Part shown: positions 1 to 64,000 of the stretch, one piece after another
Layout of the letters: each line of letters starts with the position of its first letter
Position numbering within the stretch: the first letter of the stretch is position 1
Assembly (NCBI RefSeq): GCF_037081775.1
Contig: NZ_JBAMHQ010000001.1
Coordinates: 62,001-126,000 of the forward strand
Direction of reading: 5' to 3'
DNA: 64,000 nt
Source: Haladaptatus sp. ZSTT2
Lineage (GTDB): Archaea; Halobacteriota; Halobacteria; Halobacteriales; Halococcaceae
Notes under the pieces: model-generated
What the model was told of the DNA's origin: nothing
The model's database searches: none
Seen by the model: only the letters and a program-made list of their open reading frames with translations
Program-made: the position numbers and the translations under genes

Positions 1-233
1 TCGTCGGTGTCTGCGCCCTTTATCGCGTCGTAGTAGTCGTTTGCGAAGTTCGTCCCAATCTGGATGAGCAGCGCGCCAACGAGCGCGGCGAGTGCGGGAA
101 GCGCGGCGAAGACACCGTCGTGGACGGCGAGTCCGGTGCCGACGATGACGGGGGCGGCCGCGGCCGGAAGTGTCTGCGGACGGGCGGCCATGACCCACGC
201 CTTCGTCGGCGAGATGGTCGCGGTGTCAGTCAT
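1..233 (-). CDS. menA: MenA, 1,4-dihydroxy-2-naphthoate polyprenyltransferase (N-terminal part only)
   Basis: Only the first 77 codons lie in the window; the gene runs off the left edge. The start ATG is at 233. The translation begins MTDTATISPTKAWVMAARPQ and continues through a hydrophobic helix to IGTNFANDYYDA, the Asn/Asp-rich prenyl-diphosphate and Mg2+ binding site typical of the UbiA/MenA family. The enzyme attaches the isoprenoid tail to dihydroxynaphthoate in the membrane, a late step of menaquinone synthesis. It lies downstream of menB on the same strand, which fits the pathway. Being truncated, its length cannot be checked. Confidence 0.88.
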   Translation of the reverse strand, partial: MTDTATISPTKAWVMAARPQTLPAAAAPVIVGTGLAVHDGVFAALPALAALVGALLIQIGTNFANDYYDAIKGADTD

Positions 234-349
234 TCAGTTGGCAGTTAGGAAGGCACCGACATAGCGACTGTGGTTGCAGTGCGTTTTCGGTGCGGAGGCA
301 GTTGCGGTTAACGGTACGAGTCCACTGCCGTAGCGGTTCAGCGTCGCAC

Positions 350-382
350 CCGACTGCGCACACGGGCGCAGTCGGCCTTTTT
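350..382. terminator. Perfect 10-bp hairpin followed by a T-run
   Basis: Bases 350-359 and 366-375 are perfectly complementary with a 6-base loop, and the right arm is followed by CCTTTTT. On the plus strand this has the form of an intrinsic terminator, but the flanking genes (menB and menA) are both on the minus strand. It may instead be an RNA structure in a menB-menA transcript, or may stop antisense transcription. Confidence 0.5.
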
Positions 383-440
383 CATGCAAGTTTTTCAAGG
401 AGGGGTTCGCCGGAGGTGAACTCGACGAAGAAAAAGTTGC

Positions 441-1325
441 TTAGTAGTGCCACGGGTACTTCGAGAAATCGGGGTCGCGCTTTTCGACGAACGCCTCGCG
501 GCCCTCTTTTGCTTCGTCGGTCATGTAACCAAGCCGGGTGGCTTCCCCGGCGAACACCTGCTGGCCGACCATGCCATCGGTATCCATGTTGAAGGCGAAT
601 TTGAGCATCCGCATGGCCGTCGGCGATTTCGCGTTGATTTCTGCGGCCCACTCAAGCGCCACGTCTTCTAAGTCTTCGTGCGCCACAACGTCGTTTACCA
701 TGCCCATGTCTGCCGCTTCTTCTGCCGAATAATCCTTCCCGAGGAAGAAAATTTCACGCGCCTTCTTCTGGCCGACTTGGTGGGCGAGATACGCAGAGCC
801 GAAGCCAGCGTCGAAGCTCGCCACGTCAGGGTCGGTCTGCTTGAAGATAGCCTTCTCCGAGGCGAGGGTCATGTCGCAGACGACGTGGAGGCTGTGGCCA
901 CCGCCGACAGCCCAGCCGGGAGTGACGGCGATGACGGGCTTTGGCATGAAGCGGATGAGCCGCTGGACTTCGAGGATGTGCAGGCGGCCCGTGTCTGATG
1001 CGCCCGCCTCGTCGCCTTCGTACTGGTAGCCGTCGTCGCCGCGAATCGTTTGGTCGCCGCCGGAACAGAAAGCCCAGCCGCCGTCTTTCGGGGAAGGGCC
1101 GTTGCCGGTCAGGAGCACACAGCCAACGTCCGTCTGGCGGCGGGCGTGGTCGAGGGCGGTGTAGAGTTCGTCAACCGTCCCGGGGCGGAAGGCGTTTCTG
1201 ACTTCTGGGCGGTCGAAGGCGATTCTGACCGTACCCTGGTCGGTCGCGCGGTGGTAGGTGATGTCCTGAAAATCAAAGTCTGCAATCTCGTCCCAGCGAG
1301 CGGGGTCGAAAATATCTGAAACCAT
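441..1325 (-). CDS. menB: MenB, 1,4-dihydroxy-2-naphthoyl-CoA synthase
   Basis: Crotonase-fold enzyme that closes the second ring in menaquinone synthesis, converting o-succinylbenzoyl-CoA to dihydroxynaphthoyl-CoA in the cytoplasm. Diagnostic stretches are RPEVRNAFRPGTVDELY near the N terminus, GWAFCSGGDQ (oxyanion-hole loop) and the GWAVGGGHSLHVVCD segment. I start at the ATG at 1325 (MVSDIFDPARWDEI), giving 294 residues. An in-frame ATG at 1370 would add 15 residues unlike MenB N termini and would overlap the end of the upstream cdc6 gene. It sits between cdc6 and menA on the same strand. Confidence 0.94.
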   Translation of the reverse strand: MVSDIFDPARWDEIADFDFQDITYHRATDQGTVRIAFDRPEVRNAFRPGTVDELYTALDHARRQTDVGCVLLTGNGPSPKDGGWAFCSGGDQTIRGDDGYQYEGDEAGASDTGRLHILEVQRLIRFMPKPVIAVTPGWAVGGGHSLHVVCDMTLASEKAIFKQTDPDVASFDAGFGSAYLAHQVGQKKAREIFFLGKDYSAEEAADMGMVNDVVAHEDLEDVALEWAAEINAKSPTAMRMLKFAFNMDTDGMVGQQVFAGEATRLGYMTDEAKEGREAFVEKRDPDFSKYPWHY

Positions 1326-1366
1326 ACCGCCACTCGGGTCGGGCGGCGCAAAAAGATTCTGCGCGG

Positions 1367-2644
1367 TCACTCCGAGGCGAGATTCGCAAATCGACTGTCA
1401 GCCGCGAGAATCCGCCGGAGGTCACGCCATCGCAATGAAAGACGCACGTCGCGTCTCCGTGGCCGTGTTTTCGACGCGACCGTCACCAACCCGAGCGAAT
1501 CGAGGTCGCCGAATGCGCTCGACATTCGGGCACCCGACAGCGGCTCCATCCCAAAGGAGGTACACAGTCGCGTGTAGCGTTCGTGGACACCTTCGACAGG
1601 TGCTCCTTCGGGGAAATCAGCGACGGCGAGCAACACGAGTTTTGACTGTGTTGGGAGCGAGTCGACGAGCTGCTCGGTGTGATCGAACTCGACGCGCGCC
1701 TTGGCGTCTCTGACGTGCGCCTCCGTCACCGTCTGCGCGCCATCTCGCTCTGCGAGTTCTCCCGCAACCCTGAGCAAGTCGAGGGCTCGTCGGGCGTCGC
1801 CGTGTTCTTGTGCGGCGAGGGCAGCGACGAGCGCGAAAACGCCCGCATCGATGACTCCCGGTTCGAACGCGACGGCCGCCCGTTCGGTAATGATATCGGT
1901 GAGCTGGCCCGCGTCGTAGGGCGGGAACACGATTTCGTCGGTTCCCAGACGAGACCGCACCCGTGGGTCGAGCGATTCGGTGAACGTCAGGTCGTTGCTG
2001 ATGCCGACCAGTGTCACCCGCGACGAATCGAGGAGACCGTTCAATCGCGCGAGATTGTAGAGGACGCTGTCGCCGCCTGAAGACGCGAGTTGGTCTACTT
2101 CGTCGAGAACGACGATAACCGACCGTTCGACGACACTCGCGGCTTCGATGAGCGTATCGTAGACGACTTCGGTCGGAAATCCGGTCATCGGAACTGGTTC
2201 CGGCCCCGCGTTCGGGTCGCCCGTCAGCGCTCGATTCGATTCTACGAGCACGTTCGTCAGGTGTGCGAGTATCTGATACTGCGTGTCCGTGACTTCGCAG
2301 TTTACGTAAACCACGGTGACGTGTCTTTCGAGGCGCGCTGCGGCCCGTTCGAGTTCTCTCGTCACCGAGCGGACACAGGCGGTTTTTCCAGTGCCCGTTT
2401 TTCCGTATAAGAGTACGTGCGCGGTCGTTTCTCCGTGAAGTGTACCTGCCAGAACGCCAGCGAGTGAGGCAATTTCGGTCGTTCGGTGGGGGAGTGTCAC
2501 GGGGGTGTGAGCGGGACGGAGTTTGTCCCGCTGTTTGAACAACCGTGGTTCCGTGAGCAACTCGTCGAAAAGCCCAACCTCTGCCGGCCGCCGTCCGGCA
2601 TCAGGTCCGTTTGCGTCGGGCGTGTTCGATTCGTGTTGGCTCAT
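1367..2644 (-). CDS. cdc6: Orc1/Cdc6-family replication initiator
   Basis: AAA+ ATPase of 425 residues. The N-terminal part has a HTPVTLPHRTTEI segment, Walker A LLYGKTGTGKTACV, Walker B VIVVLDEVDQLAS and a sensor-1 VGISND stretch. An arginine-rich sensor-2 region (HGDARRALDLLRVAG) follows, then a C-terminal winged helix. Such proteins bind origin repeats and load MCM. Start at the ATG at 2644 (MSQHESNTPD); the upstream extension to 2740 has no family character. It lies inside the men gene block. Haloarchaea carry many Orc1/Cdc6 paralogues and this may be an accessory one, because I see no origin repeats next to it. Confidence 0.92.
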   Translation of the reverse strand: MSQHESNTPDANGPDAGRRPAEVGLFDELLTEPRLFKQRDKLRPAHTPVTLPHRTTEIASLAGVLAGTLHGETTAHVLLYGKTGTGKTACVRSVTRELERAAARLERHVTVVYVNCEVTDTQYQILAHLTNVLVESNRALTGDPNAGPEPVPMTGFPTEVVYDTLIEAASVVERSVIVVLDEVDQLASSGGDSVLYNLARLNGLLDSSRVTLVGISNDLTFTESLDPRVRSRLGTDEIVFPPYDAGQLTDIITERAAVAFEPGVIDAGVFALVAALAAQEHGDARRALDLLRVAGELAERDGAQTVTEAHVRDAKARVEFDHTEQLVDSLPTQSKLVLLAVADFPEGAPVEGVHERYTRLCTSFGMEPLSGARMSSAFGDLDSLGLVTVASKTRPRRRDVRLSLRWRDLRRILAADSRFANLASE

Positions 2645-2980
2645 GGTTTGCAGCGATCGATTCAGCGTGGCCACTCGTGGCTCACTGGTTTCGAACCGGT
2701 CTGAATTTCCCCACCCACGGCGCTCCCGCAGGCAATTCAATCATCAACTGCCGTCTTGATAAAGTTCTGTGAGACAGTCAGCCCGGTTGGTCTGACAGGA
2801 CGCTGGAAAAATCAACACCCGGCAGCCGAATCGCGCACAATCAAACCGTCTTACACGGCTCTGTGTCTCGGTTTTCTACGAATCCGACTCAGCACTCAGC
2901 GGCGTCCGACCCGCGAGAACTGGGTGCAGTCAATTGCTTTGTACAGAATTGAACGAGCGTGGCCGACGATTCTCACCGTC
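2645..2980. other. Non-coding gap between cdc6 and menD (336 bases)
   Basis: No convincing gene. It contains the cdc6 upstream region, a near-palindrome around GGTTTCGAACC at about 2689-2699, and two copies of CCGTCTTAC near 2848 and 2980. I looked for tandem or inverted G-rich haloarchaeal origin-recognition boxes and saw none, so no replication origin is claimed. Confidence 0.5.
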
Positions 2981-4738
2981 TTACGGACGCGACGAGTCTC
3001 GCTGAATTGCCTCGGTCACGCGCTCGGAGAGTTGCTCCCTGAAACGGTGGCTCGCCTCGGCGTCAGTCTGCACTTCGATGATGCGAGTTCCGGCCTCGCC
3101 CACCGATGCCACGAACGCCTCGCGGAACTCGCCTCGACCTTCGGTGCGCACGAACTCAAGGTCGTAGAGGTCGCCCGTCGGCTCGAAATCGAGGCCGTGG
3201 GGCGTCTTGAACTGGCCCGTAAACGGCGGGTCGAACTCCTCGATGGGGAGCATGTGGAAGATACCGCCGCCGTCGTTGTTGACGAGGATTATGGTCGCGT
3301 CCACGCCACACCGAGCGAGTGCGAGCAGCCCGTTCATGTCGTGATAGTAGGCCAAATCGCCGGTCACGGCTACGAGCGGGTCGTCGGTCGCACTGCCCGC
3401 GCCGAGCGCCGAACTCGTGATGCCGTCGATGCCGCTCGCGCCGCGATTTGCGAGCGCAGTAATCGTCGCCTCGCGTGGCTTCCCGAAGCGGTCTGTGTCG
3501 CGCACCGGCATGGAGTTCGAGACGAACAGCGTCGTCGGGTCGGGGGCGAGTTCGACCACGTCCGCGAGGACGGTTCCTTCGAAGAACTGTTCGTCGTGGG
3601 CAGCCGCGACGAGTTCCCAGTAGCGGGCTTCGGCTTCCTTGAATTGGCGTGTCCAGTCGCCTGCGTCCATCGTGAGTGCCTGTGTGAGCGCCTCAGCCAC
3701 CCGAGTCGGGTCTGCGACCACGAGGTCGCTCGCGGTGAACGTCGCCTCTCGCCACTCGCCTGCGGGGTCTACCACAAACTGCCGCGCACCCGAGTCGCGG
3801 AGGTAGTGTTGGAGCGTCTTCGAAGTCGGGGCGGCTCCAAAGCGGAGCACGACATCGGGCGCAGGAAGGGCGTCTACGTACGAATCGTAGCCGCCTAAAA
3901 TCGGTTCCCCCACCGTATGTGGCCCCCAGCGAACCCGAGAGAGCGGGTCTGCAAGCACGGGCATCCCGGTCGCATCTGCGAGTGCGCCAATCGCCGCCGG
4001 AGTCGGGCCGTTGTCGTCCGGGCCGACAACGATGAGGCCGCGCGCTGCCTGCTCGAATGCACGGACTAACTCGTCACGGGTCGCCGTCTCGAGGGCCGCG
4101 CGGCCCTCGGCCACCTCAACGAACGGCCCGTCTCGGCCAGTCGCGGCGAGCGGGTATTCCGCTTCGAACCCCTCGGGAACGTCGCCCGACACCTCGACGG
4201 GATCGAGCGGTTTCCGGAAGGGGACGTTCAGGTGTACCGGGCCTGCGTCTGTTCCCTCGGCTTTCGCAACCGCCCGCGCACAGTCGGTGCGAAGCGAGCG
4301 CAGTTTGCGGTCTTCGACCGCTGGCTCAGGCAGGTCACGATACCACCGCACAGAATTCCCGTAGAGCTTTTCCTGGTCGATGGTCTGGTTCGCGCCGCTG
4401 TCTCTGAGTTCGGGCGGACGGTCTGCGGTGAGGACGAGCATCGGGACGCGCGCCTGCGACGCTTCGATGACGGCCGGGTGGAAGTTCGCGGCCGCAGTTC
4501 CAGAGGTGCAAACGAGCGGCGTTGGTCGCCCGGTACGCTTTGCTCGACCGAGCGCGAAGTACGCCGCAGACCGCTCGTCGAGGTGAGAGAACACGCGGAT
4601 GTCGGGATGGCGCGAAAAGGCGACGGTGAGCGGCGTTGAGCGACTGCCGGGGGAGATGCAGACGGAGTTGAGGCCAGCCTTTGCAAACTCGTCTACCAGC
4701 ACGCGCGCCCAGAGGGTGTTTTTGTTGGGTGCGCTCAT
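2981..4738 (-). CDS. menD: MenD, 2-succinyl-5-enolpyruvyl-6-hydroxy-3-cyclohexene-1-carboxylate synthase
   Basis: Thiamine-diphosphate enzyme that joins isochorismate and 2-oxoglutarate in menaquinone synthesis. The N-terminal part carries VCISPGSRSTPL and DERSAAYFALG (the ThDP-activating Glu), and the middle has TADRPPELRDSGANQTI. The C-terminal ThDP-Mg motif is GDLAYYHDMNGLL...NNDGGGIFHML. I use the ATG at 4738, giving 585 residues, a normal MenD length. Its ATGA overlaps the menF stop by 4 bases, showing translational coupling; the longer start at 4786 would lie inside menF. Confidence 0.95.
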   Translation of the reverse strand: MSAPNKNTLWARVLVDEFAKAGLNSVCISPGSRSTPLTVAFSRHPDIRVFSHLDERSAAYFALGRAKRTGRPTPLVCTSGTAAANFHPAVIEASQARVPMLVLTADRPPELRDSGANQTIDQEKLYGNSVRWYRDLPEPAVEDRKLRSLRTDCARAVAKAEGTDAGPVHLNVPFRKPLDPVEVSGDVPEGFEAEYPLAATGRDGPFVEVAEGRAALETATRDELVRAFEQAARGLIVVGPDDNGPTPAAIGALADATGMPVLADPLSRVRWGPHTVGEPILGGYDSYVDALPAPDVVLRFGAAPTSKTLQHYLRDSGARQFVVDPAGEWREATFTASDLVVADPTRVAEALTQALTMDAGDWTRQFKEAEARYWELVAAAHDEQFFEGTVLADVVELAPDPTTLFVSNSMPVRDTDRFGKPREATITALANRGASGIDGITSSALGAGSATDDPLVAVTGDLAYYHDMNGLLALARCGVDATIILVNNDGGGIFHMLPIEEFDPPFTGQFKTPHGLDFEPTGDLYDLEFVRTEGRGEFREAFVASVGEAGTRIIEVQTDAEASHRFREQLSERVTEAIQRDSSRP

Positions 4739-6090
4739 TCGAGTTCGTCCAACATCGGGCGGTATTTCAACTGTACTTCGTCCCACTCGGCATCGGGGTC
4801 TGAGTCAGCGACGATGCCCGCACCGGCAAACAGGGTGGCCTCGGTGCCACGGGCGACCGCAGAGCGCAGCGCGACAGCGAACGAGCCGTTTCCGGCCGCG
4901 TCGAACCAGCCAACGGGCGCGGCGTACCACCCGCGGTCGAACGTTTCGGTGTCGCGGATGGTCTGTTTCGCGCGTTCGGGCGGCAGGCCGCCCACGGCGG
5001 GCGTTGGGTGGAGCGCCTCGACCAGCGAAAGGACGTGTTCGTCGTGGGTGAGTTCGGCGCTGATTGGCGTCTGGAGGTGTTGGACGGTTGCGAGCCGACG
5101 CAGGCCGAGTGGGCCGAGGGTCACGCTTGAGGCGAACGGTTCGAGTTGCTCGCGGATGGTTTCGGCCACGACGTTGTGCTCGTGGCGGTCTTTCTTGCTC
5201 GTGAGCAGTTCCTCGCCCAGCCACTCGTCTTCTTCCGGCGTGTCGCCCCGACCGGTCGACCCGGCGAGCGCGACGGTCGAAACGGTGCGCCCGCGCAGGG
5301 AGACGAGTCGTTCGGGCGTCGCGCCGAAAAACGCACCCTCCTCATCGGGTGCGACGAGGAAGCGGTGACAGTCGGGGTACGTGGTGGCGAGTCGCGAGAG
5401 TGCACCCGGGACGGAGAGTTCGGTGTCGAGGGTCGCGGTGAGTGCTTGGGCGAGCACGACCTTCGTGAGTTCGCCGCGGTGGATGCGCGAGAGTGCGGCT
5501 TCCACCTGCGCGTTCCACGTCTCACGCGGCGTCGTGAGTTGCACAGAGGCGACGCCGGGCTGCTGGGTTTCCGGATTGTCGGTCGGCAGGGAAGTGAGCG
5601 CCTCGCGTTCGCGTTCGAGCAGGTCGGCCGCCGCCGTCGGAGTTGCATTTGGCCCTGCGAGCGTGACTGTCAGAAACGTTTTTGCGTCGGTTTGAGCCAC
5701 CTGCACCCGCGGGAGGACGAACCGCGCATCGGGGAAGCCAGTCCACGCAGAGTCGTCGTCTTCGGTGGGGCCTTCGTTGAACGAAAAGCCGCCGAACAAC
5801 CGCGGCCGGGCGGCTTCGGGGAGGCGTTCGGGGGTGATGCTCTGAGAAAACAGCGTTTCTGCCTGCGTTCGAATCGTGTCAAAGCGGGTGTCGCCCGCCG
5901 CGGTGAGTGTTTCTGTCGAACCGAAGGCGACGATAGACGGGGCGTCCGGCGCGCTCCACGCGAATCGTGGCGCGTCCGCAGTGTCGAGAAGGCGATGGAG
6001 AGAAACGGGTTCGACCTCGCAGGCCCGACTGACGAAGGTGGCATCATCCGCCGCATGCGCCACCGTCTCGTCGCTGCGCAGGGGTTCCAT
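4735..6090 (-). CDS. menF: MenF-type isochorismate synthase
   Basis: Chorismate-binding enzyme (451 residues) converting chorismate to isochorismate, the entry step of menaquinone synthesis. The family signature is in the C-terminal half: KVVLAQALTATL, FLVAPDEEGAFFGATPERLV, the LAGSTGRG loop, HPTPAVGGLPPERA and GWYAAPVGWFDAAGNGSFAVA. The N-terminal 180 residues are variable, as usual for the family. The stop overlaps menD by 4 bases. Being first in the run, its product feeds directly into MenD. Salicylate synthase is an alternative name for such folds, but the menD coupling settles it. Confidence 0.94.
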   Translation of the reverse strand: MEPLRSDETVAHAADDATFVSRACEVEPVSLHRLLDTADAPRFAWSAPDAPSIVAFGSTETLTAAGDTRFDTIRTQAETLFSQSITPERLPEAARPRLFGGFSFNEGPTEDDDSAWTGFPDARFVLPRVQVAQTDAKTFLTVTLAGPNATPTAAADLLEREREALTSLPTDNPETQQPGVASVQLTTPRETWNAQVEAALSRIHRGELTKVVLAQALTATLDTELSVPGALSRLATTYPDCHRFLVAPDEEGAFFGATPERLVSLRGRTVSTVALAGSTGRGDTPEEDEWLGEELLTSKKDRHEHNVVAETIREQLEPFASSVTLGPLGLRRLATVQHLQTPISAELTHDEHVLSLVEALHPTPAVGGLPPERAKQTIRDTETFDRGWYAAPVGWFDAAGNGSFAVALRSAVARGTEATLFAGAGIVADSDPDAEWDEVQLKYRPMLDELE

Positions 6091-6121
6091 TACCGGTAGT
6101 CAGTGCTGGCGACTATTTAGC

Positions 6122-6718
6122 CTAACTATAGCGTTCCTCGTTCCACGGATTCGCCGTCTGCGAGTAGCCGCGTTTCTCCCAGTAGCCGCGCTCGGGTTCG
6201 GTGAGGAACTCGACGCCAGTGACCCACTTTGCGCCCTTGTAGGCGTAGCGGTGGGGCATCACGACGCGCAGCGGGCCGCCGTGGTCGGGTTCGAGGGGTT
6301 CGCCCTCGTACTCCCACGTGAACAACATCTCGTCACGCATGCACTCTGCGAGCGGGAGGTCAGTCGAATAGTCGTCCATCCCGTAGAACATGACGTGGGT
6401 GGCGTCGTCGCGTACCTGTGCGTGTTCTGCGAGCGTCGGGAACGTCACACCCGTCCACGTACAGTCGAGTTTGCTCCAGCCGGTGACACAATGAAAGTCC
6501 TGTACCTGTGTCTCACTCGGCAGGTCGGTGAACTCCTCCCACGAGAGCGTGAGTGGATTCTCGACGGCACCCCACACCTCGAATTTCCACGTTTCTTTGT
6601 TCCACTTCGGCGTCCCGCCCTTCGAGAGAACAGGGAACCGAGACGTCTCTCGCTGTCCCGGTGGCAGGCGTTTTTCACCGAACTCTGTGTAGACATCCGT
6701 CACGTCTCGCTTGCTCAT
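6122..6718 (-). CDS. Sulfite-oxidase-like molybdopterin oxidoreductase (MsrP/YedY type domain)
   Basis: A 198-residue single-domain protein of the oxidoreductase molybdopterin-binding family. Cys77 in QVQDFHCVTGWS is the expected molybdenum ligand. EPDHGGPLRVVMPHRYAYKGAKW and the final GYWEKRGY segment are family hallmarks. There is no Tat signal, so it probably acts in the cytoplasm, unlike E. coli MsrP. I start at the ATG at 6718, about 31 bases after a CTTACGAC TATA-like box on the minus strand. The 30-residue upstream extension has no homology features. The substrate cannot be read from the sequence. Confidence 0.85.
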   Translation of the reverse strand: MSKRDVTDVYTEFGEKRLPPGQRETSRFPVLSKGGTPKWNKETWKFEVWGAVENPLTLSWEEFTDLPSETQVQDFHCVTGWSKLDCTWTGVTFPTLAEHAQVRDDATHVMFYGMDDYSTDLPLAECMRDEMLFTWEYEGEPLEPDHGGPLRVVMPHRYAYKGAKWVTGVEFLTEPERGYWEKRGYSQTANPWNEERYS

Positions 6719-6924
6719 ATCAGAGCTACGTGTCGGAAAGTCGTAAGGGTTGTCGAACCGGTTTTTGCAGTGGCGACTTTTCCGCACTCCCGCCACCGCG
6801 CGGCTCACAGCTCGCCTCTGCTGGCACGCTGGTGCGTGGAAAGTGAGTCACATGTCTTCACGTAGCGCGAATCGCACTCCCCGTCAGAGTTAAATACGGC
6901 TCCCACGAAGCGGCGACTATTCCG

Positions 6925-7140
6925 ATGCCCAAAGTTGAGCTAACAATCCCCGAGCACCTCGAGATGCAGATTACGCAGATGGTAGAGAGCGGCGAATTCC
7001 TGAACCGCGAAGAAGCCGTCCAGCAACTCATCTCAGCCGGGCTCAAGGCGTACAAGACGAGTGGGCCGATGGACGACGAGCCTATGGGTGGGTTCGAAGA
7101 CGACGGGATGATGGGTCACGAAGACGAGTACGTCTTCTAA
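6925..7140 (+). CDS. Small ribbon-helix-helix (CopG/Arc-type) DNA-binding protein
   Basis: 71 residues. The N-terminal 45 residues (VELTIPEHLEMQITQMV, then LNREEAVQQLISAGLKAY) have the strand-helix-helix pattern of RHH repressors. The C-terminal tail is rich in Met, Gly and Asp. A GTTAAATAC box about 33 bases before the ATG suggests its own promoter. It belongs to a small family I have seen only in haloarchaea; the target is unknown. No toxin gene is adjacent, so an antitoxin role is not supported. Confidence 0.8.
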   Translation: MPKVELTIPEHLEMQITQMVESGEFLNREEAVQQLISAGLKAYKTSGPMDDEPMGGFEDDGMMGHEDEYVF

Positions 7141-7204
7141 CCCGGCGAATTGTGGTACCAGTTGTCAGAAATTCTTAAGCGGCGTTCTTGCTAAACACAC
7201 GCTA

Positions 7205-7483
7205 ATGCACAAAGATGAACTTCTCCAGCTGCACGAGCAGATGGTGACTATCATGGAGAACTACTCGGAAATCTCGGGCGTTGATGCGACCCTCTTTGAC
7301 CCGTATTACCAACTCGACGTCACGCCAGCCGATGTCCACAAGTCAAAAAGCGAGCACAAACACGCCGTCTTCGTGCTTGGCAACGCGCTTGCAAGCGCCA
7401 TGAGCGAAGACGAGTTCTCGAACGCAGGCCGGATAGGAAAGCGGATGCAAGAGCTTGCAGAAGACGCTGAGTCCAAACTCTAA
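7205..7483 (+). CDS. UPF0058 family protein
   Basis: 92 residues, all-helical, starting MHKDELLQLHEQMVTIMENY, which matches the archaeal UPF0058 family (function unknown). It contains the conserved KSEHKHAVFVLGNALA segment. A TTCTTAAG box at about 7173 lies about 30 bases upstream of the ATG, suggesting a near-leaderless mRNA. It has its own promoter and is separate from the RHH gene before it. No catalytic motif is visible. Confidence 0.88.
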   Translation: MHKDELLQLHEQMVTIMENYSEISGVDATLFDPYYQLDVTPADVHKSKSEHKHAVFVLGNALASAMSEDEFSNAGRIGKRMQELAEDAESKL

Positions 7484-7566
7484 CTACGTCGGCCTCTCTC
7501 ACCTTTCTTTCCAGAATCTGATGAGTCGTGCGGAAAGTATTTGCCGTTATTCTTGCTTTTGTGACT

Positions 7567-9633
7567 ATGGACCAAACTACGGTCGAGCGAATCCAGGCGT
7601 GGGACGCTCGGTCGTTCGCAGAAGGCTACCGAGGCCTGCATACGCTCGCCGACGAGGCGTTCTCCGGCGCGGTATCTGCAGGCGGCGCGTGGCTCTTCAT
7701 GCTGAACGGCCGCGTCGTCGGCATCGCAGACGGTGATATTGCGGCGTTCGAAGACGCAACCGGCACGGCGTACGCCGCCCCCCACTCGTCGCTCCCCCTG
7801 CTGTTGTTCATGCAACAAGCAGACGGTGAGACTCGCGCGAAGTACTATACGAACGACACGCCGCTTCGTGAGGTCGACGACCAGCTCACGAGCGGCAACT
7901 TCAGCGGCTACATCGAGCTGTCTGAGAACGTGCTCTCTGGCGACTACTACGTTGTCTACTACGCCGGGCGCGCAAAGAGCATCGCCTTCGTCGGCAACAG
8001 CGGCCGGATGCTCACGGACGACGAAGCGTTCGACCGCGCGGCGGACGAAGTCGGGATTTATTCGGTGAACGCGGTTGACATCGACATCATCGACTTGCCA
8101 GAGCCTTCCGAGCCGGAGCCAGAACCGGAGCCGGTCGCTGAGCCAGAAGTCGAAGAAGTATCCGAACCGGAACCAGAACCGGAACCAGAACCGGAACCAG
8201 AACCCGAGTTCGAAGCCGACGAGCCAGTGGAAGACCCCGACAGTGCTGTTGAGGATGCCCCGTCGGAGCCAGCCATGGCAAACGGTGGGGCTGAGTCAGT
8301 TGAGGGTCACACGGACACCGAACCGGAACCAGCGCCGGAGCCTGAATCGGAGCCAGCGCCCGAATCAGAGACCGATCCGGCTCCAGACCCGCCCGCAGAG
8401 CCAGCGACCCAACCGTCGTCGAGACTGCCGAGGTCTGAAGACCGAAAGCCCGCAGAGGTCAGCCGCGCCCCGAGCGCGTCGAGCCTGAGCGCGAAGGCAC
8501 TCGAAACGCGGTCGATTCCGTCGCTTGACCCGGCGAAGACAGAAGAGTCGAGCGCGCGCATCGACACGGCGTCCAGCCCGGACGAGCAACGCGCGCCTGA
8601 GCGCTCTCGCGTCCGCGAATCGGTATCAGAGCGGGCGACGGGCACGCCAAACGCCCCGCCGAAGCAGTCGACTCCGAAACAACCGGCTCCCGAACTCGAA
8701 GAGCTCAAAGCCGACCTGCAAAACCAGAAAAACGAGGTGACGCGCCTCAAAGCACAACTCGAACAGGCCAACACGGAACGAGATGACCTGCGCGCAGAGC
8801 GCGACGACCTCGCAGCCGAAGTCGAGCGTCTCGAAGCGGAGGTAGAGCGCCTCGAAGACCTGCTCTCACAGGCCGAAGCGAGTGGGGCGGCCGTTGGCCG
8901 CGAACAGACCCTCTCGCCCGCGGACGCCTTAGACGGCACGAATCTTTTCATCCGCTATCACACGAAGGGGAAGGCAACGCTCGAAAAAGCCTTCCACGGC
9001 GAGGCGAAGCCAGACGAGGTCATCGAGAATCTCCGTATCGAACACCACACGCAGTTCGATTCGTCCTCGGTTGCCGTAAACGGCGAGCAGTTCGAGACGT
9101 TTCTCACGAACACCGTCGAGTATCGCTTCGTTGCGTGGACGATTCAGACGCTGTTGTTCGAGATTGCGGACACGCGAAACACGAACTCGCTTGGCGAACT
9201 CTACGAGGCGATTCCGAAAATCGACCGCGCAGAGCTGAACGCGAACGTCGGCGTCAAATACATAGAGAACGGCGAGGAACACCGCGAACAACTCAGATTT
9301 GACGTGGTGTTGCGCGACCGGATGGGCAACCCGCTCGTGGTCGCAAACTTCAACGACTCGCGCGGCCCGGCCACCGAATCGATGCTCGCCTCGCTCGTCA
9401 AACAAAGCACGCGCGTCGCAGAGACCTCGAACAGTCTGAGCTCTGCCTTCTTCGTCACGACGAGCTTTTACGAGCCAGAGGCGCTCGAAACGGCCGTCGA
9501 TGCCGCGGGCGGTGGCCTGCTCAGTCGGGATAAGCGAAAAAGCTTCGTGAAGCTCTCGCGCAAGCAGGGCTATCACCTGTGTCTCGTCGAAGCTCGCGGC
9601 GGCGAGTTCTATATGAACGTCCCTGAGCTGTAG
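7567..9633 (+). CDS. Large haloarchaeal protein with EP-repeat linker, coiled coil and nuclease-like C-terminal domain
   Basis: 688 residues from the ATG at 7567; an AGTATTTG box about 29 bases upstream supports this rather than the ATG at 7528. Residues 1-175 form a globular alpha/beta domain. Residues about 178-300 are a Glu-Pro repeat linker (SEPEPEPEPEPEPE). About 375-450 is a heptad-rich coiled coil (LEELKADLQNQKNEVTRLKA). The last 220 residues form a domain with FDVVLRDRMGNPLVVANF, which resembles the core strands of PD-(D/E)XK-fold proteins but lacks a clear catalytic Lys. Relatives are often labelled transcriptional regulators without proof. Cytoplasmic; no signal or membrane helix. 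Function unknown. Confidence 0.75.
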   Translation: MDQTTVERIQAWDARSFAEGYRGLHTLADEAFSGAVSAGGAWLFMLNGRVVGIADGDIAAFEDATGTAYAAPHSSLPLLLFMQQADGETRAKYYTNDTPLREVDDQLTSGNFSGYIELSENVLSGDYYVVYYAGRAKSIAFVGNSGRMLTDDEAFDRAADEVGIYSVNAVDIDIIDLPEPSEPEPEPEPVAEPEVEEVSEPEPEPEPEPEPEPEFEADEPVEDPDSAVEDAPSEPAMANGGAESVEGHTDTEPEPAPEPESEPAPESETDPAPDPPAEPATQPSSRLPRSEDRKPAEVSRAPSASSLSAKALETRSIPSLDPAKTEESSARIDTASSPDEQRAPERSRVRESVSERATGTPNAPPKQSTPKQPAPELEELKADLQNQKNEVTRLKAQLEQANTERDDLRAERDDLAAEVERLEAEVERLEDLLSQAEASGAAVGREQTLSPADALDGTNLFIRYHTKGKATLEKAFHGEAKPDEVIENLRIEHHTQFDSSSVAVNGEQFETFLTNTVEYRFVAWTIQTLLFEIADTRNTNSLGELYEAIPKIDRAELNANVGVKYIENGEEHREQLRFDVVLRDRMGNPLVVANFNDSRGPATESMLASLVKQSTRVAETSNSLSSAFFVTTSFYEPEALETAVDAAGGGLLSRDKRKSFVKLSRKQGYHLCLVEARGGEFYMNVPEL
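8098..8212 (+). repeat. 12-base GAACCGGAACCA-type tandem repeats coding for Pro-Glu
   Basis: Within the large gene at 7567, near-identical GAACCG/GAACCA hexamers run in tandem. The purest part lies at 8164-8206 and encodes (EP)n. A second, less regular EP-rich tract follows at about 8316-8400. The tract is likely to vary in length between strains. Confidence 0.85.
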
Positions 9634-9642
9634 GGACGTTCA
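9614..9642 (+). terminator. 10-bp hairpin spanning the stop codon
   Basis: TGAACGTCCC (9614-9623) pairs perfectly with GGGACGTTCA (9633-9642) across a 9-base loop that contains most of the stop codon. It lies at the end of the plus-strand gene in a convergent intergenic region. There is no long T-run after it. Confidence 0.55.
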
Positions 9643-9667
9643 ATGAGGTAACTAAACGAAAGAGAGG

Positions 9668-9686
9668 CGTCTGCGCGTTGCAGACG
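9668..9686. terminator. Second hairpin in the convergent intergenic region
   Basis: CGTCTGC (9668-9674) and GCAGACG (9680-9686) form a 7-bp stem with a 5-base loop between two convergent genes. It could act for either direction. Confidence 0.4.
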
Positions 9687-9713
9687 GTATTTGAGGTAGC
9701 TAGCGAAGAACGA

Positions 9714-10016
9714 TTATGCGAGTTCGGTCGCGCCTTCGATTTTCATTCCTTCGAGCTTTTCGATGATCTGGTCGACCTTGCCGTCGAGTTCGGAAACGAA
9801 CTCTTTGGTTCGGTCGGTGGTGATTGCACCTTGGCTCGATGGCTCGATGAGGTTCTCCTCTTCGAGCACGCGGAGGGAGTAGCGTACTTTGTGGTGCGGG
9901 TAGCCGGTTTCGTTGGACATCTTCACGATCCCGATGGGCTCGTTTTCGATGACCATCTTCAGGACTTGAAGGTGACGTTCCAGCATATCGACTTCCTTCT
10001 CAAGTCGGTCTATCAT
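9714..10016 (-). CDS. Small winged-helix transcription regulator with N-terminal coiled coil
   Basis: 100 residues from the ATG at 10016. The helix MIDRLEKEVDMLERHLQVLK is followed by a winged-helix domain (GIVKMSNETGYPHHKVRYSL, LRVLEEENLIEPSSQGAI), then a charged helix ending EGATELA. The start is decided by the promoter: TTTTAAAG at 10042-10050 on this strand is about 28 bases upstream, the spacing for a leaderless transcript. The alternative ATG at 10064 would lie upstream of that box. It is divergent from purA and related to helical haloarchaeal regulators; the target is unknown. Confidence 0.8.
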   Translation of the reverse strand: MIDRLEKEVDMLERHLQVLKMVIENEPIGIVKMSNETGYPHHKVRYSLRVLEEENLIEPSSQGAITTDRTKEFVSELDGKVDQIIEKLEGMKIEGATELA

Positions 10017-10041
10017 GGCATTTGTTAACTTGTGTTTGAAG

Positions 10042-10050
10042 CTTTTAAAG
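10042..10050 (-). promoter_or_regulatory. TATA box for the winged-helix gene
   Basis: CTTTTAAAG, centred about 28-30 bases upstream of the ATG at 10016, fits an archaeal TATA box with a leaderless start. It argues against the longer 10064 start. Confidence 0.55.
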
Positions 10051-10206
10051 GTTGCTGTCGCCATACCCCGAATAGAATGGTAGATTCGGACTTCGCGTGT
10101 GGCATTAATTAACGCTTCGGCTTGCGATAGAACATGACACGCGTGGTGAGTTTATTCCGTCGCCAATTTCGTAATCGGTTTACCCCGGTAACAGGAACTG
10201 CCGCGT

Positions 10207-11529
10207 ATGACCGTAACCATCGTCGGTTCGCAGCTCGGCGACGAGGGCAAAGGCGGCGTCGTCGACCTCTGGGGCGACAATGCCGACATCGTTGCCCGCT
10301 ACCAGGGCGGCGACAACGCAGGCCACACCGTCGTCCACGACGGCGAAGAATACAAACTCTCGCTCGTTCCGAGCGGGGCCGTCCGGGGCAAAATCGGCGT
10401 CCTCGGCAACGGCTGTGTCGTGAATCCAGAAACCCTGTTCTCGGAGATTGACGCGCTCGCAGAGCGCGGCCTCTCGCCGGACGTGCGCGTCGCAGAGCGC
10501 GCCCACGTCATCCTCCCGTACCACAAAGTGCTAGACGGCATCGAGGAGACGGCAAAGTCCGACTCCGACTTGGACGCCGGTACCACGGGCCGCGGCATCG
10601 GCCCGACCTACGAGGACAAAGCCGGTCGCCGCGGCATTCGCATCGGCGACCTGCTCGACCCCGAAGTCCTCCGCGAGCGTCTCGAATACGTCGTTCCCCA
10701 AAAACGCGCCCTCGCAGAAGACGTGTTCGGCGTCGAAGTCGGCGACGAGTTCGACGTTGACGCCCTCTTCGAGCAGTACAAACGCTTCGGCGAGCGCCTC
10801 GCAGAAGGCGAAATGACCGTGAACGCAGGCGAGTTCCTCACGAACGCCATCAAAGACGGGAAGAACGTCATGTTTGAGGGCGCACAGGGCACCTCCATCG
10901 ACATCGACCACGGTATCTACCCGTACGTCACCTCCTCGAACCCAACCTCCGGCGGCGCGGCCGTCGGCACGGGCGTTGCCCCCACGATTGTCGGCAAAGG
11001 CGACGTCGTCGGAATCGTCAAATCCTACCTCTCCCGGGTCGGCACGGGACCACTCCCGACCGAACTCGACGGCGACATGAAACCGCTCGCAGACCAGATC
11101 CGAGAGAAAGGCGGCGAGTTCGGCACTGTCACCGGCCGCCCACGCCGCATTGGCTGGCTCGACATGCCGATGCTCCGCCACGCAGAGCGCGCGAGCGGCT
11201 TTACCGGCCTCGCCATCAACCACATCGACGTGCTCGCCGGACTCGGCGACCTGAAAGTCGGCCACTCCTACACCCTCGACGGAGAAGAAATCTTCACCGT
11301 CCCACCGACCACCGAACAGTGGGCGCGCTGTGAGCCGACCTACAAGGAGTTCGAAGGCTGGGAGGACGTTGACTGGACCGCCGTCGCAGAAGACGGCTGG
11401 GACGCGATCCCGGACAACGCCCAAACGTACCTCGAATACATCAGCGACGAACTCGACACCGACATCTTCGCCGTCGGCATGGGTCCAGACCGTGACCAGA
11501 CGGTCATCTTAGAGAACCCGCTCGAATAG
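10207..11529 (+). CDS. purA: PurA, adenylosuccinate synthetase
   Basis: 440 residues. GTP-dependent ligase converting IMP and aspartate to adenylosuccinate in AMP synthesis. The P-loop GSQLGDEGKGGVVD is at the N terminus, with GDNAGHTVV, the DAGTTGRGIGPTYEDK region, FEGAQGTSIDIDHGIYPYVTSSNPT and TGRPRRIGW in order. Length and start are normal for archaeal PurA. A GTTTACC box about 27 bases upstream points to a leaderless mRNA. No other purine genes are adjacent. Confidence 0.97.
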   Translation: MTVTIVGSQLGDEGKGGVVDLWGDNADIVARYQGGDNAGHTVVHDGEEYKLSLVPSGAVRGKIGVLGNGCVVNPETLFSEIDALAERGLSPDVRVAERAHVILPYHKVLDGIEETAKSDSDLDAGTTGRGIGPTYEDKAGRRGIRIGDLLDPEVLRERLEYVVPQKRALAEDVFGVEVGDEFDVDALFEQYKRFGERLAEGEMTVNAGEFLTNAIKDGKNVMFEGAQGTSIDIDHGIYPYVTSSNPTSGGAAVGTGVAPTIVGKGDVVGIVKSYLSRVGTGPLPTELDGDMKPLADQIREKGGEFGTVTGRPRRIGWLDMPMLRHAERASGFTGLAINHIDVLAGLGDLKVGHSYTLDGEEIFTVPPTTEQWARCEPTYKEFEGWEDVDWTAVAEDGWDAIPDNAQTYLEYISDELDTDIFAVGMGPDRDQTVILENPLE

Positions 11530-11548
11530 ACGGGAGCAGACCCGTCAC

Positions 11549-11556
11549 GCTTTTAG
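11549..11556 (+). promoter_or_regulatory. TATA box upstream of the Trm112-like gene
   Basis: GCTTTTAG is centred about 27 bases upstream of the ATG at 11580, not of the Trm112 ATG at 11600. If used in the normal way, the transcript begins at or next to the 7-codon ORF described next. Confidence 0.5.
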
Positions 11557-11579
11557 CGATACCTTCCCACACTTTCACT

Positions 11580-11603
11580 ATGACCACGGGTGAGCTTCGA
11601 TGA
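11580..11603 (+). other. Seven-codon upstream ORF overlapping the Trm112-like start
   Basis: ATG at 11580 opens a 7-residue ORF (MTTGELR) whose TGA at 11601-11603 overlaps the next gene's ATG at 11600 (ATGA). The TATA box spacing puts the transcript start at this ATG. The arrangement would let a leaderless ribosome terminate and restart on the downstream gene. GGTGA within it could also serve as a Shine-Dalgarno site. Confidence 0.45.
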
Positions 11604-11794
11604 AGGAATCGCTGATGGACATTCTCTGCTGTCCGATGGACAAGAGCGACCTCGAACTAGAGGTTGACGAACGCGACGACGACGAAGTCCTCTCCGGGAC
11701 GCTCGTCTGCACCGAGTGTGGCGAGACGTTCCCCATCGAGGACGGCATCCCCAACCTCCTCCCGCCGGACATGCGGGAGGACATTGCAGCCTGA
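11600..11794 (+). CDS. Trm112-like zinc-ribbon protein
   Basis: 64 residues, beginning MKESLMDILCCPMDKSDLEL and ending with VCTECGETFPIEDGIPNLLPP. This is the Trm112/UPF0434 fold, with metal-binding cysteines in CCP and CTEC. Trm112 proteins are obligate partners that stabilise several RNA and protein methyltransferases, and haloarchaeal Trm112 is known to bind many of them. The start is fixed by the family N terminus and by the ATGA overlap with a short upstream ORF. Confidence 0.87.
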   Translation: MKESLMDILCCPMDKSDLELEVDERDDDEVLSGTLVCTECGETFPIEDGIPNLLPPDMREDIAA

Positions 11795-11827
11795 ACCTTT
11801 TTCTACTGTCCCGTAGACTTGTCTGAC

Positions 11828-12394
11828 GTGTCCGATACGCTTCCCGTGCACGTCAACCGCGGTCGACTCCACGCACTTGAGACACCGGACTCTTTTGAGA
11901 CGGGGGAGTCGTTCACCGTCAATCTCGTCAATCACGGCGAGCCGGTACACGTCCACCTTCACTTAGACGATGCGCTCTCCGAAGTGGCCACCCTCGAGGC
12001 GGGAAATCACCACGTCAAATCCGCATCCACCCGGCCGGTTCGCATCTCCGTGTTCGACGGCAAGCGGCCGGTTCGCGGGAAGCTCAAAGTCGTCTCTGCC
12101 TACGGCGCGGAGACGAAGTTCATCGACGTGAATATTGCCGAGCCAACCGTCGAAAAACAGCCGGTCGAAGTCGATGAATCGCTCGGCAAACCGGTTCCGA
12201 ATCCCGAGCCCTCCGGTGGGCTGTTCGAGGACTTCACGCTTGAGGCGAAAGATGTGCCAGTGTTAGTACTCGGCGTCGCCGCGCTCGTCCTCGCGCTCGT
12301 CGCGTTGGTCACCGCAAACAGCACCGTCTTCTTGTTTGGCGTGCTCGCGGTGCTCGCGGGCGTCCTCGTCTCAGTTTATTTTACACTTTCGTAA
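11828..12394 (+). CDS. Haloarchaeal protein with beta-sandwich-like domain and two C-terminal membrane helices
   Basis: 188 residues from the GTG at 11828 (an in-frame TTG at 11819 is an alternative start). Residues 1-110 look like a beta-sandwich (ESFTVNLVNHGEPVHVHLHL). Two hydrophobic helices near the C terminus (VPVLVLGVAALVLALVALV and VFLFGVLAVLAGVLVSVYF) follow a Pro-rich linker. There is no signal peptide, so it is a tail-anchored membrane protein. It lies 33 bases after the Trm112 gene and is possibly co-transcribed. Function unknown. Confidence 0.72.
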   Translation: MSDTLPVHVNRGRLHALETPDSFETGESFTVNLVNHGEPVHVHLHLDDALSEVATLEAGNHHVKSASTRPVRISVFDGKRPVRGKLKVVSAYGAETKFIDVNIAEPTVEKQPVEVDESLGKPVPNPEPSGGLFEDFTLEAKDVPVLVLGVAALVLALVALVTANSTVFLFGVLAVLAGVLVSVYFTLS

Positions 12395-12475
12395 TTTCAC
12401 ACAATCTGAAGTATATAAACCGTCCTACGCTCGTCTGACTGAGACTTATTAGCGCTGCTGTGGTAGAACGCTGGC

Positions 12476-12682
12476 ATGTTTGGTGCGTGGCGCAAGCCGT
12501 TCACAGACCGGGTGAAGTCAAAGGCGGTGTTAGCGTGGCTGTACCTGTTCGCTTGCCTCGTGGGCCTGCTCATCGTCGATAGTCGAACCGATGTCACTGG
12601 CGGCTCGTTCATGCCACTCATACTGGCCGTCGCCGTGACGCTTGCGCTGCCGTTCTGGCCGCTGTTCCGGAAACTCCGCTAG
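12476..12682 (+). CDS. Small two-helix membrane protein
   Basis: 68 residues: a short basic N terminus (MFGAWRKPFTDRVKSK), a first helix (AVLAWLYLFACLVGLLIV), a short loop, a second helix (MPLILAVAVTLALPFWPLF) and RKLR at the end. ACTTATTA about 30 bases upstream supports a leaderless start. The stop overlaps the convergent DR2241-family gene by 4 bases. It belongs to a short haloarchaeal membrane family of unknown role. Confidence 0.7.
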   Translation: MFGAWRKPFTDRVKSKAVLAWLYLFACLVGLLIVDSRTDVTGGSFMPLILAVAVTLALPFWPLFRKLR

Positions 12683-13734
12683 CGCTCCGTGCGCTCGAAT
12701 CGCCCGTCTGCCATCCGCTTTGCCCGCAGGTAGCGCGCCCGATACCGATTTGCACCATCGGACACGTCCGCTTCTCGAATCTCATCTACGCGCCCCTCCG
12801 CCACCGCTTCGACCAGTTCTCCTAACTGCTCAAACTCGCTTTCAGTCAGCGTCACCTCGTACGTCTGCTCTGATTCCTGTTCGAGTTTTGTCCACTTTCG
12901 CGCCGCCGCCACAACCAGTGAACATGGCTCTCTGCACGGGAACTCGCCCTCACCGCGCGGCACGGAGAGGGGCGTCTCTTCATCCTCGTCCCACTCGCGG
13001 CTCTTCAGGCATTGGGAATCCACACAGCAGGCTTCCGCCACCCATTCGACGGCTGCCGCCGGAAGCTCGTCGATGATGTCGTAAATCCCGGTCTGGCGCT
13101 CTGCGGTCTCGCGGAAGTGTGTCACGTCAAGTTCGCCTTCCTGCTCTCGATACCAGTTTGCGACCGTCGCGGGGTAGAAGAAATCGACCGTCTGGAGCAA
13201 CTCGCGCCCAGAGAGGGAGACGAACTCCCAGCCACCGACGAGCGTCGGCGCGGTTTTGAGCGGTCGATACCGCCCATCCGCGTCGCGTTTCGCAATGTCG
13301 CGGGCTGAGAGCGGGTCGGTGTAGGTGGTCAACGCCTCAGCGTCCGTATCCACATCCGCAACGTGTCGCACGTGATACGTTCGCTCGCCTGCTCCCGAAA
13401 TCGACGCGATGATGCTGAGTTCGCCCCATCCTGTTTCGATGCCGTCGCTGAGACTCTCAAAGCGGATCGCCACGCTCGTCTCGTCTGCACGTTCCAGATA
13501 ACGCAAAAACTCGCGGCGGGCCGGGTCGTCGATACTCTGCCAGTAGTCCCAGTTCGACACGAGCCACGGGTGGTCTGTGGCGACGGCGTCGAACGCTTCC
13601 TCGCTCAATCCCTCGTGGCTCGTCGCGGGGGTTTCGAACGTGTAGCCGTCATCTGTTTTCGAGACGACGAGGCCGTCACAGGAAACGCCGTCTGCGGCGG
13701 CTTCCCTGAGCGCGGCGCGCTGGGCGTGGGTCAT
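12679..13734 (-). CDS. DR2241-family protein (iron-sulfur type), partner of CbiX
   Basis: 351 residues. The C-terminal third has a cysteine set (EACCVDSQCLKS and FPCREPCSLV) suited to a [4Fe-4S] cluster, as expected for DR2241-type proteins. The N-terminal region has the WQSIDDPARREFLRYLERAD segment. Its ATG overlaps the stop of cbiX by 4 bases, so the two are translationally coupled. This pairing recurs in haloarchaea, which places it in tetrapyrrole or cobalamin synthesis, possibly linked to cobalt insertion. The exact reaction is not known to me. Confidence 0.8.
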   Translation of the reverse strand: MTHAQRAALREAAADGVSCDGLVVSKTDDGYTFETPATSHEGLSEEAFDAVATDHPWLVSNWDYWQSIDDPARREFLRYLERADETSVAIRFESLSDGIETGWGELSIIASISGAGERTYHVRHVADVDTDAEALTTYTDPLSARDIAKRDADGRYRPLKTAPTLVGGWEFVSLSGRELLQTVDFFYPATVANWYREQEGELDVTHFRETAERQTGIYDIIDELPAAAVEWVAEACCVDSQCLKSREWDEDEETPLSVPRGEGEFPCREPCSLVVAAARKWTKLEQESEQTYEVTLTESEFEQLGELVEAVAEGRVDEIREADVSDGANRYRARYLRAKRMADGRFERTER

Positions 13735-14603
13735 CGCGCACCTCCCACGGCGCGGGTCGCTTCGCGGACGGTTTCGATGGCGTCACCCACCGGTGCACCC
13801 GCGTCCGCAGCGCGTTCGAGAATCACGTCCGCCATCAGGCGTTCGGTCCCAACAGCGCCCGAGTACCAGATTCGGTGGCCCTCGACAGTCGCTGGAACGT
13901 CGTAGCCCGTGCGATAGTCGTCGGTGAGCCCCATGTCTTCGGGGATGTCCTCTTGGGTGTGAAACCCGTCTGCGATGAACAGCGGAACCACAACAATATC
14001 CGCCGATTCGAAGTAGTCGGTCACGTCGTCTACCTCCGGCTCTTCGTCCATGAACAGCGCCTCGACCTCCGCAAACCGCCCTGAATCACGGATGCGGTCT
14101 GCGTGGTAGTGAATCGCCTTCGCGGAGTTCGCGTTGCGCTCGGTGCCGTGGCCGACGACGGCGAGACCGAACCCCGGCCCGACCTCGGGGTCGGCCGTCA
14201 CCGATTCCGCCCGCCGGATAATCACGTCGGTCATCGACTCGTGAGTGCCGACCGGCCCGCAGTAGTGGACCGTCTTCCCAGTATCCTCGCTCGTGAGCGT
14301 GACGTGCGTCGCGCTCAGCCCATCAGACCCCCAGTCGGCCACGTCCCATCCCGAAAGGCGCAGCTCCCGGGGAATCACCTGTTCGGTGAAGTAGCCCTCG
14401 CTGATGAACAGCGGGACCACATACACCTCGTCGCTTTCCAGCGTGCGAATGACTTCACGAAACGACGGCTCCTCTTTCCAGAACGCTTCGCGCACCTCGT
14501 CGAACACGCCCGCTGCTCGAATCGTGTCTGCGTGGGCGAACGTCGGGGTGCTCGACTCCGCGTTCAGATGCGAGCCGTGGGCGGCAATCACGAGCGCCTT
14601 CAT
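13731..14603 (-). CDS. cbiX: CbiX, sirohydrochlorin cobaltochelatase (two-domain form)
   Basis: 290 residues made of two CbiX repeats. The first begins MKALVIAAHGSHLNAES (metal-binding His) and the second has FGLAVVGHGTERNANS, each with its own VVPLFI(S/A)(E/D)G strand and histidine. The protein inserts Co2+ (or Ni2+/Fe2+ in relatives) into sirohydrochlorin in the anaerobic cobalamin route. It is followed by the coupled DR2241 gene. The start at 14603 is firm because the first residues are the chelatase core strand. Confidence 0.92.
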   Translation of the reverse strand: MKALVIAAHGSHLNAESSTPTFAHADTIRAAGVFDEVREAFWKEEPSFREVIRTLESDEVYVVPLFISEGYFTEQVIPRELRLSGWDVADWGSDGLSATHVTLTSEDTGKTVHYCGPVGTHESMTDVIIRRAESVTADPEVGPGFGLAVVGHGTERNANSAKAIHYHADRIRDSGRFAEVEALFMDEEPEVDDVTDYFESADIVVVPLFIADGFHTQEDIPEDMGLTDDYRTGYDVPATVEGHRIWYSGAVGTERLMADVILERAADAGAPVGDAIETVREATRAVGGAR

Positions 14604-14703
14604 TATTATCGTCCGTTAGGACAGGTCGGCCTTAGCGGCTTCGCCCGCGGAAACCCACACATGCAGGGCGAAATCGTTTGGTCGTCGCATTCCTCTTTCC
14701 ACC

Positions 14704-15777
14704 ATGAAACTGCTCGACGTCACCCTCCGCGAGGGAGAGCAACGCCCCGGTCGGCGCTTCTCGGTCGATGAAAAGGTCGCCGCCGCCCGCCACCTCGACG
14801 CTCTCGGCGTAGACTACATCCAACTCGGCTTTCCCGTCGCAGACGACCGCACGAAGCGCGTCGCTGACCGGTACGACGGCGACGCCAAAACGACCGGCAT
14901 CGCCCGCGCCATTGAAGGCGACATCGAAGCCACTGTCGAGGCGGGCGTAGACGTCATCGACCTGTTTGCGCCGACGAGCGACGCCCAACGCGAGTTCATG
15001 CTCGGCACCTCCCGCGACGACCTGCTCGCGTCCGTCCACGAGGCGCTCGATGTTGCCCACGACACCGGCCTCGACGTCCACTTCACCGCGATGGACGGCT
15101 TTCGCACGGACCTCGGCTTTCTCACAACCGTCGTCGAAGCCGTCGATGCCGAGTACGTCACCCTCGCGGACACCGTCGGCGTGCGAACGCCCCGTGGCGT
15201 CGAAGAAACGCTCACGGCCCTCGACACCGACCTCTCGCGAGTGGGCGTCCACTTCCACGACGACATCGGCGTCGCCACCGCAAACGCCCTCACGGCCGCC
15301 GACATAGGCATCGGCCGCGTTGACGTGTCAATCGCGGGCATCGGTGAACGCGCCGGAAACGTCCCGACAGAGGAGTTCGTCGTCGCCGGATTACTTGGCG
15401 AAGAGAGTGTTGAATCGAACATCGACACCGCGAATCTGCTCACTCACGCCCACGCCGTCCTCGACGCGCTCGGCGAGGACGTGTCCGACTGGAAACCACT
15501 GCTCGGCGACCAAGTCTTCTCCCACGAATCGGGCCTGCACACCGCCGCAATGTTGGACGACCCGGCGCTGTTCGAGCCGTTTGACCCCGCCGAGTTTGGT
15601 GGCGAACGCCGCCTTCTGTTCGGCCCCGATACGGGGCGCGGCGCGGCCCGCCGACTCCTCGCTCGCGCGGGCGTCGAACCGACCGACGAGCGGGTGGCGG
15701 CGCTGCTCGAAACGCTTGGTGAGAGAGAAGAAGTGGAACTGGACGACGCGCTCTCGCTCGCCCGCGCGGTCAGATAG
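14704..15777 (+). CDS. LeuA-family acyltransferase (isopropylmalate/homocitrate/citramalate synthase-like)
   Basis: 357 residues. TIM-barrel aldol condensing enzyme: TLREGEQRPG carries the catalytic Arg and metal-binding residues, VGVHFHDDIGVATANAL holds the HxH metal ligands, and HESGLHTAAMLDDPALFEPF is the family C-terminal helix. The LeuA allosteric domain is absent, so this is a short form and feedback control by leucine is not expected. The substrate (2-oxoisovalerate, pyruvate or 2-oxoglutarate) cannot be told from the sequence. It overlaps the convergent CoA transferase gene by 8 bases. Residues LFAPTSDAQREFML in the barrel are typical of the family. Confidence 0.85.
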   Translation: MKLLDVTLREGEQRPGRRFSVDEKVAAARHLDALGVDYIQLGFPVADDRTKRVADRYDGDAKTTGIARAIEGDIEATVEAGVDVIDLFAPTSDAQREFMLGTSRDDLLASVHEALDVAHDTGLDVHFTAMDGFRTDLGFLTTVVEAVDAEYVTLADTVGVRTPRGVEETLTALDTDLSRVGVHFHDDIGVATANALTAADIGIGRVDVSIAGIGERAGNVPTEEFVVAGLLGEESVESNIDTANLLTHAHAVLDALGEDVSDWKPLLGDQVFSHESGLHTAAMLDDPALFEPFDPAEFGGERRLLFGPDTGRGAARRLLARAGVEPTDERVAALLETLGEREEVELDDALSLARAVR

Positions 15778-16951
15778 CGCCCTGTTCTCTGAGCGCGTCG
15801 ATTTCTGCGCTCGAATAGCCGAGACTGGCGAGAATCGAGCCGGTGTGTTCACCGAGCGTCGGCGGGTCCTCCGAGTCGATAGGCGAGAACGCAGACGAGC
15901 GGATGGGCGAGCGCGGCACGTTCACGCTGTCGCCGTCGCCTTCTGCGACGTGCACGGTCGTGAGTGCGTCCGTCGCCGCGAGGTGTGGGTCGTCACAGAC
16001 CTCGCGAATGTTGTTCACGGGCGCGACGGGAACGCTCGCCTCGCGGAGTTTGTCCACAATCTCTGTGCGGTCGAACTGCCGGAGTTCGACGGCGAGCAAG
16101 TCCGTGAGCACGTCGACGTTCTCGCGGCGGTCGGCAATCGTCTCGAAGCGGCTGTCTTCGTGTAGCGAGAGGTCGAGCGCCCGGCACAGGGCGTGCCACT
16201 GGTGTTCGCCTGACGGCCCGACGAACACCCACTTCTCGTCTGCGCTCCGGAACACGTCGTAAGGAGCCCAGTTCGGGTGGCCCGCGCCGAGCGGTTCCGG
16301 CACGTCGTTGTAGGCTTGGGTGAACGAGAGCCAATACCCCATGAGGGCAACGGTGCTCTCGAACAGCGGCGCGGACACTTTCTGGCCCTCGCCGGTCTCC
16401 TCGCGCTGGCGGAGTGCGGCGAGGATGCCGATTGCGCCGTAGAGCGAGGCGGCCATGTCCGCGACGCTCGTCCCCGACCGGACGGGCGGTTCGCCGGGAT
16501 GGCCGGTCACGCTCATCAGTCCCGAGAGCGCCTCTGCGACCGGGTCGAGGGCGGGATGGTCGGCGTAGGGGCCTTCGTTGAACCCCTTTATCGAACAGTA
16601 GACGAGCCGTGGGTACTGCTCTTTCAGCGAGTCGTAGCCGACGCCGAGCCGCTCTGCGGTGCCCGGCTTGAAGTTCTCGACCACCACGTCTGCGTCGTCG
16701 AGCAGTTGGTGGAAGATGTCGAGCCCGTCGTCGGTTTTCAAGTCGAGCGTGATGCTCTCTTTGTCCCGGTTGACGTAGTTGAACGAACTGTTGCCAAGCG
16801 GCGATGAGTCGCGCACGAGGTCGCCACCCTTCGGGTGTTCGACCTTGATGACTCGTGCGCCCATGTCCGCGAGCAGGAGCGAGCAGAACGGCCCGGCGAC
16901 GATGTGCCCGAGTTCGAGCACGGTCACATCAGAGAGTGGCCGGTCGCTCAT
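15770..16951 (-). CDS. CaiB/BaiF-family CoA transferase (class III)
   Basis: 393 residues. Class III CoA transferases move CoA between carboxylic acids through a conserved Asp. Seen here: LELGHIVAGPFCSLLLADMG, VIKVEHPKGGD, LDLKTDDG, ENFKPGTAERLG and the DPVAEALSGLMSVTGHPGEPP segment. The ATG at 16951 overlaps the stop of the ABC ATPase gene, making it the last gene of the transporter operon. This suggests that the imported compound, or a product of it, is activated as a CoA thioester. The acid involved cannot be identified. Confidence 0.9.
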   Translation of the reverse strand: MSDRPLSDVTVLELGHIVAGPFCSLLLADMGARVIKVEHPKGGDLVRDSSPLGNSSFNYVNRDKESITLDLKTDDGLDIFHQLLDDADVVVENFKPGTAERLGVGYDSLKEQYPRLVYCSIKGFNEGPYADHPALDPVAEALSGLMSVTGHPGEPPVRSGTSVADMAASLYGAIGILAALRQREETGEGQKVSAPLFESTVALMGYWLSFTQAYNDVPEPLGAGHPNWAPYDVFRSADEKWVFVGPSGEHQWHALCRALDLSLHEDSRFETIADRRENVDVLTDLLAVELRQFDRTEIVDKLREASVPVAPVNNIREVCDDPHLAATDALTTVHVAEGDGDSVNVPRSPIRSSAFSPIDSEDPPTLGEHTGSILASLGYSSAEIDALREQGAI

Positions 16952-18072
16952 GGAACCTGCGTTTGGTTTGCCGCGAGGTCGTCACCGAAGCAAATCGTCT
17001 CGCCGTCTGCCCCGAAGATGTAGCAGTCCTCGCGGTCGAAGCCCACGGTGAGTTCGTCACCCGGTTGCACGTCATCGACTTCCGGCGAGACTACGTCTAC
17101 GCGGGTGCCATCCGTGGTTTTGCCGTGTACCACCGATTCCGTGCCAAGTGGTTCGACGACCTCTGCGGTCACCGTAAATCGGATGTCACCAGCGCTCGGG
17201 CTGAGGTACTGCGGGCGGATGCCGAGGGTGACCGTGTTGCCGAGATGGGCGTCGAGCTGGGAGCCAACGGGCACGCGAATGCCGTGGCCTTCGACGGTTG
17301 CAGTGCCGTCTGCGTCCGTGACCGAACACCGGAGCAAGTTGGTCGAAGGCGTGCCGATGAAGCTCGCCACGTACTCGGACTGTGGCCGGTGGAACAGCGT
17401 CCGCGGCGGGTCGAACTGCGCGACGTGTCCCTCGCGCAGGAGCACCACGCGGTCTGACATGGTCATCGCCTCCGTCTGGTCGTGGGTGACGTAGACGATG
17501 GTGGTGTCCAACTCTTGGTGGAGGCGCTGGATTTCGACGCGTAACTCGGATTTGAGTTTCGCGTCTAAGTCGCTCATCGGCTCGTCCAAGAGCAAAACCT
17601 CCGGGTCTTGGACGAACGCGCCGCCGAGGGCGACGCGCTGTTGTTGGCCCCCGGAGAGTTCCGCGGGCATCTTCTCCAACTGCTCTTCGATTTGGAGCAC
17701 ACGGGCGGCCTCCTCGATTTTCTCGTCGCGTTTTGCTTTCGGGACGCCGTGAATCTTGAGGCCGTAGCCGATGTTCTCGCGGACGCTCATGTGCGGGTAG
17801 AGCGCGATGGACTGGAACACCATCGAGACGTTGCGTTTCTGTGGGGGCAGGTCGGTCACGTCGTCGTCACCGAAGTGAATCCGCCCGGCGGTGGGTGTCT
17901 CAAGCCCGGCGAGCATCCGCAGGGTGGTGGTCTTCCCACACCCCGAAGGCCCGACGAGCGTCGTGAAGGAACCGGCGGGAATCTCCAGTGAAATGTCGTC
18001 TACCGCGACGTGCGTCTTGCCGAGTGTTGTGAACTCTTTGCGAACCGTGTCGAGTCGAATGGATTGTGCCAT
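16948..18072 (-). CDS. ABC transporter ATPase, carbohydrate-uptake (MalK/UgpC) type
   Basis: 374 residues from the ATG at 18072. Walker A GPSGCGKTTT, Q-loop MVFQSIALYPHMSV, signature LSGGQQQRVALGGAF and Walker B VLLLDEPMSDLD, followed by H-loop VYVTHDQTEAMTM. The C-terminal 120 residues (IRPQYLSPS and GFDREDCYIFGADG) form the TOBE/regulatory domain of MalK-type subunits. One oddity: the usual RVA(L/I)ARAL after the signature reads RVALGGAF. It lies just after the permeases and overlaps the CoA transferase gene. The frame stays open upstream, but that part shows no family residues. Confidence 0.93.
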   Translation of the reverse strand: MAQSIRLDTVRKEFTTLGKTHVAVDDISLEIPAGSFTTLVGPSGCGKTTTLRMLAGLETPTAGRIHFGDDDVTDLPPQKRNVSMVFQSIALYPHMSVRENIGYGLKIHGVPKAKRDEKIEEAARVLQIEEQLEKMPAELSGGQQQRVALGGAFVQDPEVLLLDEPMSDLDAKLKSELRVEIQRLHQELDTTIVYVTHDQTEAMTMSDRVVLLREGHVAQFDPPRTLFHRPQSEYVASFIGTPSTNLLRCSVTDADGTATVEGHGIRVPVGSQLDAHLGNTVTLGIRPQYLSPSAGDIRFTVTAEVVEPLGTESVVHGKTTDGTRVDVVSPEVDDVQPGDELTVGFDREDCYIFGADGETICFGDDLAANQTQVP

Positions 18073-18074
18073 AG

Positions 18075-18938
18075 TTATTCGAGCCCTCCGACGCTGAACC
18101 CCTGCAGCAGATATCGCTGGAGGAACAGCGCGATGAGGAATGGGGGGATGGAGATGAGCAGCGAGACGGCCATCGTCTCGCCCCATCCGATGGTGACGCG
18201 GTCTAAGAACAGACTCGCGCCGACGTTGATGGTGTACATGTCGTCGTTGCTCATGACGATACGCGCCATGGTGAAATCGTTCCACGCGACGGCGAACGCG
18301 AAGATAGCCGCCGAGATGTAGCCCGGCTGGGCAACAGGTAAAACCACGTCCCAAACCGTCCGGAACCGACTCGCGCCGCGCACCCATGCTGCCTCCTCAA
18401 GCGAGAGGGGCACCGTCTGGAAGTACTGCCACATCAGCCAGATGGTGAACGGCGCGGAGATGGCAGTGAGCGCGAGTGTGAGCGCGAAGTAGCTGTTCAA
18501 CAGCCCGAGACTGTAGAAGATCACGTACAGCGGGATGGCGAGCACGATGGGGCTGAACATGTAGCTGAACAGCACCGCACGCGCCGCGATGGATTTGCCG
18601 CGGAACTCGAAGCGGGTGAGGCCGTAGCCCGCAGCAATCGCAATCGCCGTCGAGAGCAGCGTCGAACTCGCGGTGACGATGAGGCTGTTCGTGAAGTAGC
18701 GAACCGTCTCCGTCGTGTCGAGCAGGACGAGGAAGTTTCGTGCTGTAATCTCTGACGGGATGAGGTTCACTTGACCGCCTGCGAAGGTGGCTGCCGGAGA
18801 CTGCAGGGCGATGACCACCATCAGGTAGACGGGCACCACGACGAACGTCGTGATGAGCAAGGCGGTGACGTAGAGGGCGATTCGCTGGAGGCGCTGTTGG
18901 GTTCGGTGGTCGAACCAACTGGAATCAGCCGTCGCCAT
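18075..18938 (-). CDS. ABC transporter permease (MalG-like, second permease)
   Basis: 287 residues with six hydrophobic segments, starting with a helix LYVTALLITTFVVVPVYLMVVIAL. The EAA loop LEEAAWVRGASRFRTVWDVV contacts the ATPase. The C terminus ends LFLQRYLLQGFSVGGLE, typical of carbohydrate-type MalG proteins. The ATG at 18938 shares one base with the end of the first permease gene, and only 2 bases separate it from the ATPase ATG. It acts in the cytoplasmic membrane with the other operon products. Confidence 0.93.
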   Translation of the reverse strand: MATADSSWFDHRTQQRLQRIALYVTALLITTFVVVPVYLMVVIALQSPAATFAGGQVNLIPSEITARNFLVLLDTTETVRYFTNSLIVTASSTLLSTAIAIAAGYGLTRFEFRGKSIAARAVLFSYMFSPIVLAIPLYVIFYSLGLLNSYFALTLALTAISAPFTIWLMWQYFQTVPLSLEEAAWVRGASRFRTVWDVVLPVAQPGYISAAIFAFAVAWNDFTMARIVMSNDDMYTINVGASLFLDRVTIGWGETMAVSLLISIPPFLIALFLQRYLLQGFSVGGLE

Positions 18939-19849
18939 CAGTGAGCCACCTCCGCTTCCGGCGCGAACGTGCGGAAGTAGACGATGGCGGCCGCCGCGAG
19001 CAGGAAGAACATGATGCCCGCGAGCGCCGTTGCCTCACCGAAGTTCACCTCGTTGAACGCGATTTGGAACACCCTGATTGGGAGGGTGGTCGTCTGTTGG
19101 AGCGGTCCGCCTCTGGTGGTGAGATAGATGATATCGAACTTGTTGAACATCCAGATGCCCCGGACGAGGAGGATGATGAGGATGGCTCCCCGGAGGTGGG
19201 GCATCGTGATGTCGCGAAACGCCTGCCACGTCGTCGCGCCCTCGACCCGCGCCCGTTCGTACAGGTCGGGGTCGATTGCCTGCAAGCGCGCGAGCAGGAT
19301 GAAAAACGCGAACGAGGCGAACTTCCAAACGCTCGTGATGACGACGGCGGGCATCGCCCACGTCAGCGTCGAGAAGAAGGCGATCGGTTCGTCGATGAAG
19401 CCCGCATTTTCGAGCACCTGATTGAGCACGCCGATGTTCGGGTCTAAGATGAATTTCCACATGAAGATGACCACGAGCGTGGGCAACAGATAGGGGAAAA
19501 TCATCAGCGTCCGCAGGGCCGCACCGCCGCGAATCTTCTGGTTCACGACGAGCGCAAGCCCGAGGCCGAGGATGAGACTGAGGCCTGTCGTCGCAATCGC
19601 GTAGACGACGCTGTTCCAGAGAAAGCCCCAGAACGTCGGCTCTGTGAGCAGTGAAATGTAGTTGCCAAGCCCGACGAACGTCGGATTGCGCACTGGATTC
19701 TGAAACAAACTCATCCCCAGGGCGTACGCTATCGGGACGACCCAGACGACGATGAAAAACGCCACCAGCGGGACGAACGACACGAGCAACAGCCACGTAC
19801 TCCCGTCTAAGTCGGAGGGTCGAAGGCGGTTTTTCAGGCTGACGCTCAT
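18938..19849 (-). CDS. ABC transporter permease (MalF-like, first permease)
   Basis: 303 residues. Hydrophobic helices include LLLVSFVPLVAFFIVVWVVP and SVVYAIATTGLSLILGLGLA, and the EAA loop is YERARVEGATTWQAFRDITM. There is no large periplasmic loop as in E. coli MalF, so it is the short CUT1 type. Its ATG at 19849 overlaps the stop of the binding-protein gene by 4 bases, and its end meets the next permease, so expression of the four transporter genes is coupled. Confidence 0.93.
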   Translation of the reverse strand: MSVSLKNRLRPSDLDGSTWLLLVSFVPLVAFFIVVWVVPIAYALGMSLFQNPVRNPTFVGLGNYISLLTEPTFWGFLWNSVVYAIATTGLSLILGLGLALVVNQKIRGGAALRTLMIFPYLLPTLVVIFMWKFILDPNIGVLNQVLENAGFIDEPIAFFSTLTWAMPAVVITSVWKFASFAFFILLARLQAIDPDLYERARVEGATTWQAFRDITMPHLRGAILIILLVRGIWMFNKFDIIYLTTRGGPLQQTTTLPIRVFQIAFNEVNFGEATALAGIMFFLLAAAAIVYFRTFAPEAEVAH

Positions 19850-21174
19850 CGCTTGAGACTACGGAGCTTTTCAGCGAGCCAATCGACGGTCTCCTCCGGA
19901 GATTTGCCGCCGACGAGCAGTTGGTCTGCGGCCTGTCCGAACACCTGATTGCCGTAGCCGTCTGCGGCGAGCAGGTTCGGCGCACCCTCGTCGCCCGTGG
20001 CGAGGACGGACGTGAACACGTCCCAGTTGTCCTTGACGAGTTCGAGGACTTCGGGGTACTCGTTCAGCGTCTCGTTGTTTTTGACCGCATCGCTGTCGAG
20101 TTGTTCGCGGCTCGGCGGGAACTGGAACAGCGGTGCAGAGAGCACGAAGTCGAAGAACTTCTCGGATTGGTTGAAGAACTTCACGAACTCTTGGGCGCCT
20201 TCGGTGGCCTGCCCGTCGTTTCGCACGAGGTGGCCCTCCATGTACGCCCACCACTTGTCCTGTGCTTTCCCCTGTGGGACGGGGAACGGCATCGGGCTGA
20301 ACTTCTTGACCAAATCCGGGCGGTTGCTGGACATGATGAGAATGGGTAATCCACCCACAGAGACGCCCGCGGCGGCGTTCTCCTGTTGGAGCGCGCCAAT
20401 CGCATCGCCCCACTCCCAGCCGCTGCCGTTTGGCGAGTACTCTGCCATCTGCTGAACCCACTCGAACGTCTCGATGGCGGCGGCGCGGTTGTCGCCTTTG
20501 TCCACCGTGACCTCGATGTTGTCGGATGGTCCAGAATAGATTTGGACGTCGTTTTGCCAGAGGTACTGGGTCATCTGCGTGTCGGCGTTGTTCGTCTGGC
20601 CGGACTGGACGATGTACCCTTGCATGTCCTCCTCTTCGGAGACGCGCTGTGCCTCTGCCTGCCAGTTCTCCCACGTCTCTGGATTCCCGTCGTAAATGTC
20701 GCTTCGGTACCAGCCCATCAGCGGTTCGACCATCGCCGCCGCGAAGTAGGACTCGCCGTCTACGTTCACGGGGTCGGGGAGGTCGTTGTTCGACACCGCG
20801 TCTGTGAGCGGGGCGAGGACGCCGTCTCGCTGAAGGCGGTAGGCGTCGGTCGAGGTGTCAAAGAGGATGTCCGGTGGGTTGCCCGCCGCCACCATCTTCT
20901 GCATCTCTTGGTCGGTCGACGTCCCCTTCGAGGTGTAGGTCACCTCGACGGTGTAGTCGCTCTGGTCTTCGAACTCGGCGATAATCGAGTCCATCACTTC
21001 CTTCGAATCGCCGCGGTCTGAGAGGTAACGAACGGTAGTGCTCTCGCCGTCTCCACCGCCGCCGCCACCGCCGAGACAGCCGGCGAGGGCGAGTGCGGAT
21101 GCGGTCGCGCCCGTGCCCTGTAAGAATCGTCGTCTGGTGTGCTTCGCTGGTCGGTTGCCTGCCTCGTTAGCCAT
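19846..21174 (-). CDS. ABC transporter substrate-binding lipoprotein (family 1, sugar-type)
   Basis: 442 residues from the ATG at 21174. It has a Tat signal (HTRRRFLQGTGATASALALAG) with lipobox LAGC, followed by a Gly-rich linker. The mature part is a family-1 solute-binding protein (TDQEMQKMVAAGNPPDILF, then MVEPLMGWYRSDIYDG). It is secreted folded and anchored outside the membrane. The fold is typical of sugar or polyol binding, but the coupled CoA transferase makes an organic acid or sugar acid possible. An ATG at 21189 is less likely because it adds only MVFHT before the signal. Confidence 0.92.
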   Translation of the reverse strand: MANEAGNRPAKHTRRRFLQGTGATASALALAGCLGGGGGGGDGESTTVRYLSDRGDSKEVMDSIIAEFEDQSDYTVEVTYTSKGTSTDQEMQKMVAAGNPPDILFDTSTDAYRLQRDGVLAPLTDAVSNNDLPDPVNVDGESYFAAAMVEPLMGWYRSDIYDGNPETWENWQAEAQRVSEEEDMQGYIVQSGQTNNADTQMTQYLWQNDVQIYSGPSDNIEVTVDKGDNRAAAIETFEWVQQMAEYSPNGSGWEWGDAIGALQQENAAAGVSVGGLPILIMSSNRPDLVKKFSPMPFPVPQGKAQDKWWAYMEGHLVRNDGQATEGAQEFVKFFNQSEKFFDFVLSAPLFQFPPSREQLDSDAVKNNETLNEYPEVLELVKDNWDVFTSVLATGDEGAPNLLAADGYGNQVFGQAADQLLVGGKSPEETVDWLAEKLRSLKR

Positions 21175-21186
21175 GGTGTGGAATAC

Positions 21187-21225
21187 CATGGTCTACCATG
21201 AACGACTTTGTCCTACAAATGTAGG
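21187..21225 (-). promoter_or_regulatory. Two 14-base palindromes at the ABC operon promoter
   Basis: CCTACA-AA-TGTAGG (21212-21225) lies just downstream of the TATA box. CATGGT-CT-ACCATG (21187-21200) lies at or just after the expected transcript start. Both are perfect 6-2-6 inverted repeats. A further CCATGG holds the start codon, and CCATGGT (21171-21177) with ACCATGG (21185-21191) forms another inverted pair. They are good operator candidates for a repressor of the transporter. Confidence 0.5.
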
Positions 21226-21227
21226 GC

Positions 21228-21237
21228 TTTTAAATAG
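21228..21237 (-). promoter_or_regulatory. TATA box of the ABC transporter operon
   Basis: On the minus strand the sequence reads CTATTTAAAA. Its centre is about 58 bases before the ATG at 21174, so a transcript would start near 21205 with a leader of about 30 bases. Confidence 0.5.
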
Positions 21238-21267
21238 GCTTCCGGAAAAACACGGGGGCTATCTGCC

Positions 21268-21930
21268 TCACGTAGATGGGCCGGGAGCGACGGGTGGATT
21301 GCCAACGGCAACCTGCGTCGACGCCTGGTGGAGCGCTTCGGTGAGGAGTTTCTTCTCGGCTTTCCGCAGGTGTTCTAACAACGTCGTGTGCGTGATGTCG
21401 AGTTGCCCCGCAAGTGTCTCTGCGTCGATGCGCCGGGGCCAGTCGAAGTACCCCTGTTCTAAGGCGGCTCTGATGACCTCCTCTTGACGCGTCGAAAGCG
21501 AACTGGTGGTGTCATCGACCGGTGTCAGGCGGCCGAGTCTGACGCTGCCGATTTTCCGGAGGTCTGTGACGATGGCTTTCAGGTCTTCGCGTCGGAACAC
21601 GATGACGTCGAAGACACGCTCGTTGCCGTTCACGCGGTCTAACCCGTGGAGCATTCCGTGGTTTTCGCGGATGATGGGCAACGCGCCACACGAGCGTTTG
21701 GTGACGAGCAACCCGGAGGTGCCGATGCGCTCTACCTCGGTCACCATCTCGTCTGCGCGAAGGCGTGCTTCGAAACGGTCGCTTCGCTCACCGGCTTCGA
21801 TGAGGAACGTGATGTACTCGTCGTCCAACACTTCTTCTTGCGTGACGGTGAACGACTCGTCTCCCTCGCCCGTGATTTCGCTCAGGACACAGTCACACTG
21901 CAAGTCGAGATAGAGGGTCGCGCGAAGCAT
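21268..21930 (-). CDS. HTH-10 (bacterio-opsin-activator type) transcription regulator
   Basis: 220 residues from the ATG at 21930 (MLRATLYLDLQCDCVLS). Upstream ATGs at 21945, 21969 and 21978 are possible, and the start is uncertain; an AAATACT box near 21960 favours a short form. The N-terminal 150 residues are a ligand- or partner-binding domain, with RFEARLRADEMVTEVERIG in it. The C-terminal HTH-10 reads STRQEEVIRAALEQGYFDWP, then LDITHTTLLEHLRKAEKKLL. It sits directly upstream of the ABC transporter on the same strand, so it probably controls that operon. Confidence 0.85.
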   Translation of the reverse strand: MLRATLYLDLQCDCVLSEITGEGDESFTVTQEEVLDDEYITFLIEAGERSDRFEARLRADEMVTEVERIGTSGLLVTKRSCGALPIIRENHGMLHGLDRVNGNERVFDVIVFRREDLKAIVTDLRKIGSVRLGRLTPVDDTTSSLSTRQEEVIRAALEQGYFDWPRRIDAETLAGQLDITHTTLLEHLRKAEKKLLTEALHQASTQVAVGNPPVAPGPST

Positions 21931-22014
21931 GTGGTGTGTTCTCATCTCTCTGCTAATGAGTATTTGCATCGCTTCCACCGAACGACTAAATCATCGTGAC
22001 CGAAACGAGACAGT

Positions 22015-22515
22015 ATGTCTTCACTCGCCTCGGAGACGCGGGCCGCGGTTCGCGGGCATCCCTTTCTCCACCTCGCACTCAGAGCAGACGTCGTCAACTA
22101 CACCGCAGCCGCTCGCTTTCTCGACATCGGTGACACGGAAGCCGTCACGGCCGCACTGCGTCGCTTCGCCACGGATTTACCAGCGTTCACCCAAACTGAC
22201 TGCGCCCCGCGCGTCTCGATGCAAAGCGGACTCGGTGAGGGCGAGGCCACCGACGCGCTCATTACCGTTGGCGAGACGCATCTCGTCCCCGGCGCGGGTG
22301 CGCTCACGGGCATTGTCGTCGCGGGTGATGTGTCGGTGACGGCACTCGGACACGTGCTGTCCTGTCTCGCCCTCGCGGACATTGAACCGCTCGCCGCCGC
22401 AGGTACAGAGGACGCGCTAATCGTCGTCGTCACTCGGCGTGACGGCCCGACCGCGTTGCGAACCGTCGAACGCGAGTTATCAGCCGTACCACAATATCGG
22501 GCTGTCGGAGAGTAA
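22015..22515 (+). CDS. Conserved haloarchaeal protein, unknown function
   Basis: 166 residues. It begins with a helical domain (TRAAVRGHPFLHLALRADVV, then NYTAAARFLDIGDTEAVTAALRRF), which resembles a short winged-helix-like fold. The second half (GALTGIVVAGDVSVTALGHVL, ending LRTVERELSAVP) has the beta-alpha-beta pattern of ACT-like sensor domains. I have seen relatives only in haloarchaea. It is divergent from the HTH-10 gene. A regulatory role is inference only. Confidence 0.7.
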   Translation: MSSLASETRAAVRGHPFLHLALRADVVNYTAAARFLDIGDTEAVTAALRRFATDLPAFTQTDCAPRVSMQSGLGEGEATDALITVGETHLVPGAGALTGIVVAGDVSVTALGHVLSCLALADIEPLAAAGTEDALIVVVTRRDGPTALRTVERELSAVPQYRAVGE

Positions 22516-22550
22516 TGTTCATTTGGTATACTCACAGAATTGATGTACGA

Positions 22551-22761
22551 ATGGGTGATTCACCCACACCGGGGAGCAGTTTCAGGCGCTGATTGAAGGC
22601 TCCTCTGCCATTATCACTGCTCTCGGTGAATCGGGGGCAATTGTGTATGAAAGTCCCTCTCCTTCATTGGTACTTGGCTACGAACCGGGCGACCTTCTCG
22701 GCGATAACGCGTTCGAGTATGTCCACCCCGCCGAAGAACACACCTTTGCAGCAACAACGTG
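22551..22761 (+). pseudogene. Relic of a PAS-domain sensor protein
   Basis: From 22574 one frame reads EQFQALIEGSSAIITALGES, then SPSLVLGYEPGDLLGDNAFE and YVHPAEEHTF, a clear PAS sensor N terminus as in haloarchaeal PAS histidine kinases. The only nearby start (ATG 22551, reading MGDSPTPGSSFRR then stop) is in another frame, so a frameshift lies near 22570. After about 22761 the PAS similarity stops and the frame runs into the cysS promoter. No kinase domain follows. It is a short remnant of a lost gene. Confidence 0.7.
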
Positions 22762-22858
22762 GGCGGGGCGACGTTTTCGTCTCGCTATCTCCCGCAGACG
22801 CGAGTGCGTGAACCTGCCACCGACGGATTCAAACACCTTTGCTCAGTATCCTTCGACA

Positions 22859-24304
22859 ATGACGCTACACGTGACGAATACGCTCACTGGTGAGCGCGAG
22901 GTGTTCACGCCACAGAACCCGGATTCCGTTCTTCTCTACTACTGTGGCCTCACCGTCTCTGATTTCGCGCATCTCGGCCACGCCCGCTCGTGGGTGCACG
23001 TTGACGTGATGCACCGGTGGCTCGAATTTCTCGGCTACGACGTCCACCACGTCGAGAACTTCACCGACGTGAACGAGAAAATCGTCGCGCGCATTGGTGA
23101 CGATGACTTGGGCGACGACGAGGCGGCAGTGGCACGCCACTTCATCGAGCAGACGCTCGCGGACATGCGCTCGCTCAACCTCAAACGCGCGGAGATTTAC
23201 CCCCGCGTCTCAGAACATCTCCCCGAAATCGAATCGCTCATCGAGACGCTGATGGAGAAGGGCTATGCCTACGAGTCGAACGGGTCGGTCTACTTCGACG
23301 TGACGAAATTCCCCGACTACGGCAAACTCTCGAATCAGTCGGTCGAGGATTTAGAGGCACAAGGCGACCCGACCGAACGCTCAGAAAAGCGCAATCCTGC
23401 AGACTTCGCGCTCTGGAAAGCCGGCGAAGCACATCCCGACGACGCGCCACCCGGCGGCGAGGTGTGGGACTCGCCGTGGGGCGACGGCAGACCAGGCTGG
23501 CACATTGAGTGCTCTGCGATGTCGATGACCCATTTAGACGAGACTATCGACATCCACGTTGGCGGCCAAGACCTCGTCTTCCCGCATCACGAAAACGAAG
23601 TCGCCCAGAGCGAGGCAGCCACTGGCAAGCAGTTCGCGCGCTACTGGCTTCACGTTCGCCTGCTCGAAACCGAGGGTGAGAAGATGTCCACGAGCCTCGG
23701 CAACTTCTCGACGGCCAAAGACATCGTCGCCGAGTACGGCACGGACGTGGTTCGGATGTTCCTCATGTCCGCCGCGTACAACCGCACGCAGTTGTTCAAC
23801 GAGGCGACGTTCACCGAAGCCCAAAAGCGCTGGGAGACGCTCTCGCGGGGCTACGAACGCGCGGTCGAAGCCTGCGACAGCGTCGAGGCCTCCGGCAAGG
23901 TCGTAGACGAGGCGCTTCGAGATGCCTTAGCGGCGACCCGTGAGTCGTTCACCGAGGCGATGAACGACGACTTCAACACCCGCGAGGCGCTCGCGGCGCT
24001 CCTTGAACTCGTTTCGGCGGTCAACCGCCACGCAGACGACGCAGCCCAGTTCGACTACAAGGGCCTCCACGAGGCGGTCGCGCTGTTCGAGGAACTCGGC
24101 GGCGGCGTCCTTGGGTTCACCTTCGGCGGCGAACCGGAAAGCGACGTGTCGCTCGCCGGTGAGGTCGTCGACCTCGTGCTCCGGGTGCGCGAACAGGAAC
24201 GCGAGGCGGGCAACTACGACCGGGCAGACGAACTGCGCGACGAACTCGAAGCCCTCGGCGTCACCATCGAAGATTCGGACGACGGCCCGACCTACCGGCT
24301 CTGA
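22859..24304 (+). CDS. cysS: CysS, cysteinyl-tRNA synthetase
   Basis: 481 residues from the ATG at 22859 (MTLHVTNTLTGEREVF). Class I synthetase charging tRNA-Cys. YYCGLTVSDFAHLGHARSW carries a zinc-binding Cys and the HIGH-like motif. GWHIECSAMS and HHENEVAQSEAATGK carry the other zinc ligands, and GEKMSTSLGNF is the KMSKS loop. The C-terminal part has REAGNYDRADELRDELEALG. The open frame extends upstream to 22643 only because the PAS relic is in the same frame; the family N terminus decides the start. Confidence 0.97.
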   Translation: MTLHVTNTLTGEREVFTPQNPDSVLLYYCGLTVSDFAHLGHARSWVHVDVMHRWLEFLGYDVHHVENFTDVNEKIVARIGDDDLGDDEAAVARHFIEQTLADMRSLNLKRAEIYPRVSEHLPEIESLIETLMEKGYAYESNGSVYFDVTKFPDYGKLSNQSVEDLEAQGDPTERSEKRNPADFALWKAGEAHPDDAPPGGEVWDSPWGDGRPGWHIECSAMSMTHLDETIDIHVGGQDLVFPHHENEVAQSEAATGKQFARYWLHVRLLETEGEKMSTSLGNFSTAKDIVAEYGTDVVRMFLMSAAYNRTQLFNEATFTEAQKRWETLSRGYERAVEACDSVEASGKVVDEALRDALAATRESFTEAMNDDFNTREALAALLELVSAVNRHADDAAQFDYKGLHEAVALFEELGGGVLGFTFGGEPESDVSLAGEVVDLVLRVREQEREAGNYDRADELRDELEALGVTIEDSDDGPTYRL

Positions 24305-24373
24305 CGCAGGCCACGACAGATTGCGTTTTGCTGCTTTGGTACGTGCACCCATACTGATTGGTAGGCCAAGAGA

Positions 24374-24380
24374 CTTATAT
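24374..24380 (+). promoter_or_regulatory. TATA box deciding the lipoprotein start
   Basis: CTTATAT is centred about 32 bases upstream of the ATG at 24409. It lies inside the frame if either longer start (24358 or 24379) were used, so it favours 24409. Confidence 0.5.
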
Positions 24381-24408
24381 GGAACAAAGAGTAAGACGCG
24401 CACAACAG

Positions 24409-25062
24409 ATGATATCACGGCGTAGAGCACTTGCCCTGGTTTCGATGGGGGCAGTTGGTTCACTGAGCGGATGTATTGGCTTCCTGACAGGGTCGGAGGC
24501 ACTCCAGTTCTCGGCCGAGACCGCGACGGTCGCCTCGGCATCCCTCGAAGAGACTGACTACGAAAAAGCGCCGGATTCTTCCGGTGAGCAGACGGTCGAA
24601 CGGTCGTTCTCGGTTGCAGACCAAGAGCGGCAGGTCGAGGTGACAAACCACATTCAGGAGTACAAACGCTCCGTGAACCTCGGCGTGCTCGGTGAGCAGG
24701 AACTCGCGCGCTTTATCGTTCTCTCGACGCCGAAGGTTGACATCGCGGGCAAGACGTTCAACCCCGTTGGCGAGTGGTCTGCAAAGGAGTTCGTCATGCA
24801 GATTCAGTCGGCCTACAAGGGGCTGAGCGACATCCAACAGGAAGGTGAGCGCTCGGTTTCGATGCTCGGAGAGAGCCGGACGGTAACCAAGTTCAGCGCC
24901 CGCGCAGAGGTCGCAAACGGCGAGGAAGTCGATGTGTTCATTCACGTTACCGAGGCCGTGGGCGACGGCGACGACTACGTCATCGGCATCGGCGTCTATC
25001 CACAGCAAATCGACGGCGAACAGGCGCGCGTTGACGAACTCATCGCGGGCATCGAGCACTAG
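24409..25062 (+). CDS. Haloarchaeal lipoprotein of the DUF6517 type
   Basis: 217 residues from the ATG at 24409. The signal MISRRRALALVSMGAVGSLS is followed by GC, an arginine-rich Tat-style signal with a lipobox Cys. The mature part (ERSFSVADQERQVEVTNHIQ, then FIVLSTPKVDIAGKTFNPVG) resembles a family I know as DUF6517, found on haloarchaeal cell surfaces. Function unknown. It is probably exported and lipid-anchored. A smaller membrane-protein gene and corA follow on the same strand, about 45 bases later. Confidence 0.78.
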   Translation: MISRRRALALVSMGAVGSLSGCIGFLTGSEALQFSAETATVASASLEETDYEKAPDSSGEQTVERSFSVADQERQVEVTNHIQEYKRSVNLGVLGEQELARFIVLSTPKVDIAGKTFNPVGEWSAKEFVMQIQSAYKGLSDIQQEGERSVSMLGESRTVTKFSARAEVANGEEVDVFIHVTEAVGDGDDYVIGIGVYPQQIDGEQARVDELIAGIEH

Positions 25063-25106
25063 TCGTCGCGGTAATCCTTTTTGTGTGCGGCCGTGTCACG
25101 GTGAGT

Positions 25107-25271
25107 ATGAACACCGTGTTGGGTGCGGGGATTGCGATTACCCTTCTCAGCCTGCTCGGCTACGCCCTCGGTATCGTCGCACCCTACCCGGGGCGCGAAC
25201 TGTCACTGACTGGGGCAATGGTCGGCGTTACCTTACTCTCTATCAGTTGGATTCACGGAGAGGACGCATGA
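25107..25271 (+). CDS. Small membrane protein coupled to corA
   Basis: 54 residues (MNTVLGAGIAITLLSLLGYA at the start, then a short polar turn and a second hydrophobic segment ending ISWIHGEDA). Two predicted membrane helices. The stop TGA overlaps the corA ATG (ATGA at 25268-25271), so the two are translated together. A role as an accessory of the CorA transporter is inferred from this coupling only. Confidence 0.65.
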   Translation: MNTVLGAGIAITLLSLLGYALGIVAPYPGRELSLTGAMVGVTLLSISWIHGEDA

Positions 25272-26248
25272 CAACCGAAGCGGTCGTTTTCGCTGACGGG
25301 GCAATCACCCACTACGACGACCTTGACGCGGCGAAAGCCGCCCAGGGAACGACGTGGGTGACGGCGACGGAAGCCAACGAACAAGAGCTGCTCGACGTGA
25401 CTGCAGTGTTCGACATCCACCCGCTCACGGTCGAAGACGTCGTAAACGACGTGCGCCCGAAAACCGAAGAGTTTCGCAACTACACGTTTATTCTCCTCAA
25501 AACCGCCCGACTTAGAAAGGGCGAGACGACGTTCAACGAGGAAATCCGCGACATTCCCGTCGGCGTCTACATCGGTGACGACTGGGTGGTCACGCTCTCG
25601 ACGCGAAAAATCAAAGCCATCGATACGACGTGGGAGGCCGTCTTGCGCGAAGACGAGCGGTTGCTCGAACGCGGGCCTGATTTCACCGCCTACCGCGTCA
25701 TCGACGGCATCGTAGACGGCTACTTCGACGTGTTAGACCAACTCGAAGACCAGATAGAGGCTATCGAAGACGAGGTGACGACCTCGACGGAAATCGAGAT
25801 ACTCGAAGCCATCAACGCGGTTCGCCGCGACCTCCTCTCGTTTCGCAAAGTCGCGTGGCCCTCACGGGAGGCTGTTGGCATCCTCGCCCGCGGCGACCCA
25901 AAACAGATCCAACAGCCCACAGAGAAGTACTACCGCGACGTGTACGACCACATCGTGCAGGTGGTAGACCTCATCGAGACCTACCGCGACCTCGCAAGCG
26001 GGGCGCGCGACATCTACCTGAACGTGCTCTCACAGTCCACGAACGACGTGATGAAGACGCTCACCGTCGTTGCGACCATCGTCTTACCCCTCACCCTCGT
26101 GACGGGCATGTTCGGGATGAACTTTGCTGGCGGCCCCTTCAACATGTCCGAGTTACAGTGGCCCTACGCCTACCCCGCCGTGTTGCTCGGGATGTTTCTC
26201 ATCACGATTATCCTCGTGGTGTACTTCCGCGAGCGGTCGTTCCTCTAG
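25268..26248 (+). CDS. corA: CorA-family magnesium/cobalt transporter
   Basis: 326 residues. The large cytoplasmic N-terminal domain includes DIHPLTVEDVVNDVRPKTEE. It is followed by a long helix and two C-terminal membrane helices. The selectivity motif GMN lies in GMFGMNFAGGPFN, between TLTVVATIVLPLTLVTGMFG and a last helix ending YFRERSFL. It forms a homopentameric Mg2+ channel in the cytoplasmic membrane. The start ATG at 25268 is set by the ATGA overlap with the small membrane-protein gene. Confidence 0.93.
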   Translation: MTTEAVVFADGAITHYDDLDAAKAAQGTTWVTATEANEQELLDVTAVFDIHPLTVEDVVNDVRPKTEEFRNYTFILLKTARLRKGETTFNEEIRDIPVGVYIGDDWVVTLSTRKIKAIDTTWEAVLREDERLLERGPDFTAYRVIDGIVDGYFDVLDQLEDQIEAIEDEVTTSTEIEILEAINAVRRDLLSFRKVAWPSREAVGILARGDPKQIQQPTEKYYRDVYDHIVQVVDLIETYRDLASGARDIYLNVLSQSTNDVMKTLTVVATIVLPLTLVTGMFGMNFAGGPFNMSELQWPYAYPAVLLGMFLITIILVVYFRERSFL

Positions 26249-26259
26249 TGGTTCGACAC

Positions 26260-26277
26260 CCGCGCTTGTGGGCGCGG
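26260..26277 (+). terminator. Hairpin after corA
   Basis: CCGCGC (26260-26265) and GCGCGG (26272-26277) form a stem with a 6-base loop, 12 bases after the corA stop and in front of a convergent gene. There is no adjoining T-run. Confidence 0.35.
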
Positions 26278-26318
26278 CCGCTCACGGCGAGTGAATAATT
26301 ATCAAAAATCGATACTAC

Positions 26319-26537
26319 TTACTTCAGGAACGGGTCTGCCATGTGGTCGGTCGTGCGACTCCACGTTGCCGTCGCGCGAGCGAGGCGGAACGTCATGACG
26401 AAGAATGCAACGGTGAGGGCGAGAACGAACGTTACAAGCCCTGTCGTTGTTGTGAGCAGACTTCCTGTGAACTCTCCGATGACCGCGAGTGCGACACCGA
26501 GGAGCGAGATTGCCGATAGCGTTTCGAGTGGTTCCAT
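26319..26537 (-). CDS. Small two-helix membrane protein
   Basis: 72 residues. Two hydrophobic helices (AISLLGVALAVIGEFTGSLL and TGLVTFVLALTVAFFVMTFR) are followed by a short polar tail ending TDHMADPFLK. The start is the ATG at 26537; the longer frame to 26760 has no membrane or family character. It is convergent with corA and divergent from the mechanosensitive channel gene. Function unknown. Confidence 0.62.
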   Translation of the reverse strand: MEPLETLSAISLLGVALAVIGEFTGSLLTTTTGLVTFVLALTVAFFVMTFRLARATATWSRTTDHMADPFLK

Positions 26538-26673
26538 CGTGTGTGGTGAAGGGAAACTCCCCGGGGTTCATAAACTTGTCGCAGAATTGATAATTATGAT
26601 AGTGGTTGTCTAGGGTCTTCGTCTCATGGAAATCCGTGAGGGATGTCGTGGACAACGGTTTTAGTTCGGGGGT

Positions 26674-27642
26674 GTGACTGGTTTCACAGTGAAACGTCCT
26701 CTCGGTGTCATCTCGTTTTTGCTCGCGGCGGCGTTCGCGCTGCTCGCCGCGTTCGTACACAGCCTCCCGGCCGATGAGTTCGTCATCAGCGGGTTTCAGG
26801 CGACGCTCATCGTCGCAAAACTCCTCTCGACGCTAGCGATTGTGTTTCTCGCCTACGGACTCTATCTGTTTACGACCCGGCTCATCAACACGCAGTTCGT
26901 AGACCGCAGACGTCAACACGACATCAAAAACGTCGTCCAGTTGGTGTTCATCGTCTTCGCGCTCGTGAGCGCCTTCGCCATCATCACCGAGCAGTGGGTT
27001 GGCCTGCTCGTCTCGCTCGGGGTCGTTGGCTTTGCCATCACCTTCGCGCTCCAGCAACCACTGTTCTCCTTTATCGGCTGGTTCTACATCATGGTCAAAC
27101 GACCGTACCAAGTCGGTGACCGCGTGGCCATCGAAGGCTCGAAAGGTGACGTGGTCGCGGTTGACTTCTTCGTCACCACCCTCTGGGAGATAAACGGTGA
27201 GCTCGTCTCCTCGAATCAACCCTCCGGGCGCATCATCACCCTCCCGAACAGCGTGGTGCTCTCCTCGCACGTCTTCAACTACTCGTGGGAGGGCTTTCCG
27301 CACATCTGGAACGAGCTGTCCGTCCAAGTCGCCTTCGAGACAGACCTCGATTTCGCCGAGTCCTTGCTCATCGACGTGGCCGACGACTACCTCGGCGACG
27401 AGATGGCAGCCAGTATCGCAAACTACCGGCGACAACTCGCAGAGACGCCCGTCGAGTTGGAGGTGCGCGACCGCCCAACCGTGAACATCAGACAAGAAGA
27501 GTCGTGGGTTGACCTCCGGCTACGCTATCTCACGCACCCACGACAGGGCCAACGGGTGAGAAATGAGCTCTACAAGCGGATATTGACCGCGTTCAACGAA
27601 CACCCAGAGCGCATCAAGTTCCCGCTCGGGCGCAGCCGCTAG
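26674..27642 (+). CDS. MscS-family mechanosensitive ion channel
   Basis: About 322 residues. The N-terminal part has three to four membrane helices. The pore helix and beta domain follow: LLVSLGVVGFAITFALQQPL, then FIGWFYIMVKRPYQVGDRVA and ITLPNSVVLSSHVFNYSW, the conserved MscS regions. The C-terminal soluble domain ends KFPLGRSR. It releases solutes on osmotic down-shock. The start is GTG at 26674; GTG at 26689 (then KRPLGVIS) is equally possible. Confidence 0.88.
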   Translation: MTGFTVKRPLGVISFLLAAAFALLAAFVHSLPADEFVISGFQATLIVAKLLSTLAIVFLAYGLYLFTTRLINTQFVDRRRQHDIKNVVQLVFIVFALVSAFAIITEQWVGLLVSLGVVGFAITFALQQPLFSFIGWFYIMVKRPYQVGDRVAIEGSKGDVVAVDFFVTTLWEINGELVSSNQPSGRIITLPNSVVLSSHVFNYSWEGFPHIWNELSVQVAFETDLDFAESLLIDVADDYLGDEMAASIANYRRQLAETPVELEVRDRPTVNIRQEESWVDLRLRYLTHPRQGQRVRNELYKRILTAFNEHPERIKFPLGRSR

Positions 27643-27676
27643 AAGCGTTTTGGCGGTGGAGTGAGAACCCCCACAT

Positions 27677-28342
27677 ATGACGGCGATTGATCCAACGAAG
27701 GCGGCTCGCTTCGTTCGCGCACTCGGCCCGGAGCCAGACGATATTTTAGAAGAGATGGACACCTACGGCGAGGAAATCGGCTTTCCGACCGTCGGCCCCG
27801 AGGTCGGCGGCTGGCTTCAGCTGCTCGCCACGATGGTCGATGCAGAGCGCGTTTTCGAGTTCGGTTCGGGCTTTGGCTACTCTGCGTACTGGTTCGCCCG
27901 CGCCCTGCCCGCAGACGGCGAACTCGTCCTCACGGAAATCGATGAAGGGGAACTCGACCGCGCCCGCGAATACTTAGAACGCGGCGACATCGCAACCCGC
28001 GCGCGCTTCGAACACGGCGACGCCATCGACATCGTGGACGCCTACGACGGCCCGTTCGACGTGGTGCTCATCGACAACGAAAAAGAGCGCTACAAAGACG
28101 CCTTCGACGCGGTACGAGAGAAGGTGGCTCCGGGCGGGGTCGTTATCGCTGACAACGCGATGACCTCTGGGGTGCAGGATTTCGACAAACTCCTCGCGTG
28201 GGCCGAGGGCGACGACCTTGCAATGGACGCAGGCACACGGGGCATTGCGGAGTACCTTGAGGCGGTGCGGGCTGACCCGGCGTTCGAGACGGCGGTGATG
28301 CCCGTCGGGGAAGGGATTGCGGTCAGCTACCGAGTTAGCTGA
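27677..28342 (+). CDS. SAM-dependent O-methyltransferase (family 3 type)
   Basis: 221 residues. Rossmann-fold methyltransferase: motif I VFEFGSGFGYSAYWFARAL, LTEIDEGELDRAREYL, and the DVVLIDNEKERYKDAFDAV and GGVVIADNAM strands of the catechol-O-methyltransferase-like group. N-terminal EEIGFPTVGPEVGGWLQLL matches the bacterial family 3 profile. The substrate is unknown. It overlaps the convergent lipoprotein gene by 8 bases and lies 34 bases after the MscS gene, so the two may share a transcript. Confidence 0.85.
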   Translation: MTAIDPTKAARFVRALGPEPDDILEEMDTYGEEIGFPTVGPEVGGWLQLLATMVDAERVFEFGSGFGYSAYWFARALPADGELVLTEIDEGELDRAREYLERGDIATRARFEHGDAIDIVDAYDGPFDVVLIDNEKERYKDAFDAVREKVAPGGVVIADNAMTSGVQDFDKLLAWAEGDDLAMDAGTRGIAEYLEAVRADPAFETAVMPVGEGIAVSYRVS

Positions 28343-29105
28343 CGGTGCGCATGAGCGAGAAAATCTCGTCGCGGTAGGAAACCGGGTGCAATCCGAGGTC
28401 GATGTCGACGGTGACGCTCACGCCAGCAGAAAGCTCCTTTTCTATTGTCTCTGCGTAGTTCGTGCCCGGAGCCGCCCCACCCGAGATGAGAATCGAATCG
28501 TCGTGATGCCAGATGGCGAGCCAGCCGTTGATGACAATGTCCTCACCTTCGACGGTGACGGATTGCTCGTCGGTCACGTCGAAGCTGAACCCCTCGAAGG
28601 GATAGGCGGCGGTGTACTCGACGAGGTCGCCTTCCTCGCCAGTTTCGGGCGTGAACGAACTCGTGTCTCCTTCTTTCACCTCGACCAGTCCGCCGTCTTT
28701 GAGGCGCTGTTCGAAGTTGTCTTTCGCCGTGAGTTTGGTCTCTTCCATGACCTCTTTGCGCCCGGCTCCGGCGGGCATGTTGTCCAAATTCGGTGAGAAA
28801 TCGACGCGGCTGGCGAAGAAGACGGCCATCTGGGCCGAAACCGTGTCGAGGGTACGTTCTGTAATTTGGGCGGTGAGATCGCTGTCCTCGTAGGTGAGGG
28901 TGTGGGCGGCCGCAGAGACCGTCGCCCCACTGTACGACTCGGTAAACATATTCTTGTCTTGCTCGTCGATGAGCGTCCAGCCGCCGGATTCGAGTTTGTC
29001 TTGTGACAGTTCAGGTGCTGGGACAGATGCGAGGACGGAACCACATCCAGCAAGCCCGGTCAGCCCGATGCCCGCCGTCATGCCCAGAAACATTCTTCTG
29101 TTCAT
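28335..29105 (-). CDS. Haloarchaeal lipoprotein, unknown function
   Basis: 256 residues from the ATG at 29105 (a start two codons earlier at 29111 is possible). Signal MNRRMFLGMTAGIGLTGLAG is followed by the lipobox Cys. The mature domain (NMFTESYSGATVSAAAHTL, then RVDFSPNLDNMPAGAGRKE) has no membrane segment or known catalytic motif. It is probably lipid-anchored outside the membrane. It resembles the 24409 lipoprotein in size and style but I do not see clear sequence identity. The C terminus ends VSYRDEIFSLMRTVS, overlapping the methyltransferase gene. Confidence 0.78.
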   Translation of the reverse strand: MNRRMFLGMTAGIGLTGLAGCGSVLASVPAPELSQDKLESGGWTLIDEQDKNMFTESYSGATVSAAAHTLTYEDSDLTAQITERTLDTVSAQMAVFFASRVDFSPNLDNMPAGAGRKEVMEETKLTAKDNFEQRLKDGGLVEVKEGDTSSFTPETGEEGDLVEYTAAYPFEGFSFDVTDEQSVTVEGEDIVINGWLAIWHHDDSILISGGAAPGTNYAETIEKELSAGVSVTVDIDLGLHPVSYRDEIFSLMRTVS

Positions 29106-29238
29106 GTACATGTCGTATGGAGTAATTCCTGATAGGTGTAGCGGTGGGAAAAATTGTTGCCACGTTCCGTGACTGTCTCGGTGTGTCACTGGCGTTGTGG
29201 TAACAAGAATCATAAGGCGGCGGCACCGTTTACCGTGT

Positions 29239-30891
29239 ATGCCAGGTGGTACTGACCAGACCCTTCGACCATTTTTGTGGCGCGCAGAAAAGATGTATCC
29301 CGACCGCGAGATTGTCTCGCGGACAAACCGGGGTATAGAACGCTACACGTACACCGAGTTTGCAGACCGCACGGCGCAACTCGCAAACGCGATGACTGCG
29401 GCAGGTATCGAGGAGGGTGACCGCGTCGCCACCTTCTGCTGGAACCACCACCGTCACTTCGAGACGTACTTCGGGATTCCGACGATTGGTGCCCAACTCC
29501 ACACGATCAACCCGCTGCTTCCCGACGAACATGTCCAGTACATTGTCGAAAACGCAGACGACCAGATAATCTTCGTTGACCCGTCATTGCTCCCGAAGCT
29601 CGAAGGCGCGGCAACGGACGCACCCGAATTCGACGGCGTCTCGGAGTACGTCGTGATGGACTCGGAAGTGCCGGACACGGACCTCGACAACGTCACGGAC
29701 TACGAGTCGTTCATCGACGGCCACGACGCCGACTTCGACTGGCCGGTGCTCTCAGAAGACCAGCCTGCGGGGATGTGTTACACCTCGGGCACCACGGGCA
29801 AGCCAAAGGGCGTCGAGTACACCCAGAAGATGCTCTGGGCGCACACGATGATGACGCTCACCCCACAGGGCCTCGGCATTCACGACACCGACGTGGTGAT
29901 GCCCGTCGTGCCGATGTTCCACGTCAACGCGTGGGGGCTTCCCTTCTCGACGACCGCCGCGGGCGCAAAACACGTCTATCCCGGCCCATCACCGAGTCCA
30001 GAGGACCTTGCGAACCTCATCGAAGAGGAAGGCGTTACCATCACCGCTGGCGTGCCAACAGTCTGGCTCGGCCTGATGGACTACCTCAAGAACAATGACG
30101 CGGACGTTTCTTCGCTCGAACAGGTCATCATCGGCGGCTCTGCGGCCCCCGAAGCGATGATTCGGTACTTCGAAGACAAGGGCATCGAGGTGCTCCACGC
30201 GTGGGGCATGACCGAGATGTCGCCAATCGGCTCTGTCGCGCACATGAAAGCCGGGCTGGAAGGCTTAGACGACGCTGGCTACATGGAAAAGCGCAAGACG
30301 CAAGGCCTGATGGTTCCCGGCCTTGAGTTCAAAATCGTCGGCGACGATGGCGAGGAGGTGCCGTGGAACGGCGAGGACTTCGGGGAACTCTGGATTCGCG
30401 GTCCGACCGTGACCCAAGAGTACTACAAGCGCCCCGATGCGAACGATGAGGACTTCGAGGACGGCTATCTGAAGACCGGCGACGTGGTGAGCATCGACGA
30501 AGACGGCTACATGAAAATCGTCGACCGCGCGAAAGACGTCATCAAATCCGGCGGGGAGTGGATCTCCTCGGTCGAACTCGAAAACACGCTCATGGCTCAC
30601 GATGATGTCGCAGAAGCGACAGTCATTGGCGTGCCCCACGAGCGCTGGCAAGAACGTCCGATTGCGTTCGTCGTTCCGGACGAAGGGATTGATGAAGCCA
30701 CGCTGAAAGACGAACTGCTCGCGCTCGTCAAAGACGAGTATCCAAAGTGGTGGGTGCCAGACGACGTGGTGCTCATCAAGGAAGTGCCGAAGACGGCGAC
30801 GGGCAAGTTCGACAAAAAGGTGCTGCGTGACCAGTACGCTGATGCGTCGATGTTCGAAGGCTCCACGCCCGAAGACGCGGCACCAGAATAG
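29239..30891 (+). CDS. Acyl-CoA synthetase (AMP-forming, fatty-acid type)
   Basis: 550 residues from the ATG at 29239, about 27 bases after a CATAAGG box (leaderless). ANL-superfamily enzyme activating a carboxylic acid with ATP and then CoA. P-loop CYTSGTTGKPKGVEYTQ, the A5 region HAWGMTEMSP, GYLKTGDVVSIDEDGYM, and the hinge and catalytic Lys region (IKSGGEWISS, then PKTATGKFDKKVLR). Soluble. Close to medium- and long-chain fatty acid ligases; the exact chain length cannot be told. Acyl-CoA dehydrogenase lies nearby at 36102. Confidence 0.92.
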   Translation: MPGGTDQTLRPFLWRAEKMYPDREIVSRTNRGIERYTYTEFADRTAQLANAMTAAGIEEGDRVATFCWNHHRHFETYFGIPTIGAQLHTINPLLPDEHVQYIVENADDQIIFVDPSLLPKLEGAATDAPEFDGVSEYVVMDSEVPDTDLDNVTDYESFIDGHDADFDWPVLSEDQPAGMCYTSGTTGKPKGVEYTQKMLWAHTMMTLTPQGLGIHDTDVVMPVVPMFHVNAWGLPFSTTAAGAKHVYPGPSPSPEDLANLIEEEGVTITAGVPTVWLGLMDYLKNNDADVSSLEQVIIGGSAAPEAMIRYFEDKGIEVLHAWGMTEMSPIGSVAHMKAGLEGLDDAGYMEKRKTQGLMVPGLEFKIVGDDGEEVPWNGEDFGELWIRGPTVTQEYYKRPDANDEDFEDGYLKTGDVVSIDEDGYMKIVDRAKDVIKSGGEWISSVELENTLMAHDDVAEATVIGVPHERWQERPIAFVVPDEGIDEATLKDELLALVKDEYPKWWVPDDVVLIKEVPKTATGKFDKKVLRDQYADASMFEGSTPEDAAPE

Positions 30892-30955
30892 CCGGTCGTC
30901 CAGCCACAATCATTATATATTTCCATGTAGTTTGTTAGCGAGTAGCACACGAACT

Positions 30956-31225
30956 ATGTCGTTGAAAATAGTCATCGAACGTCGGGAACGCCTCCCCGTC
31001 GACGCATCCGTCTGCGATTTCGACCAACTCACTGAGGCGGAACAGCGCGCGTTACCGCGACTGTTGGACGGAGACGCACAGGGCAGAGACCTTTCGCCAT
31101 CGCTCATCGGCGAGTTAGAACAGCGAGAATTCGTGAAGTTTACCGGCTTCTATCGGATTCGCGTTGTGGAACCGACGGTTATGGCCACACGCCCCGTGCC
31201 TGATGTGCCTCGGCAATCCGCCTGA
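30956..31225 (+). CDS. Small conserved haloarchaeal protein, unknown
   Basis: 89 residues from the ATG at 30956 ([20 protein letters not shown]). A helical [20 protein letters not shown] segment lies in the middle, and [12 protein letters not shown] is a strand pair near the end. TATATATT about 40 bases upstream is a probable promoter. The stop lies 47 bases inside the convergent glutamate dehydrogenase gene, an unusually long tail-to-tail overlap. The function is not recognisable. Confidence 0.6.
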
Positions 31226-32477
31226 GGCCAACGATATAGGCCGCATCGCGCCACGACACGTCACGCGTGTCGAACTCTTCTCTCACGCTTTCCCACGCCG
31301 TGTTCATCTCCGTCTCTAGCTCTTCGTTTACGCGGTCTAACGACCAGCGACGACGGTTGATGTCCTGGAGCCATTCGAAGTAGGAGACGGTGACTCCGCC
31401 TGCGTTTGCGAGGATGTCGGGGATGACGTGGATGCCCTTCTCTTCGAAGATTTTGTCCGCGCCGGTCGTCGTCGGGCCGTTCGCGCCTTCGATGATGAGG
31501 TCTGCGGTTACGTTGTCTGCGTTGTCCTCGGTGAGGACGTTCCCGATGGCCGCCGGGATGAGCACGTCAACGTCGAGTTCGAGCAGTTCGTGGTTTTCGA
31601 GTTTCTGTGGCGCGTCGTACTTCATGACGGCTTCTGGCTCCTCTTCGTGCGTTGGCACGTCGTGGGTGTCGAGCCCGTCTGGGTCGTAGATTGCGCCGTT
31701 TACGTCACTCACGGCGACGACGTTCGCGCCCCACGAGTCGAGCAGGCGAGCGGCGTTCGCACCAACCGACCCGAACCCTTGGACAGCGACCGTGGTGTCG
31801 GAAAGCGGCATGTCGTAGTAGTCACACGCGAGGCGGGTGATGATGGCCACCGAACGGCCGGGCGCTTCTTCACGGCCGTAGGAGCCACCGATGACCGGCG
31901 GCTTGCCGGTGACGACGCCGGGCGTGGTCTCGCCTTCTTGCATCGAGTAGGCGTCCATAATCCACGCCATCGTCTGGGCGTCGGTGCCCATGTCCGGTGC
32001 GGGAATGTCCTGCATCGGGCCGATGGCGTCGCGCAGTTCCTGGGTGAATCGGCGGGTCAGGCGCTCTTTTTCGTCCGCAGAGAGCTTTTTCGGGTTCACG
32101 ACGATGCCGCCTTTTGCGCCGCCAAAGGGAAGGTCCATCACGGCGCACTTCCACGTCATCCACATCGAGAGGCCGATGCACTCGTCCTCTGTGACGTGCG
32201 GGTGGAAGCGAAGGCCGCCTTTGTACGGGCCGCGCACGGCGTCGTGCTGGGAGCGGTACCCGGTGAACACGTCGAGGCTGCCGTCATCGCGCTCTAGGGG
32301 GACGGCGACGCGGTGGACGCGGGCGGGATGGTTCAGACGTTCGACGATGTTCTCGTCGATGTCGAGGTGTGCGGCGGCCTGTTTGAGTTGTCGTCGGGCC
32401 GTGGCGAGCGCCGACTCGGTATCTTGTTCTGTCACTTCGTCAGTCTCCTCTCGGTTGGGGGGTAATGTTGTGGACAT
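31179..32477 (-). CDS. gdhA: Glutamate dehydrogenase
   Basis: 432 residues. Interconverts glutamate with 2-oxoglutarate and ammonia. The active-site signature is [20 protein letters not shown] and [17 protein letters not shown] (catalytic Lys). [20 protein letters not shown] follows, then the Rossmann domain ([17 protein letters not shown]) and [17 protein letters not shown]. The start at 32477 ([12 protein letters not shown]) gives a normal length. Haloarchaea carry several paralogues and the coenzyme is not clear. The C-terminal end overlaps the small gene at 30956. Confidence 0.95.
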
Positions 32478-32739
32478 GACTCAGATGAGCGCGCAGGGAC
32501 ACCCGCGTACGTCTTGCCCGGCAATGAGCCAGTGAGGTCTGCCGAACAACGGCGGGTGCTCTGCGGACTTACACCATTGAACTCCCCTTCCCACCGCCGA
32601 CTAATAATATTAATGACCTTATGTTATATTAACACGCGCTAGGAGCATTGGTTCACACACTGTCGAGGTTCCCCATCATCCCATGAGAGGGCGAGTCACG
32701 AAAAATGACGAATCGGCGCGGCCGCTCTCGCACACGTCC
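32478..32739. other. AT-rich promoter region of glutamate dehydrogenase
   Basis: No gene seen. On the minus strand a TTAATATAAC/ATTAATATTATTAG stretch lies about 115-150 bases before the gdhA start, the likely TATA region. The leader RNA would then be about 95-100 bases, long for a haloarchaeon, and has no strong Shine-Dalgarno site directly before the ATG. Confidence 0.4.
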
Positions 32740-33039
32740 TCAGTCGAGGACGGTGAAGCCTTCTGCGGCCAACAGCGCGGGCAGCCGGTCGCGGTGGTTG
32801 CCCTGCAGTTCGATGGTGCCGTCCTCAATTGTCCCGCCAGTTCCGAGTTTCTTCTTGAGCGTCGAGGCAAGCTCTTTGAGATTAATCGAGGAGTCGAAGC
32901 CTTCGATGATGGTTACCGGCTTGCCATAGCGTCGGCTCTCCGTTCGAATTCGGAGTTTCTGTTCACTTCGAGCGAGGTCTTCACCGAGCCCAAAGTCGTC
33001 TGGCAGGTTGAGTATCGAGCTGAAATCGTCCTTTGCCAC
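32740..33039 (-). CDS. SUI1/eIF1-family translation initiation factor
   Basis: 99 residues from the GTG at 33039 (VAKDDFSSILNLPDDFGLGE). The core GKPVTIIEGFDSSINLKELA and KKKLGTGGTIEDGTIELQGN are the conserved SUI1 fold and the RNA-contact loop. It probably helps choose the start codon. GTATCGTA about 28-33 bases upstream suits a leaderless start at this GTG; the ATG at 33081 would precede that box. It follows the EF-1alpha gene on the same strand but has its own promoter. Confidence 0.85.
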   Translation of the reverse strand: MAKDDFSSILNLPDDFGLGEDLARSEQKLRIRTESRRYGKPVTIIEGFDSSINLKELASTLKKKLGTGGTIEDGTIELQGNHRDRLPALLAAEGFTVLD

Positions 33040-33070
33040 GAGGGAGGTATGGTTCCCGAGTACGATACGT

Positions 33071-33107
33071 GTTGCTAGCAACTAGCGTACAGTCTCAATT
33101 GCTAGCA
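33071..33107 (-). promoter_or_regulatory. Paired TTGCTAGCA elements upstream of the SUI1 gene
   Basis: A perfect 12-base palindrome GTTGCTAGCAAC (33071-33082) and a second copy of TTGCTAGCA (33099-33107), 27 bases apart centre to centre, lie just upstream of the SUI1 promoter. A partial ACTAGC lies between. They look like a transcription-factor binding pair. Confidence 0.4.
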
Positions 33108-33114
33108 GTTCCGC

Positions 33115-33121
33115 CAAAAAA
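33115..33121 (-). terminator. T-run after EF-1alpha
   Basis: On the minus strand a run of six T (the AAAAAA at 33116-33121 on the plus strand) lies 9 bases after the stop codon at 33130. Archaeal RNA polymerase terminates at such runs without a hairpin. Confidence 0.5.
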
Positions 33122-33129
33122 CAGCAGAC

Positions 33130-34395
33130 TTAGCGCTCGTTGACCGAGAGCACTTTTCCGGCCGCGATGGTCTGGCCCATGTCGCGCAGCGCGAACGAGC
33201 CGAGTTCCGGAATCTCAGACGACGGCTCGACGACGAGCGGTTTCTGCGGGCGCATCGTCACGACGGCTGCGTCACCGGCCTTGATGAAGTCCGGGTTTTC
33301 CTCTGCGACTTCACCACTGGCTGGATCGATTTTCTGATCGATTGATTCGACCGTGCAGGCGACCTGTGCGGTGTGGGCGTGGAGAACCGGCGTGTAGCCC
33401 GCCGTAATCACCGACGGGTGTTGCATCACGACGATTTGGGCTTGGAAGGTCTCTGCGACTTTCGGTGGGTCATCCGAGGGGCCAGCAACGTCACCGCGGC
33501 GGATGTCGTCTTTGCCAATGCCGCGCACGTTGAACCCGACGTTGTCACCGGGGCGTGCTTCCGCGACCTCCTCGTGGTGCATCTCGATGGATTTCACCTC
33601 ACCCGTCGCATCAGAGGGCATGAACGTCACGCTCTTGCCGACTTCCAAGATACCCGTTTCTACGCGCCCGACCGGCACCGTCCCGATACCGGAGATGGTG
33701 TACACGTCCTGAATCGGCACGCGAAGCGGCGCGTCCGTCGGCGGCTGTGGCTCTGGGAGCGCGTTCAGCGCCTCTAAGATGGTCGGCCCGTCGTACCACG
33801 GCGTGTTGTCGCTGTGTTCTGAGACGTTGTCGCCCTCGAACGCCGAGGTCGGGATGAACGTCGCGTCCTCAGAGCGGAAGCGCACCTGTTTGAGGAGGGT
33901 TTTGACTTCCTCTACGACGGCGCGGTACTCGTCTTCTGAATAGTCAACGACGTCCATCTTGTTGACGGCGACGATGAGTTCTTCAATCCCGAGGGTGCGC
34001 GCGAGGAAGACGTGTTCGCGGGTCTGTGGTGCAACACCGTCGTCTGCAGCGACGACGAGAATTGCGTTATCCGCCTGCGACGCGCCGGTAATCATGTTCT
34101 TCACGAAGTCGCGGTGACCGGGCGTGTCCACGATGGTGAAGTAGTACTTGTCCGTGTCGAATCGCTGGTGGGCGATGTCGATGGTGACACCGCGTTCGCG
34201 TTCTTCTGCGAGGTTGTCCATCACGTAGGCGAACTCGAAGCCGGTCTTCCCTTTTTCTGCGGCTTCCTCACGGTACTGCTCGATGACGTGGTCTGGAACG
34301 CTCCCCGTCTCGTAGAGGAGGCGACCGACCAGTGTGCTTTTCCCGTGGTCAACGTGGCCGATGACGGCCAGGTTCATATGCGGTTTATCTGCCAT
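33130..34395 (-). CDS. tuf: Translation elongation factor EF-1alpha
   Basis: 421 residues from the ATG at 34395 ([20 protein letters not shown]). GTPase that brings aminoacyl-tRNA to the ribosome. G1 [10 protein letters not shown]2 [12 protein letters not shown]3 [12 protein letters not shown] and G4 NKMD are all intact, followed by domains 2 and 3 ([17 protein letters not shown], and [20 protein letters not shown]). In most haloarchaea EF-1alpha lies in the str operon with rpsL, rpsG, fusA and rpsJ; here none of them flanks it. It could be an additional copy or a relocated single copy; this window cannot tell. Confidence 0.94.
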
Positions 34396-34518
34396 GGTAA
34401 TCACCCACGACGTGGGTTCCCCACGCGTGTCAATGTATATTCACCACGATTAATGAAAAACGTATCGTGCATCGACGCGAGAACGACCGTTATTGCCGCG
34501 GACGCCCTATCTACCCCA

Positions 34519-34968
34519 ATGGCTACCTCACTTCCACCCCTCGACGGCCCACTTGCAACCGTCCTCGAAACCGTCTCCGCGTGGCCCGAAGTCAGCGCCC
34601 ACGGCCACCGATTCGGCGGTGTCGAGCTCACGCTCGCAGGCCGCGAAATCGGCCACATCCACCGCAACGGTATGACCGACATTCCGTACCCAAAACGCCT
34701 CCGCGACGCGCTCGTCGACGCCGATTTAACTGGCCCACACCACCTGTTTCCCGACTCGGGATGGACGACGTACTATGCCACCGACGAGGCAGGCGCAGCC
34801 CGTGCCGTCTGGTTGCTCCGGGCGAACTACCTCTACCACGCGCTCATCTTCCGGAAGAAACCCGACCACGAGGCGCTCGCGGACATGGACGTTGTGGCAA
34901 CCCTTGACGAACTCGACCCGCCTGCCCCAGCGCGCGCGGTGTACGAAAGCCTGCTCGCACGCTCGTAA
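34519..34968 (+). CDS. Luciferase-domain (DUF5519-type) protein
   Basis: 149 residues from the ATG at 34519, about 28 bases after a GTTATTG box. GHRFGGVELTLAGREIGHIH and the DIPYPKRLRDALVDADLTGP and HHLFPDSGWTTYYATDEAGA segments match the small family labelled luciferase-like/DUF5519. The label is historical and does not show light production. It is convergent with the SDR gene and only 6 bases separate them. Function unknown. Confidence 0.75.
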   Translation: MATSLPPLDGPLATVLETVSAWPEVSAHGHRFGGVELTLAGREIGHIHRNGMTDIPYPKRLRDALVDADLTGPHHLFPDSGWTTYYATDEAGAARAVWLLRANYLYHALIFRKKPDHEALADMDVVATLDELDPPAPARAVYESLLARS

Positions 34969-34974
34969 TCGTCC

Positions 34975-35919
34975 TCACGCCAGCGGCACGTCGAAATCGT
35001 ACTGGACGCCGGTGAACGATTCCGACGCCTGCCACAGCCCGACTGTGGCGTCTGTTTCAGCCACCGCGGGCAGCGGAAGCTCCGTTGGCGGGCCGCGCAT
35101 CTCGAAAAAACGACTCGGCCCATAGAAGCGTCCGCCGACCACGTCGGGAGCCGTCGCCGCGTACAGCACGTACACGGCACCGTACGCCGGGGACTCCGCG
35201 AGCAGATGATTCAACAACCGATAGACGAGTGGCCGGAAGCGTCCCCCGTCCATCGAAACCCCGTGTGACTGAAGGTTGGTCGCTGCCCACCCCGGATGCG
35301 CGGCGACGCTCAACACGTCGCATCCGGCCTCGTCGAATCGGCGCTGTAGCTCGACGGCGAACAGCAGATTCGCGAGTTTGCTCTGTGCGTACGCGCGATA
35401 GCGGTCGTAGTCGTCTTCGCTCTGTAAGTCCTCGAAGTCGAGTCTGCCCTGTCGCTGGAAGAAACTGCTTAGCGTAACCACGCGGGCCGCTTTCGCTTTC
35501 GTGAGTAGTGGCACCACCAGCCCGGTCAGTGCGAAGTGACCGAGGTGATTGACCCCGAACTGGAGTTCGAACCCGTTTTTCGTCGTGCGGTGGGGCGGAT
35601 GCATCACGCCCGCGTTGTTGACGAGGATGTCGAGGCGGTCGTGGCGTTCTTTGAGCGCGTTTGCGAACCAGTGAATCGCAGACAGGTCGGCCAAGTCGAG
35701 TTCGAGCACTTCGAGCGAGGCGTCCGGGTGAGCATCCGCGATCTCGTCGCGCGCCGCCTGCCCGCGCTCGACGCTCCGGCAGGCGAGGACGACGTGTGCA
35801 CCCTTCTGCGCGAACGCCCGCGCGGTCTCGAAGCCAAGCCCGCTGTTCGCGCCCGTCACGACGGCAGTCTTGCCAGTCAGGTCGGGCATTCTCGTAACCT
35901 CCCACCCCGTGTCGGTCAT
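34975..35919 (-). CDS. Short-chain dehydrogenase/reductase
   Basis: 314 residues from the ATG at 35919. Classical SDR: cofactor motif VVTGANSGLGFETARAF, LVNNAGVMHPP, the Ser/Tyr/Lys catalytic set (LSSF and YAQSKLANLLFAV), and the HPGWAATNLQSHG loop. It is of the retinol-dehydrogenase-like group (RVVTLSSFFQRQGRLDFEDL). NADP preference is suggested by ACRSVERG after strand 2. The substrate is unknown. An ATG at 35889 (MPDLTGKT) is an alternative start; 35919 adds only ten residues and resembles relatives. Confidence 0.88.
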   Translation of the reverse strand: MTDTGWEVTRMPDLTGKTAVVTGANSGLGFETARAFAQKGAHVVLACRSVERGQAARDEIADAHPDASLEVLELDLADLSAIHWFANALKERHDRLDILVNNAGVMHPPHRTTKNGFELQFGVNHLGHFALTGLVVPLLTKAKAARVVTLSSFFQRQGRLDFEDLQSEDDYDRYRAYAQSKLANLLFAVELQRRFDEAGCDVLSVAAHPGWAATNLQSHGVSMDGGRFRPLVYRLLNHLLAESPAYGAVYVLYAATAPDVVGGRFYGPSRFFEMRGPPTELPLPAVAETDATVGLWQASESFTGVQYDFDVPLA

Positions 35920-36071
35920 CGCAGTCGAAGTGAGAGCGGTGTGTGCCACGGACGACGCATGGTACTCTCTGCGAGACGAAGTTGAATGAAGCTATCTTCA
36001 GAATGTGTGAGTCTCCAGATTATGGACACCCCTCTGGCCTTCCTCGCCGCAGTTTCCGCACCCGCGCCGAG

Positions 36072-36079
36072 CTATAATA
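36072..36079 (+). promoter_or_regulatory. TATA box of the acyl-CoA dehydrogenase gene
   Basis: CTATAATA is centred 26-27 bases before the ATG at 36102. This is the textbook leaderless spacing, and it selects that ATG over the GTG at 36096. Confidence 0.6.
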
Positions 36080-36101
36080 GGCTGGCATCCCAACGGTGCG
36101 T

Positions 36102-37247
36102 ATGGACTTACTCGACGCCCGAATTGTCCCCGAGTACGCCCGTGACGTGAAAGCAGAAGCCCGTGCCTTCGCAGAAGAGTACATCGCGCCAAACGCGGCC
36201 GACGCCTTCGAACGCGGTGAGTATCCATGGGAGATACTGCAGGCGGGGATGGATGCCAATTTGATAGCCCAGGACATCCCCGAAAAGTACGGCGGTCGTG
36301 GCCTCTCGCTCCACGAAACGCTCGCGATAGCCGAGGAGTTTTTCAAAGCCGATGCGGGCATCGCCCTCACCCTCCAACTCGCCAGCTTCGGTTGTGAACT
36401 CGTCTACGAATACGGCAGCGAAGAACAGAAAGAGACGTTCCTCCGGCCAGTTGCAGAGAACGAACAAATCTCCGGGCTCGCCGTCTCAGAACCGCAGACG
36501 GGAAGCGACCTCGCCGGGATGACTACCACCGCCGAAAAACGCGACGGCGAGTGGGTGTTGAACGGCGAGAAGTACTGGGTTGGCAACGCCGTCGAAGCCG
36601 ACTGGCTCACCATCTATGCGAAAACCGGCGACGGCGAAGACCGCTACGGCAACTACTCGCTGTTCATCGTCCCGACCGGCGCGCCCGGCTACGAAGCAGA
36701 ACACATCCCCGAGAAGATGGGCATGCGCGCCTCGAAGCAGGGCCATATCGTCTTAGACGACTGTCGCATCCCGGAAGAGAATCTGGTCGGCTTCGAGGGG
36801 GCCGGCTTCTACATGCTCGCTGAGTTCTTCAACCACGGCCGCATCGTCGTCAGTGGTCACGGCATTGGCCTCGCGGCCGCTGCTATCGAAGAGGCGTGGG
36901 AGTTCACCCACGACCGCCAAGCGTTCGGCCGTGACGTGAGCGAGTTCCAAGCCGTCCAACACGACCTCGCAGATATGCGTTTAGAGTTCGAGGCCGCGCG
37001 GTCGCTTACGTGGCGCGCGGCAGACATGGTCGCCACAGAGGAGAACTCCGGCTTGTGGGCGGCCATGGCGAAGACGAAAGCGACGGAAACCGCGGTTTCG
37101 GTGGCAGAACGGGCAATGAACCTCCACGGCGGGAGGTCTGTCCTCTCGGAACGCCGGATTGCCCGTGTCTACCGCGACGTGCGCATTCCCGTCATCTACG
37201 AGGGGGCGAACGCCATCCAGCGCAACCTCATCTACCGGCAGGGCTGA
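36102..37247 (+). CDS. Acyl-CoA dehydrogenase
   Basis: 381 residues from the ATG at 36102. FAD flavoenzyme oxidising an acyl-CoA to its trans-2-enoyl form. Family marks are GLAVSEPQTGSDLAGMTTTA, LNGEKYWVGNA, the RQAFGRDVSEFQAVQHDLAD helix and HGGRSVLSERRIARVYRDVR. IPVIYEGANAIQRNLIYRQ at the end includes the catalytic Glu (IYEG). Electrons would go to an electron-transfer flavoprotein, which is not in this window. Start fixed by the TATA box at 36072. The substrate chain is unknown. Confidence 0.92.
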   Translation: MDLLDARIVPEYARDVKAEARAFAEEYIAPNAADAFERGEYPWEILQAGMDANLIAQDIPEKYGGRGLSLHETLAIAEEFFKADAGIALTLQLASFGCELVYEYGSEEQKETFLRPVAENEQISGLAVSEPQTGSDLAGMTTTAEKRDGEWVLNGEKYWVGNAVEADWLTIYAKTGDGEDRYGNYSLFIVPTGAPGYEAEHIPEKMGMRASKQGHIVLDDCRIPEENLVGFEGAGFYMLAEFFNHGRIVVSGHGIGLAAAAIEEAWEFTHDRQAFGRDVSEFQAVQHDLADMRLEFEAARSLTWRAADMVATEENSGLWAAMAKTKATETAVSVAERAMNLHGGRSVLSERRIARVYRDVRIPVIYEGANAIQRNLIYRQG

Positions 37248-37277
37248 GCTTTTACTGACAGCGGTTCAAGGAGTTTC

Positions 37278-38078
37278 ATGGGAACGACGTCCCTCACCCT
37301 TGTAGACCGGGGAACCATCAGTGCCGACCTGAACTTCGTCTTAGACGGCTACGTCATGGGAACCGAAGCCGAGCCGAATCCGGAGCAGGCCTACGAAGAC
37401 TTCGCCGTCTGGAATCTCGTTATCGACCATCCCGACGCGACAATCCTATGGGACACTGGCCCACACCACGACGCCGCAGACGGCTACTGGCCCGACCCAC
37501 TTTATCAGGCGTTCACGCCGAATGACCCGGCGAACCATCGCTTAGACGACGACTTAGACGCCGCTGGCTACGACCTCACGGACATCGATGCAGTCGTGAT
37601 GAGCCACTTGCATCTCGACCACGCGGGCGGCCTCCACCACTTCGCCGGGACGGACGTGCCCATCTACGTCCACCGCGAGGAGATTCCCTTCGCCTACTTC
37701 AGCGCGAAAACGCCGGAAGGCTCTGTGGCATATCTCGCGAGCGATTTCGACCACGACCTGAACTGGCAGCTCGTCCACGGTCACCGCCACACGCTGTTCG
37801 ACGGGGTCGAACTCCACCACCTGCCCGGGCACACGCCCGGCTTGCTCGGGGCGCTTCTCCACCTCGACGACGAGTCGGTCATCGTCGCCGGTGACGAGGT
37901 GTACCTCCGCTCGAACTACGAGGACGCGTGGCCGATGGCAACCAGCCTCCTCTGGAGCAATCAGGCGTGGGAAGACAGCCTCCACCTCGTGCGAGAAATC
38001 GAACGCCAACACGACGCCACCGTCCTCTTTGGGCACGATTTGTCGCAGTTCCACGACCTCCACGAACGCTGGAGCTGA
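37278..38078 (+). CDS. Metallo-beta-lactamase-fold hydrolase, N-acyl homoserine lactonase-like
   Basis: 266 residues. Metal site SHLHLDHAGGLHHF, HLPGHTPG (third His), AGDE (bridging Asp) and FGHDLSQF near the end are those of the AiiA-type branch of the MBL fold. N-terminal LILWDTGPHHD type spacing is visible around residues 50-60. It acts in the cytoplasm, hydrolysing a lactone or thioester. The substrate cannot be fixed from sequence; a signal-quenching role is only a possibility. It follows the acyl-CoA dehydrogenase by 30 bases and may share its transcript. Confidence 0.83.
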   Translation: MGTTSLTLVDRGTISADLNFVLDGYVMGTEAEPNPEQAYEDFAVWNLVIDHPDATILWDTGPHHDAADGYWPDPLYQAFTPNDPANHRLDDDLDAAGYDLTDIDAVVMSHLHLDHAGGLHHFAGTDVPIYVHREEIPFAYFSAKTPEGSVAYLASDFDHDLNWQLVHGHRHTLFDGVELHHLPGHTPGLLGALLHLDDESVIVAGDEVYLRSNYEDAWPMATSLLWSNQAWEDSLHLVREIERQHDATVLFGHDLSQFHDLHERWS

Positions 38079-38156
38079 TCATAGAAACAGTCATGCTGTC
38101 TGGAAACATCATATAGTACGACTGTCAGTAGTTCTGGGGAACCGGCAGGGGGAGAT

Positions 38157-38354
38157 ATGAAGACACAGAGGATACGCTTGGTGATTGGGGCGGTCGCATT
38201 CGGGATTGCATTGTACGTGTTTTGGCTCTTGTTACGCGGGCCATTTTTCACGAATGAGTTTCTCGCGCCACTCGAAATGACCTCGGCACTCATCGCGTTC
38301 ATTCCATCGACGTTCACCGCGGTGTGGGGGCTTTCTCCCCTGCTCAACGACTAG
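38157..38354 (+). CDS. Small two-helix membrane protein
   Basis: 65 residues. Helix VIGAVAFGIALYVFWLLLRG and a second, less hydrophobic ALIAFIPSTFTAVWGLSPLL. A strong Shine-Dalgarno site (GGGGGAG, about 5 bases before the ATG) supports it as a real gene. Base composition is more AT-rich than the neighbours. Its stop overlaps the convergent RND exporter gene by 4 bases. Function unknown. Confidence 0.58.
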   Translation: MKTQRIRLVIGAVAFGIALYVFWLLLRGPFFTNEFLAPLEMTSALIAFIPSTFTAVWGLSPLLND

Positions 38355-40843
38355 TCGTCCGCCGGAACGCCCGTTCCAGCAGGCGCGTGCGTTGGCATGC
38401 CGCGGTTGAAGTACCGGTCCCACACGACGAGCGTGGGCGGGAGGATAATCATCGATGCCAGGAACGAATAGACGACGCTGAGCGCCGTGAGCGTCCCGAA
38501 CTGGCCAATCGCGGGGAACACGGAGAGGAACAACACCCCAATCCCGAAGACGGTGGTGAGCATGCTCCCCGTGAGCGCGCCACCGGTGCCAAGCACCGTC
38601 CGTTCGAGCGCGGGCATCGTCGCGCCCTGTTCGTGGAGTTCGTCTACGAACCGGTGGACGACGTGGACGGAGTAGTCGATGCCAAGCCCGATGGTGATGG
38701 CGAGAATCGTCGCCGTGAAGGCGTTAAACGAGATCCCGAGATAGCGCATCGTCCCCGCCAACAACGCGACCGTAATCACGATTGGGACGACGTTCGCGAG
38801 ACCGAGCGACGGTCTGCCTTCGAGCACCCAGAAGATGAACATCAGGAAGACGATGGTCCCACCGAGTGCCACCCCGAGGCTCACCAGCGCCGAGTTCAAG
38901 ATGAGGTCGGAGATGGCTTGGAAGACGATGGTGCCCCCAGTCGCGGTTGCCGTGTAGCGGAACTGGGAGGCAAGCGCATCACCGTCTGCGGCGATTTCTT
39001 TCTGTGAGGCACTCGACTTCACCGAGTAGACGGCACGGGTGCTCCGGCGGTCTTCGCTCAGGTAGCGAAGCGTTTCGGCACGCGAGGTGGAACTGAGCAG
39101 GTAGTCGTACACCTCGCCTAAGTTGTCGTCGGGAATCCCGTTGCCGTCTAAGTCGTTTCTGGCGACGAGTGCGGCAAACTCGGGATCGGTCGCTGCGCGA
39201 CTCTGGATGACGTTGATGAGGCTCTGACCTTCTGCGTGTCTGCCGTCGCGGATGAACGACGACGGCGGGTCAACGCTCCCGCGGTGGAGTGCTTCAAGTG
39301 CGAGGTCGTTCTCCATTGGCCCCTGTATGTATATCGTGACAGAACTGTCCTGACTCGCCTCGAAGTTGTCCTCTAAGAAGTTGAGCGTCCCGACGATGGT
39401 GTACTCGCTCGGCTTGAACGGCTCTGGTAGGCTTGAGAGGTAGACTGGCGTTTCCTCGGGTGGCAAGAACTCCTCCTGGGTGAACGAGGTGTCGATACCC
39501 GTCGCGTAGTACGCAGAGCCCATGCTCAACAACACCATGACGACGAGGAAGGCGCGTGGGGCGCGCTTTGCGATGAACACGCCACCGGTCAGCGCGCGGC
39601 CAAGGCGCGACCCTTCCCTGCCGAGTGGCGTCTGGCTGAAGGTCGGAATGGGATATTTCGTGCGCGCTCGGTCGAGCGCAACCTTCGCAGACGGGAGGAA
39701 AATCCCGAACACGAGGAAGGTGAAGATGATACCGACACTCGCGACGATACCGAAGTCACGAATCGGGAGCAGTTGACTCGTCAGATTCGACATGAAGCCG
39801 ATGACCGTCGTCGTCGTGACGATGAAGAAAGCAACGAGCAACTGCCTTCCCGTCACCGTCATCGACTCGTCGATACCCTTGCCCGTGACGCGCTCTTCGC
39901 GGTAGCGGTTGACCGCGTGAATCCCGAAGTCGATACCCACCGCTAACATCAAGGGTGGCACCGCAATCAGAATCTGGTTGAACGCAATCCCCGCAAGGCC
40001 CATGAACCCGAACGTCCAGATAATCGCCATCGCGAGCGAGACGACCCCGAGCAGCAGGTCCATCAGGTCGCGGTAGGCGAACACGAGGAAGAAGATGATG
40101 AAGATGACCGCCGCGGGCACCACGATAATCATCGTATCGACGATGACCGAGGAGAACTCATCGGAGATGATCCCGCTGCCGAACACGCGGATGTCGCCGC
40201 CTTGTTGGGTGGCGATGCGGTCCATCTCGACTTGGATGCTCGTAAGCGGCGAGGCCCCACCCGTCCCGGCCCCTTGACTCAACTCAAGCGGTAAGTCGTG
40301 TTGGACGACAGCGATGGTCGAGGAGGCGTACGCCTCGTTTGGGTTGAAGTCGTTGCTGAGCAAGCCCTCGAAGCCGGGGCGAGACGCTGCCGTCCGAACG
40401 GCCGTCCGAATCTGGATTGGCGTGGCGCGTTCGAGCGTCATAATCTGGGCTTCGAGCGTCGTCGCGTTCGGATTTATCGTCTGGGCGACGATGGCTGCGG
40501 CACTCGACGTACTCGAAATCCGCAGGTGTTCGCGGTCGCGCATCTGCTCTTGGGCGCGCAACATCCGCAACATCCCCTGTTTCGAGAGGACGTTTTCGTT
40601 CGTTTGGATGAGCTGCGTGCTACCGCCACCTGTCGAGAACGCGGGCGAGAACTCGGTGTTGATGGCTTGCAGCGCCTCCTCTGCCGGAACCTCTTCTGCG
40701 AACTGTTCTGTTCCGGCTTCCGTTTCGACGCTGCCAAGGCCCACGGCGAACAGCGCGCTCAGGATGAGAAAGGCAAAAATGACTTGCAGCGACCGCTCGA
40801 CGATGAGGTGGTCAGCCCAATCGAGGAGGCGGCTCGTGTCCAT
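38351..40843 (-). CDS. RND-superfamily (MMPL/SSD type) exporter
   Basis: 830 residues, twelve membrane helices in two matching halves. Each half has one N-terminal helix, a large outside domain and then five helices. The proton-relay Asp motifs are in the fourth helix of each half: LAVGIDFGIHAVNRYREERV and IGLGIDYSVHVVHRF. The group covers hopanoid, lipid or drug exporters and predicted archaeal lipid exporters. The ATG at 40843 shares its first base with the stop of the preceding gene, so the two are coupled. The substrate is unknown. Confidence 0.9.
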   Translation of the reverse strand: MDTSRLLDWADHLIVERSLQVIFAFLILSALFAVGLGSVETEAGTEQFAEEVPAEEALQAINTEFSPAFSTGGGSTQLIQTNENVLSKQGMLRMLRAQEQMRDREHLRISSTSSAAAIVAQTINPNATTLEAQIMTLERATPIQIRTAVRTAASRPGFEGLLSNDFNPNEAYASSTIAVVQHDLPLELSQGAGTGGASPLTSIQVEMDRIATQQGGDIRVFGSGIISDEFSSVIVDTMIIVVPAAVIFIIFFLVFAYRDLMDLLLGVVSLAMAIIWTFGFMGLAGIAFNQILIAVPPLMLAVGIDFGIHAVNRYREERVTGKGIDESMTVTGRQLLVAFFIVTTTTVIGFMSNLTSQLLPIRDFGIVASVGIIFTFLVFGIFLPSAKVALDRARTKYPIPTFSQTPLGREGSRLGRALTGGVFIAKRAPRAFLVVMVLLSMGSAYYATGIDTSFTQEEFLPPEETPVYLSSLPEPFKPSEYTIVGTLNFLEDNFEASQDSSVTIYIQGPMENDLALEALHRGSVDPPSSFIRDGRHAEGQSLINVIQSRAATDPEFAALVARNDLDGNGIPDDNLGEVYDYLLSSTSRAETLRYLSEDRRSTRAVYSVKSSASQKEIAADGDALASQFRYTATATGGTIVFQAISDLILNSALVSLGVALGGTIVFLMFIFWVLEGRPSLGLANVVPIVITVALLAGTMRYLGISFNAFTATILAITIGLGIDYSVHVVHRFVDELHEQGATMPALERTVLGTGGALTGSMLTTVFGIGVLFLSVFPAIGQFGTLTALSVVYSFLASMIILPPTLVVWDRYFNRGMPTHAPAGTGVPADD

Positions 40844-42429
40844 TATTGCCGCCGGTAGAGGACGTAGAGACCAATCAATGCGATCGCGATCGCCCCAACC
40901 GCGATGGGAATGACCGGGAGGCCACCGCCCTCTGGTTCGTTGACCTGCACCGGCAGTTGGTAGGTGTCAGAGAGCTTCGTATCACCCTGCTCGTTGTCGT
41001 ACTGGAAGTCCATCGAGACGGGGTAGTTCTTTTCGAGTGCGGCACCGTCTGCGCTCACAGCGAACTCGATGGTCGCCGTCTCGCCGGGTTCGAGCGACTG
41101 GATGAACGCCTCGTCGTCGCTCGTCGAGAGGGGGCTGTCTGCGAACAGCTTTGCCGAGATGTCAGAGAGCGCCTCCTCGCCGTTGTTGGTCACGGCGACT
41201 TCGAGGGTCGTACTCTGCCCGCCAGTGACGGTGGCGTTGACTGCCTCGACGTTGAACTCCTTTAGCTTCTGGCCAACGGCGACCTGCGTGTCGAGCGGGT
41301 CGCTCTGGCGCTTTTCACCCTCGTTGTTGCGGTATTCTAAGTGGAACGTGAACTGGCGTGGGCCTGCGCTCGCTTCTTCACCGACTTCGATATCGAAAGC
41401 GAACTCGCTTGCCTGCCCGGGTTCGAGCGTTCCAAGCGCGACTTCCGTCTCCACTGGGTTCAGGTTCTGCGTCTGGGTATCGATGACGAGCACGGCGTTC
41501 GATGCGACGACATCGCCGGTGTTCGCAACTTGGCCGCGGAGCGTCCCCTCAGCATCGACGCGAAGGTTGCTCTCGACGTTTCCAATCTCGAACTCCTGTG
41601 CGCCGCCGGGGACAAACCCGGTCGCGAGTGGGCTTGATTGGACTTGCTCGCCGTCTTCGTTCTCATAGGCCACGGTCGTTTGGAGCGAATACGACCGGCG
41701 TTCTGCGTCGTCTGCGACGTTCACGCGGTAGGTGACGGCTTTCGTCTCACCGGCTGCCCACGAGCCAACGAACGACTCTGCGGTCTGTGCGCCCGCCCCG
41801 AGAGTCACGTCCGAGTTCGGTGACTGGACGGAGAGGGTCGCGTCTTCGGCCGGAGCGCTCCCGACGTTCTGGACGCGAACTGTGACCGTACCGGAGTCAC
41901 CGACCGAGGCGTCACTTGTGGTGCCGACGATTTCGAAGCGCGATTCGTCTTCGACCACGATGGTCACGTCGTGAGTTTCGGTCACGCTGCGCTGTTGTTG
42001 GGCGTACGGCTCACGGTCAGAAATCTGGTTGGTGTACGTGTAGGACACCCGAATCGGAATGGTGTAGGTGCCGGGTGCAGCGTCTTCATCGACGACAATG
42101 GAGAACGGGATGGGTGGACTCGTCCCTTCGGGGACGGAGCCCGCGGCGACTTTGCCCGATTTAATCGTAATCGGCGCGCTGCTCTCACGCATTTCGAGCG
42201 TGGTTCCGCGGGCGGTCGTGACCCGGGCTTCGTTTGCGGGACTGCCGCCGCTGTCTATGTCACCCGTGTTTTGAATCGTGACCGACAGTTGTGTTTCTTC
42301 GCCCGGCGTTACTCGGTTATCCGAAAGATAGAGGTCGAGGTCTGGTGACCCACGGACCGACGCCGCGACGACGCCCGGAGCGACGGCCACGACGAGGAGC
42401 AGTAAGACCACTGCAATAGTCCGCTTCAT
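40843..42429 (-). CDS. Secreted NEW3/COG1361-type beta-sandwich protein, exporter partner
   Basis: 528 residues: a signal peptide (MKRTIAVVLLLLVVAVAPGV), three or more beta-sandwich repeats with LSVTIQNTGDIDSGG, VRVQNVGSAPAEDATLSVQS and LEVAVTNNGEEALSDISAKL, and a C-terminal helix LPVIPIAVGAIAIALIGLYV ending YRRQ. It is therefore an extracellular, membrane-anchored protein of CARDB-like domains. A GGAGG site lies 6 bases before the ATG, with a CTTATACG TATA box about 68 bases upstream. It is coupled to the RND exporter and probably works as its outside adaptor. Confidence 0.85.
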   Translation of the reverse strand: MKRTIAVVLLLLVVAVAPGVVAASVRGSPDLDLYLSDNRVTPGEETQLSVTIQNTGDIDSGGSPANEARVTTARGTTLEMRESSAPITIKSGKVAAGSVPEGTSPPIPFSIVVDEDAAPGTYTIPIRVSYTYTNQISDREPYAQQQRSVTETHDVTIVVEDESRFEIVGTTSDASVGDSGTVTVRVQNVGSAPAEDATLSVQSPNSDVTLGAGAQTAESFVGSWAAGETKAVTYRVNVADDAERRSYSLQTTVAYENEDGEQVQSSPLATGFVPGGAQEFEIGNVESNLRVDAEGTLRGQVANTGDVVASNAVLVIDTQTQNLNPVETEVALGTLEPGQASEFAFDIEVGEEASAGPRQFTFHLEYRNNEGEKRQSDPLDTQVAVGQKLKEFNVEAVNATVTGGQSTTLEVAVTNNGEEALSDISAKLFADSPLSTSDDEAFIQSLEPGETATIEFAVSADGAALEKNYPVSMDFQYDNEQGDTKLSDTYQLPVQVNEPEGGGLPVIPIAVGAIAIALIGLYVLYRRQ

Positions 42430-42815
42430 CTATTCCTCCAGAACTCACTGTGAATACCCAGCGTTTGCATGCCGAGAGTGTCGTACCCTGTACGTATAAG
42501 GTGGTGTGAACGATTACAAACGGGAAAGATGTTTGTTTGGGTGTCGGCTTCTCAAACGCCAAAATTCTCGAATATTCGGTTTTGACACACTCCCTGTCAA
42601 ATCAATCGACTCACACGACGGAGCGTGCCCACACCGCATGCAAAATACATACGTAAGAGGCGTCCCAACCCACTCCCTGACGCCGCGTTCCTGTGTTATC
42701 TTTCGTGTTAATATATACCAATACCTCATAATTAATCTGTGCCAATGGATGGCAAATTCTTTAATCACAAGGCGTCAATCTTCGCTATGGCCCACACAGG
42801 CGCCGTGATTTCTCA
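42430..42815. other. AT-rich divergent promoter region (386 bases)
   Basis: No supportable gene. It holds the promoter of the exporter operon (CTTATACG on the minus strand near 42490-42500). Further right is an AT-rich block (TTAATATATACC at about 42716-42727, TTTAATCA near 42762) that probably contains the promoter of the oxidoreductase operon. The ORFs present lack any protein-like features. Confidence 0.45.
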
Positions 42816-44714
42816 ATGACTGAGGACCTTGTATGGCGAATCGCTGGTGGTTCGGGGGACGGGATTGACTCGACCAGCCAGAACTTCGCAAAGGCCCTGA
42901 TGCGTGCAGGTCTGCACGTATTCACGCACCGTCACTACCCATCGCGGATTCGCGGTGGTCACACCTACGTCGAAGTCCGTGCGAGCGAAAATCCCGTCAA
43001 TTCGCGCGGCAACGGCTACAACTGCCTCCTCGCCCTTGGTGACTCCTTCGCACGCAATCCAAAGGAAAACGCCATCTACGGCAACGAGGAAATCAAGCCG
43101 CTCGCAGAGAACTTAGACGAGCTGAACGAAGGCGGCATCATCGTCTACGACGAAGGCCTCATCGACGTTTCTGAGGTTCCGAACTTCGAGGCGCGCGTAG
43201 AAGAAAACGACTGGAACGTCTACCCGATGGACCTTCGGTCGCTCGCTCGCGAACACGGCCGCGAGGTCATGCGCAACACCGCTGGTGTTGGCGTGACCGC
43301 CGCGCTCCTCGATATCGACCTCAAACACATCAAGGAGCTCATGCGCGACGCCATGCGCGGCGACGTGCTCGAAGCCAACCTGGACATCCTGCAGGAAGCC
43401 TACGACATCGTTTCCGAAGAGGAGTTCAGCCACGACCTTCGCGTCCCAACGGGCAACCACGACGAAGACCAAGTGCTTATCTCGGCAAGCGCGTGTATCG
43501 CCTACGGCGCGCTCGACGAGGGCTGTCGGTTCATCTCGGGCTACCCGATGACGCCGTGGACAGAAGTGTTCACCATCATGTCTCAGAACCTGTCGCAGTT
43601 CGGCGGCATCTCTGAGCAGGTGGAAGACGAAATCGCTGCCGCGGCCCTCGCCATCGGTGCAAGCCACGCTGGCGTCAAATCGATGAGCGGCTCGTCCGGT
43701 GGCGGCTTCGCCCTGATGGGCGAGCCACTCGGCCTCGCGGAGATGACCGAAACGCCGGTCGTCCTCATCGAGGCAATGCGCGCCGGTCCATCCACGGGGA
43801 TGCCAACGAAGCCGGAGCAATCCGACTTAGAGTCCATCCTCTACTCCAGTCAGGGCGACTCGAACCGGCTCGTCTTCGCGCCGGGCAACGCCGCAGAGGC
43901 GTACGACCAGACGCGCGAAGCGTTCCGCCTCGCCTACGAGTACCAGATTCCGTCCATCATCGTCATCGACCAGAAGATTTCTGGCGAGATGGTGAACGTA
44001 GACGAGTCCTTCTTCGACCGCGAGCCGAACCCAGACCTCGGCTCCGTCCTCACGGAAGACGAAATCGCCAAGGCTGCCCACCACGAGTCGGGCAAGTTCA
44101 AGCGCTTCCTTCACGATACCGAAAACGGTGTCAGCCCACGCACGATTCCGGGCCAGAAGGGTGGTCGTTTCCTCGCAGCCGGGAACGAGCACTCAGAGGA
44201 AGGGCACATCAGCGAAGACCCCGTCAACCGCATCAACCAGATGGCTCGTCGCGCCCAGAAGCTCGAAGCCATCCGCGAGGACTTAGACACGAACGACGCC
44301 TCCCACCAGACCACGTTCGGGCCGGAGGACGCAGAGTACGGTATCATCACGTGGGGCTCTCAGCAAGGGGCTGTCATGGACGCCGTGTCCGCGCTCAACG
44401 ACGCGGGCCACTCGGTCAAAGGCCTCGGCGTGAGCGACCTGATGCCGTTCCCAAAGAAGGACCTCGCTGCGTTCTTAGAGAGCGTAGACGAGGTCATCGT
44501 CGTCGAAATGAACGCGACAGGTCAGTTCCGCGGCCTCGCCCGCAAAGAACTCGGGCTGTACGGCGAGAAGATGGCGAGCCTCCTGAAGTTTGACGGCAAC
44601 CCGTTCATCCCACAGGACATCGTCACGGCGTTCGAAGAGACCATCGTCGAAGGCAAGGACGACGTTTCGAACGAGCGGACGAAGTACCTTCCAGAAGCAG
44701 GTGTTATCCAATGA
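42816..44714 (+). CDS. porA: 2-oxoacid:ferredoxin oxidoreductase alpha subunit (probably PorA)
   Basis: 632 residues: an N-terminal gamma-type domain (WRIAGGSGDGIDSTSQNFAK), then the alpha domain (GCRFISGYPMTPWTEVFTIM) and SVDEVIVVEMNATGQFRGLA near the end. It forms the two-subunit haloarchaeal enzyme that oxidatively decarboxylates a 2-oxoacid to its acyl-CoA with ferredoxin as acceptor. I name it PorA (pyruvate) from memory of the length and the partner N terminus; KorA (2-oxoglutarate) is a serious alternative. The 4-base ATGA overlap with the beta gene shows coupling. Confidence 0.85.
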   Translation: MTEDLVWRIAGGSGDGIDSTSQNFAKALMRAGLHVFTHRHYPSRIRGGHTYVEVRASENPVNSRGNGYNCLLALGDSFARNPKENAIYGNEEIKPLAENLDELNEGGIIVYDEGLIDVSEVPNFEARVEENDWNVYPMDLRSLAREHGREVMRNTAGVGVTAALLDIDLKHIKELMRDAMRGDVLEANLDILQEAYDIVSEEEFSHDLRVPTGNHDEDQVLISASACIAYGALDEGCRFISGYPMTPWTEVFTIMSQNLSQFGGISEQVEDEIAAAALAIGASHAGVKSMSGSSGGGFALMGEPLGLAEMTETPVVLIEAMRAGPSTGMPTKPEQSDLESILYSSQGDSNRLVFAPGNAAEAYDQTREAFRLAYEYQIPSIIVIDQKISGEMVNVDESFFDREPNPDLGSVLTEDEIAKAAHHESGKFKRFLHDTENGVSPRTIPGQKGGRFLAAGNEHSEEGHISEDPVNRINQMARRAQKLEAIREDLDTNDASHQTTFGPEDAEYGIITWGSQQGAVMDAVSALNDAGHSVKGLGVSDLMPFPKKDLAAFLESVDEVIVVEMNATGQFRGLARKELGLYGEKMASLLKFDGNPFIPQDIVTAFEETIVEGKDDVSNERTKYLPEAGVIQ

Positions 44715-45649
44715 GTGTATTCAGCGCAATCGGTGAAGAGCGCGAGATTGACAGCAACGAGTTCACGCCCGGCATCGAACCGCAGGCGACGTGGTGTCCA
44801 GGCTGTGGTGACTTCGGTGTCCTGAAGTCACTGAAACAGGCAATGCCCGAAGTCGGCCGCAGTCCCGACGAGGTGCTCATGGTCACCGGTATCGGCTGTT
44901 CGGGCAAGCTTTCGTCGTACTTCGAGAGCTACGGATTCCACACCTTACACGGCCGCAGTCTGCCAATCGCCCGCGCGGCGAAGCTCGCAAACCCCGGCCT
45001 CGAAGTCATCGCCGCTGGCGGTGACGGTGACGGCTACGGGATTGGTGGCAACCACTTCATGCACACCGCCCGCGAGAACCACGACATGACCTACATCGTG
45101 TTCAACAACGAGATTTTCGGCCTCACGAAGGGCCAGACCTCGCCAACGAGCCCGAAAGGTCACAAGTCGAAGACCCAGCCCCACGGCAGCGCAAAGGACC
45201 CAGTCCGCCCACTGTCGCTGGCGCTCGCCTCCGGTGCGTCCTACATCGCTCGCACCGCCGCGGTCAACCCGAATCAGGCGAAGGAAATCATCAAGGAAGC
45301 CATCGAGCACGATGGCTTCGCCCACATCGACTTCCTCACCCAATGTCCAACGTGGAACAAGGACGCCCGTCAGTACGTCCCGTACGTGGACATCCAGCAG
45401 TCTGACGACTACGACTTCGACACCCACGACCGCCGCGAAGCCGCGGACATGATGTTCGAAGCCGAAAACGCTCTCCACGAGGGACAGGTGCTCACCGGTC
45501 GCTTCTACGTCGACGACGAGCGTCCCTCCTACCAGCAGGAGAAGCAGGCAACCGGCGAGATGCCGGAAGAACCGCTCGCAGAGCGCTACTTCGACGAAGA
45601 CTACGAGTGGGAGCGCACCGCAGACTCCCTCTTAGAGCGCCACAAGTAA
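44711..45649 (+). CDS. porB: 2-oxoacid:ferredoxin oxidoreductase beta subunit (probably PorB)
   Basis: 312 residues, thiamine-diphosphate subunit. TWCPGCGDFGVLKSLKQAM carries cysteines of the [4Fe-4S] site, with a further Cys in GIGCSGKLSSYF and one in FLTQCPTWNKD. The TPP-Mg motif is IAAGGDGDGYGIGGNHFMHT ... FNNEIFGLTKGQTSPTS. ATG at 44711 overlaps the alpha stop. A hairpin with a T-run follows the stop codon, so the operon ends here. Pyruvate or 2-oxoglutarate specificity is not settled by the residues seen. Confidence 0.88.
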   Translation: MSVFSAIGEEREIDSNEFTPGIEPQATWCPGCGDFGVLKSLKQAMPEVGRSPDEVLMVTGIGCSGKLSSYFESYGFHTLHGRSLPIARAAKLANPGLEVIAAGGDGDGYGIGGNHFMHTARENHDMTYIVFNNEIFGLTKGQTSPTSPKGHKSKTQPHGSAKDPVRPLSLALASGASYIARTAAVNPNQAKEIIKEAIEHDGFAHIDFLTQCPTWNKDARQYVPYVDIQQSDDYDFDTHDRREAADMMFEAENALHEGQVLTGRFYVDDERPSYQQEKQATGEMPEEPLAERYFDEDYEWERTADSLLERHK

Positions 45650-45655
45650 CTTTCC

Positions 45656-45678
45656 AACTCCGATACGGAGTTTTCTTT
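45656..45678 (+). terminator. Intrinsic-type terminator after porB
   Basis: AACTCCG (45656-45662) and CGGAGTT (45666-45672) form a perfect 7-bp stem with a 3-base loop, followed by TTCTTT. It begins 7 bases after the porB stop codon. Confidence 0.65.
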
Positions 45679-45685
45679 AACGGAA

Positions 45686-45695
45686 GATATTTTTT
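45686..45695 (+). promoter_or_regulatory. TATA box of the Lrp-family gene
   Basis: GATATTTTTT is centred 27-28 bases before the ATG at 45718, indicating a leaderless transcript and selecting this start over the longer frame from 45607. Confidence 0.55.
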
Positions 45696-45717
45696 CACGG
45701 ACGGAAAAGTGCGTCTC

Positions 45718-46146
45718 ATGAGCGCGGAGTCTACGGAGAATCGCATTCTCGCCGTTCTGGAGAAAGACGCACAGGCGTCGTATGCTGAAATCGCTGAACT
45801 GGCGGGGGTCTCTAAGCCGACGGTTCGCAAGTACATCTCGAAGCTCGAATCTGAGGGCGTCATCGTGGGCTATTCTGCCGATGTTGACCCGAAGAAACTC
45901 ACGAGCCAAACCATCGCCCTCGTCGGCATCGAGGTGGCCTCAGAGCGCTACGTCGAAGCGACGAGGGCGCTGACCGAACTTGACTCGGTCGAATCACTGT
46001 TCTCCTCAAGTGGCGACCACATGCTGATGGCAGAAGTGCGCGCCCCCGACGGCGCGTCGGTTGGCAAAGTCATCTCAGAAAACATCCTTTCTATCGACGG
46101 CGTGACGGCGGCCCACCCCTCGTTTCTGCAAGAACGGCTGAAATAA
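45718..46146 (+). CDS. Lrp/AsnC-family transcription regulator
   Basis: 142 residues from the ATG at 45718. N-terminal winged helix (NRILAVLEKDAQASYAEIAE, then VSKPTVRKYISKLESEGVI) and a C-terminal RAM/AsnC ligand domain (IALVGIEVASERYVEATRAL, then GDHMLMAEVRAPDGASVG). Such proteins form octamers and respond to amino acids or related small molecules. It follows the oxidoreductase operon but has its own promoter and is preceded by a terminator. It may control the neighbouring operon, but that is inference. Confidence 0.9.
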   Translation: MSAESTENRILAVLEKDAQASYAEIAELAGVSKPTVRKYISKLESEGVIVGYSADVDPKKLTSQTIALVGIEVASERYVEATRALTELDSVESLFSSSGDHMLMAEVRAPDGASVGKVISENILSIDGVTAAHPSFLQERLK

Positions 46147-46206
46147 GTTGGCTCCGTGACTTCCGCCACCACCGAAGATTTACGTCTCACTTCCCTACCC
46201 AGAGCC

Positions 46207-46692
46207 ATGCCCGTATTCGAGCGCGAGACGCGTGTTCGTGCCCCGTTCAGCGAGGTGTGGGCGTTTCACTCTCGTATCGAGGGACTGGAGGCGCTCACCC
46301 CCGACTGGCTTCACCTCACCATCGAATCGGTGACTGGCCCGGATGGCGATCGCGACCCCGAAACGCTCGCCCCGGGAACGCGCATTTCGATGTCACTTAG
46401 ACCGTTTGGCGTCGGCCCGAAACAGCGCTGGACGTCGGTCATCACGAAGCGCACGGAGGGCGAAGACAGCGCGATGTTCGAGGACATCATGCAGGGCGGG
46501 CCGTTCGCGCGGTGGAAACACACCCACTCGTTTCGCGCAGACGGCGCGGACACTATCGTCCACGACCGCGTTGAGTACGAACTACCCGGCGGCAAACTGG
46601 GAAGGGCGGTCACTCCGTTCTCCGCTGTTGGCTTTGAGGGAATGTTTCGCGGCCGCCACCGGGCGACGAAGCGCGTGCTCGAACAGGCCTAA
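46207..46692 (+). CDS. SRPBCC/START-like ligand-binding protein
   Basis: 161 residues from the ATG at 46207. MPVFERETRVRAPFSEVWAF is the typical first strand and helix of the SRPBCC fold, followed by WTSVITKRTEGEDSAMFEDI and the C-terminal FRGRHRATKRVLEQ helix. The fold binds hydrophobic ligands or catalyses cyclisation. Ligand unknown. The longer start at 46156 has no fold character and is not chosen. It lies 32 bases before the flavoprotein gene on the same strand. Confidence 0.8.
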   Translation: MPVFERETRVRAPFSEVWAFHSRIEGLEALTPDWLHLTIESVTGPDGDRDPETLAPGTRISMSLRPFGVGPKQRWTSVITKRTEGEDSAMFEDIMQGGPFARWKHTHSFRADGADTIVHDRVEYELPGGKLGRAVTPFSAVGFEGMFRGRHRATKRVLEQA

Positions 46693-46724
46693 CCCTTTTT
46701 CCTGCAGTTGGCGTATGCCACACT

Positions 46725-47279
46725 ATGACAGGCGTTGCTATCATCGGCGGCGGCCCAGCCGGTCTGAGCGCCGCGCTGTTCACGGCGAAAAACGGCCTCG
46801 AGACGGTGGTGTTCGACACGGACAAAACCGCCCTCCACTACGCGGATCTCCACAACTATCTCGGTATCGAGGAAATCGACGGCGACGAGTTCCTCCGTGT
46901 CGGCCGCGCACAGGTAGACGCACAGGGGGCAGACCGCCGTGACGAAGAGGTGACGGCGGTAGAGCAAACCGACGACGGCTTCCGTCTCACTACCGACGGC
47001 GGCGAGTACGACGCGACCTACGTCGTGTTTGCCACGGGCGAGTCCCGTGATGTAGCGACGGAACTGGGCTGTGACCTGAACGACGACGGAACCATCTCGG
47101 TCGATTCTGATAACGAAACGTCCGTGGAAAACGCCTACGCCGCGGGGTGGGCCGCGCGAAAGGACAAGATTCAGGCGGCCATCTCGGTCGGCGGCGGCGC
47201 GGCGGCCGCCCTCGACATCCTCTCGAAAGAGCAGGGCAAGCCGTTCCACGACTTCGACACGCCAGACGACGACGAGTAA
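46725..47279 (+). CDS. Short FAD-dependent oxidoreductase (thioredoxin-reductase-like, single domain)
   Basis: 184 residues. FAD-binding GGGPAGLSAALFTAKNGLET, then DGGEYDATYVVFATGESRDV and the C-terminal NAYAAGWAARKDKIQAAISV. This last segment is the FAD site of thioredoxin-reductase-type enzymes (AAGDV-like). Compared with the family (300+ residues) it lacks the NADPH domain and the CxxC redox pair, so it cannot reduce thioredoxin. It is a known short haloarchaeal form. Its electron donor and substrate are unknown. Confidence 0.8.
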   Translation: MTGVAIIGGGPAGLSAALFTAKNGLETVVFDTDKTALHYADLHNYLGIEEIDGDEFLRVGRAQVDAQGADRRDEEVTAVEQTDDGFRLTTDGGEYDATYVVFATGESRDVATELGCDLNDDGTISVDSDNETSVENAYAAGWAARKDKIQAAISVGGGAAAALDILSKEQGKPFHDFDTPDDDE

Positions 47280-47372
47280 TCGAATTTCCCTTCTTTCTCA
47301 GCCCGGAAAACCGCACCCAGTCGCCCGCATCAGACCCATACACGTAAGAGGCGACCACCACCACTTCACGGT

Positions 47373-48278
47373 GTGACCGACTGGGCTCGCCTCGAAACGC
47401 GCATCCCGCCAATGGCCGCGCTCGCCGTTGCCATCGTGGCGGTGAGCACGAGCGCCATTCTCGTCCGGTGGAGCAGCGCACCGAGCCTCGTCAAAGCCTT
47501 TTATCGCGTCCTGTTCACCCTCGCGTTGCTCGCCCCAGTTGCGGCGACGCGCTACCGAGACGACCTCCGCCGACTCTCCGCGCGCGACCTGTTCTTTGCG
47601 TCCCTCTCGGGCGTCGCCCTCGCCGTCCACTTCGCAACGTGGTTCGAGAGCCTGAACTGGACGAGCGTCGCCGCCTCCGTCACCCTCGTCCAATCCCAAC
47701 CGCTGTTCGTCGCGCTCGGGGCGTTTTTCTTGCTCTCAGAGCGCGTCACCCGTCGCACCGTCGTCGGCATCGGCATCGCCCTTGCCGGGATGCTCGTCAT
47801 GTCGCTCGGAGACGTGCTGACCGGCACGACCGTGACGGGTTCGAACCCACTGCTCGGCAACGCGCTCGCCGTGGCGGGTGCGATTACCGCCGCCGCCTAC
47901 GTCCTCGCTGGTCGCTCGCTGCGCCAGCGCATCGCGCTCGTCCCGTACGTCACCGTCGTCTACGGCGTCTGTGCGGTGGTGCTTCTCGCGCTCATGCTCG
48001 CGGAGGGTGAACCCTTCACGGGCTACCCCACAAACGAGTGGCTCCTCTTTTTCGCGATGGCGCTTGGGCCAGGTATCTTCGGCCACACCGTCATCAACTG
48101 GGCTCTCGCCCACGTCGAATCGAGTGTGGTGAGCGTCTCACTGCTCGGTGAACCCGTGGGGAGTACGCTCCTCGCCTTTGGTCTCCTCGCAGAAGTTCCC
48201 ACGCCGCTCACGGTGGTCGGCGGAGCCGTCGTGCTCGCCGGAATCTACGTTACGACGACGGCGCGGAACACCGAATGA
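47373..48278 (+). CDS. EamA-family transporter (drug/metabolite transporter superfamily)
   Basis: 301 residues, ten hydrophobic helices in two EamA repeats. AIVAVSTSAILVRWSSAPSL begins the first; LGPGIFGHTVINWALAHVES and LGEPVGSTLLAFGLLAEVPT lie in the second. It is a GTG start at 47373, about 28 bases after a CGTAAGA box (leaderless). Exports or imports small metabolites in the cytoplasmic membrane; the substrate is unknown. The last 29 bases overlap the convergent rtcA gene. Confidence 0.88.
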   Translation: MTDWARLETRIPPMAALAVAIVAVSTSAILVRWSSAPSLVKAFYRVLFTLALLAPVAATRYRDDLRRLSARDLFFASLSGVALAVHFATWFESLNWTSVAASVTLVQSQPLFVALGAFFLLSERVTRRTVVGIGIALAGMLVMSLGDVLTGTTVTGSNPLLGNALAVAGAITAAAYVLAGRSLRQRIALVPYVTVVYGVCAVVLLALMLAEGEPFTGYPTNEWLLFFAMALGPGIFGHTVINWALAHVESSVVSVSLLGEPVGSTLLAFGLLAEVPTPLTVVGGAVVLAGIYVTTTARNTE

Positions 48279-49269
48279 GGCCGGTTTCTACCTCGCGTAC
48301 GTCGATGTCGTAGCCGAACTGCGAAATGACCTCGCGGTTGGTTTCGACGTGTCCGGACAGGGTGGGTGCGACGAACTCACCGCCTGCGAGCGCGAGCCAG
48401 AGCAGCAACTGGTCTGCGAGAAACGAATCGACGGTCGCTCCGGTCGCGTGAAACGCTCGGAAGGCGTTGACGGCGGCCACGGCGACTTTCTCTGCGACTT
48501 TCCCCTTCTCTCCGAGCGTATCGAATCCCACGACCGTCGCATCGTAGGCGGCCCGTACGAGCAGCGAGGACCCTGGCGAGGCGCTTTCGACGGTGGTCAC
48601 GGTTTGGGCGGCCACCTCGTGTCCGTCGGCTTCGAGCAGTCTGCGCGCTTCGATCGCTTGCCGCTCTGCGACGTTCGCCTTCCGGAGATGCGTCGATGCT
48701 TTCGAGGTAATCGCAATCGCGTTGAGGTCGCCACGCACTGGCATGGAGAGTGGTGCCAGCGTAGAGGGTGCGAGCGTCAGTGTGGCCTCGCCGCCGCCGA
48801 CGGGGTAGAAACCGGTGCGGTCGACTCTAAGCGACGCATCGAGGCCAAAGTGGGCGAGCAATGGGAGTTTGACCTGGTCGTACCACGCGACGGTCGGTGC
48901 CCACTGCACGTCCGTGCCGCCCGTTGCTCGCACCGTGAGCGGTTCGTCGATGGCGACGGCGAGCGGGAGCAGCGCGTCGAACAGGAGCGTGAGGCTCCCT
49001 GCGGTGCCGATATCGACGCTGAACTCGCCGCCGGTCGGGGCAGCCGGTTCGAAGGTGAGCGTCTCGGTGCCGACCGAGATGTCGCTCACGGTCGCATCAC
49101 AGATGGTGGCGAGCGTTTCGACGACCGCGCAGTGTTGGCGTTTCAGACCGGGCGTCGGGCGTGCGGTGCGAATGTCCTCTACGGTGACAGGCGTTCCGGA
49201 GAGCGCGCTGAGGCTCAACGCAGTTCTGAGTATCTGCCCGCCGCCGGTTTGTCCCGAAACGATTCGCAT
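48250..49269 (-). CDS. rtcA: RtcA, RNA 3'-terminal phosphate cyclase
   Basis: 339 residues from the ATG at 49269 (MRIVSGQTGGGQILRTALSL, a signature start). A GTG one codon earlier is possible. GLKRQHCAVVETLATIC and the PVGGGEATLTLAPS strand are typical, as is the DQLLLWLALAGGEF segment with the ATP-dependent catalytic His region near the C terminus. It converts RNA 3'-phosphate to a 2',3'-cyclic phosphate. No RtcB ligase gene is in the window. Tail-to-tail overlap with the EamA gene is 29 bases. Confidence 0.93.
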   Translation of the reverse strand: MRIVSGQTGGGQILRTALSLSALSGTPVTVEDIRTARPTPGLKRQHCAVVETLATICDATVSDISVGTETLTFEPAAPTGGEFSVDIGTAGSLTLLFDALLPLAVAIDEPLTVRATGGTDVQWAPTVAWYDQVKLPLLAHFGLDASLRVDRTGFYPVGGGEATLTLAPSTLAPLSMPVRGDLNAIAITSKASTHLRKANVAERQAIEARRLLEADGHEVAAQTVTTVESASPGSSLLVRAAYDATVVGFDTLGEKGKVAEKVAVAAVNAFRAFHATGATVDSFLADQLLLWLALAGGEFVAPTLSGHVETNREVISQFGYDIDVREVETGLIRCSAPSS

Positions 49270-49422
49270 CACGCTCTTTCGGTGGGCGGCAGAGAAAGGT
49301 CTGTTGTCGGCCCGACGCGATTAGCTCCGATGTGCACTCATCAATTTTCACCCGACTTCCTGAGAAAATATGTCAGACCAGAAGCTATTTACAACCAGTT
49401 GATGAGTCATAATTGAAAACAT

Positions 49423-50339
49423 ATGGGGTTTGATGAACTTTCTCGGCGGCGAATGCTACGGAGTACAGGGCTGTTGGTCGGTGCTGGTGCGATGGGTGGA
49501 CTCGCGGGGTGCAGCTCGATTCCGTTCGTCGTCGGCGACACGTCGTGGACCAATTGGCCCCAGAGCCCGGCACCTTCCGTAACCAAGACCACTACCAAAC
49601 CTACTACATAGAGCCACAAGCCATCGCGGAGTACGAAGACGAACTCGACGACGGATACGACTTATTCGAAGACTTCTTTTCGCCACCGGGCGCGCTTGAC
49701 GTGGACTTCGATGAAGTCGAAGGCATGGTTATTTCCCCAACAATGCGGGTGTTCATGGGCTCGTTCACCGTCGAAGACGTGGTGGACGAACTCGAAGACG
49801 CGGACTTCGATGAGGATGACGAGTACGAGGGCTACACCCTCTTTCTCGGACCGGAAGAAAACTTCGGCAGTCGTGCAGCAGCAGGGGTGTCAGATAGTAC
49901 GCTCCTTTACGGCTCTGCGTCCGAAGACGGTCCGATAGACGGACTCGAAACGCTCATCGACACCTCGAACGGCGAGGAAGATCGGTACATGGCCGAAAGT
50001 GAAGATTTCGCCACGCTCGTGGACGAACTCGGCGGTGGCCATTTCCTGTACGCGATCACACACGAGGAAACCGAGATTGACGACCCCGAGAACGGCCAGT
50101 TCGAACACGAGGTGGCGCGTGGGGCGCGAATCCAATTCGATACTGAAACGTCGTCCAGAAAATGGGTTCGCGTCTTCGAAGAAGCAGACGACGTAGACCT
50201 TGGGGACGTCGAAGACTGGGTTGACGAAAACGACGGGAGCGACGAGGCGTTCGACGACTACGACGACATCTCCGTCTCCCAGTCGGGACGGGCCGCCGTC
50301 GTCACCGAGACGATTGACACGGACGACGTGTTCAACTGA
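49423..50339 (+). pseudogene. Haloarchaeal lipoprotein gene with a one-base frameshift
   Basis: The N-terminal part (from the ATG at 49423) has a signal ELSRRRMLRSTGLLVGAGAM, then GLAGCSS, ending in GDTSWTNWP before meaningless sequence. The body is in the frame two bases later and reads PEPGTFRNQDHYQTYYIEPQ onward, then EYEDELDDGYDLFEDFFSPP, with an acidic C terminus ending DTDDVFN. The switch lies near 49553-49562, in TTGGCCCCAG; one missing base there would join them as TNWLPEPGTF. Either a real inactivation or a sequencing error at the CCCC run. Length would be about 305 residues. Function unknown; exported lipid-anchored protein. Confidence 0.78.
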
Positions 50340-50417
50340 GTCGGGCACCTGACTGTCCACACAGTTGATTTTTTCTCCTTTCCCGACGTTCTAGACTGCG
50401 TTCTTTGGGGGATACGA

Positions 50418-51572
50418 ATGAAAGTCGCACTCATCGGGGTTGGGCAGGCGGGGGGAAAAGTGGTCGAAGCACTCATCGAATACGACCTGAAATCGCGCGG
50501 CGGCTTCGTTGCCGCGGCGATTGCCGTGAATACGGCGAAGGCGGATTTGCTGGGGCTCAAACGAATCAGCGAGCGCCACCGCGTTCTGATTGGCCAGTAT
50601 CGCGTGAAGGGCCACGGCGTCGGAGCCGACAACGAGCTCGGCTCTATCGTCACTACTGAAGATATTGGAGAGGTGCTCTCTGTCATCGATGACATTCCGC
50701 TGCACAACGTGGATGCGTTTCTCATCGTCGCCGGACTCGGCGGCGGCACGGGCAGCGGCGGTTCGCCAGTCATCGCCCGCGAGCTAAAACGCCTTTACAC
50801 CGAACCCGTCTACGGCCTTGGTCTCTTGCCAAGCCCAGACGAAGGCGGTATCTACACGCTGAACGCCGCCCGCTCGTTCCAGACGTTCGTCCGCGAAGTG
50901 GACAACCTCCTCGTGTTCGATAACGACGCCTGGCGACAGAGCGGCGAGAGCGTCCAAGACAGCTACGGAGAGATGAACGCGGAGATTGCACGCAGACTCG
51001 GTTTGCTGTTCAGCTCTGGCGAGGCGACGAACGGCCTCGTCCCCGAGAGCGTCGTCGATGCGAGTGAGCTCATCAACACGCTCGGGTCGGGCGGCGTCTC
51101 CACGATTGGGTACGCCGTCGCGGAAGCGAGTCGGCCACAAGGCTTGCTCGCGCGCTTCAAAGGCGACGAGAAGCCGGACGACAACGCGACCAACCGCGTG
51201 CTGTCGGTCGTGCGCCGGGCGGCACTCGGCCGACTCAGTCTGCCGTGCAACATTGAGAGCACAGAGCGCGCGCTCCTCATCGTCGCAGGAAGACCAAGAC
51301 ATCTCGACCGAAAGGGAATCGAACGCGGACGCAAGTGGCTCGAAGCAGAGACCGGGAGCATGGAAGTGCGCGGCGGCGACTATCCGATTGAGGACACAGA
51401 CCACCTCGGTGCGGTTGTCCTCCTCTCGGGGGTGTACGACGTCCCGCGCATCAAGGAACTCCAGCAAGTCGCCATCGAAGCTCAGCAGAACATGGCAGAC
51501 CGCGCTGAGTTCGCCCCCGATGCGCTCGCGTCGCTCATGGATACGGATGAGACGATAGAACCGCTGTTCTAG
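50418..51572 (+). CDS. cetZ: CetZ, tubulin/FtsZ-family cytoskeletal GTPase
   Basis: 384 residues. GTP-binding tubulin signature GLGGGTGSGGSPVIA at residues 106-120, N-terminal MKVALIGVGQAGGKVVEALI, and DNDAWRQSGESVQDSYGEMN. The C-terminal half (GRLSLPCNIESTERALLIVA, then VVLLSGVYDVPRIKELQQV) fits CetZ, the archaeal family controlling cell shape, better than FtsZ. A GGGGGA Shine-Dalgarno site precedes the ATG. Haloarchaea have several CetZ copies and this one is not assigned to a subgroup. Cytoplasmic filament protein. Confidence 0.92.
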   Translation: MKVALIGVGQAGGKVVEALIEYDLKSRGGFVAAAIAVNTAKADLLGLKRISERHRVLIGQYRVKGHGVGADNELGSIVTTEDIGEVLSVIDDIPLHNVDAFLIVAGLGGGTGSGGSPVIARELKRLYTEPVYGLGLLPSPDEGGIYTLNAARSFQTFVREVDNLLVFDNDAWRQSGESVQDSYGEMNAEIARRLGLLFSSGEATNGLVPESVVDASELINTLGSGGVSTIGYAVAEASRPQGLLARFKGDEKPDDNATNRVLSVVRRAALGRLSLPCNIESTERALLIVAGRPRHLDRKGIERGRKWLEAETGSMEVRGGDYPIEDTDHLGAVVLLSGVYDVPRIKELQQVAIEAQQNMADRAEFAPDALASLMDTDETIEPLF

Positions 51573-51635
51573 GGTGATTGCGTTACAGAAAACTGGCTCA
51601 TACGGAATCGGTTCGTGGGCCGGACTGGTACTGAA

Positions 51636-51788
51636 TCACGCGTCGTCCGTGCGGTGGCTCCACACCATCTCTTGGAGGTACTCTCGTGTCGTGTCTGTCC
51701 CGCCGTCGGCTGTCAGGTTCGTGTCTGTGACCAAGGGGACGAGTGGTGCGCCGGTGTTTTCGCCGTCGGTGTAGGCTGCTGGTGTCAT
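51636..51788 (-). CDS. Very small protein, probably haloarchaea-specific
   Basis: 50 residues (MTPAAYTDGENTGAPLVPLV then TDTNLTADGGTDTTREYLQE and MVWSHRTDDA). Acidic and Thr-rich, like other haloarchaeal proteins, and the codon pattern is GC-biased at third positions. A CATTTATC box about 33 bases upstream of the ATG at 51788 supports it. It lies between cetZ and the SprT-like gene. It is below the size usually called, and function is unknown. Confidence 0.5.
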   Translation of the reverse strand: MTPAAYTDGENTGAPLVPLVTDTNLTADGGTDTTREYLQEMVWSHRTDDA

Positions 51789-51890
51789 GATGCGTCTGTG
51801 TCAATGGGGAAGACGTAGATAAATGTAATGGTCGTTCATGTAGAATCTGAATATTTGTATAAGGTGTTTAATCATTATAATTTGCGACCA

Positions 51891-52445
51891 CTACCACTCC
51901 TCGCCAATTCGCCTGCGGGCGCGTTCGTAGCCATCGTGTGACCGCCACGACTCCCCCGACTCACGGTGCGTAACGCGAAGGGGACTGCGACAGGCACCGC
52001 ACCGATAGCGCCCCGGATTCGTCACGACCGAAGAGGCACGGTGGCGCTCTGCGTGCCAGTCACACGACTCGTCTGCACACGACAGGGCGAGGCGGCCGTC
52101 GGTGAACCGTTCGCAGGTACGCGGCGCGTTCACCTCGCGGGCTTTCTGCCGAAAACGCGGGCCATGATTCGACGCACCGAACTGCTGGAACTCCCACGCG
52201 TGGACGAGTTCGTGGCGGACGACGCCCGAAAACTGCTCCCAGCCGTACGCCTCAAAGGCGGCCCACGTCAGGCGGATTGTCACCGCACCGGTTTGTGGGT
52301 TGTAGAGACACTGGCCCGCGCGACGGCGCGCTCGCTCAGAAACCTCCCAGGACACCGTCGAGTAGTCGATTGGCAACGCCACCGTTTTCGCGTAGCGTTC
52401 TGCTCGTTCTACGAGCTGTGTACGGCTCGTCGCTCCCGAGCCCAT
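51891..52445 (-). CDS. SprT-like zinc metalloprotease
   Basis: 184 residues from the ATG at 52445. Metal site HELVHAWEFQQFG (His78, Glu79, His82) is the HExxH of SprT/Spartan-type proteins. Near the C terminus a zinc ribbon is visible (LSCADESCDWHAERH and YRCGACRSPLRV). Archaeal and eukaryotic relatives degrade proteins covalently bound to DNA; that role here is inferred from the family. Two bases separate its start from the stop of the upstream HTH-10 gene, so they form an operon. Confidence 0.87.
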   Translation of the reverse strand: MGSGATSRTQLVERAERYAKTVALPIDYSTVSWEVSERARRRAGQCLYNPQTGAVTIRLTWAAFEAYGWEQFSGVVRHELVHAWEFQQFGASNHGPRFRQKAREVNAPRTCERFTDGRLALSCADESCDWHAERHRASSVVTNPGRYRCGACRSPLRVTHRESGESWRSHDGYERARRRIGEEW

Positions 52446-52447
52446 TC

Positions 52448-53104
52448 TTACTTGTTCGCCCGCTCGACGAGCGAATGGCCGACCAGCCGCTCGGTTCCAC
52501 GCCGAAGCCGCTCTGAGGCGGCCTGACTCGACACGCCGAGTTGCGCTGCTAAGTCTGCAAGTGAGACCTTCCGCGGAATCTCGAAGTAGCCGGACTCGTG
52601 GGCGGCGAGGAGCGCATCTTGCTGGCACTCCGTGAGGTTGTAGGCGGCCTCTTCGGTTGAGGAGTCGATCTGGTTGTAGATGGTGTAGAGTTTCACGTCG
52701 ACGCCGACTTCCCCACACCGCGTTCTGAACTCCTTGAACGTCTCGCGGTCTGGAAACTGCATCTGCAGGAACCAGCCCTCGTCCGTGCCTTTGCCTTCGA
52801 GCATCACCGCGTCGAGTTCGACGTACGCTTGATGGACGGTGGTTGCTTTTCCGGCTTCGGTCAGCTCGACGCGATAGAGTCGCTTGTTGTCGACTTCATG
52901 TAACACCGACGGTGACGTGATGGTCGGGTCTGTCTCGAGTGCCTCCTCGAATGTTTCGAAGTTCTCGCTACACGCCCAGAACAGAAAGCGAACGACGCTG
53001 GAGGGGAGCGCCCGTTTTTCTTCGACGGTAACCACGGCGTCTGCGTTGCTGGTCAACGCCTCTTGGAGCACTGGAGTATCCAGATGCACTTCGACGAAAA
53101 TCAT
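52448..53104 (-). CDS. HTH-10 transcription regulator (bacterio-opsin-activator type)
   Basis: 218 residues. An N-terminal sensor-like domain (MIFVEVHLDTPVLQEALTSN, later WFLQMQFPDRETFKEFRTRC) is followed by a C-terminal HTH-10 (LTECQQDALLAAHESGYFEI, then VSLADLAAQLGVSSQAASER and LRRGTERL). The start at 53104 is the first ATG and begins with the family strand. It is followed two bases later by the SprT-like gene, so it may regulate or be co-regulated with it. Signal unknown. Confidence 0.88.
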   Translation of the reverse strand: MIFVEVHLDTPVLQEALTSNADAVVTVEEKRALPSSVVRFLFWACSENFETFEEALETDPTITSPSVLHEVDNKRLYRVELTEAGKATTVHQAYVELDAVMLEGKGTDEGWFLQMQFPDRETFKEFRTRCGEVGVDVKLYTIYNQIDSSTEEAAYNLTECQQDALLAAHESGYFEIPRKVSLADLAAQLGVSSQAASERLRRGTERLVGHSLVERANK

Positions 53105-53439
53105 CGCTGGGCTCGCGTTCTTATTCGGTGTCCGTTGCTCCCGTTTGAGTGGTCAACCCCCCCACGGTCATCGATGAAACCCCCGGGAGACGCCCCTGCC
53201 GTGTGAACAAGTACACGCTCACAAGTTCCCTCCACGCTCATAGATACTCTAAGGCTTTCGAGAGCCGGTAAATAATTGTTGTTCGTACCATATCGTGTTG
53301 ACAGAACAGACAGCATCGTTGGCAGTTGGTTAGGGAATCTCACCGCTCACCAGTGGTTGAAACACACAACATCGCAGTAGCGACCGTGTGCGAAAAACCG
53401 CACACAGTCACTTCGGTTTCACAGGATACAGACTTACAC
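53105..53439. other. Non-coding stretch upstream of the HTH-10 gene (335 bases)
   Basis: No supportable gene. It includes the HTH-10 upstream region, an AT-rich TAAATAATTGTT patch near 53270-53281 and a hairpin, GTGTGCG (53386-53392) with CGCACAC (53399-53405) and a 6-base AAAAAC loop. ORFs in the stretch have no family-like residues. A short stretch near 53353 (GTGGTTGAAAC) recalls CRISPR repeats but is not repeated. Confidence 0.45.
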
Positions 53440-53607
53440 TCAGACGCTCGCCGTAATCGAGATCGCCTCGTCTGTTTGAATCCATGCCTCCGGGTTGGTT
53501 CGGTCGTAAATTACGATTTCACCCGTTGTGAGTTTGAGCTGTCCGTACTCAAGGTAGTCATCGGCTGGAGGTTCGTCCTGGCGTTTCGGGTCAGTTGTGG
53601 GGGTCAT
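53440..53607 (-). CDS. Small haloarchaeal protein (below usual size cut-off)
   Basis: 55 residues from the ATG at 53607: a charged N terminus (MTPTTDPKRQDEPPADDYLE) followed by a compact domain reading YGQLKLTTGEIVIYDRTNPE then AWIQTDEAISI. The pattern of a short beta-hairpin with EAWIQ(T/S)D resembles a tiny haloarchaeal family of about 50-60 residues that I recall (named a DUF, number uncertain). It is acidic, cytoplasmic and conserved in style. Three GCTACCA elements and an inverted repeat lie just upstream and may regulate it. Confidence 0.65.
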   Translation of the reverse strand: MTPTTDPKRQDEPPADDYLEYGQLKLTTGEIVIYDRTNPEAWIQTDEAISITASV

Positions 53608-53613
53608 TTGGTA

Positions 53614-53681
53614 TGGTAGCAGTGGGGTGTCTCACGCTACGTCCACTGCTACCAACCCCTAGGTCATAACCCTTGCTACCA
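53614..53681 (-). promoter_or_regulatory. Inverted 12-mers and repeated GCTACCA elements before a small gene
   Basis: TGGTAGCAGTGG (53614-53625) is the exact reverse complement of CCACTGCTACCA (53643-53654), 17 bases apart. A third GCTACCA lies at 53675-53681, 27 bases after the second. They lie upstream of the ATG at 53607, with a GTTATGACC TATA-like site near 53664-53670. They can act as operator sites, or as a leader hairpin covering the start. Confidence 0.5.
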
Positions 53682-53723
53682 TATGTCATACTATTGTCTG
53701 ACCAATCGTGAACAACTCCGCGC

Positions 53724-53828
53724 TCAGTCTGCCAACCCAACCGTTCGCACGTGTTCATCGAGCGCGGTCTCGCTCTCGAACACCCTGCCACACACGTGAC
53801 AGGTGTGGCGTCTCTCAGCCTCGTCCAT
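53724..53828 (-). CDS. Minimal zinc-finger-type protein
   Basis: 34 residues: MDEAERRHTCHVCGRVFESE then TALDEHVRTVGLAD. CHVC provides CxxC and DEH gives the following His, as in a C2H2 finger, but the second His of the classical finger is missing, with an Asp at the end. Such tiny zinc proteins are common in haloarchaea. GAGGAG precedes the ATG and a GCTTTACC box lies about 32 bases upstream. It lies divergent from the HxlR gene. Confidence 0.6.
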   Translation of the reverse strand: MDEAERRHTCHVCGRVFESETALDEHVRTVGLAD

Positions 53829-53920
53829 GCTCTCCTCTACGCTCAGACCCCGGTAAAGCGTGTCGTCGAGTGAACATCCGGCACTATAGTTACACTTGGT
53901 TAGTAAGTACCTCGAAGTAA

Positions 53921-53928
53921 CCTTTTAG
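53921..53928 (+). promoter_or_regulatory. TATA box of the HxlR-family gene
   Basis: CCTTTTAG is centred about 27 bases before the ATG at 53952, so the mRNA is leaderless and starts there, not at 53928. Confidence 0.5.
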
Positions 53929-53951
53929 TGCTGGCCCGTGTATCACCCTCC

Positions 53952-54317
53952 ATGAACGATGAAACAGCCCCACTCGCCGTCTGGTGTGCAGGCGAGGAGT
54001 GGTGTCCAATCACCTCGACGGCGACGATTCTTGGGAAAAAGTGGCACCCGGTCATCATCCACCGTTTGCTGAAACACGGCCCGTCTGGGTTCAACGCGCT
54101 CAAAGACGCCGTCGATGGCATCTCCGCAAAAGTGCTTTCGGACAGCCTCGAAAACTTAGAGGAGTACGGCTTGGTCAACCGGGCGGTCATCAGCGAAAAA
54201 CCGTTTCGCGTCGAATACTCGCTGACTCCCCGTGGCAAGTCGCTCGAACCCATCATCATCGCCATGCAAGACTGGGGGAAAGAACACCTCATGCCGGCAG
54301 ACGAACCGGCACAGTAG
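53952..54317 (+). CDS. HxlR-family transcription regulator
   Basis: 121 residues from the ATG at 53952. WCPITSTATILGKKWHPVII and the winged helix HGPSGFNALKDAVDGISAKV then LSDSLENLEEYGLVNR are the HxlR/MarR-like DNA-binding fold; VEYSLTPRGKSLEPIIIAM is the wing and last helix. Cys12 and Cys18 near the N terminus (VWCAGEEWCPI) could sense oxidants or aldehydes as in some HxlR proteins. It lies 87 bases before the preQ0 operon but has its own promoter. The target is unknown. Confidence 0.88.
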   Translation: MNDETAPLAVWCAGEEWCPITSTATILGKKWHPVIIHRLLKHGPSGFNALKDAVDGISAKVLSDSLENLEEYGLVNRAVISEKPFRVEYSLTPRGKSLEPIIIAMQDWGKEHLMPADEPAQ

Positions 54318-54404
54318 CGTCAGTATCTCTCAGGTTGGTACGATTTCCGTCCAGACAGTCCTAAAATGAGAAACAACTAATACCTCTCCCGATATTCCCC
54401 CAGT

Positions 54405-54860
54405 ATGCTCTCAAGAACCTCGGAGCGCGATGACCTGTCGCTTACCGAGCGCGTCCACGAACTCAGAATCGGCCACGACAGCCCGATTCGTATCAGCAGT
54501 GGACACCGACTGCTGCACCACGACGGCAAGTGCAGCCGTCCACACGGCCACAACTACGAGATCTCCGTTACTGTTCGCGGCAACCTGACCGAGGACGGCT
54601 GGGTGGTGGACAAAGGTGACGTCACCAGCGTCATCGACGACTGGGATCACCGCTTTCTGCTCCAAGACGGCGACCCGCTCATCGAGGCGTTCAAAGCCTC
54701 GGGTGACGGCGACGCGCTCGTCGTCTTCGACCACCCGCCGACCGCCGAAGTGATGGGCATCATCTTAGAACAGCGCCTGCTCGCAGAACTCCCCGACAAC
54801 GTCGCGGACGTCTCCGTGCTGGTTCGTGAGACGAGCGAACTCTGTGGCGTGACCTGCTGA
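54405..54860 (+). CDS. queD: QueD, 6-carboxytetrahydropterin synthase
   Basis: 151 residues. Zinc ligands are in ISSGHRLLHHDGKCSRPHGH (His, then HGHNY) with the catalytic Cys in the same segment. The TVRGNLTEDGWVVDKGDVTS segment and the PPTAEVMGII helix complete the PTPS fold. It makes carboxytetrahydropterin from dihydroneopterin triphosphate, the second step towards preQ0. It is first gene of queD-queE-folE-queC, which supplies preQ0 for archaeosine in tRNA. The stop shares one base with the queE start (TGATG). Confidence 0.93.
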   Translation: MLSRTSERDDLSLTERVHELRIGHDSPIRISSGHRLLHHDGKCSRPHGHNYEISVTVRGNLTEDGWVVDKGDVTSVIDDWDHRFLLQDGDPLIEAFKASGDGDALVVFDHPPTAEVMGIILEQRLLAELPDNVADVSVLVRETSELCGVTC

Positions 54861-55627
54861 TGCCAGTCAACGCAGAAACGCCAACACGCGACGGCCCGGA
54901 AGACGGCGATGGCCTGCCAATCAACGAACTGTTCTACTCACTGCAAGGCGAAGGCAAACTCGCCGGTGTCCCCTCCGTGTTCATCCGCACGAGTGGCTGT
55001 AACCTCCGGTGTTGGTTCTGTGATTCGTATCACACCTCGTGGGAGCCAACCCACGCGTGGATGTCCGTCGATGAAATCGTCGAGGCGGTTTCAGAACACA
55101 CCGAAGCAGACCACGTCGTCCTCACGGGCGGCGAACCGCTGATTCACGAGACGGCTGTTACGCTGCTCGAACGCCTTGCCACAGCGGGCTATCACACCAC
55201 CGTCGAGACGAACGGGACGATTTTCCGCGACGCACCAATCGACCTCGCGAGCGTAAGTCCAAAACTCGCCTCCAGTACGCCAACGCCGGAACGCGACCCG
55301 AAAGGCGACGGCGAGTGGGAAGCCCGCCACGAGGAGGCCCGCATCGACATCTCTGAACTGTCTCAGTTCGTCGCCACCTACGACACGCAGCTCAAATTCG
55401 TCGTTACCGGCCCCGACGACATGGCCGAAATCACGGACATCGTCGCGGCCGTTCGCGCGACTGGCGCGTCGCTCGCGGACGATGACGTGTTGTTGATGCC
55501 CGAAGGCCAAACCCGTGAGGCTTTAGACGAGACGCGCAAACGAACGGCTGACCTGGCGATGGAGTACGGTTTCCGCTATACCCCCCGCCTCCACGTCGAC
55601 CTCTGGAACGACGCCCCCGGAACTTGA
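54860..55627 (+). CDS. queE: QueE, 7-carboxy-7-deazaguanine synthase
   Basis: 255 residues. Radical-SAM enzyme rearranging carboxytetrahydropterin to 7-carboxy-7-deazaguanine. The cluster-binding motif CNLRCWFCDSYH (Cx3Cx2C) is preceded by NELFYSLQGEGKLAGVPSVF. The VVLTGGEPLIHETAVTLLER segment holds the SAM-binding GGEP. Its ATG is formed within the queD stop (TGATG), and folE follows after 1 base. Length is normal for archaeal QueE. Confidence 0.94.
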   Translation: MPVNAETPTRDGPEDGDGLPINELFYSLQGEGKLAGVPSVFIRTSGCNLRCWFCDSYHTSWEPTHAWMSVDEIVEAVSEHTEADHVVLTGGEPLIHETAVTLLERLATAGYHTTVETNGTIFRDAPIDLASVSPKLASSTPTPERDPKGDGEWEARHEEARIDISELSQFVATYDTQLKFVVTGPDDMAEITDIVAAVRATGASLADDDVLLMPEGQTREALDETRKRTADLAMEYGFRYTPRLHVDLWNDAPGT

Positions 55628-55628
55628 G

Positions 55629-56228
55629 ATGACTGACGCTACCCTTATCCCCGAGACGGAATCGACCTACGATCACGAGAAGGCGCGGCGAGCGGTTCGC
55701 ATGCTGCTAGAAGCCGTCGGCGCAGACCCCGACCGAGACGGGCTGGTCGATACGTGGGAACGCCGCGTTCCCGACGCCTTCGAGACGCTCACCGAGGGCT
55801 TCCGAACCGAAGAAAAGCCGACGATGCGCACCTTTCCCGCAGAGAGGTCCGGTCTCGTCATCAAGACGGCAATTCCGGTCTACAGCCTCTGTGAACACCA
55901 CCTCCTGCCGTTTTACGGGACGGCCCACATCGCCTACCGTCCCGGTGAGGAGGTCGTTGGCCTCTCGAAGCTCACGCGCTACGTGCGCTGGCAGTCGCGA
56001 AAGCTCTCGATGCAAGAGCGCCTCACCCGCGAGATTGCAGACGGCTTGCAGGCAGAACTCGACGCAGAGGCGGTACTGGTCGAGATTTCGGCGAGCCACA
56101 TGTGCGAGGCCATGCGCGGCGTCGAAACCGAGACTGAGACGCGCACGAACGTTGCCGTTGGTGAGCCAACCGACCAAGAGCGCACTCAGTTCCAGAACGC
56201 CATCGACCGGGCGGAGGGGTCACGATGA
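55629..56228 (+). CDS. folE: FolE, GTP cyclohydrolase I (type IA)
   Basis: 199 residues. YSLCEHHLLPFYGTAHIAYR (Cys88 and His90/91 as zinc ligands), GLSKLTRYVRWQSRKLSMQE and ISASHMCEAMRG (Cys159, third zinc ligand) are the type IA signature. It makes dihydroneopterin triphosphate, the first precursor of preQ0. Haloarchaea such as Haloferax use the unrelated MptA-type enzyme for this step, so a bacterial-type FolE inside the preQ0 operon is notable. Its stop overlaps the queC ATG. Confidence 0.93.
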   Translation: MTDATLIPETESTYDHEKARRAVRMLLEAVGADPDRDGLVDTWERRVPDAFETLTEGFRTEEKPTMRTFPAERSGLVIKTAIPVYSLCEHHLLPFYGTAHIAYRPGEEVVGLSKLTRYVRWQSRKLSMQERLTREIADGLQAELDAEAVLVEISASHMCEAMRGVETETETRTNVAVGEPTDQERTQFQNAIDRAEGSR

Positions 56229-56917
56229 GCCAGCCAAAGGCGGTCGTCCTCGTCTCCGGCGGGATGGACAGCGCCACCGCCGCCGCAGAAGCGAAATCGC
56301 GAGGCTACGACCTTTACTTCTTGCACACCTCCTACGGCCAGCGCACCGAAGGAAAGGAGTACGAGTGCGCCCGGCAGTTGGCCGAGGAGTTCGACGCGGC
56401 CGACTTCCTCCATATCGAAACAAGCCACCTCGCCCAGATTGGCGCGTCCGCGCTCACCGACGAGGGCATCGACGTGGCCGACGCCGACTTAGACAGCGAG
56501 GAAATTCCGGACACGTACGTTCCGTTCCGGAATGCGAACCTGCTCTCGATGGCCGTCTCCTACGCCGAAGCGAACGAGTGTGCGGCCGTGTTCATCGGCG
56601 CACACAGCGAGGACTTCGCGGGCTACCCCGACTGCCGTCCCGAGTTCTTTGAGGCGTTTCAGGCCGTCGCAGACGTGGGCACCAAACCGGACACCCACAT
56701 CTCGCTCGAAGCGCCGTTCGTCGAGTGGACGAAAACGGAGATTGCGGCCCACGGCGTCTCACTCGACGTGCCGTTCGAGCACACATGGAGCTGTTATAAG
56801 GAAGACGCACCTGCGTGTGGCGTCTGTGATTCGTGTGCCATCCGGCTCAGAGCGTTCGAGGATGTCGGTGTCCGCGACCCAATCGAGTACGCAGAGCGGC
56901 CGTCCTACAGAACGTAG
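56225..56917 (+). CDS. queC: QueC, 7-cyano-7-deazaguanine (preQ0) synthase
   Basis: 230 residues. ATP-dependent PP-loop enzyme making preQ0 from the carboxylate and ammonia. PP-loop VVLVSGGMDSATAAAEA, LHTSYGQRT, FIGAHSEDFAGYPDCRPEFF and a C-terminal zinc site (SCYKEDAPACGVCDSCAIRL). It is last of the operon and overlaps folE by 4 bases. PreQ0 is then inserted into tRNA position 15 by TgtA and converted to archaeosine; those genes are not in this window. Confidence 0.95.
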   Translation: MSQPKAVVLVSGGMDSATAAAEAKSRGYDLYFLHTSYGQRTEGKEYECARQLAEEFDAADFLHIETSHLAQIGASALTDEGIDVADADLDSEEIPDTYVPFRNANLLSMAVSYAEANECAAVFIGAHSEDFAGYPDCRPEFFEAFQAVADVGTKPDTHISLEAPFVEWTKTEIAAHGVSLDVPFEHTWSCYKEDAPACGVCDSCAIRLRAFEDVGVRDPIEYAERPSYRT

Positions 56918-57039
56918 GCTACAACGCAGAGAATGATGTACTGAGGAGGAAAATGGGTTCAACGAGGCACGGACGAGCGTTCGCGGGGATAGCTCTCGCC
57001 GTCGCTGGGCTGGAAAGTTATGTGTGGTCGTAGGGGTAC

Positions 57040-57189
57040 TCAGGCCCGTTGACCACGGATTCGTGCAGCTTCTGCAATTCCGGCATTCGCTGAACAACGG
57101 GGACACGCGAGTATCCGACCACGGGAGTCGGCGAATACCTGTGCGAATCGTTTCGAGATGTGCGCATCGCAGTTAGTGCAGGTTGGCAT
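57040..57189 (-). CDS. Small zinc-ribbon-like protein
   Basis: 49 residues from the ATG at 57189: MPTCTNCDAHISKRFAQVFA, then ILACPRCSANAGIAEAARIR. Two CxxC pairs (CTNC and CPRC) would bind one zinc. It belongs to a short haloarchaeal family (I believe DUF7563, not checked), of unknown function. The start at 57228 in the same frame is outside the conserved part. It stands alone, convergent with queC, and lies between the preQ0 operon and the LOV regulator. Confidence 0.75.
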   Translation of the reverse strand: MPTCTNCDAHISKRFAQVFADSRGRILACPRCSANAGIAEAARIRGQRA

Positions 57190-57257
57190 TGGTCTAGGTG
57201 GGGTTTGCAACGTGTGCCTCACACCCAACTACTCATACGCCGATTGACGACTAATTC

Positions 57258-59264
57258 TCACTCCCTCACTAGTCGGGGTTCTGTTGGACGCTCGAACAGT
57301 TCGGCACACAGTTTCCGCTCTGCGGCGCGCAGATGCTCGTGGAACGTCGACCGCGAGACGCCCATCGCGGTGGCGAGGTCGTCGCCGTTTACCGGCCGAG
57401 GCCAGTCGAAAAAGCCCGCGACGTACGCCCGCTGGAGCGTCGAAAGTTGGCGTTCGGTGAGCCGCTCTTTGAGCGACCCCACAAACTCCTGTTTCGTCGT
57501 TGGTCTGCGGTGGTGTTCGTGGTAGCTCACGAGTTCGGTGCCGGGATACTCCTGTTTCATCAACTCGACGAGCTGGCGGACGTTTGCCTCCTGTGGTAAC
57601 TCGATTTTCATTCGCCCACCCGCGTCGTAGGCGGTGATCTCCTGCGTTTTTGCGCCGTAGTTGGCGAGGTCGGTCACGATTGACTCGCCTGCGAGCGTGA
57701 GTTCGAACAGGCTCTCGTCGTCGTCTGAGGCGACGAGTTGTACCGCCGCAATCTCTCGACATTCTGTGGCGGCTTCGGCCACCGCTTCCGGGTCTGCCCC
57801 GCTCGCGGTGAAGAACAACACGAGCGAGTCGTCTGGCTGGTACATCGCTTGCTTGAAGTCGAGTTCCGCGCCGGTTTTCGCCGCGATGTCCACGAAAAAG
57901 AGTGCCTGACTCTCGAACTCCAACTCGATTTCCACGATGTTGTCCGCGGTGATGATTTTCTTGCTTTCGAGTGAGTTGATGCCGCTTGCGACGGCGCGAC
58001 CCACGGATTCGAGGATGACGCGTTCTCGGTTGTTGAACACGCCATCACGGTCAGTACACACCGTGAGCACGCCGTAGGTCACGTCGTCGTAGACGAGTGG
58101 GATGGCCGCCACTTCGGTAACGCGGGTTGGGTAGCCCCGCCCGAAGCCGCGAACGCCCACGCGGGCGGTCTGCATGGTTCCGGTTTTGACGGCGCGGGCG
58201 GTCGGATTGTTCGCCGCCGCAGGGTCGTTCAAATCGACGCCGATGTCGCCCACCGAGACGAGCGCTTCGCCCGACCACTGCGTCGGGGCGACTTCATCGG
58301 TTCCCACATCGACCTCGCCCACCCACGCGTAGACGTAGGGGTCTGCGCTCGCCAACTGCTTACAGACTGTCTCCTCTATCTCCTCGCGGTTCACCGACCG
58401 CACGAGCGTCTGGGTCACGTCTTGGACGAGACCTTGGACGCGGTCGAGGAGGGCTGCCAAATGCTCGCGTTCTCTCGCAAGCGCGAGTTCGGCCTCCTTT
58501 CGTGCGGTCACGTCGTTCTGGAAGCCCACGAAGTAGCGCACCTCGCCGTCCGAATCTCGAATCGGCGCGATGTTTACGCGATTCCAGAACAGCTCGCCGT
58601 TCTTGCGGTAGTTTTTCACCTCGACGACGACCTCCTCTTCTGCGGCGATGGCCTCGCGCATGGCCGTCACGGCTGCTTGATCTGAGTCGTCTCCTTGCAG
58701 AAATCGGCAGTTTCGCCCGAGGATTTCCGACTCGGTGTAGCCCGTCATCTCGACGAACGAATCGTTTACGTAGCTCAGCGGATTGTCCGGCTGAGTCGCA
58801 TCCGAGATGGCGATACCGACCGGCGCTTCGTTCATCGCCCGCTCTTTCAAGCTGAGTTCGTCCGTGGGCGTCTCGAAGCGCGTTCGGTAGGCCCGCACCG
58901 CCGCGAGTGCGTCGGCTGCCAGTTCTTCTACGTCCGTCTCTGCCGCGAGTCGATACTTCGTGACGCCAATCGCGGTGACGTGGCTCGCAAGCGCCTCACT
59001 CGCGCCGTGTGAGTAGACGATGAGCGGGAGGTGCTGGTCGAATTCGTTTACCGTCTGGACGACCGTTTCCGTGTCGTCGTCTGCCAACGGTGCTTCCGTA
59101 ATCACGCAATCTATCGCAGGAGAGAGTGCCGCTAAAACGTCGGTTTCGGAGGTCACGACGCGCACTGCTTCTACGTCCCGTTTGAGGGCTGTCGCCACCG
59201 CGTCCGCGGTTTCCTCGCGCCCGACGTAGAGCACGCACAGCCGCGAACCGTCCTGAGTACCCAT
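57258..59264 (-). CDS. LOV/PAS, GAF and HTH-10 sensory transcription regulator (Bat-like)
   Basis: 668 residues from the ATG at 59264. Residues 1-125 form a receiver-like domain without a convincing Asp switch. The PAS domain (about 140-255) has the full LOV set: GRNCRFLQG with the photoactive Cys186, NYRKNGELFWN (Asn218, Asn228) and GFQND (Gln249). About 270-450 is a GAF domain, then the Bat-specific region and a C-terminal HTH-10 (LTERQLSTLQRAYVAGFFDW). It should therefore bind FMN and sense blue light, regulating transcription. Targets are unknown; no opsin gene lies in the window. Confidence 0.9.
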   Translation of the reverse strand: MGTQDGSRLCVLYVGREETADAVATALKRDVEAVRVVTSETDVLAALSPAIDCVITEAPLADDDTETVVQTVNEFDQHLPLIVYSHGASEALASHVTAIGVTKYRLAAETDVEELAADALAAVRAYRTRFETPTDELSLKERAMNEAPVGIAISDATQPDNPLSYVNDSFVEMTGYTESEILGRNCRFLQGDDSDQAAVTAMREAIAAEEEVVVEVKNYRKNGELFWNRVNIAPIRDSDGEVRYFVGFQNDVTARKEAELALAREREHLAALLDRVQGLVQDVTQTLVRSVNREEIEETVCKQLASADPYVYAWVGEVDVGTDEVAPTQWSGEALVSVGDIGVDLNDPAAANNPTARAVKTGTMQTARVGVRGFGRGYPTRVTEVAAIPLVYDDVTYGVLTVCTDRDGVFNNRERVILESVGRAVASGINSLESKKIITADNIVEIELEFESQALFFVDIAAKTGAELDFKQAMYQPDDSLVLFFTASGADPEAVAEAATECREIAAVQLVASDDDESLFELTLAGESIVTDLANYGAKTQEITAYDAGGRMKIELPQEANVRQLVELMKQEYPGTELVSYHEHHRRPTTKQEFVGSLKERLTERQLSTLQRAYVAGFFDWPRPVNGDDLATAMGVSRSTFHEHLRAAERKLCAELFERPTEPRLVRE

Positions 59265-59307
59265 AGCAGTGACTCGGTTCCGGCCGTGCAAATAGGTATG
59301 GCACGGG

Positions 59308-59409
59308 TCACACGAATTTGAGATAGAGCAGGGCTAAAAACAGCCAGTAGCCGACGATGGCGGCGAGAATGAGCAGAATAATTCCGGCATCTTCCACCAT
59401 GCGGTGCAT
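59308..59409 (-). CDS. Tiny single-helix membrane protein (candidate)
   Basis: 33 residues: MHRMVEDAGIILLILAAIVG then YWLFLALLYLKFV. One long membrane helix with a charged N terminus. TAACTAAT is centred about 27 bases upstream of the ATG at 59409; the ATG at 59400 is possible too. It lies 43 bases before the LOV regulator on the same strand. Function unknown and its expression is unproven. Confidence 0.42.
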   Translation of the reverse strand: MHRMVEDAGIILLILAAIVGYWLFLALLYLKFV

Positions 59410-59646
59410 ACCCAAGATATACTCAACTTACCACATTAGTTACGAACCACTTTCACCACCGTCAGGAGACGCCCCCGCATCGTTTACATACGGGGGACTA
59501 CGAGCGTCTCGGACGACTCACGGTTCACCGTCCGTCCGCCCAATTCGGTCAGAAACGGCCCGTTCTGGTTCGCTGACTGGCGGAATTCCGCCGACGTTAA
59601 TTTCCCATTTCACCGACGCATCGCCGTGACGGGTTGTGGTTCTCAC
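59410..59646. repeat. Intergenic region with several inverted repeats
   Basis: Contains CCCCCG (59472-59477) and CGGGGG (59491-59496) as stem arms, an ACGGT-TC-ACCGT repeat at about 59520, and a perfect 14-base palindrome GGCGGAATTCCGCC (59579-59592). No gene is seen. The first two lie towards the promoter side of the tiny gene and the last lies after the 59647 gene. Confidence 0.45.
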
Positions 59647-60258
59647 TTATTCGCTCGCTCCGACGACCTGCTCGTAGGCGAACAGCGGTGCGGCGAACAC
59701 CGACTGAAACTGTGCCGTCGCCTGTTCGGGGTTCTCTGCGAGTAGCTGGATGCATTCTGCCTGCCGGGCGGCCAGTTCGCGGCGAAGGTCGGCAAGGGTC
59801 GTCTCCGCGCCGGAAATGCGGTCGCTCTCCCCGAGGACAAGCAGTAGGTCGTCAACGCCGTCCAGCTCTTCGGTGAGGTGGGCGAACGTCGCGCCGGTTC
59901 CCGCTTCGTTTGGCGCGTAGGCGAACAGCAAGCGCGCGTTATGGATGATTTCCGACGCCTCCTCGTGGAGGTTCGTCTCGGTTCCCACCTTCCGCATATC
60001 GAGTTCGACGCCGACGACGTACACGGCGGGGCCGTCGGGGAGTTCGCCCGCCGCCTCGTGGAGCGCCGCAAGCGCCGGGCCGAACACGATTTCGAAGCGC
60101 TCGTCGTCCATCCGCAAGAGATCTGCACCAATCGCGTCCGCGCGGTCTTGATTCGGCGTGAGCAACGCGGCCACCTGTGGCGACACCGTCGCCTCGGCCG
60201 TCGGGTCGTCCTCCGTGACCGTCACGCCCGTGTTCGAAAGCAGAGAGTCCTCGGACAT
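59647..60258 (-). CDS. Hypothetical haloarchaeal protein
   Basis: 203 residues, starting MSEDSLLSNTGVTVTEDDPT. A central alpha/beta segment (AVYVVGVELDMRKVGTETNL, then HEEASEIIHNARLLFAYAPN) is followed by DDLLLVLGESDRISGAETTL and a final helix ending AAPLFAYEQVVGAS. No membrane helix and no known catalytic motif is seen. It is divergent from the RadA-like gene at 60457 and lies beside the PolB2 cassette. I do not recognise the family. Confidence 0.68.
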   Translation of the reverse strand: MSEDSLLSNTGVTVTEDDPTAEATVSPQVAALLTPNQDRADAIGADLLRMDDERFEIVFGPALAALHEAAGELPDGPAVYVVGVELDMRKVGTETNLHEEASEIIHNARLLFAYAPNEAGTGATFAHLTEELDGVDDLLLVLGESDRISGAETTLADLRRELAARQAECIQLLAENPEQATAQFQSVFAAPLFAYEQVVGASE

Positions 60259-60380
60259 GGTGGTGCGTTCACCGGCGAGCGGTAAAATCCTACACGTTCA
60301 CAGGAAATTCACTTCCGGCAGGTGACTTTCTCCATCTACCACACCAAAACCCACAGGCAGCGAGCCAACATTGACCACCG

Positions 60381-60409
60381 CCATCCCCACTTTCACCGTG
60401 GGTGGATGG
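60381..60409 (+). promoter_or_regulatory. Imperfect inverted repeat before the PolB2 cassette
   Basis: CCATCCCCAC (60381-60390) pairs with GTGGGTGGATGG (60398-60409), with a 2-base bulge and a 7-base loop. It lies about 48-76 bases upstream of the first cassette gene. A CACTATTC TATA-like box follows at about 60422. It could be an operator or part of the divergent transcript. Confidence 0.35.
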
Positions 60410-60456
60410 GTCGCCGTTATCCCACTATTCTGCGACTGTTCACCCACGAATAACGC

Positions 60457-61128
60457 ATGACTGTTGGCTCCTACTCCTCGGCCCTGCCTTCGCTCGGGGA
60501 CGGCGTGACGCAGTTACACCGTCCTGCAGGGCGGTCGCTGGCGCTTCCACAACTCGTCGTCAACGACCTGCTCACTGGCGAGGGCGAAACGCTCTGGATT
60601 GATACCCACGAGACAGCCTCGACCTACGCGCTTTACGACCTCGCCCCAAGCGAACACGCGCTGTGCGGCGTCCGCATCGCGCGGGCCTTTACTGCCTACC
60701 AGCACCACACCCTTGTCTGCGAACTCGTCGCGCAAACCACGCCCGAGACGAAGTTGCTCGTCGTCCCCGAAATCGACGCGCTGTACGCTGACGACGACGT
60801 GCCCGACTACGAGGGCGAAGACTTGCTCAGGGCGTCGTTGACTATCCTGCGCGAACTCGCCATGTCGCTCGGCGTTCGCGTGCTCGTCACGTCGGCAGGA
60901 ACCAGCCTTTCACCCCTCGTCGCTGCCCACGCGGACACCGAGATTACGTGCACTGAAACCGCCCTCGGTTATCGCTACGAAGCCCCCGACTTCGAGACGC
61001 TCGTCTACTGGGGCGAGGGCTTCTGGCAGACGACGATTCCGTACTGGGTCGAACTGTTCGGGTCTGTCGATGAGTTCGACCCCGTCATCACCGCCGCCGA
61101 CAACGGCTGGTTCGACGCGGAGGCCTGA
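60457..61128 (+). CDS. RadA/RecA-like protein without Walker A motif
   Basis: 223 residues. The core is RecA-like: GVRIARAFTAYQHHTLVCEL resembles the RadA segment IYVARAFNSDHQ, KLLVVPEIDALYADD sits at Walker B (with Glu-Ile-Asp in place of the usual Asp-Ser), and GVRVLVTSAGTS is the following strand. The Walker A site is replaced by GEGETLWIDTHETAST, so ATP use is doubtful. It is first in the cassette with an 86-residue gene and PolB2. I infer a non-catalytic RecA-fold partner of a polymerase. Confidence 0.72.
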   Translation: MTVGSYSSALPSLGDGVTQLHRPAGRSLALPQLVVNDLLTGEGETLWIDTHETASTYALYDLAPSEHALCGVRIARAFTAYQHHTLVCELVAQTTPETKLLVVPEIDALYADDDVPDYEGEDLLRASLTILRELAMSLGVRVLVTSAGTSLSPLVAAHADTEITCTETALGYRYEAPDFETLVYWGEGFWQTTIPYWVELFGSVDEFDPVITAADNGWFDAEA

Positions 61129-61131
61129 GCC

Positions 61132-61392
61132 GTGGGCCGGACGAATCCGACCTATCGACAGTTCCTCCGGCGCTATGAGACGCGCATGGCTCCCTTCCGC
61201 CGGGCGCTCAGAGCCGACCCCCAGCCGCAGTTCGACCGCCTGCTCGCCCGCGCCGAGGAGTACGCAGACGCCGCAAGCTACCTGAACGCCCCCGACCCAG
61301 AGCGCGCAATCATTTTTTCGATGCTGCTCTTTCAAGAACGCGAACTCGCCGCGCTGCGCGACCACCACACCCACTCAGATAGCGAGCGATGA
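61132..61392 (+). CDS. Small helical protein of the PolB2 cassette
   Basis: 86 residues, GTG start at 61132, 3 bases after the RadA-like stop. It is rich in Arg and Ala: PTYRQFLRRYETRMAPFRRA, then LARAEEYADAASYLNAPDPE and a final helix IIFSMLLFQERELAALRDHH. All-helical and charged, it may link the other two proteins. The stop overlaps the polB2 ATG by 4 bases (ATGA at 61389-61392), so it is translated together with it. Function unknown. Confidence 0.72.
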   Translation: MGRTNPTYRQFLRRYETRMAPFRRALRADPQPQFDRLLARAEEYADAASYLNAPDPERAIIFSMLLFQERELAALRDHHTHSDSER

Positions 61393-63250
61393 CGTTCACC
61401 ATCGACTTCCTCGGAGACGAGGTAGTCGAGTGGCGAAAAACTCCTGACACTGTCGAGGCAACGCGAGTCACTGAGTATCGACCACGCCTCTACGTGGCTG
61501 GCCCGGTAGACGCCCGCGAGTGGCTGGAAGCACGCCTCCGCACCGACCCAAAAGTTGCGCACATCGCCACCGAGCAGTGGCGGCTCGACTTACTCGCGGA
61601 CGCTCCCGACTCCGTGCTCCGCGTCGATGTCGAACGAATCGACGACGTCCAACCGCTCGCCCGTGAACTGCGCCACACCCACGAACGCGGGCGGTTCGCC
61701 CCCGGGACGTTCCGGCTGTTCAACGTCGATTTCGCCCCGCAGTTTCGCTACTGTTTGGAGCGGGGAATCGACCCGACACCCAAGTACCCACTTTCGACGT
61801 TCTCGATTCGTCTCTCTGAAAAGGCGCTCGCAGACGGTGACCTCTCACACATCACGCTCAACGGTGAGGACGTGAAAGGGGCGGAATCCGCGGTGTTACA
61901 GGCACTTCGCCACCGTCTCGACGGTGACGACCCGGACGTGCTCGTCGTGAGTAACGGCGACGTGATTCCCCTCCTCGGGCGGAAAGCAGACGACCTCGAC
62001 GTGTCGCTCTCGCTCGGCCGCTTGCCCGGCTGGTCGCAGCTCGCGGGCGAAAACACCTATCAGAGCTACGGGCAGGTCGGCTTCTCTGCGGCCAGAGACA
62101 ACGTCCCCGGCCGGGTCGTCCTCGACATCTCGAACAGCTTTCTCTGGTCGAAATCGAATCTCGATGGGTTGCTCGACCTCGTCTCCCGGTCGTGGCGACC
62201 CTTTCAGGAGACTGGCTGGGGAAGCATTGGAACCATTCTCACGTCCGTCCAGATTCGGGAAGCGCTTGCTCGCGGCGTTCTCATCCCGTGGAACAAGTGG
62301 GACCCAGAGGGGTTCAAAGACGTGCGCACCCTCCACGCCGCAGACCGCGGCGGGTTCATCTTCGAACCACGGGTCGGCCTCCACGAGAACGTCTACGAGG
62401 TGGACTTTGCCTCCCTCTATCCCACCATCATCTGTCGGCACAACATCAGTCCGGAGACGGTGTGTTGTTCTTGCGACCGTGAGCACACAGTCGTTCCTGA
62501 ACTCGGCTACGAACTCTGTGACCGCCCGGGCTTTCTCCCGGCGACCCTCCAGCCGATTTTGGACGACCGGGCACAGTTCAAAGCCCGCCTCGCGGCAAAC
62601 CCGCCCGAGGCAGAACGCGCCTCGCTTGAAGCGCGTGTCAGCGCGCTCAAGTGGATTCTCGTCACGTGCTTTGGCTATCAGGGCTACCGAAACGCCAAAT
62701 TCGGGCGCATCGAGTGCCACGAAGCCATCAAAGCCTACGCCCGCGACATCCTCCTCCGGTCGAAGGTTCACCTCGAAGAGGTCGGGTGGGAAATCGTCCA
62801 CGGTATCGTTGATAGCCTCTCCTGCTCGACACGCTCGACAGATACCGCGACGCAGCAACCGTCTGCGACCGCCTCCGTCAGCACCTCCGCGTGCTTCGCC
62901 GCGGTGACGTAGACCCGAACTCACTGGTTATCAGAAAGCGCGTCTCGAAGCCCCTCGCGGGCTACAGCCAGCGCACCCACACCGTCTCTGCCCTTCAACG
63001 GTACGCCCAGCACGGGATGACACGAAATCCCGGCCAAGACGTACGCTACGTCGTGGTGAACGACGGCGCGCGCTCAGCAGAGCGCGTTCGCCTGCATTTT
63101 GAGGAATGTGACGATTACGACGCCGACTACTACGAAACGCTTCTCATCCGCGCAGCAGAGAGCGTCGTCTCACCGCTCGGCTGGAATCGAGACCGAATCA
63201 GGCATTACCTTCGGGGCGACCGGCAACTCGGCTTGTCTGCGTTTGACTGA
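61389..63250 (+). pseudogene. polB2: PolB2, B-family DNA polymerase, frame-broken after motif C
   Basis: The first frame, 61389-62912, holds polymerase motif A (YEVDFASLYPTIICRHNIS, Asp339), motif B (LKWILVTCFGYQGYRNAKFG) and motif C (VHGIVDS, Asp475). It then runs into nonsense, LSCSTRSTDTATQ. From 62816 another frame reads LLLDTLDRYRDAATVCDRLR on to RKRVSKPLAGYSQRTHTVSA and ends LGLSAFD at 63250, the C-terminal thumb. Between the two blocks, relatives have roughly 80-100 further residues by my recollection. So an internal deletion plus frameshift is likely; assembly error is possible. The exonuclease domain appears degenerate, as usual in PolB2. Confidence 0.8.
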
Positions 63251-63268
63251 ATCTCTTTCGTAGCCGTG

Positions 63269-63580
63269 TTAGCGCGTTTCGCCGGGATACTCCACGTCTT
63301 CGCCGGCTCCGTCAAGCGCCATATGCAGTGTATCGTCGGTTTCGATCGCTTCGAGGCCGTCTACGCCGGTGATTGCTTGCACGTTCTCGTGGTCTGCGAC
63401 GACCTTGAGCCCACCTGTTGAGAGGCGCTTTACCACGTCGCCGCCCGCGGCTTCGACGGCTGCGGCCACGCGGTCGCCGTCGGACTCGCTTTGCCCATCG
63501 GGAAATCGAAGAATGAGCGTGACGGTCTCGCCAGCGTGTGGTTCCTCGATGATTGCTCGAACGGGGCGCGAGAGGTACAT
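63269..63580 (-). CDS. Hypothetical small protein
   Basis: 103 residues (MYLSRPVRAIIEEPHAGETV, then RFPDGQSESDGDRVAAAVEA and STGGLKVVADHENVQAITGV). The alternation of strands and helices suggests a ferredoxin-like or ACT-like alpha/beta fold. It is acidic and soluble. It lies after the PEBP gene on the same strand, about 43 bases later. I do not recognise the family. Confidence 0.65.
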   Translation of the reverse strand: MYLSRPVRAIIEEPHAGETVTLILRFPDGQSESDGDRVAAAVEAAGGDVVKRLSTGGLKVVADHENVQAITGVDGLEAIETDDTLHMALDGAGEDVEYPGETR

Positions 63581-63622
63581 GGCTGGGAGTACGCACTCAT
63601 GCGTAATCAGTTCCCCTTTCTC

Positions 63623-64000
63623 TCATGGCGCGTAGGTGCCAGTCAGCAACGACTCTGCGAGGACGTGCCCCTCCATCGCGGATTGCAGGTCGGCTTTCGT
63701 CGCGCCCGCTTCGAGCGAGAGCGTCTTGTCGAGCGCGTAGGCGAAAAACCGGTAGGTGTGTGCTTTGTCCGGTGGACTCGGCCCGCCATAGCCCGACTCG
63801 CCAAAACTGTTCTTTCCTACTGTCGCGCCCGCCTGATTCCACCCCTCCGAAATCTCGGTCATCGTCGGGGCTACGTTCCAGACCACCCAGTGGTCCCACA
63901 CCTTTCTCGCAGGCTCCATCGCGTCCGGGTCGTCCATAACGAGCGCGAGCGACTGTGTCCCCTCGGGCACGCCCGCAATCGAGAGCGGCGGGTTCACATT
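63623..64000 (-). CDS. YbhB/YbcL-family (Raf kinase inhibitor-like) protein, 5' end missing
   Basis: The frame continues past the right edge, so only the C-terminal 125 residues are seen. NVNPPLSIAGVPEGTQSLAL then DDPDAMEPARKVWDHWVVWN are the PEBP ligand-pocket motifs, followed by GKNSFGESGYGGPSPPDKAH and the TYRFFAYALDKTLSLEAG segment. PEBP-type proteins bind phospholipid-like or phosphorylated ligands; the prokaryotic function is unclear. The GTG at 63997 is not the real start, because NVNPPLS is internal to the family. Confidence 0.88.
   Translation of the reverse strand, partial: NVNPPLSIAGVPEGTQSLALVMDDPDAMEPARKVWDHWVVWNVAPTMTEISEGWNQAGATVGKNSFGESGYGGPSPPDKAHTYRFFAYALDKTLSLEAGATKADLQSAMEGHVLAESLLTGTYAP

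Follow-up and report, generated by a model that had tools for sequence, protein, structure and literature searches.

In H. salinarum, the regulator Bat is associated with an upstream box of the ACTAGT type. Light and low oxygen are the conditions under which Bat induces bop; Brz, a zinc-finger protein of 60 amino acids, is required for both bop and crtB1 (PMC3184054; PMC2253796). The first archaeal LOV domain was characterized in 2025: this domain, ALovD-1, photocycles at up to 3 M salt and carries a GXNCRFLQG signature like that of the haloarchaeal protein described here, yet it comes from a histidine kinase (PMC12202551). In addition, a survey published in 2014 assigned about 30% of 167 archaeal LOV proteins, from Halobacteria, to a LOV-HTH architecture with the formula (RR/GAF/PAS)+LOV+nPAS+kGAF+HTH; the portions of that survey drawn on here hold no discussion of targets (PMC4844311), whereas we propose a DNA box, a zinc-finger gene and a phytoene synthase gene.

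The regulator under study, hereafter LOV-Bat, is encoded on the minus strand of a 64-kb stretch of DNA (the window), by an open reading frame at 59264-57258 (ATG at 59264, stop codon at 57260-57258) whose product has 668 amino acids. Like Bat of H. salinarum, it combines PAS, GAF and a helix-turn-helix of the Bat type. The features of the locus are the following, in window coordinates:

57040-57189, minus strand: small gene of 49 amino acids, MPTCTNCDAHISKRFAQVFADSRGRILACPRCSANAGIAEAARIRGQRA, for a DUF7563 zinc-finger micro-protein (Pfam PF24444, 1.2e-16)
57258-59264, minus strand: LOV-Bat regulator, 668 amino acids, receiver-like / LOV / GAF / BAT / HTH_10 (ORF, Pfam, AlphaFold model)
57264-57277, no strand assigned: Bat-box palindrome CCCGACTAGTGAGG in the last codons of the LOV gene (box scan, enrichment)
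57306-57461, minus strand: HTH_10 DNA-binding domain, residues 602-653, recognition helix SRSTFHEHLRAAE (Pfam 1.3e-21)
57483-57944, minus strand: BAT domain, residues 441-594 (Pfam 1.8e-45)
57978-58391, minus strand: GAF domain, residues 292-429 (Pfam GAF_2 1.3e-8; VIA-align Z of about 20)
58398-58508, minus strand: long helix after LOV, residues 253-289, a linker to GAF of the J-alpha type (AlphaFold model)
58494-58844, minus strand: LOV domain, residues 141-257, with Cys186, Asn218, Asn228 and Gln249 (Pfam, NCBIfam, PDB, Foldseek, VIA-align)
58875-59243, minus strand: receiver-like domain, residues 8-130 (VIA-align to 3jte, alignment)
59280-59300, minus strand: CACCTATTTGCACG-like block just upstream of the LOV ATG, near-invariant in three species (alignment)
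59308-59409, minus strand: unannotated single-helix membrane micro-protein of 33 amino acids, MHRMVEDAGIILLILAAIVGYWLFLALLYLKFV, directly upstream of the LOV gene (conserved in the genus)

Pfam orders the domains as PAS_9 (149-254), GAF_2 (292-429), BAT (PF15915; 441-594) and HTH_10 (PF04967; 602-653), so that the last two are C-terminal with GAF and PAS upstream; the matches to GAF_2, BAT and HTH_10 bear out the preliminary description of a Bat-type regulator with GAF and HTH-10. The AlphaFold model also reveals an N-terminal receiver-like domain of about 120 residues, which that description had overlooked and which aligns with 3jte over 122 residues (VIA-align Z 18.9, rmsd 1.6 Å). The resulting order, RR-like+LOV+GAF+BAT+HTH_10, fits the LOV-HTH formula of the 2014 survey (PMC4844311). 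The conserved acidic pocket, phospho-acceptor Asp and Lys of receivers were not found in the alignment of LOV-Bat: the phosphorylation pocket is degenerate, with Glu56 in place of the acceptor, no Asp pair after beta-1 and no Lys. At the acceptor position, Glu is found in the window and in one congener (G016), and Asp in the other (G017).

The sensor domain carries the full LOV signature. GRNCRFLQ begins at residue 183, and the PAS fold, the photoactive Cys186, the two flavin-binding residues Asn218 and Asn228 and the last-strand Gln249 are all in place, every residue exactly as noted at the outset. The top NCBIfam families are blue-light LOV proteins (YtvA family, 165 bits; LOV histidine kinase, 149 bits), with both scores falling short of the cut-offs set for entire proteins, as the likeness is limited to the sensor domain. 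Similarly, the top PDB matches are all LOV photoreceptors, namely YtvA (3.9e-34), a Brucella LOV kinase and phototropins. The AlphaFold model, made from a 20-sequence alignment, has a mean pLDDT of 81, mostly above 90 in the LOV blocks, and a pTM of just 0.40, so that the relative placement of the domains is not known from it. Its LOV part superimposes on solved LOV structures with an rmsd of 0.8-1.5 Å (Foldseek, VIA-align), and the VIA-align comparison gave Z 22.3 and an rmsd of 1.1 Å over 138 residues. The LOV domain, with all its pocket residues, is shared with bacterial LOV histidine kinases and with YtvA of Bacillus subtilis (2pr5: 48% identity, rmsd 1.5 Å); the output differs, being a STAS domain or a kinase in those proteins and a DNA-binding domain in LOV-Bat.

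A motif of the GRNCRFLQ type occurs a single time in the six frames of the window, and a search of the genome for LOV-like domains returned one domain with the pocket and three other PAS domains, all without it. By sequence, then, the complete motif is not a chance match, and a canonical LOV sensor on a Bat-type regulator is the reading that sequence, model fold and conservation support.

The preliminary description had spoken of LOV domains in a few haloarchaea, which is too low: alongside the share of LOV-HTH proteins in the 2014 survey (PMC4844311), a close LOV-Bat homologue (E 1e-110 or better) was found in 174 of the 392 genomes of the order, a count that rests on E-value, with the LOV residues checked in part of those genomes. 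This kind of protein is thus already known and is not rare. Among 77 orthologue loci from 76 genomes, the adduct Cys is present in all and the C/N/N/Q set is complete in 76, the last having Arg for Gln; the 28 loci that adjoin an opsin gene all keep the pocket. A separate contig scan for LOV-like loci yielded only four, one of them with Tyr replacing Cys. Across the three species of the window's genus, LOV-Bat is 82-95% identical.

The absence of opsin and carotenoid genes, also part of the preliminary description, holds for the window but not for relatives, where opsin and phytoene synthase genes often adjoin LOV-Bat. A rhodopsin-family gene lies within about 4 kb of LOV-Bat in 28 of the 77 loci, often directly 3' and on the same strand, and clusters with lycopene cyclase (27 loci) and beta-carotene dioxygenase (26 loci) accompany the opsin-linked copies. 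A few of these rhodopsins share just 32-42% identity with the queries and could represent other kinds of pump or sensor. Phytoene synthase is found immediately 3' of LOV-Bat in nine further loci. Three loci have a gene for a secreted repeat protein, presumably DUF4397-like. Such linkage, in relatives, to opsin, retinal and phytoene synthase genes is again a likeness to Bat of H. salinarum.

None of these neighbours is present in a clade of 23 loci from one family of genomes, f7. In most of them, the adjoining gene encodes an aldehyde ferredoxin oxidoreductase, a radical-SAM enzyme, which we take to be an archaeosine enzyme, or a divergently transcribed HVO_0649 zinc-finger protein. In about 20 genomes (L072, L079, L096-L110 and similar loci), LOV-Bat is divergent from a micro-protein of this HVO_0649 zinc-finger family; here the recognition helix carries Pro639 and the ACTAGT box is absent, a second arrangement of LOV and zinc finger with different wiring.

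A candidate DNA site was sought with a starting pattern, ACCnnACTAGTTnGG, drawn from the bop upstream activator. The palindrome CCNNACTAGTNNGG, an ACTAGT-type consensus here called the Bat box, occurs 26 times in 1.27 Mb of LOV-Bat loci, and 18 of these exact copies fall in the interval from -60 to +400 relative to the LOV stop codon. This corresponds to a 78-fold enrichment at the LOV 3' end (binomial p of about 1e-22, a value that treats the loci as independent though they are related). Alignment of the sites extends the palindrome to TACCNNACTAGTNNGGTA. In opsin loci, the box stands ahead of the opsin gene, and in phytoene synthase loci it stands ahead of phytoene synthase. The f7 clade, whose 23 loci have Pro for Ser at residue 639 of the recognition helix, showed no such box at the 3' end of LOV-Bat; this is a single evolutionary contrast and not 23.

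In the 3.23-Mb genome of the window, the exact palindrome is present in just two copies, one of which is that at 57264-57277; G016 has three and G017 two, and in each case one of them is at the LOV 3' end. There, the spacer letters vary among the three congeners and the palindrome is intact. The box makes use of the gene's sole CTA Leu codon (1 of 55). The second exact copy, at C2:56404 (L137:6405) between divergent genes for an acyl-CoA synthetase and a CoA-transferase, was set aside as a target site, being in an unrelated place and not kept in the congeners; the additional exact copies in G016 and G017, likewise in unrelated places and not conserved, were also rejected. So was a weak box-like site at 59430, upstream of the 33-amino-acid peptide, which is not kept in G016. 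Nothing notable was found at the photolyase locus.

The ATG of the DUF7563 gene lies 81 nt past the centre of the LOV-3' box. This gene, unannotated and below ordinary length cut-offs, encodes two CxxC motifs and scores 60.3 bits against PF24444 (cut-off 27). It is kept in both congeners, where the differences fall mostly at the third codon position (11 of 14 and 17 of 26), and it is therefore very probably a real gene, as judged by its pattern of substitution. The genome carries seven DUF7563 genes, and among the loci examined this one alone has the exact box. Members of the same family are also found downstream of a one-mismatch box in G084 and G201, which belong to other families; in G084, the order is box, DUF7563 gene, then phytoene synthase. 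On this basis, the 49-amino-acid gene is the presumed target of LOV-Bat. For DUF7563 itself, no literature was found among open-licence papers. Its product resembles Brz, a very small zinc-finger protein genetically tied to a Bat-regulated locus and to phytoene synthase (PMC2253796); the likeness noted is one of size, zinc finger and gene links, and the window's genome has no opsin.

Indeed, no opsin gene was detected in this genome or in its two congeners by a search that finds one in 265 of 392 genomes, and which therefore works. An opsin gene to which the regulator would be linked and which it would activate, as for a Bat proper, was accordingly not found in the genus. The sole phytoene synthase gene of the genome (crtB, C1:950536-951297), the first of the carotenoid genes, is preceded by a one-mismatch box, CCTTACTGGTTGGG, whose centre lies 72 nt upstream of the ATG; the box is identical in G017, and G016 has CCCAACTGGTTGGG 71 nt before the gene, amid otherwise diverged upstream DNA, so that the box is present in all three species of the genus. 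In 12 other family members with orthologous crtB, no box was found at two mismatches or fewer within 300 bp. About 49 one-mismatch boxes are expected per genome by composition, and the crtB box came out of nine candidate loci; a lone box of this kind would thus be weak evidence, whereas this one gains credibility from being conserved at a similar distance from the gene. It nevertheless counts as one evolutionary event, just as the LOV-Bat loci are not mutually independent. Since this box is common to the zinc-finger gene next door and to the distant phytoene synthase gene, both are indicated as targets; an ACTAGT-type palindrome in front of candidate targets, as found here, is what would be expected, from sequence alone, of a Bat regulon.

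Other genes around LOV-Bat were also recorded. The CACCTATTTGCACG-like block may be the promoter of a leaderless transcript, to judge from its sequence. Homologues of the 33-amino-acid peptide were not found beyond the genus in the loci examined. Further upstream and co-oriented, at 59647-60258, lies a gene for a 203-amino-acid protein without any Pfam or NCBIfam match, kept together with the LOV gene across the genus. On the other side, a queD, queE, folE, queC row (54405-56917; preQ0/archaeosine) is convergent with the LOV gene and adjoins it in all three congeners. The window contains two more HTH_10-type genes without LOV (21268-21978 and 52448-53104), the second with Pfam matches to BAT and HTH_10. 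Finally, a Family B DNA polymerase gene at 61389-63250 is broken compared with the intact copy in G017: about 85 codons are gone after 'HGIVDSL' and the frame is shifted, which could be an assembly error.

We propose the following mechanism. Blue light would lead to an adduct between Cys186 and flavin (FMN) in the LOV domain, and the change would be relayed through Gln249 and the long post-LOV helix to GAF/BAT, altering the binding of HTH_10 to DNA at the box. The DNA site of LOV-Bat would be (T)ACCNNACTAGTNNGGT(A), the Bat-box palindrome, which in relatives is found ahead of the gene 3' of the regulator, whether opsin, phytoene synthase or another; in the opsin-less genus, it would control the DUF7563 gene and, in its one-mismatch form, phytoene synthase. 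Given the boxes before these two genes, the likely output is light-dependent synthesis of carotenoids together with a Brz-like zinc-finger protein. The scheme is built on the sequence, the predicted fold, the conservation and the positions of the boxes, from which we infer flavin binding, a photocycle, reading of the box by LOV-Bat and not by a paralogue, and the direction of regulation. We consider it somewhat probable that LOV-Bat is a true LOV blue-light regulator of the Bat type which, with no opsin involved, couples light to the synthesis of carotenoids and to a zinc-finger cofactor.

The same targets could be driven by oxygen if the LOV domain served as a flavin redox or oxygen sensor, instead of or besides light. 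Bat of H. salinarum has classically been read as a redox sensor. It answers to low oxygen as well as to light (PMC3184054; PMC2253796), LOV proteins can signal by flavin photoreduction without the Cys (PMC4682037), and the GAF and receiver-like domains of LOV-Bat could bring in a second signal. The Cys would, however, be superfluous in a pure redox sensor, and it is retained in every one of the 77 loci, with the full pocket in 76. Moreover, unlike LOV-Bat, H. salinarum Bat is reported to lack the photoactive Cys (PMC4844311), and redox sensing thus does not require it; the two also differ in that the genome of the window is opsin-free. We regard sensing of this type as unlikely. About equally improbable, in our view, is that the boxes 3' in the LOV gene and upstream of crtB belong to another HTH_10 regulator and that LOV-Bat has its targets elsewhere, for example in its own operon with the 33-amino-acid peptide. 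This peptide and the open reading frame at 59647 are co-oriented with LOV-Bat and conserved in the genus, and the recognition helices of other HTH_10 proteins in the genome are similar (for example SSATFHQHLRAAQ), so that by sequence these paralogues could bind the box too. Against this, across the family the box goes with the 3' end of LOV-Bat genes, with the 78-fold excess given above, and it is missing from the 23 Pro639 loci, as expected if the LOV protein were its reader.

Three other genera of the window's family (G009, G014 and G015) carry an opsin gene beside LOV-Bat while this genus has none, and one may ask whether the photosensor died after opsin loss, leaving the box as the relic of a lost opsin promoter. 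Both the pocket and the box are retained in three species whose proteins are 82-95% identical, and the idea of a relic box was rejected because a constrained small gene follows it; we give this explanation very little credence, far less than the preceding two. The related idea of an opsin orphan, with the window clade nested among opsin-linked clades, was dropped: in the trees, the clade is not firmly placed, and what placement there is puts it weakly in the half of the family without opsin neighbours.

The reading of LOV-Bat as a light-dependent regulator of the two box-bearing genes can be carried one step further. In opsin-free haloarchaea, a LOV Bat may have given up the control of opsin and become a blue-light switch that governs carotenoid synthesis and a tiny zinc-finger partner via a conserved palindromic box; this we put forward tentatively, at slightly under an even chance. 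A regulon of this kind, in an opsin-less genus and with a zinc-finger target, was not found in the open-licence literature, which is no proof of novelty. The comparison over 76 genomes connects LOV-Bat with a single DNA palindrome and with genes for opsin, retinal and carotenoids. If the proposal is true, the logic of the box would allow many archaeal LOV-HTH proteins to have their targets read off the sequence. Two candidate promoters are named in this genome, and light control of pigment is directly testable, which bears on the question of the role of blue light in haloarchaea apart from rhodopsins.
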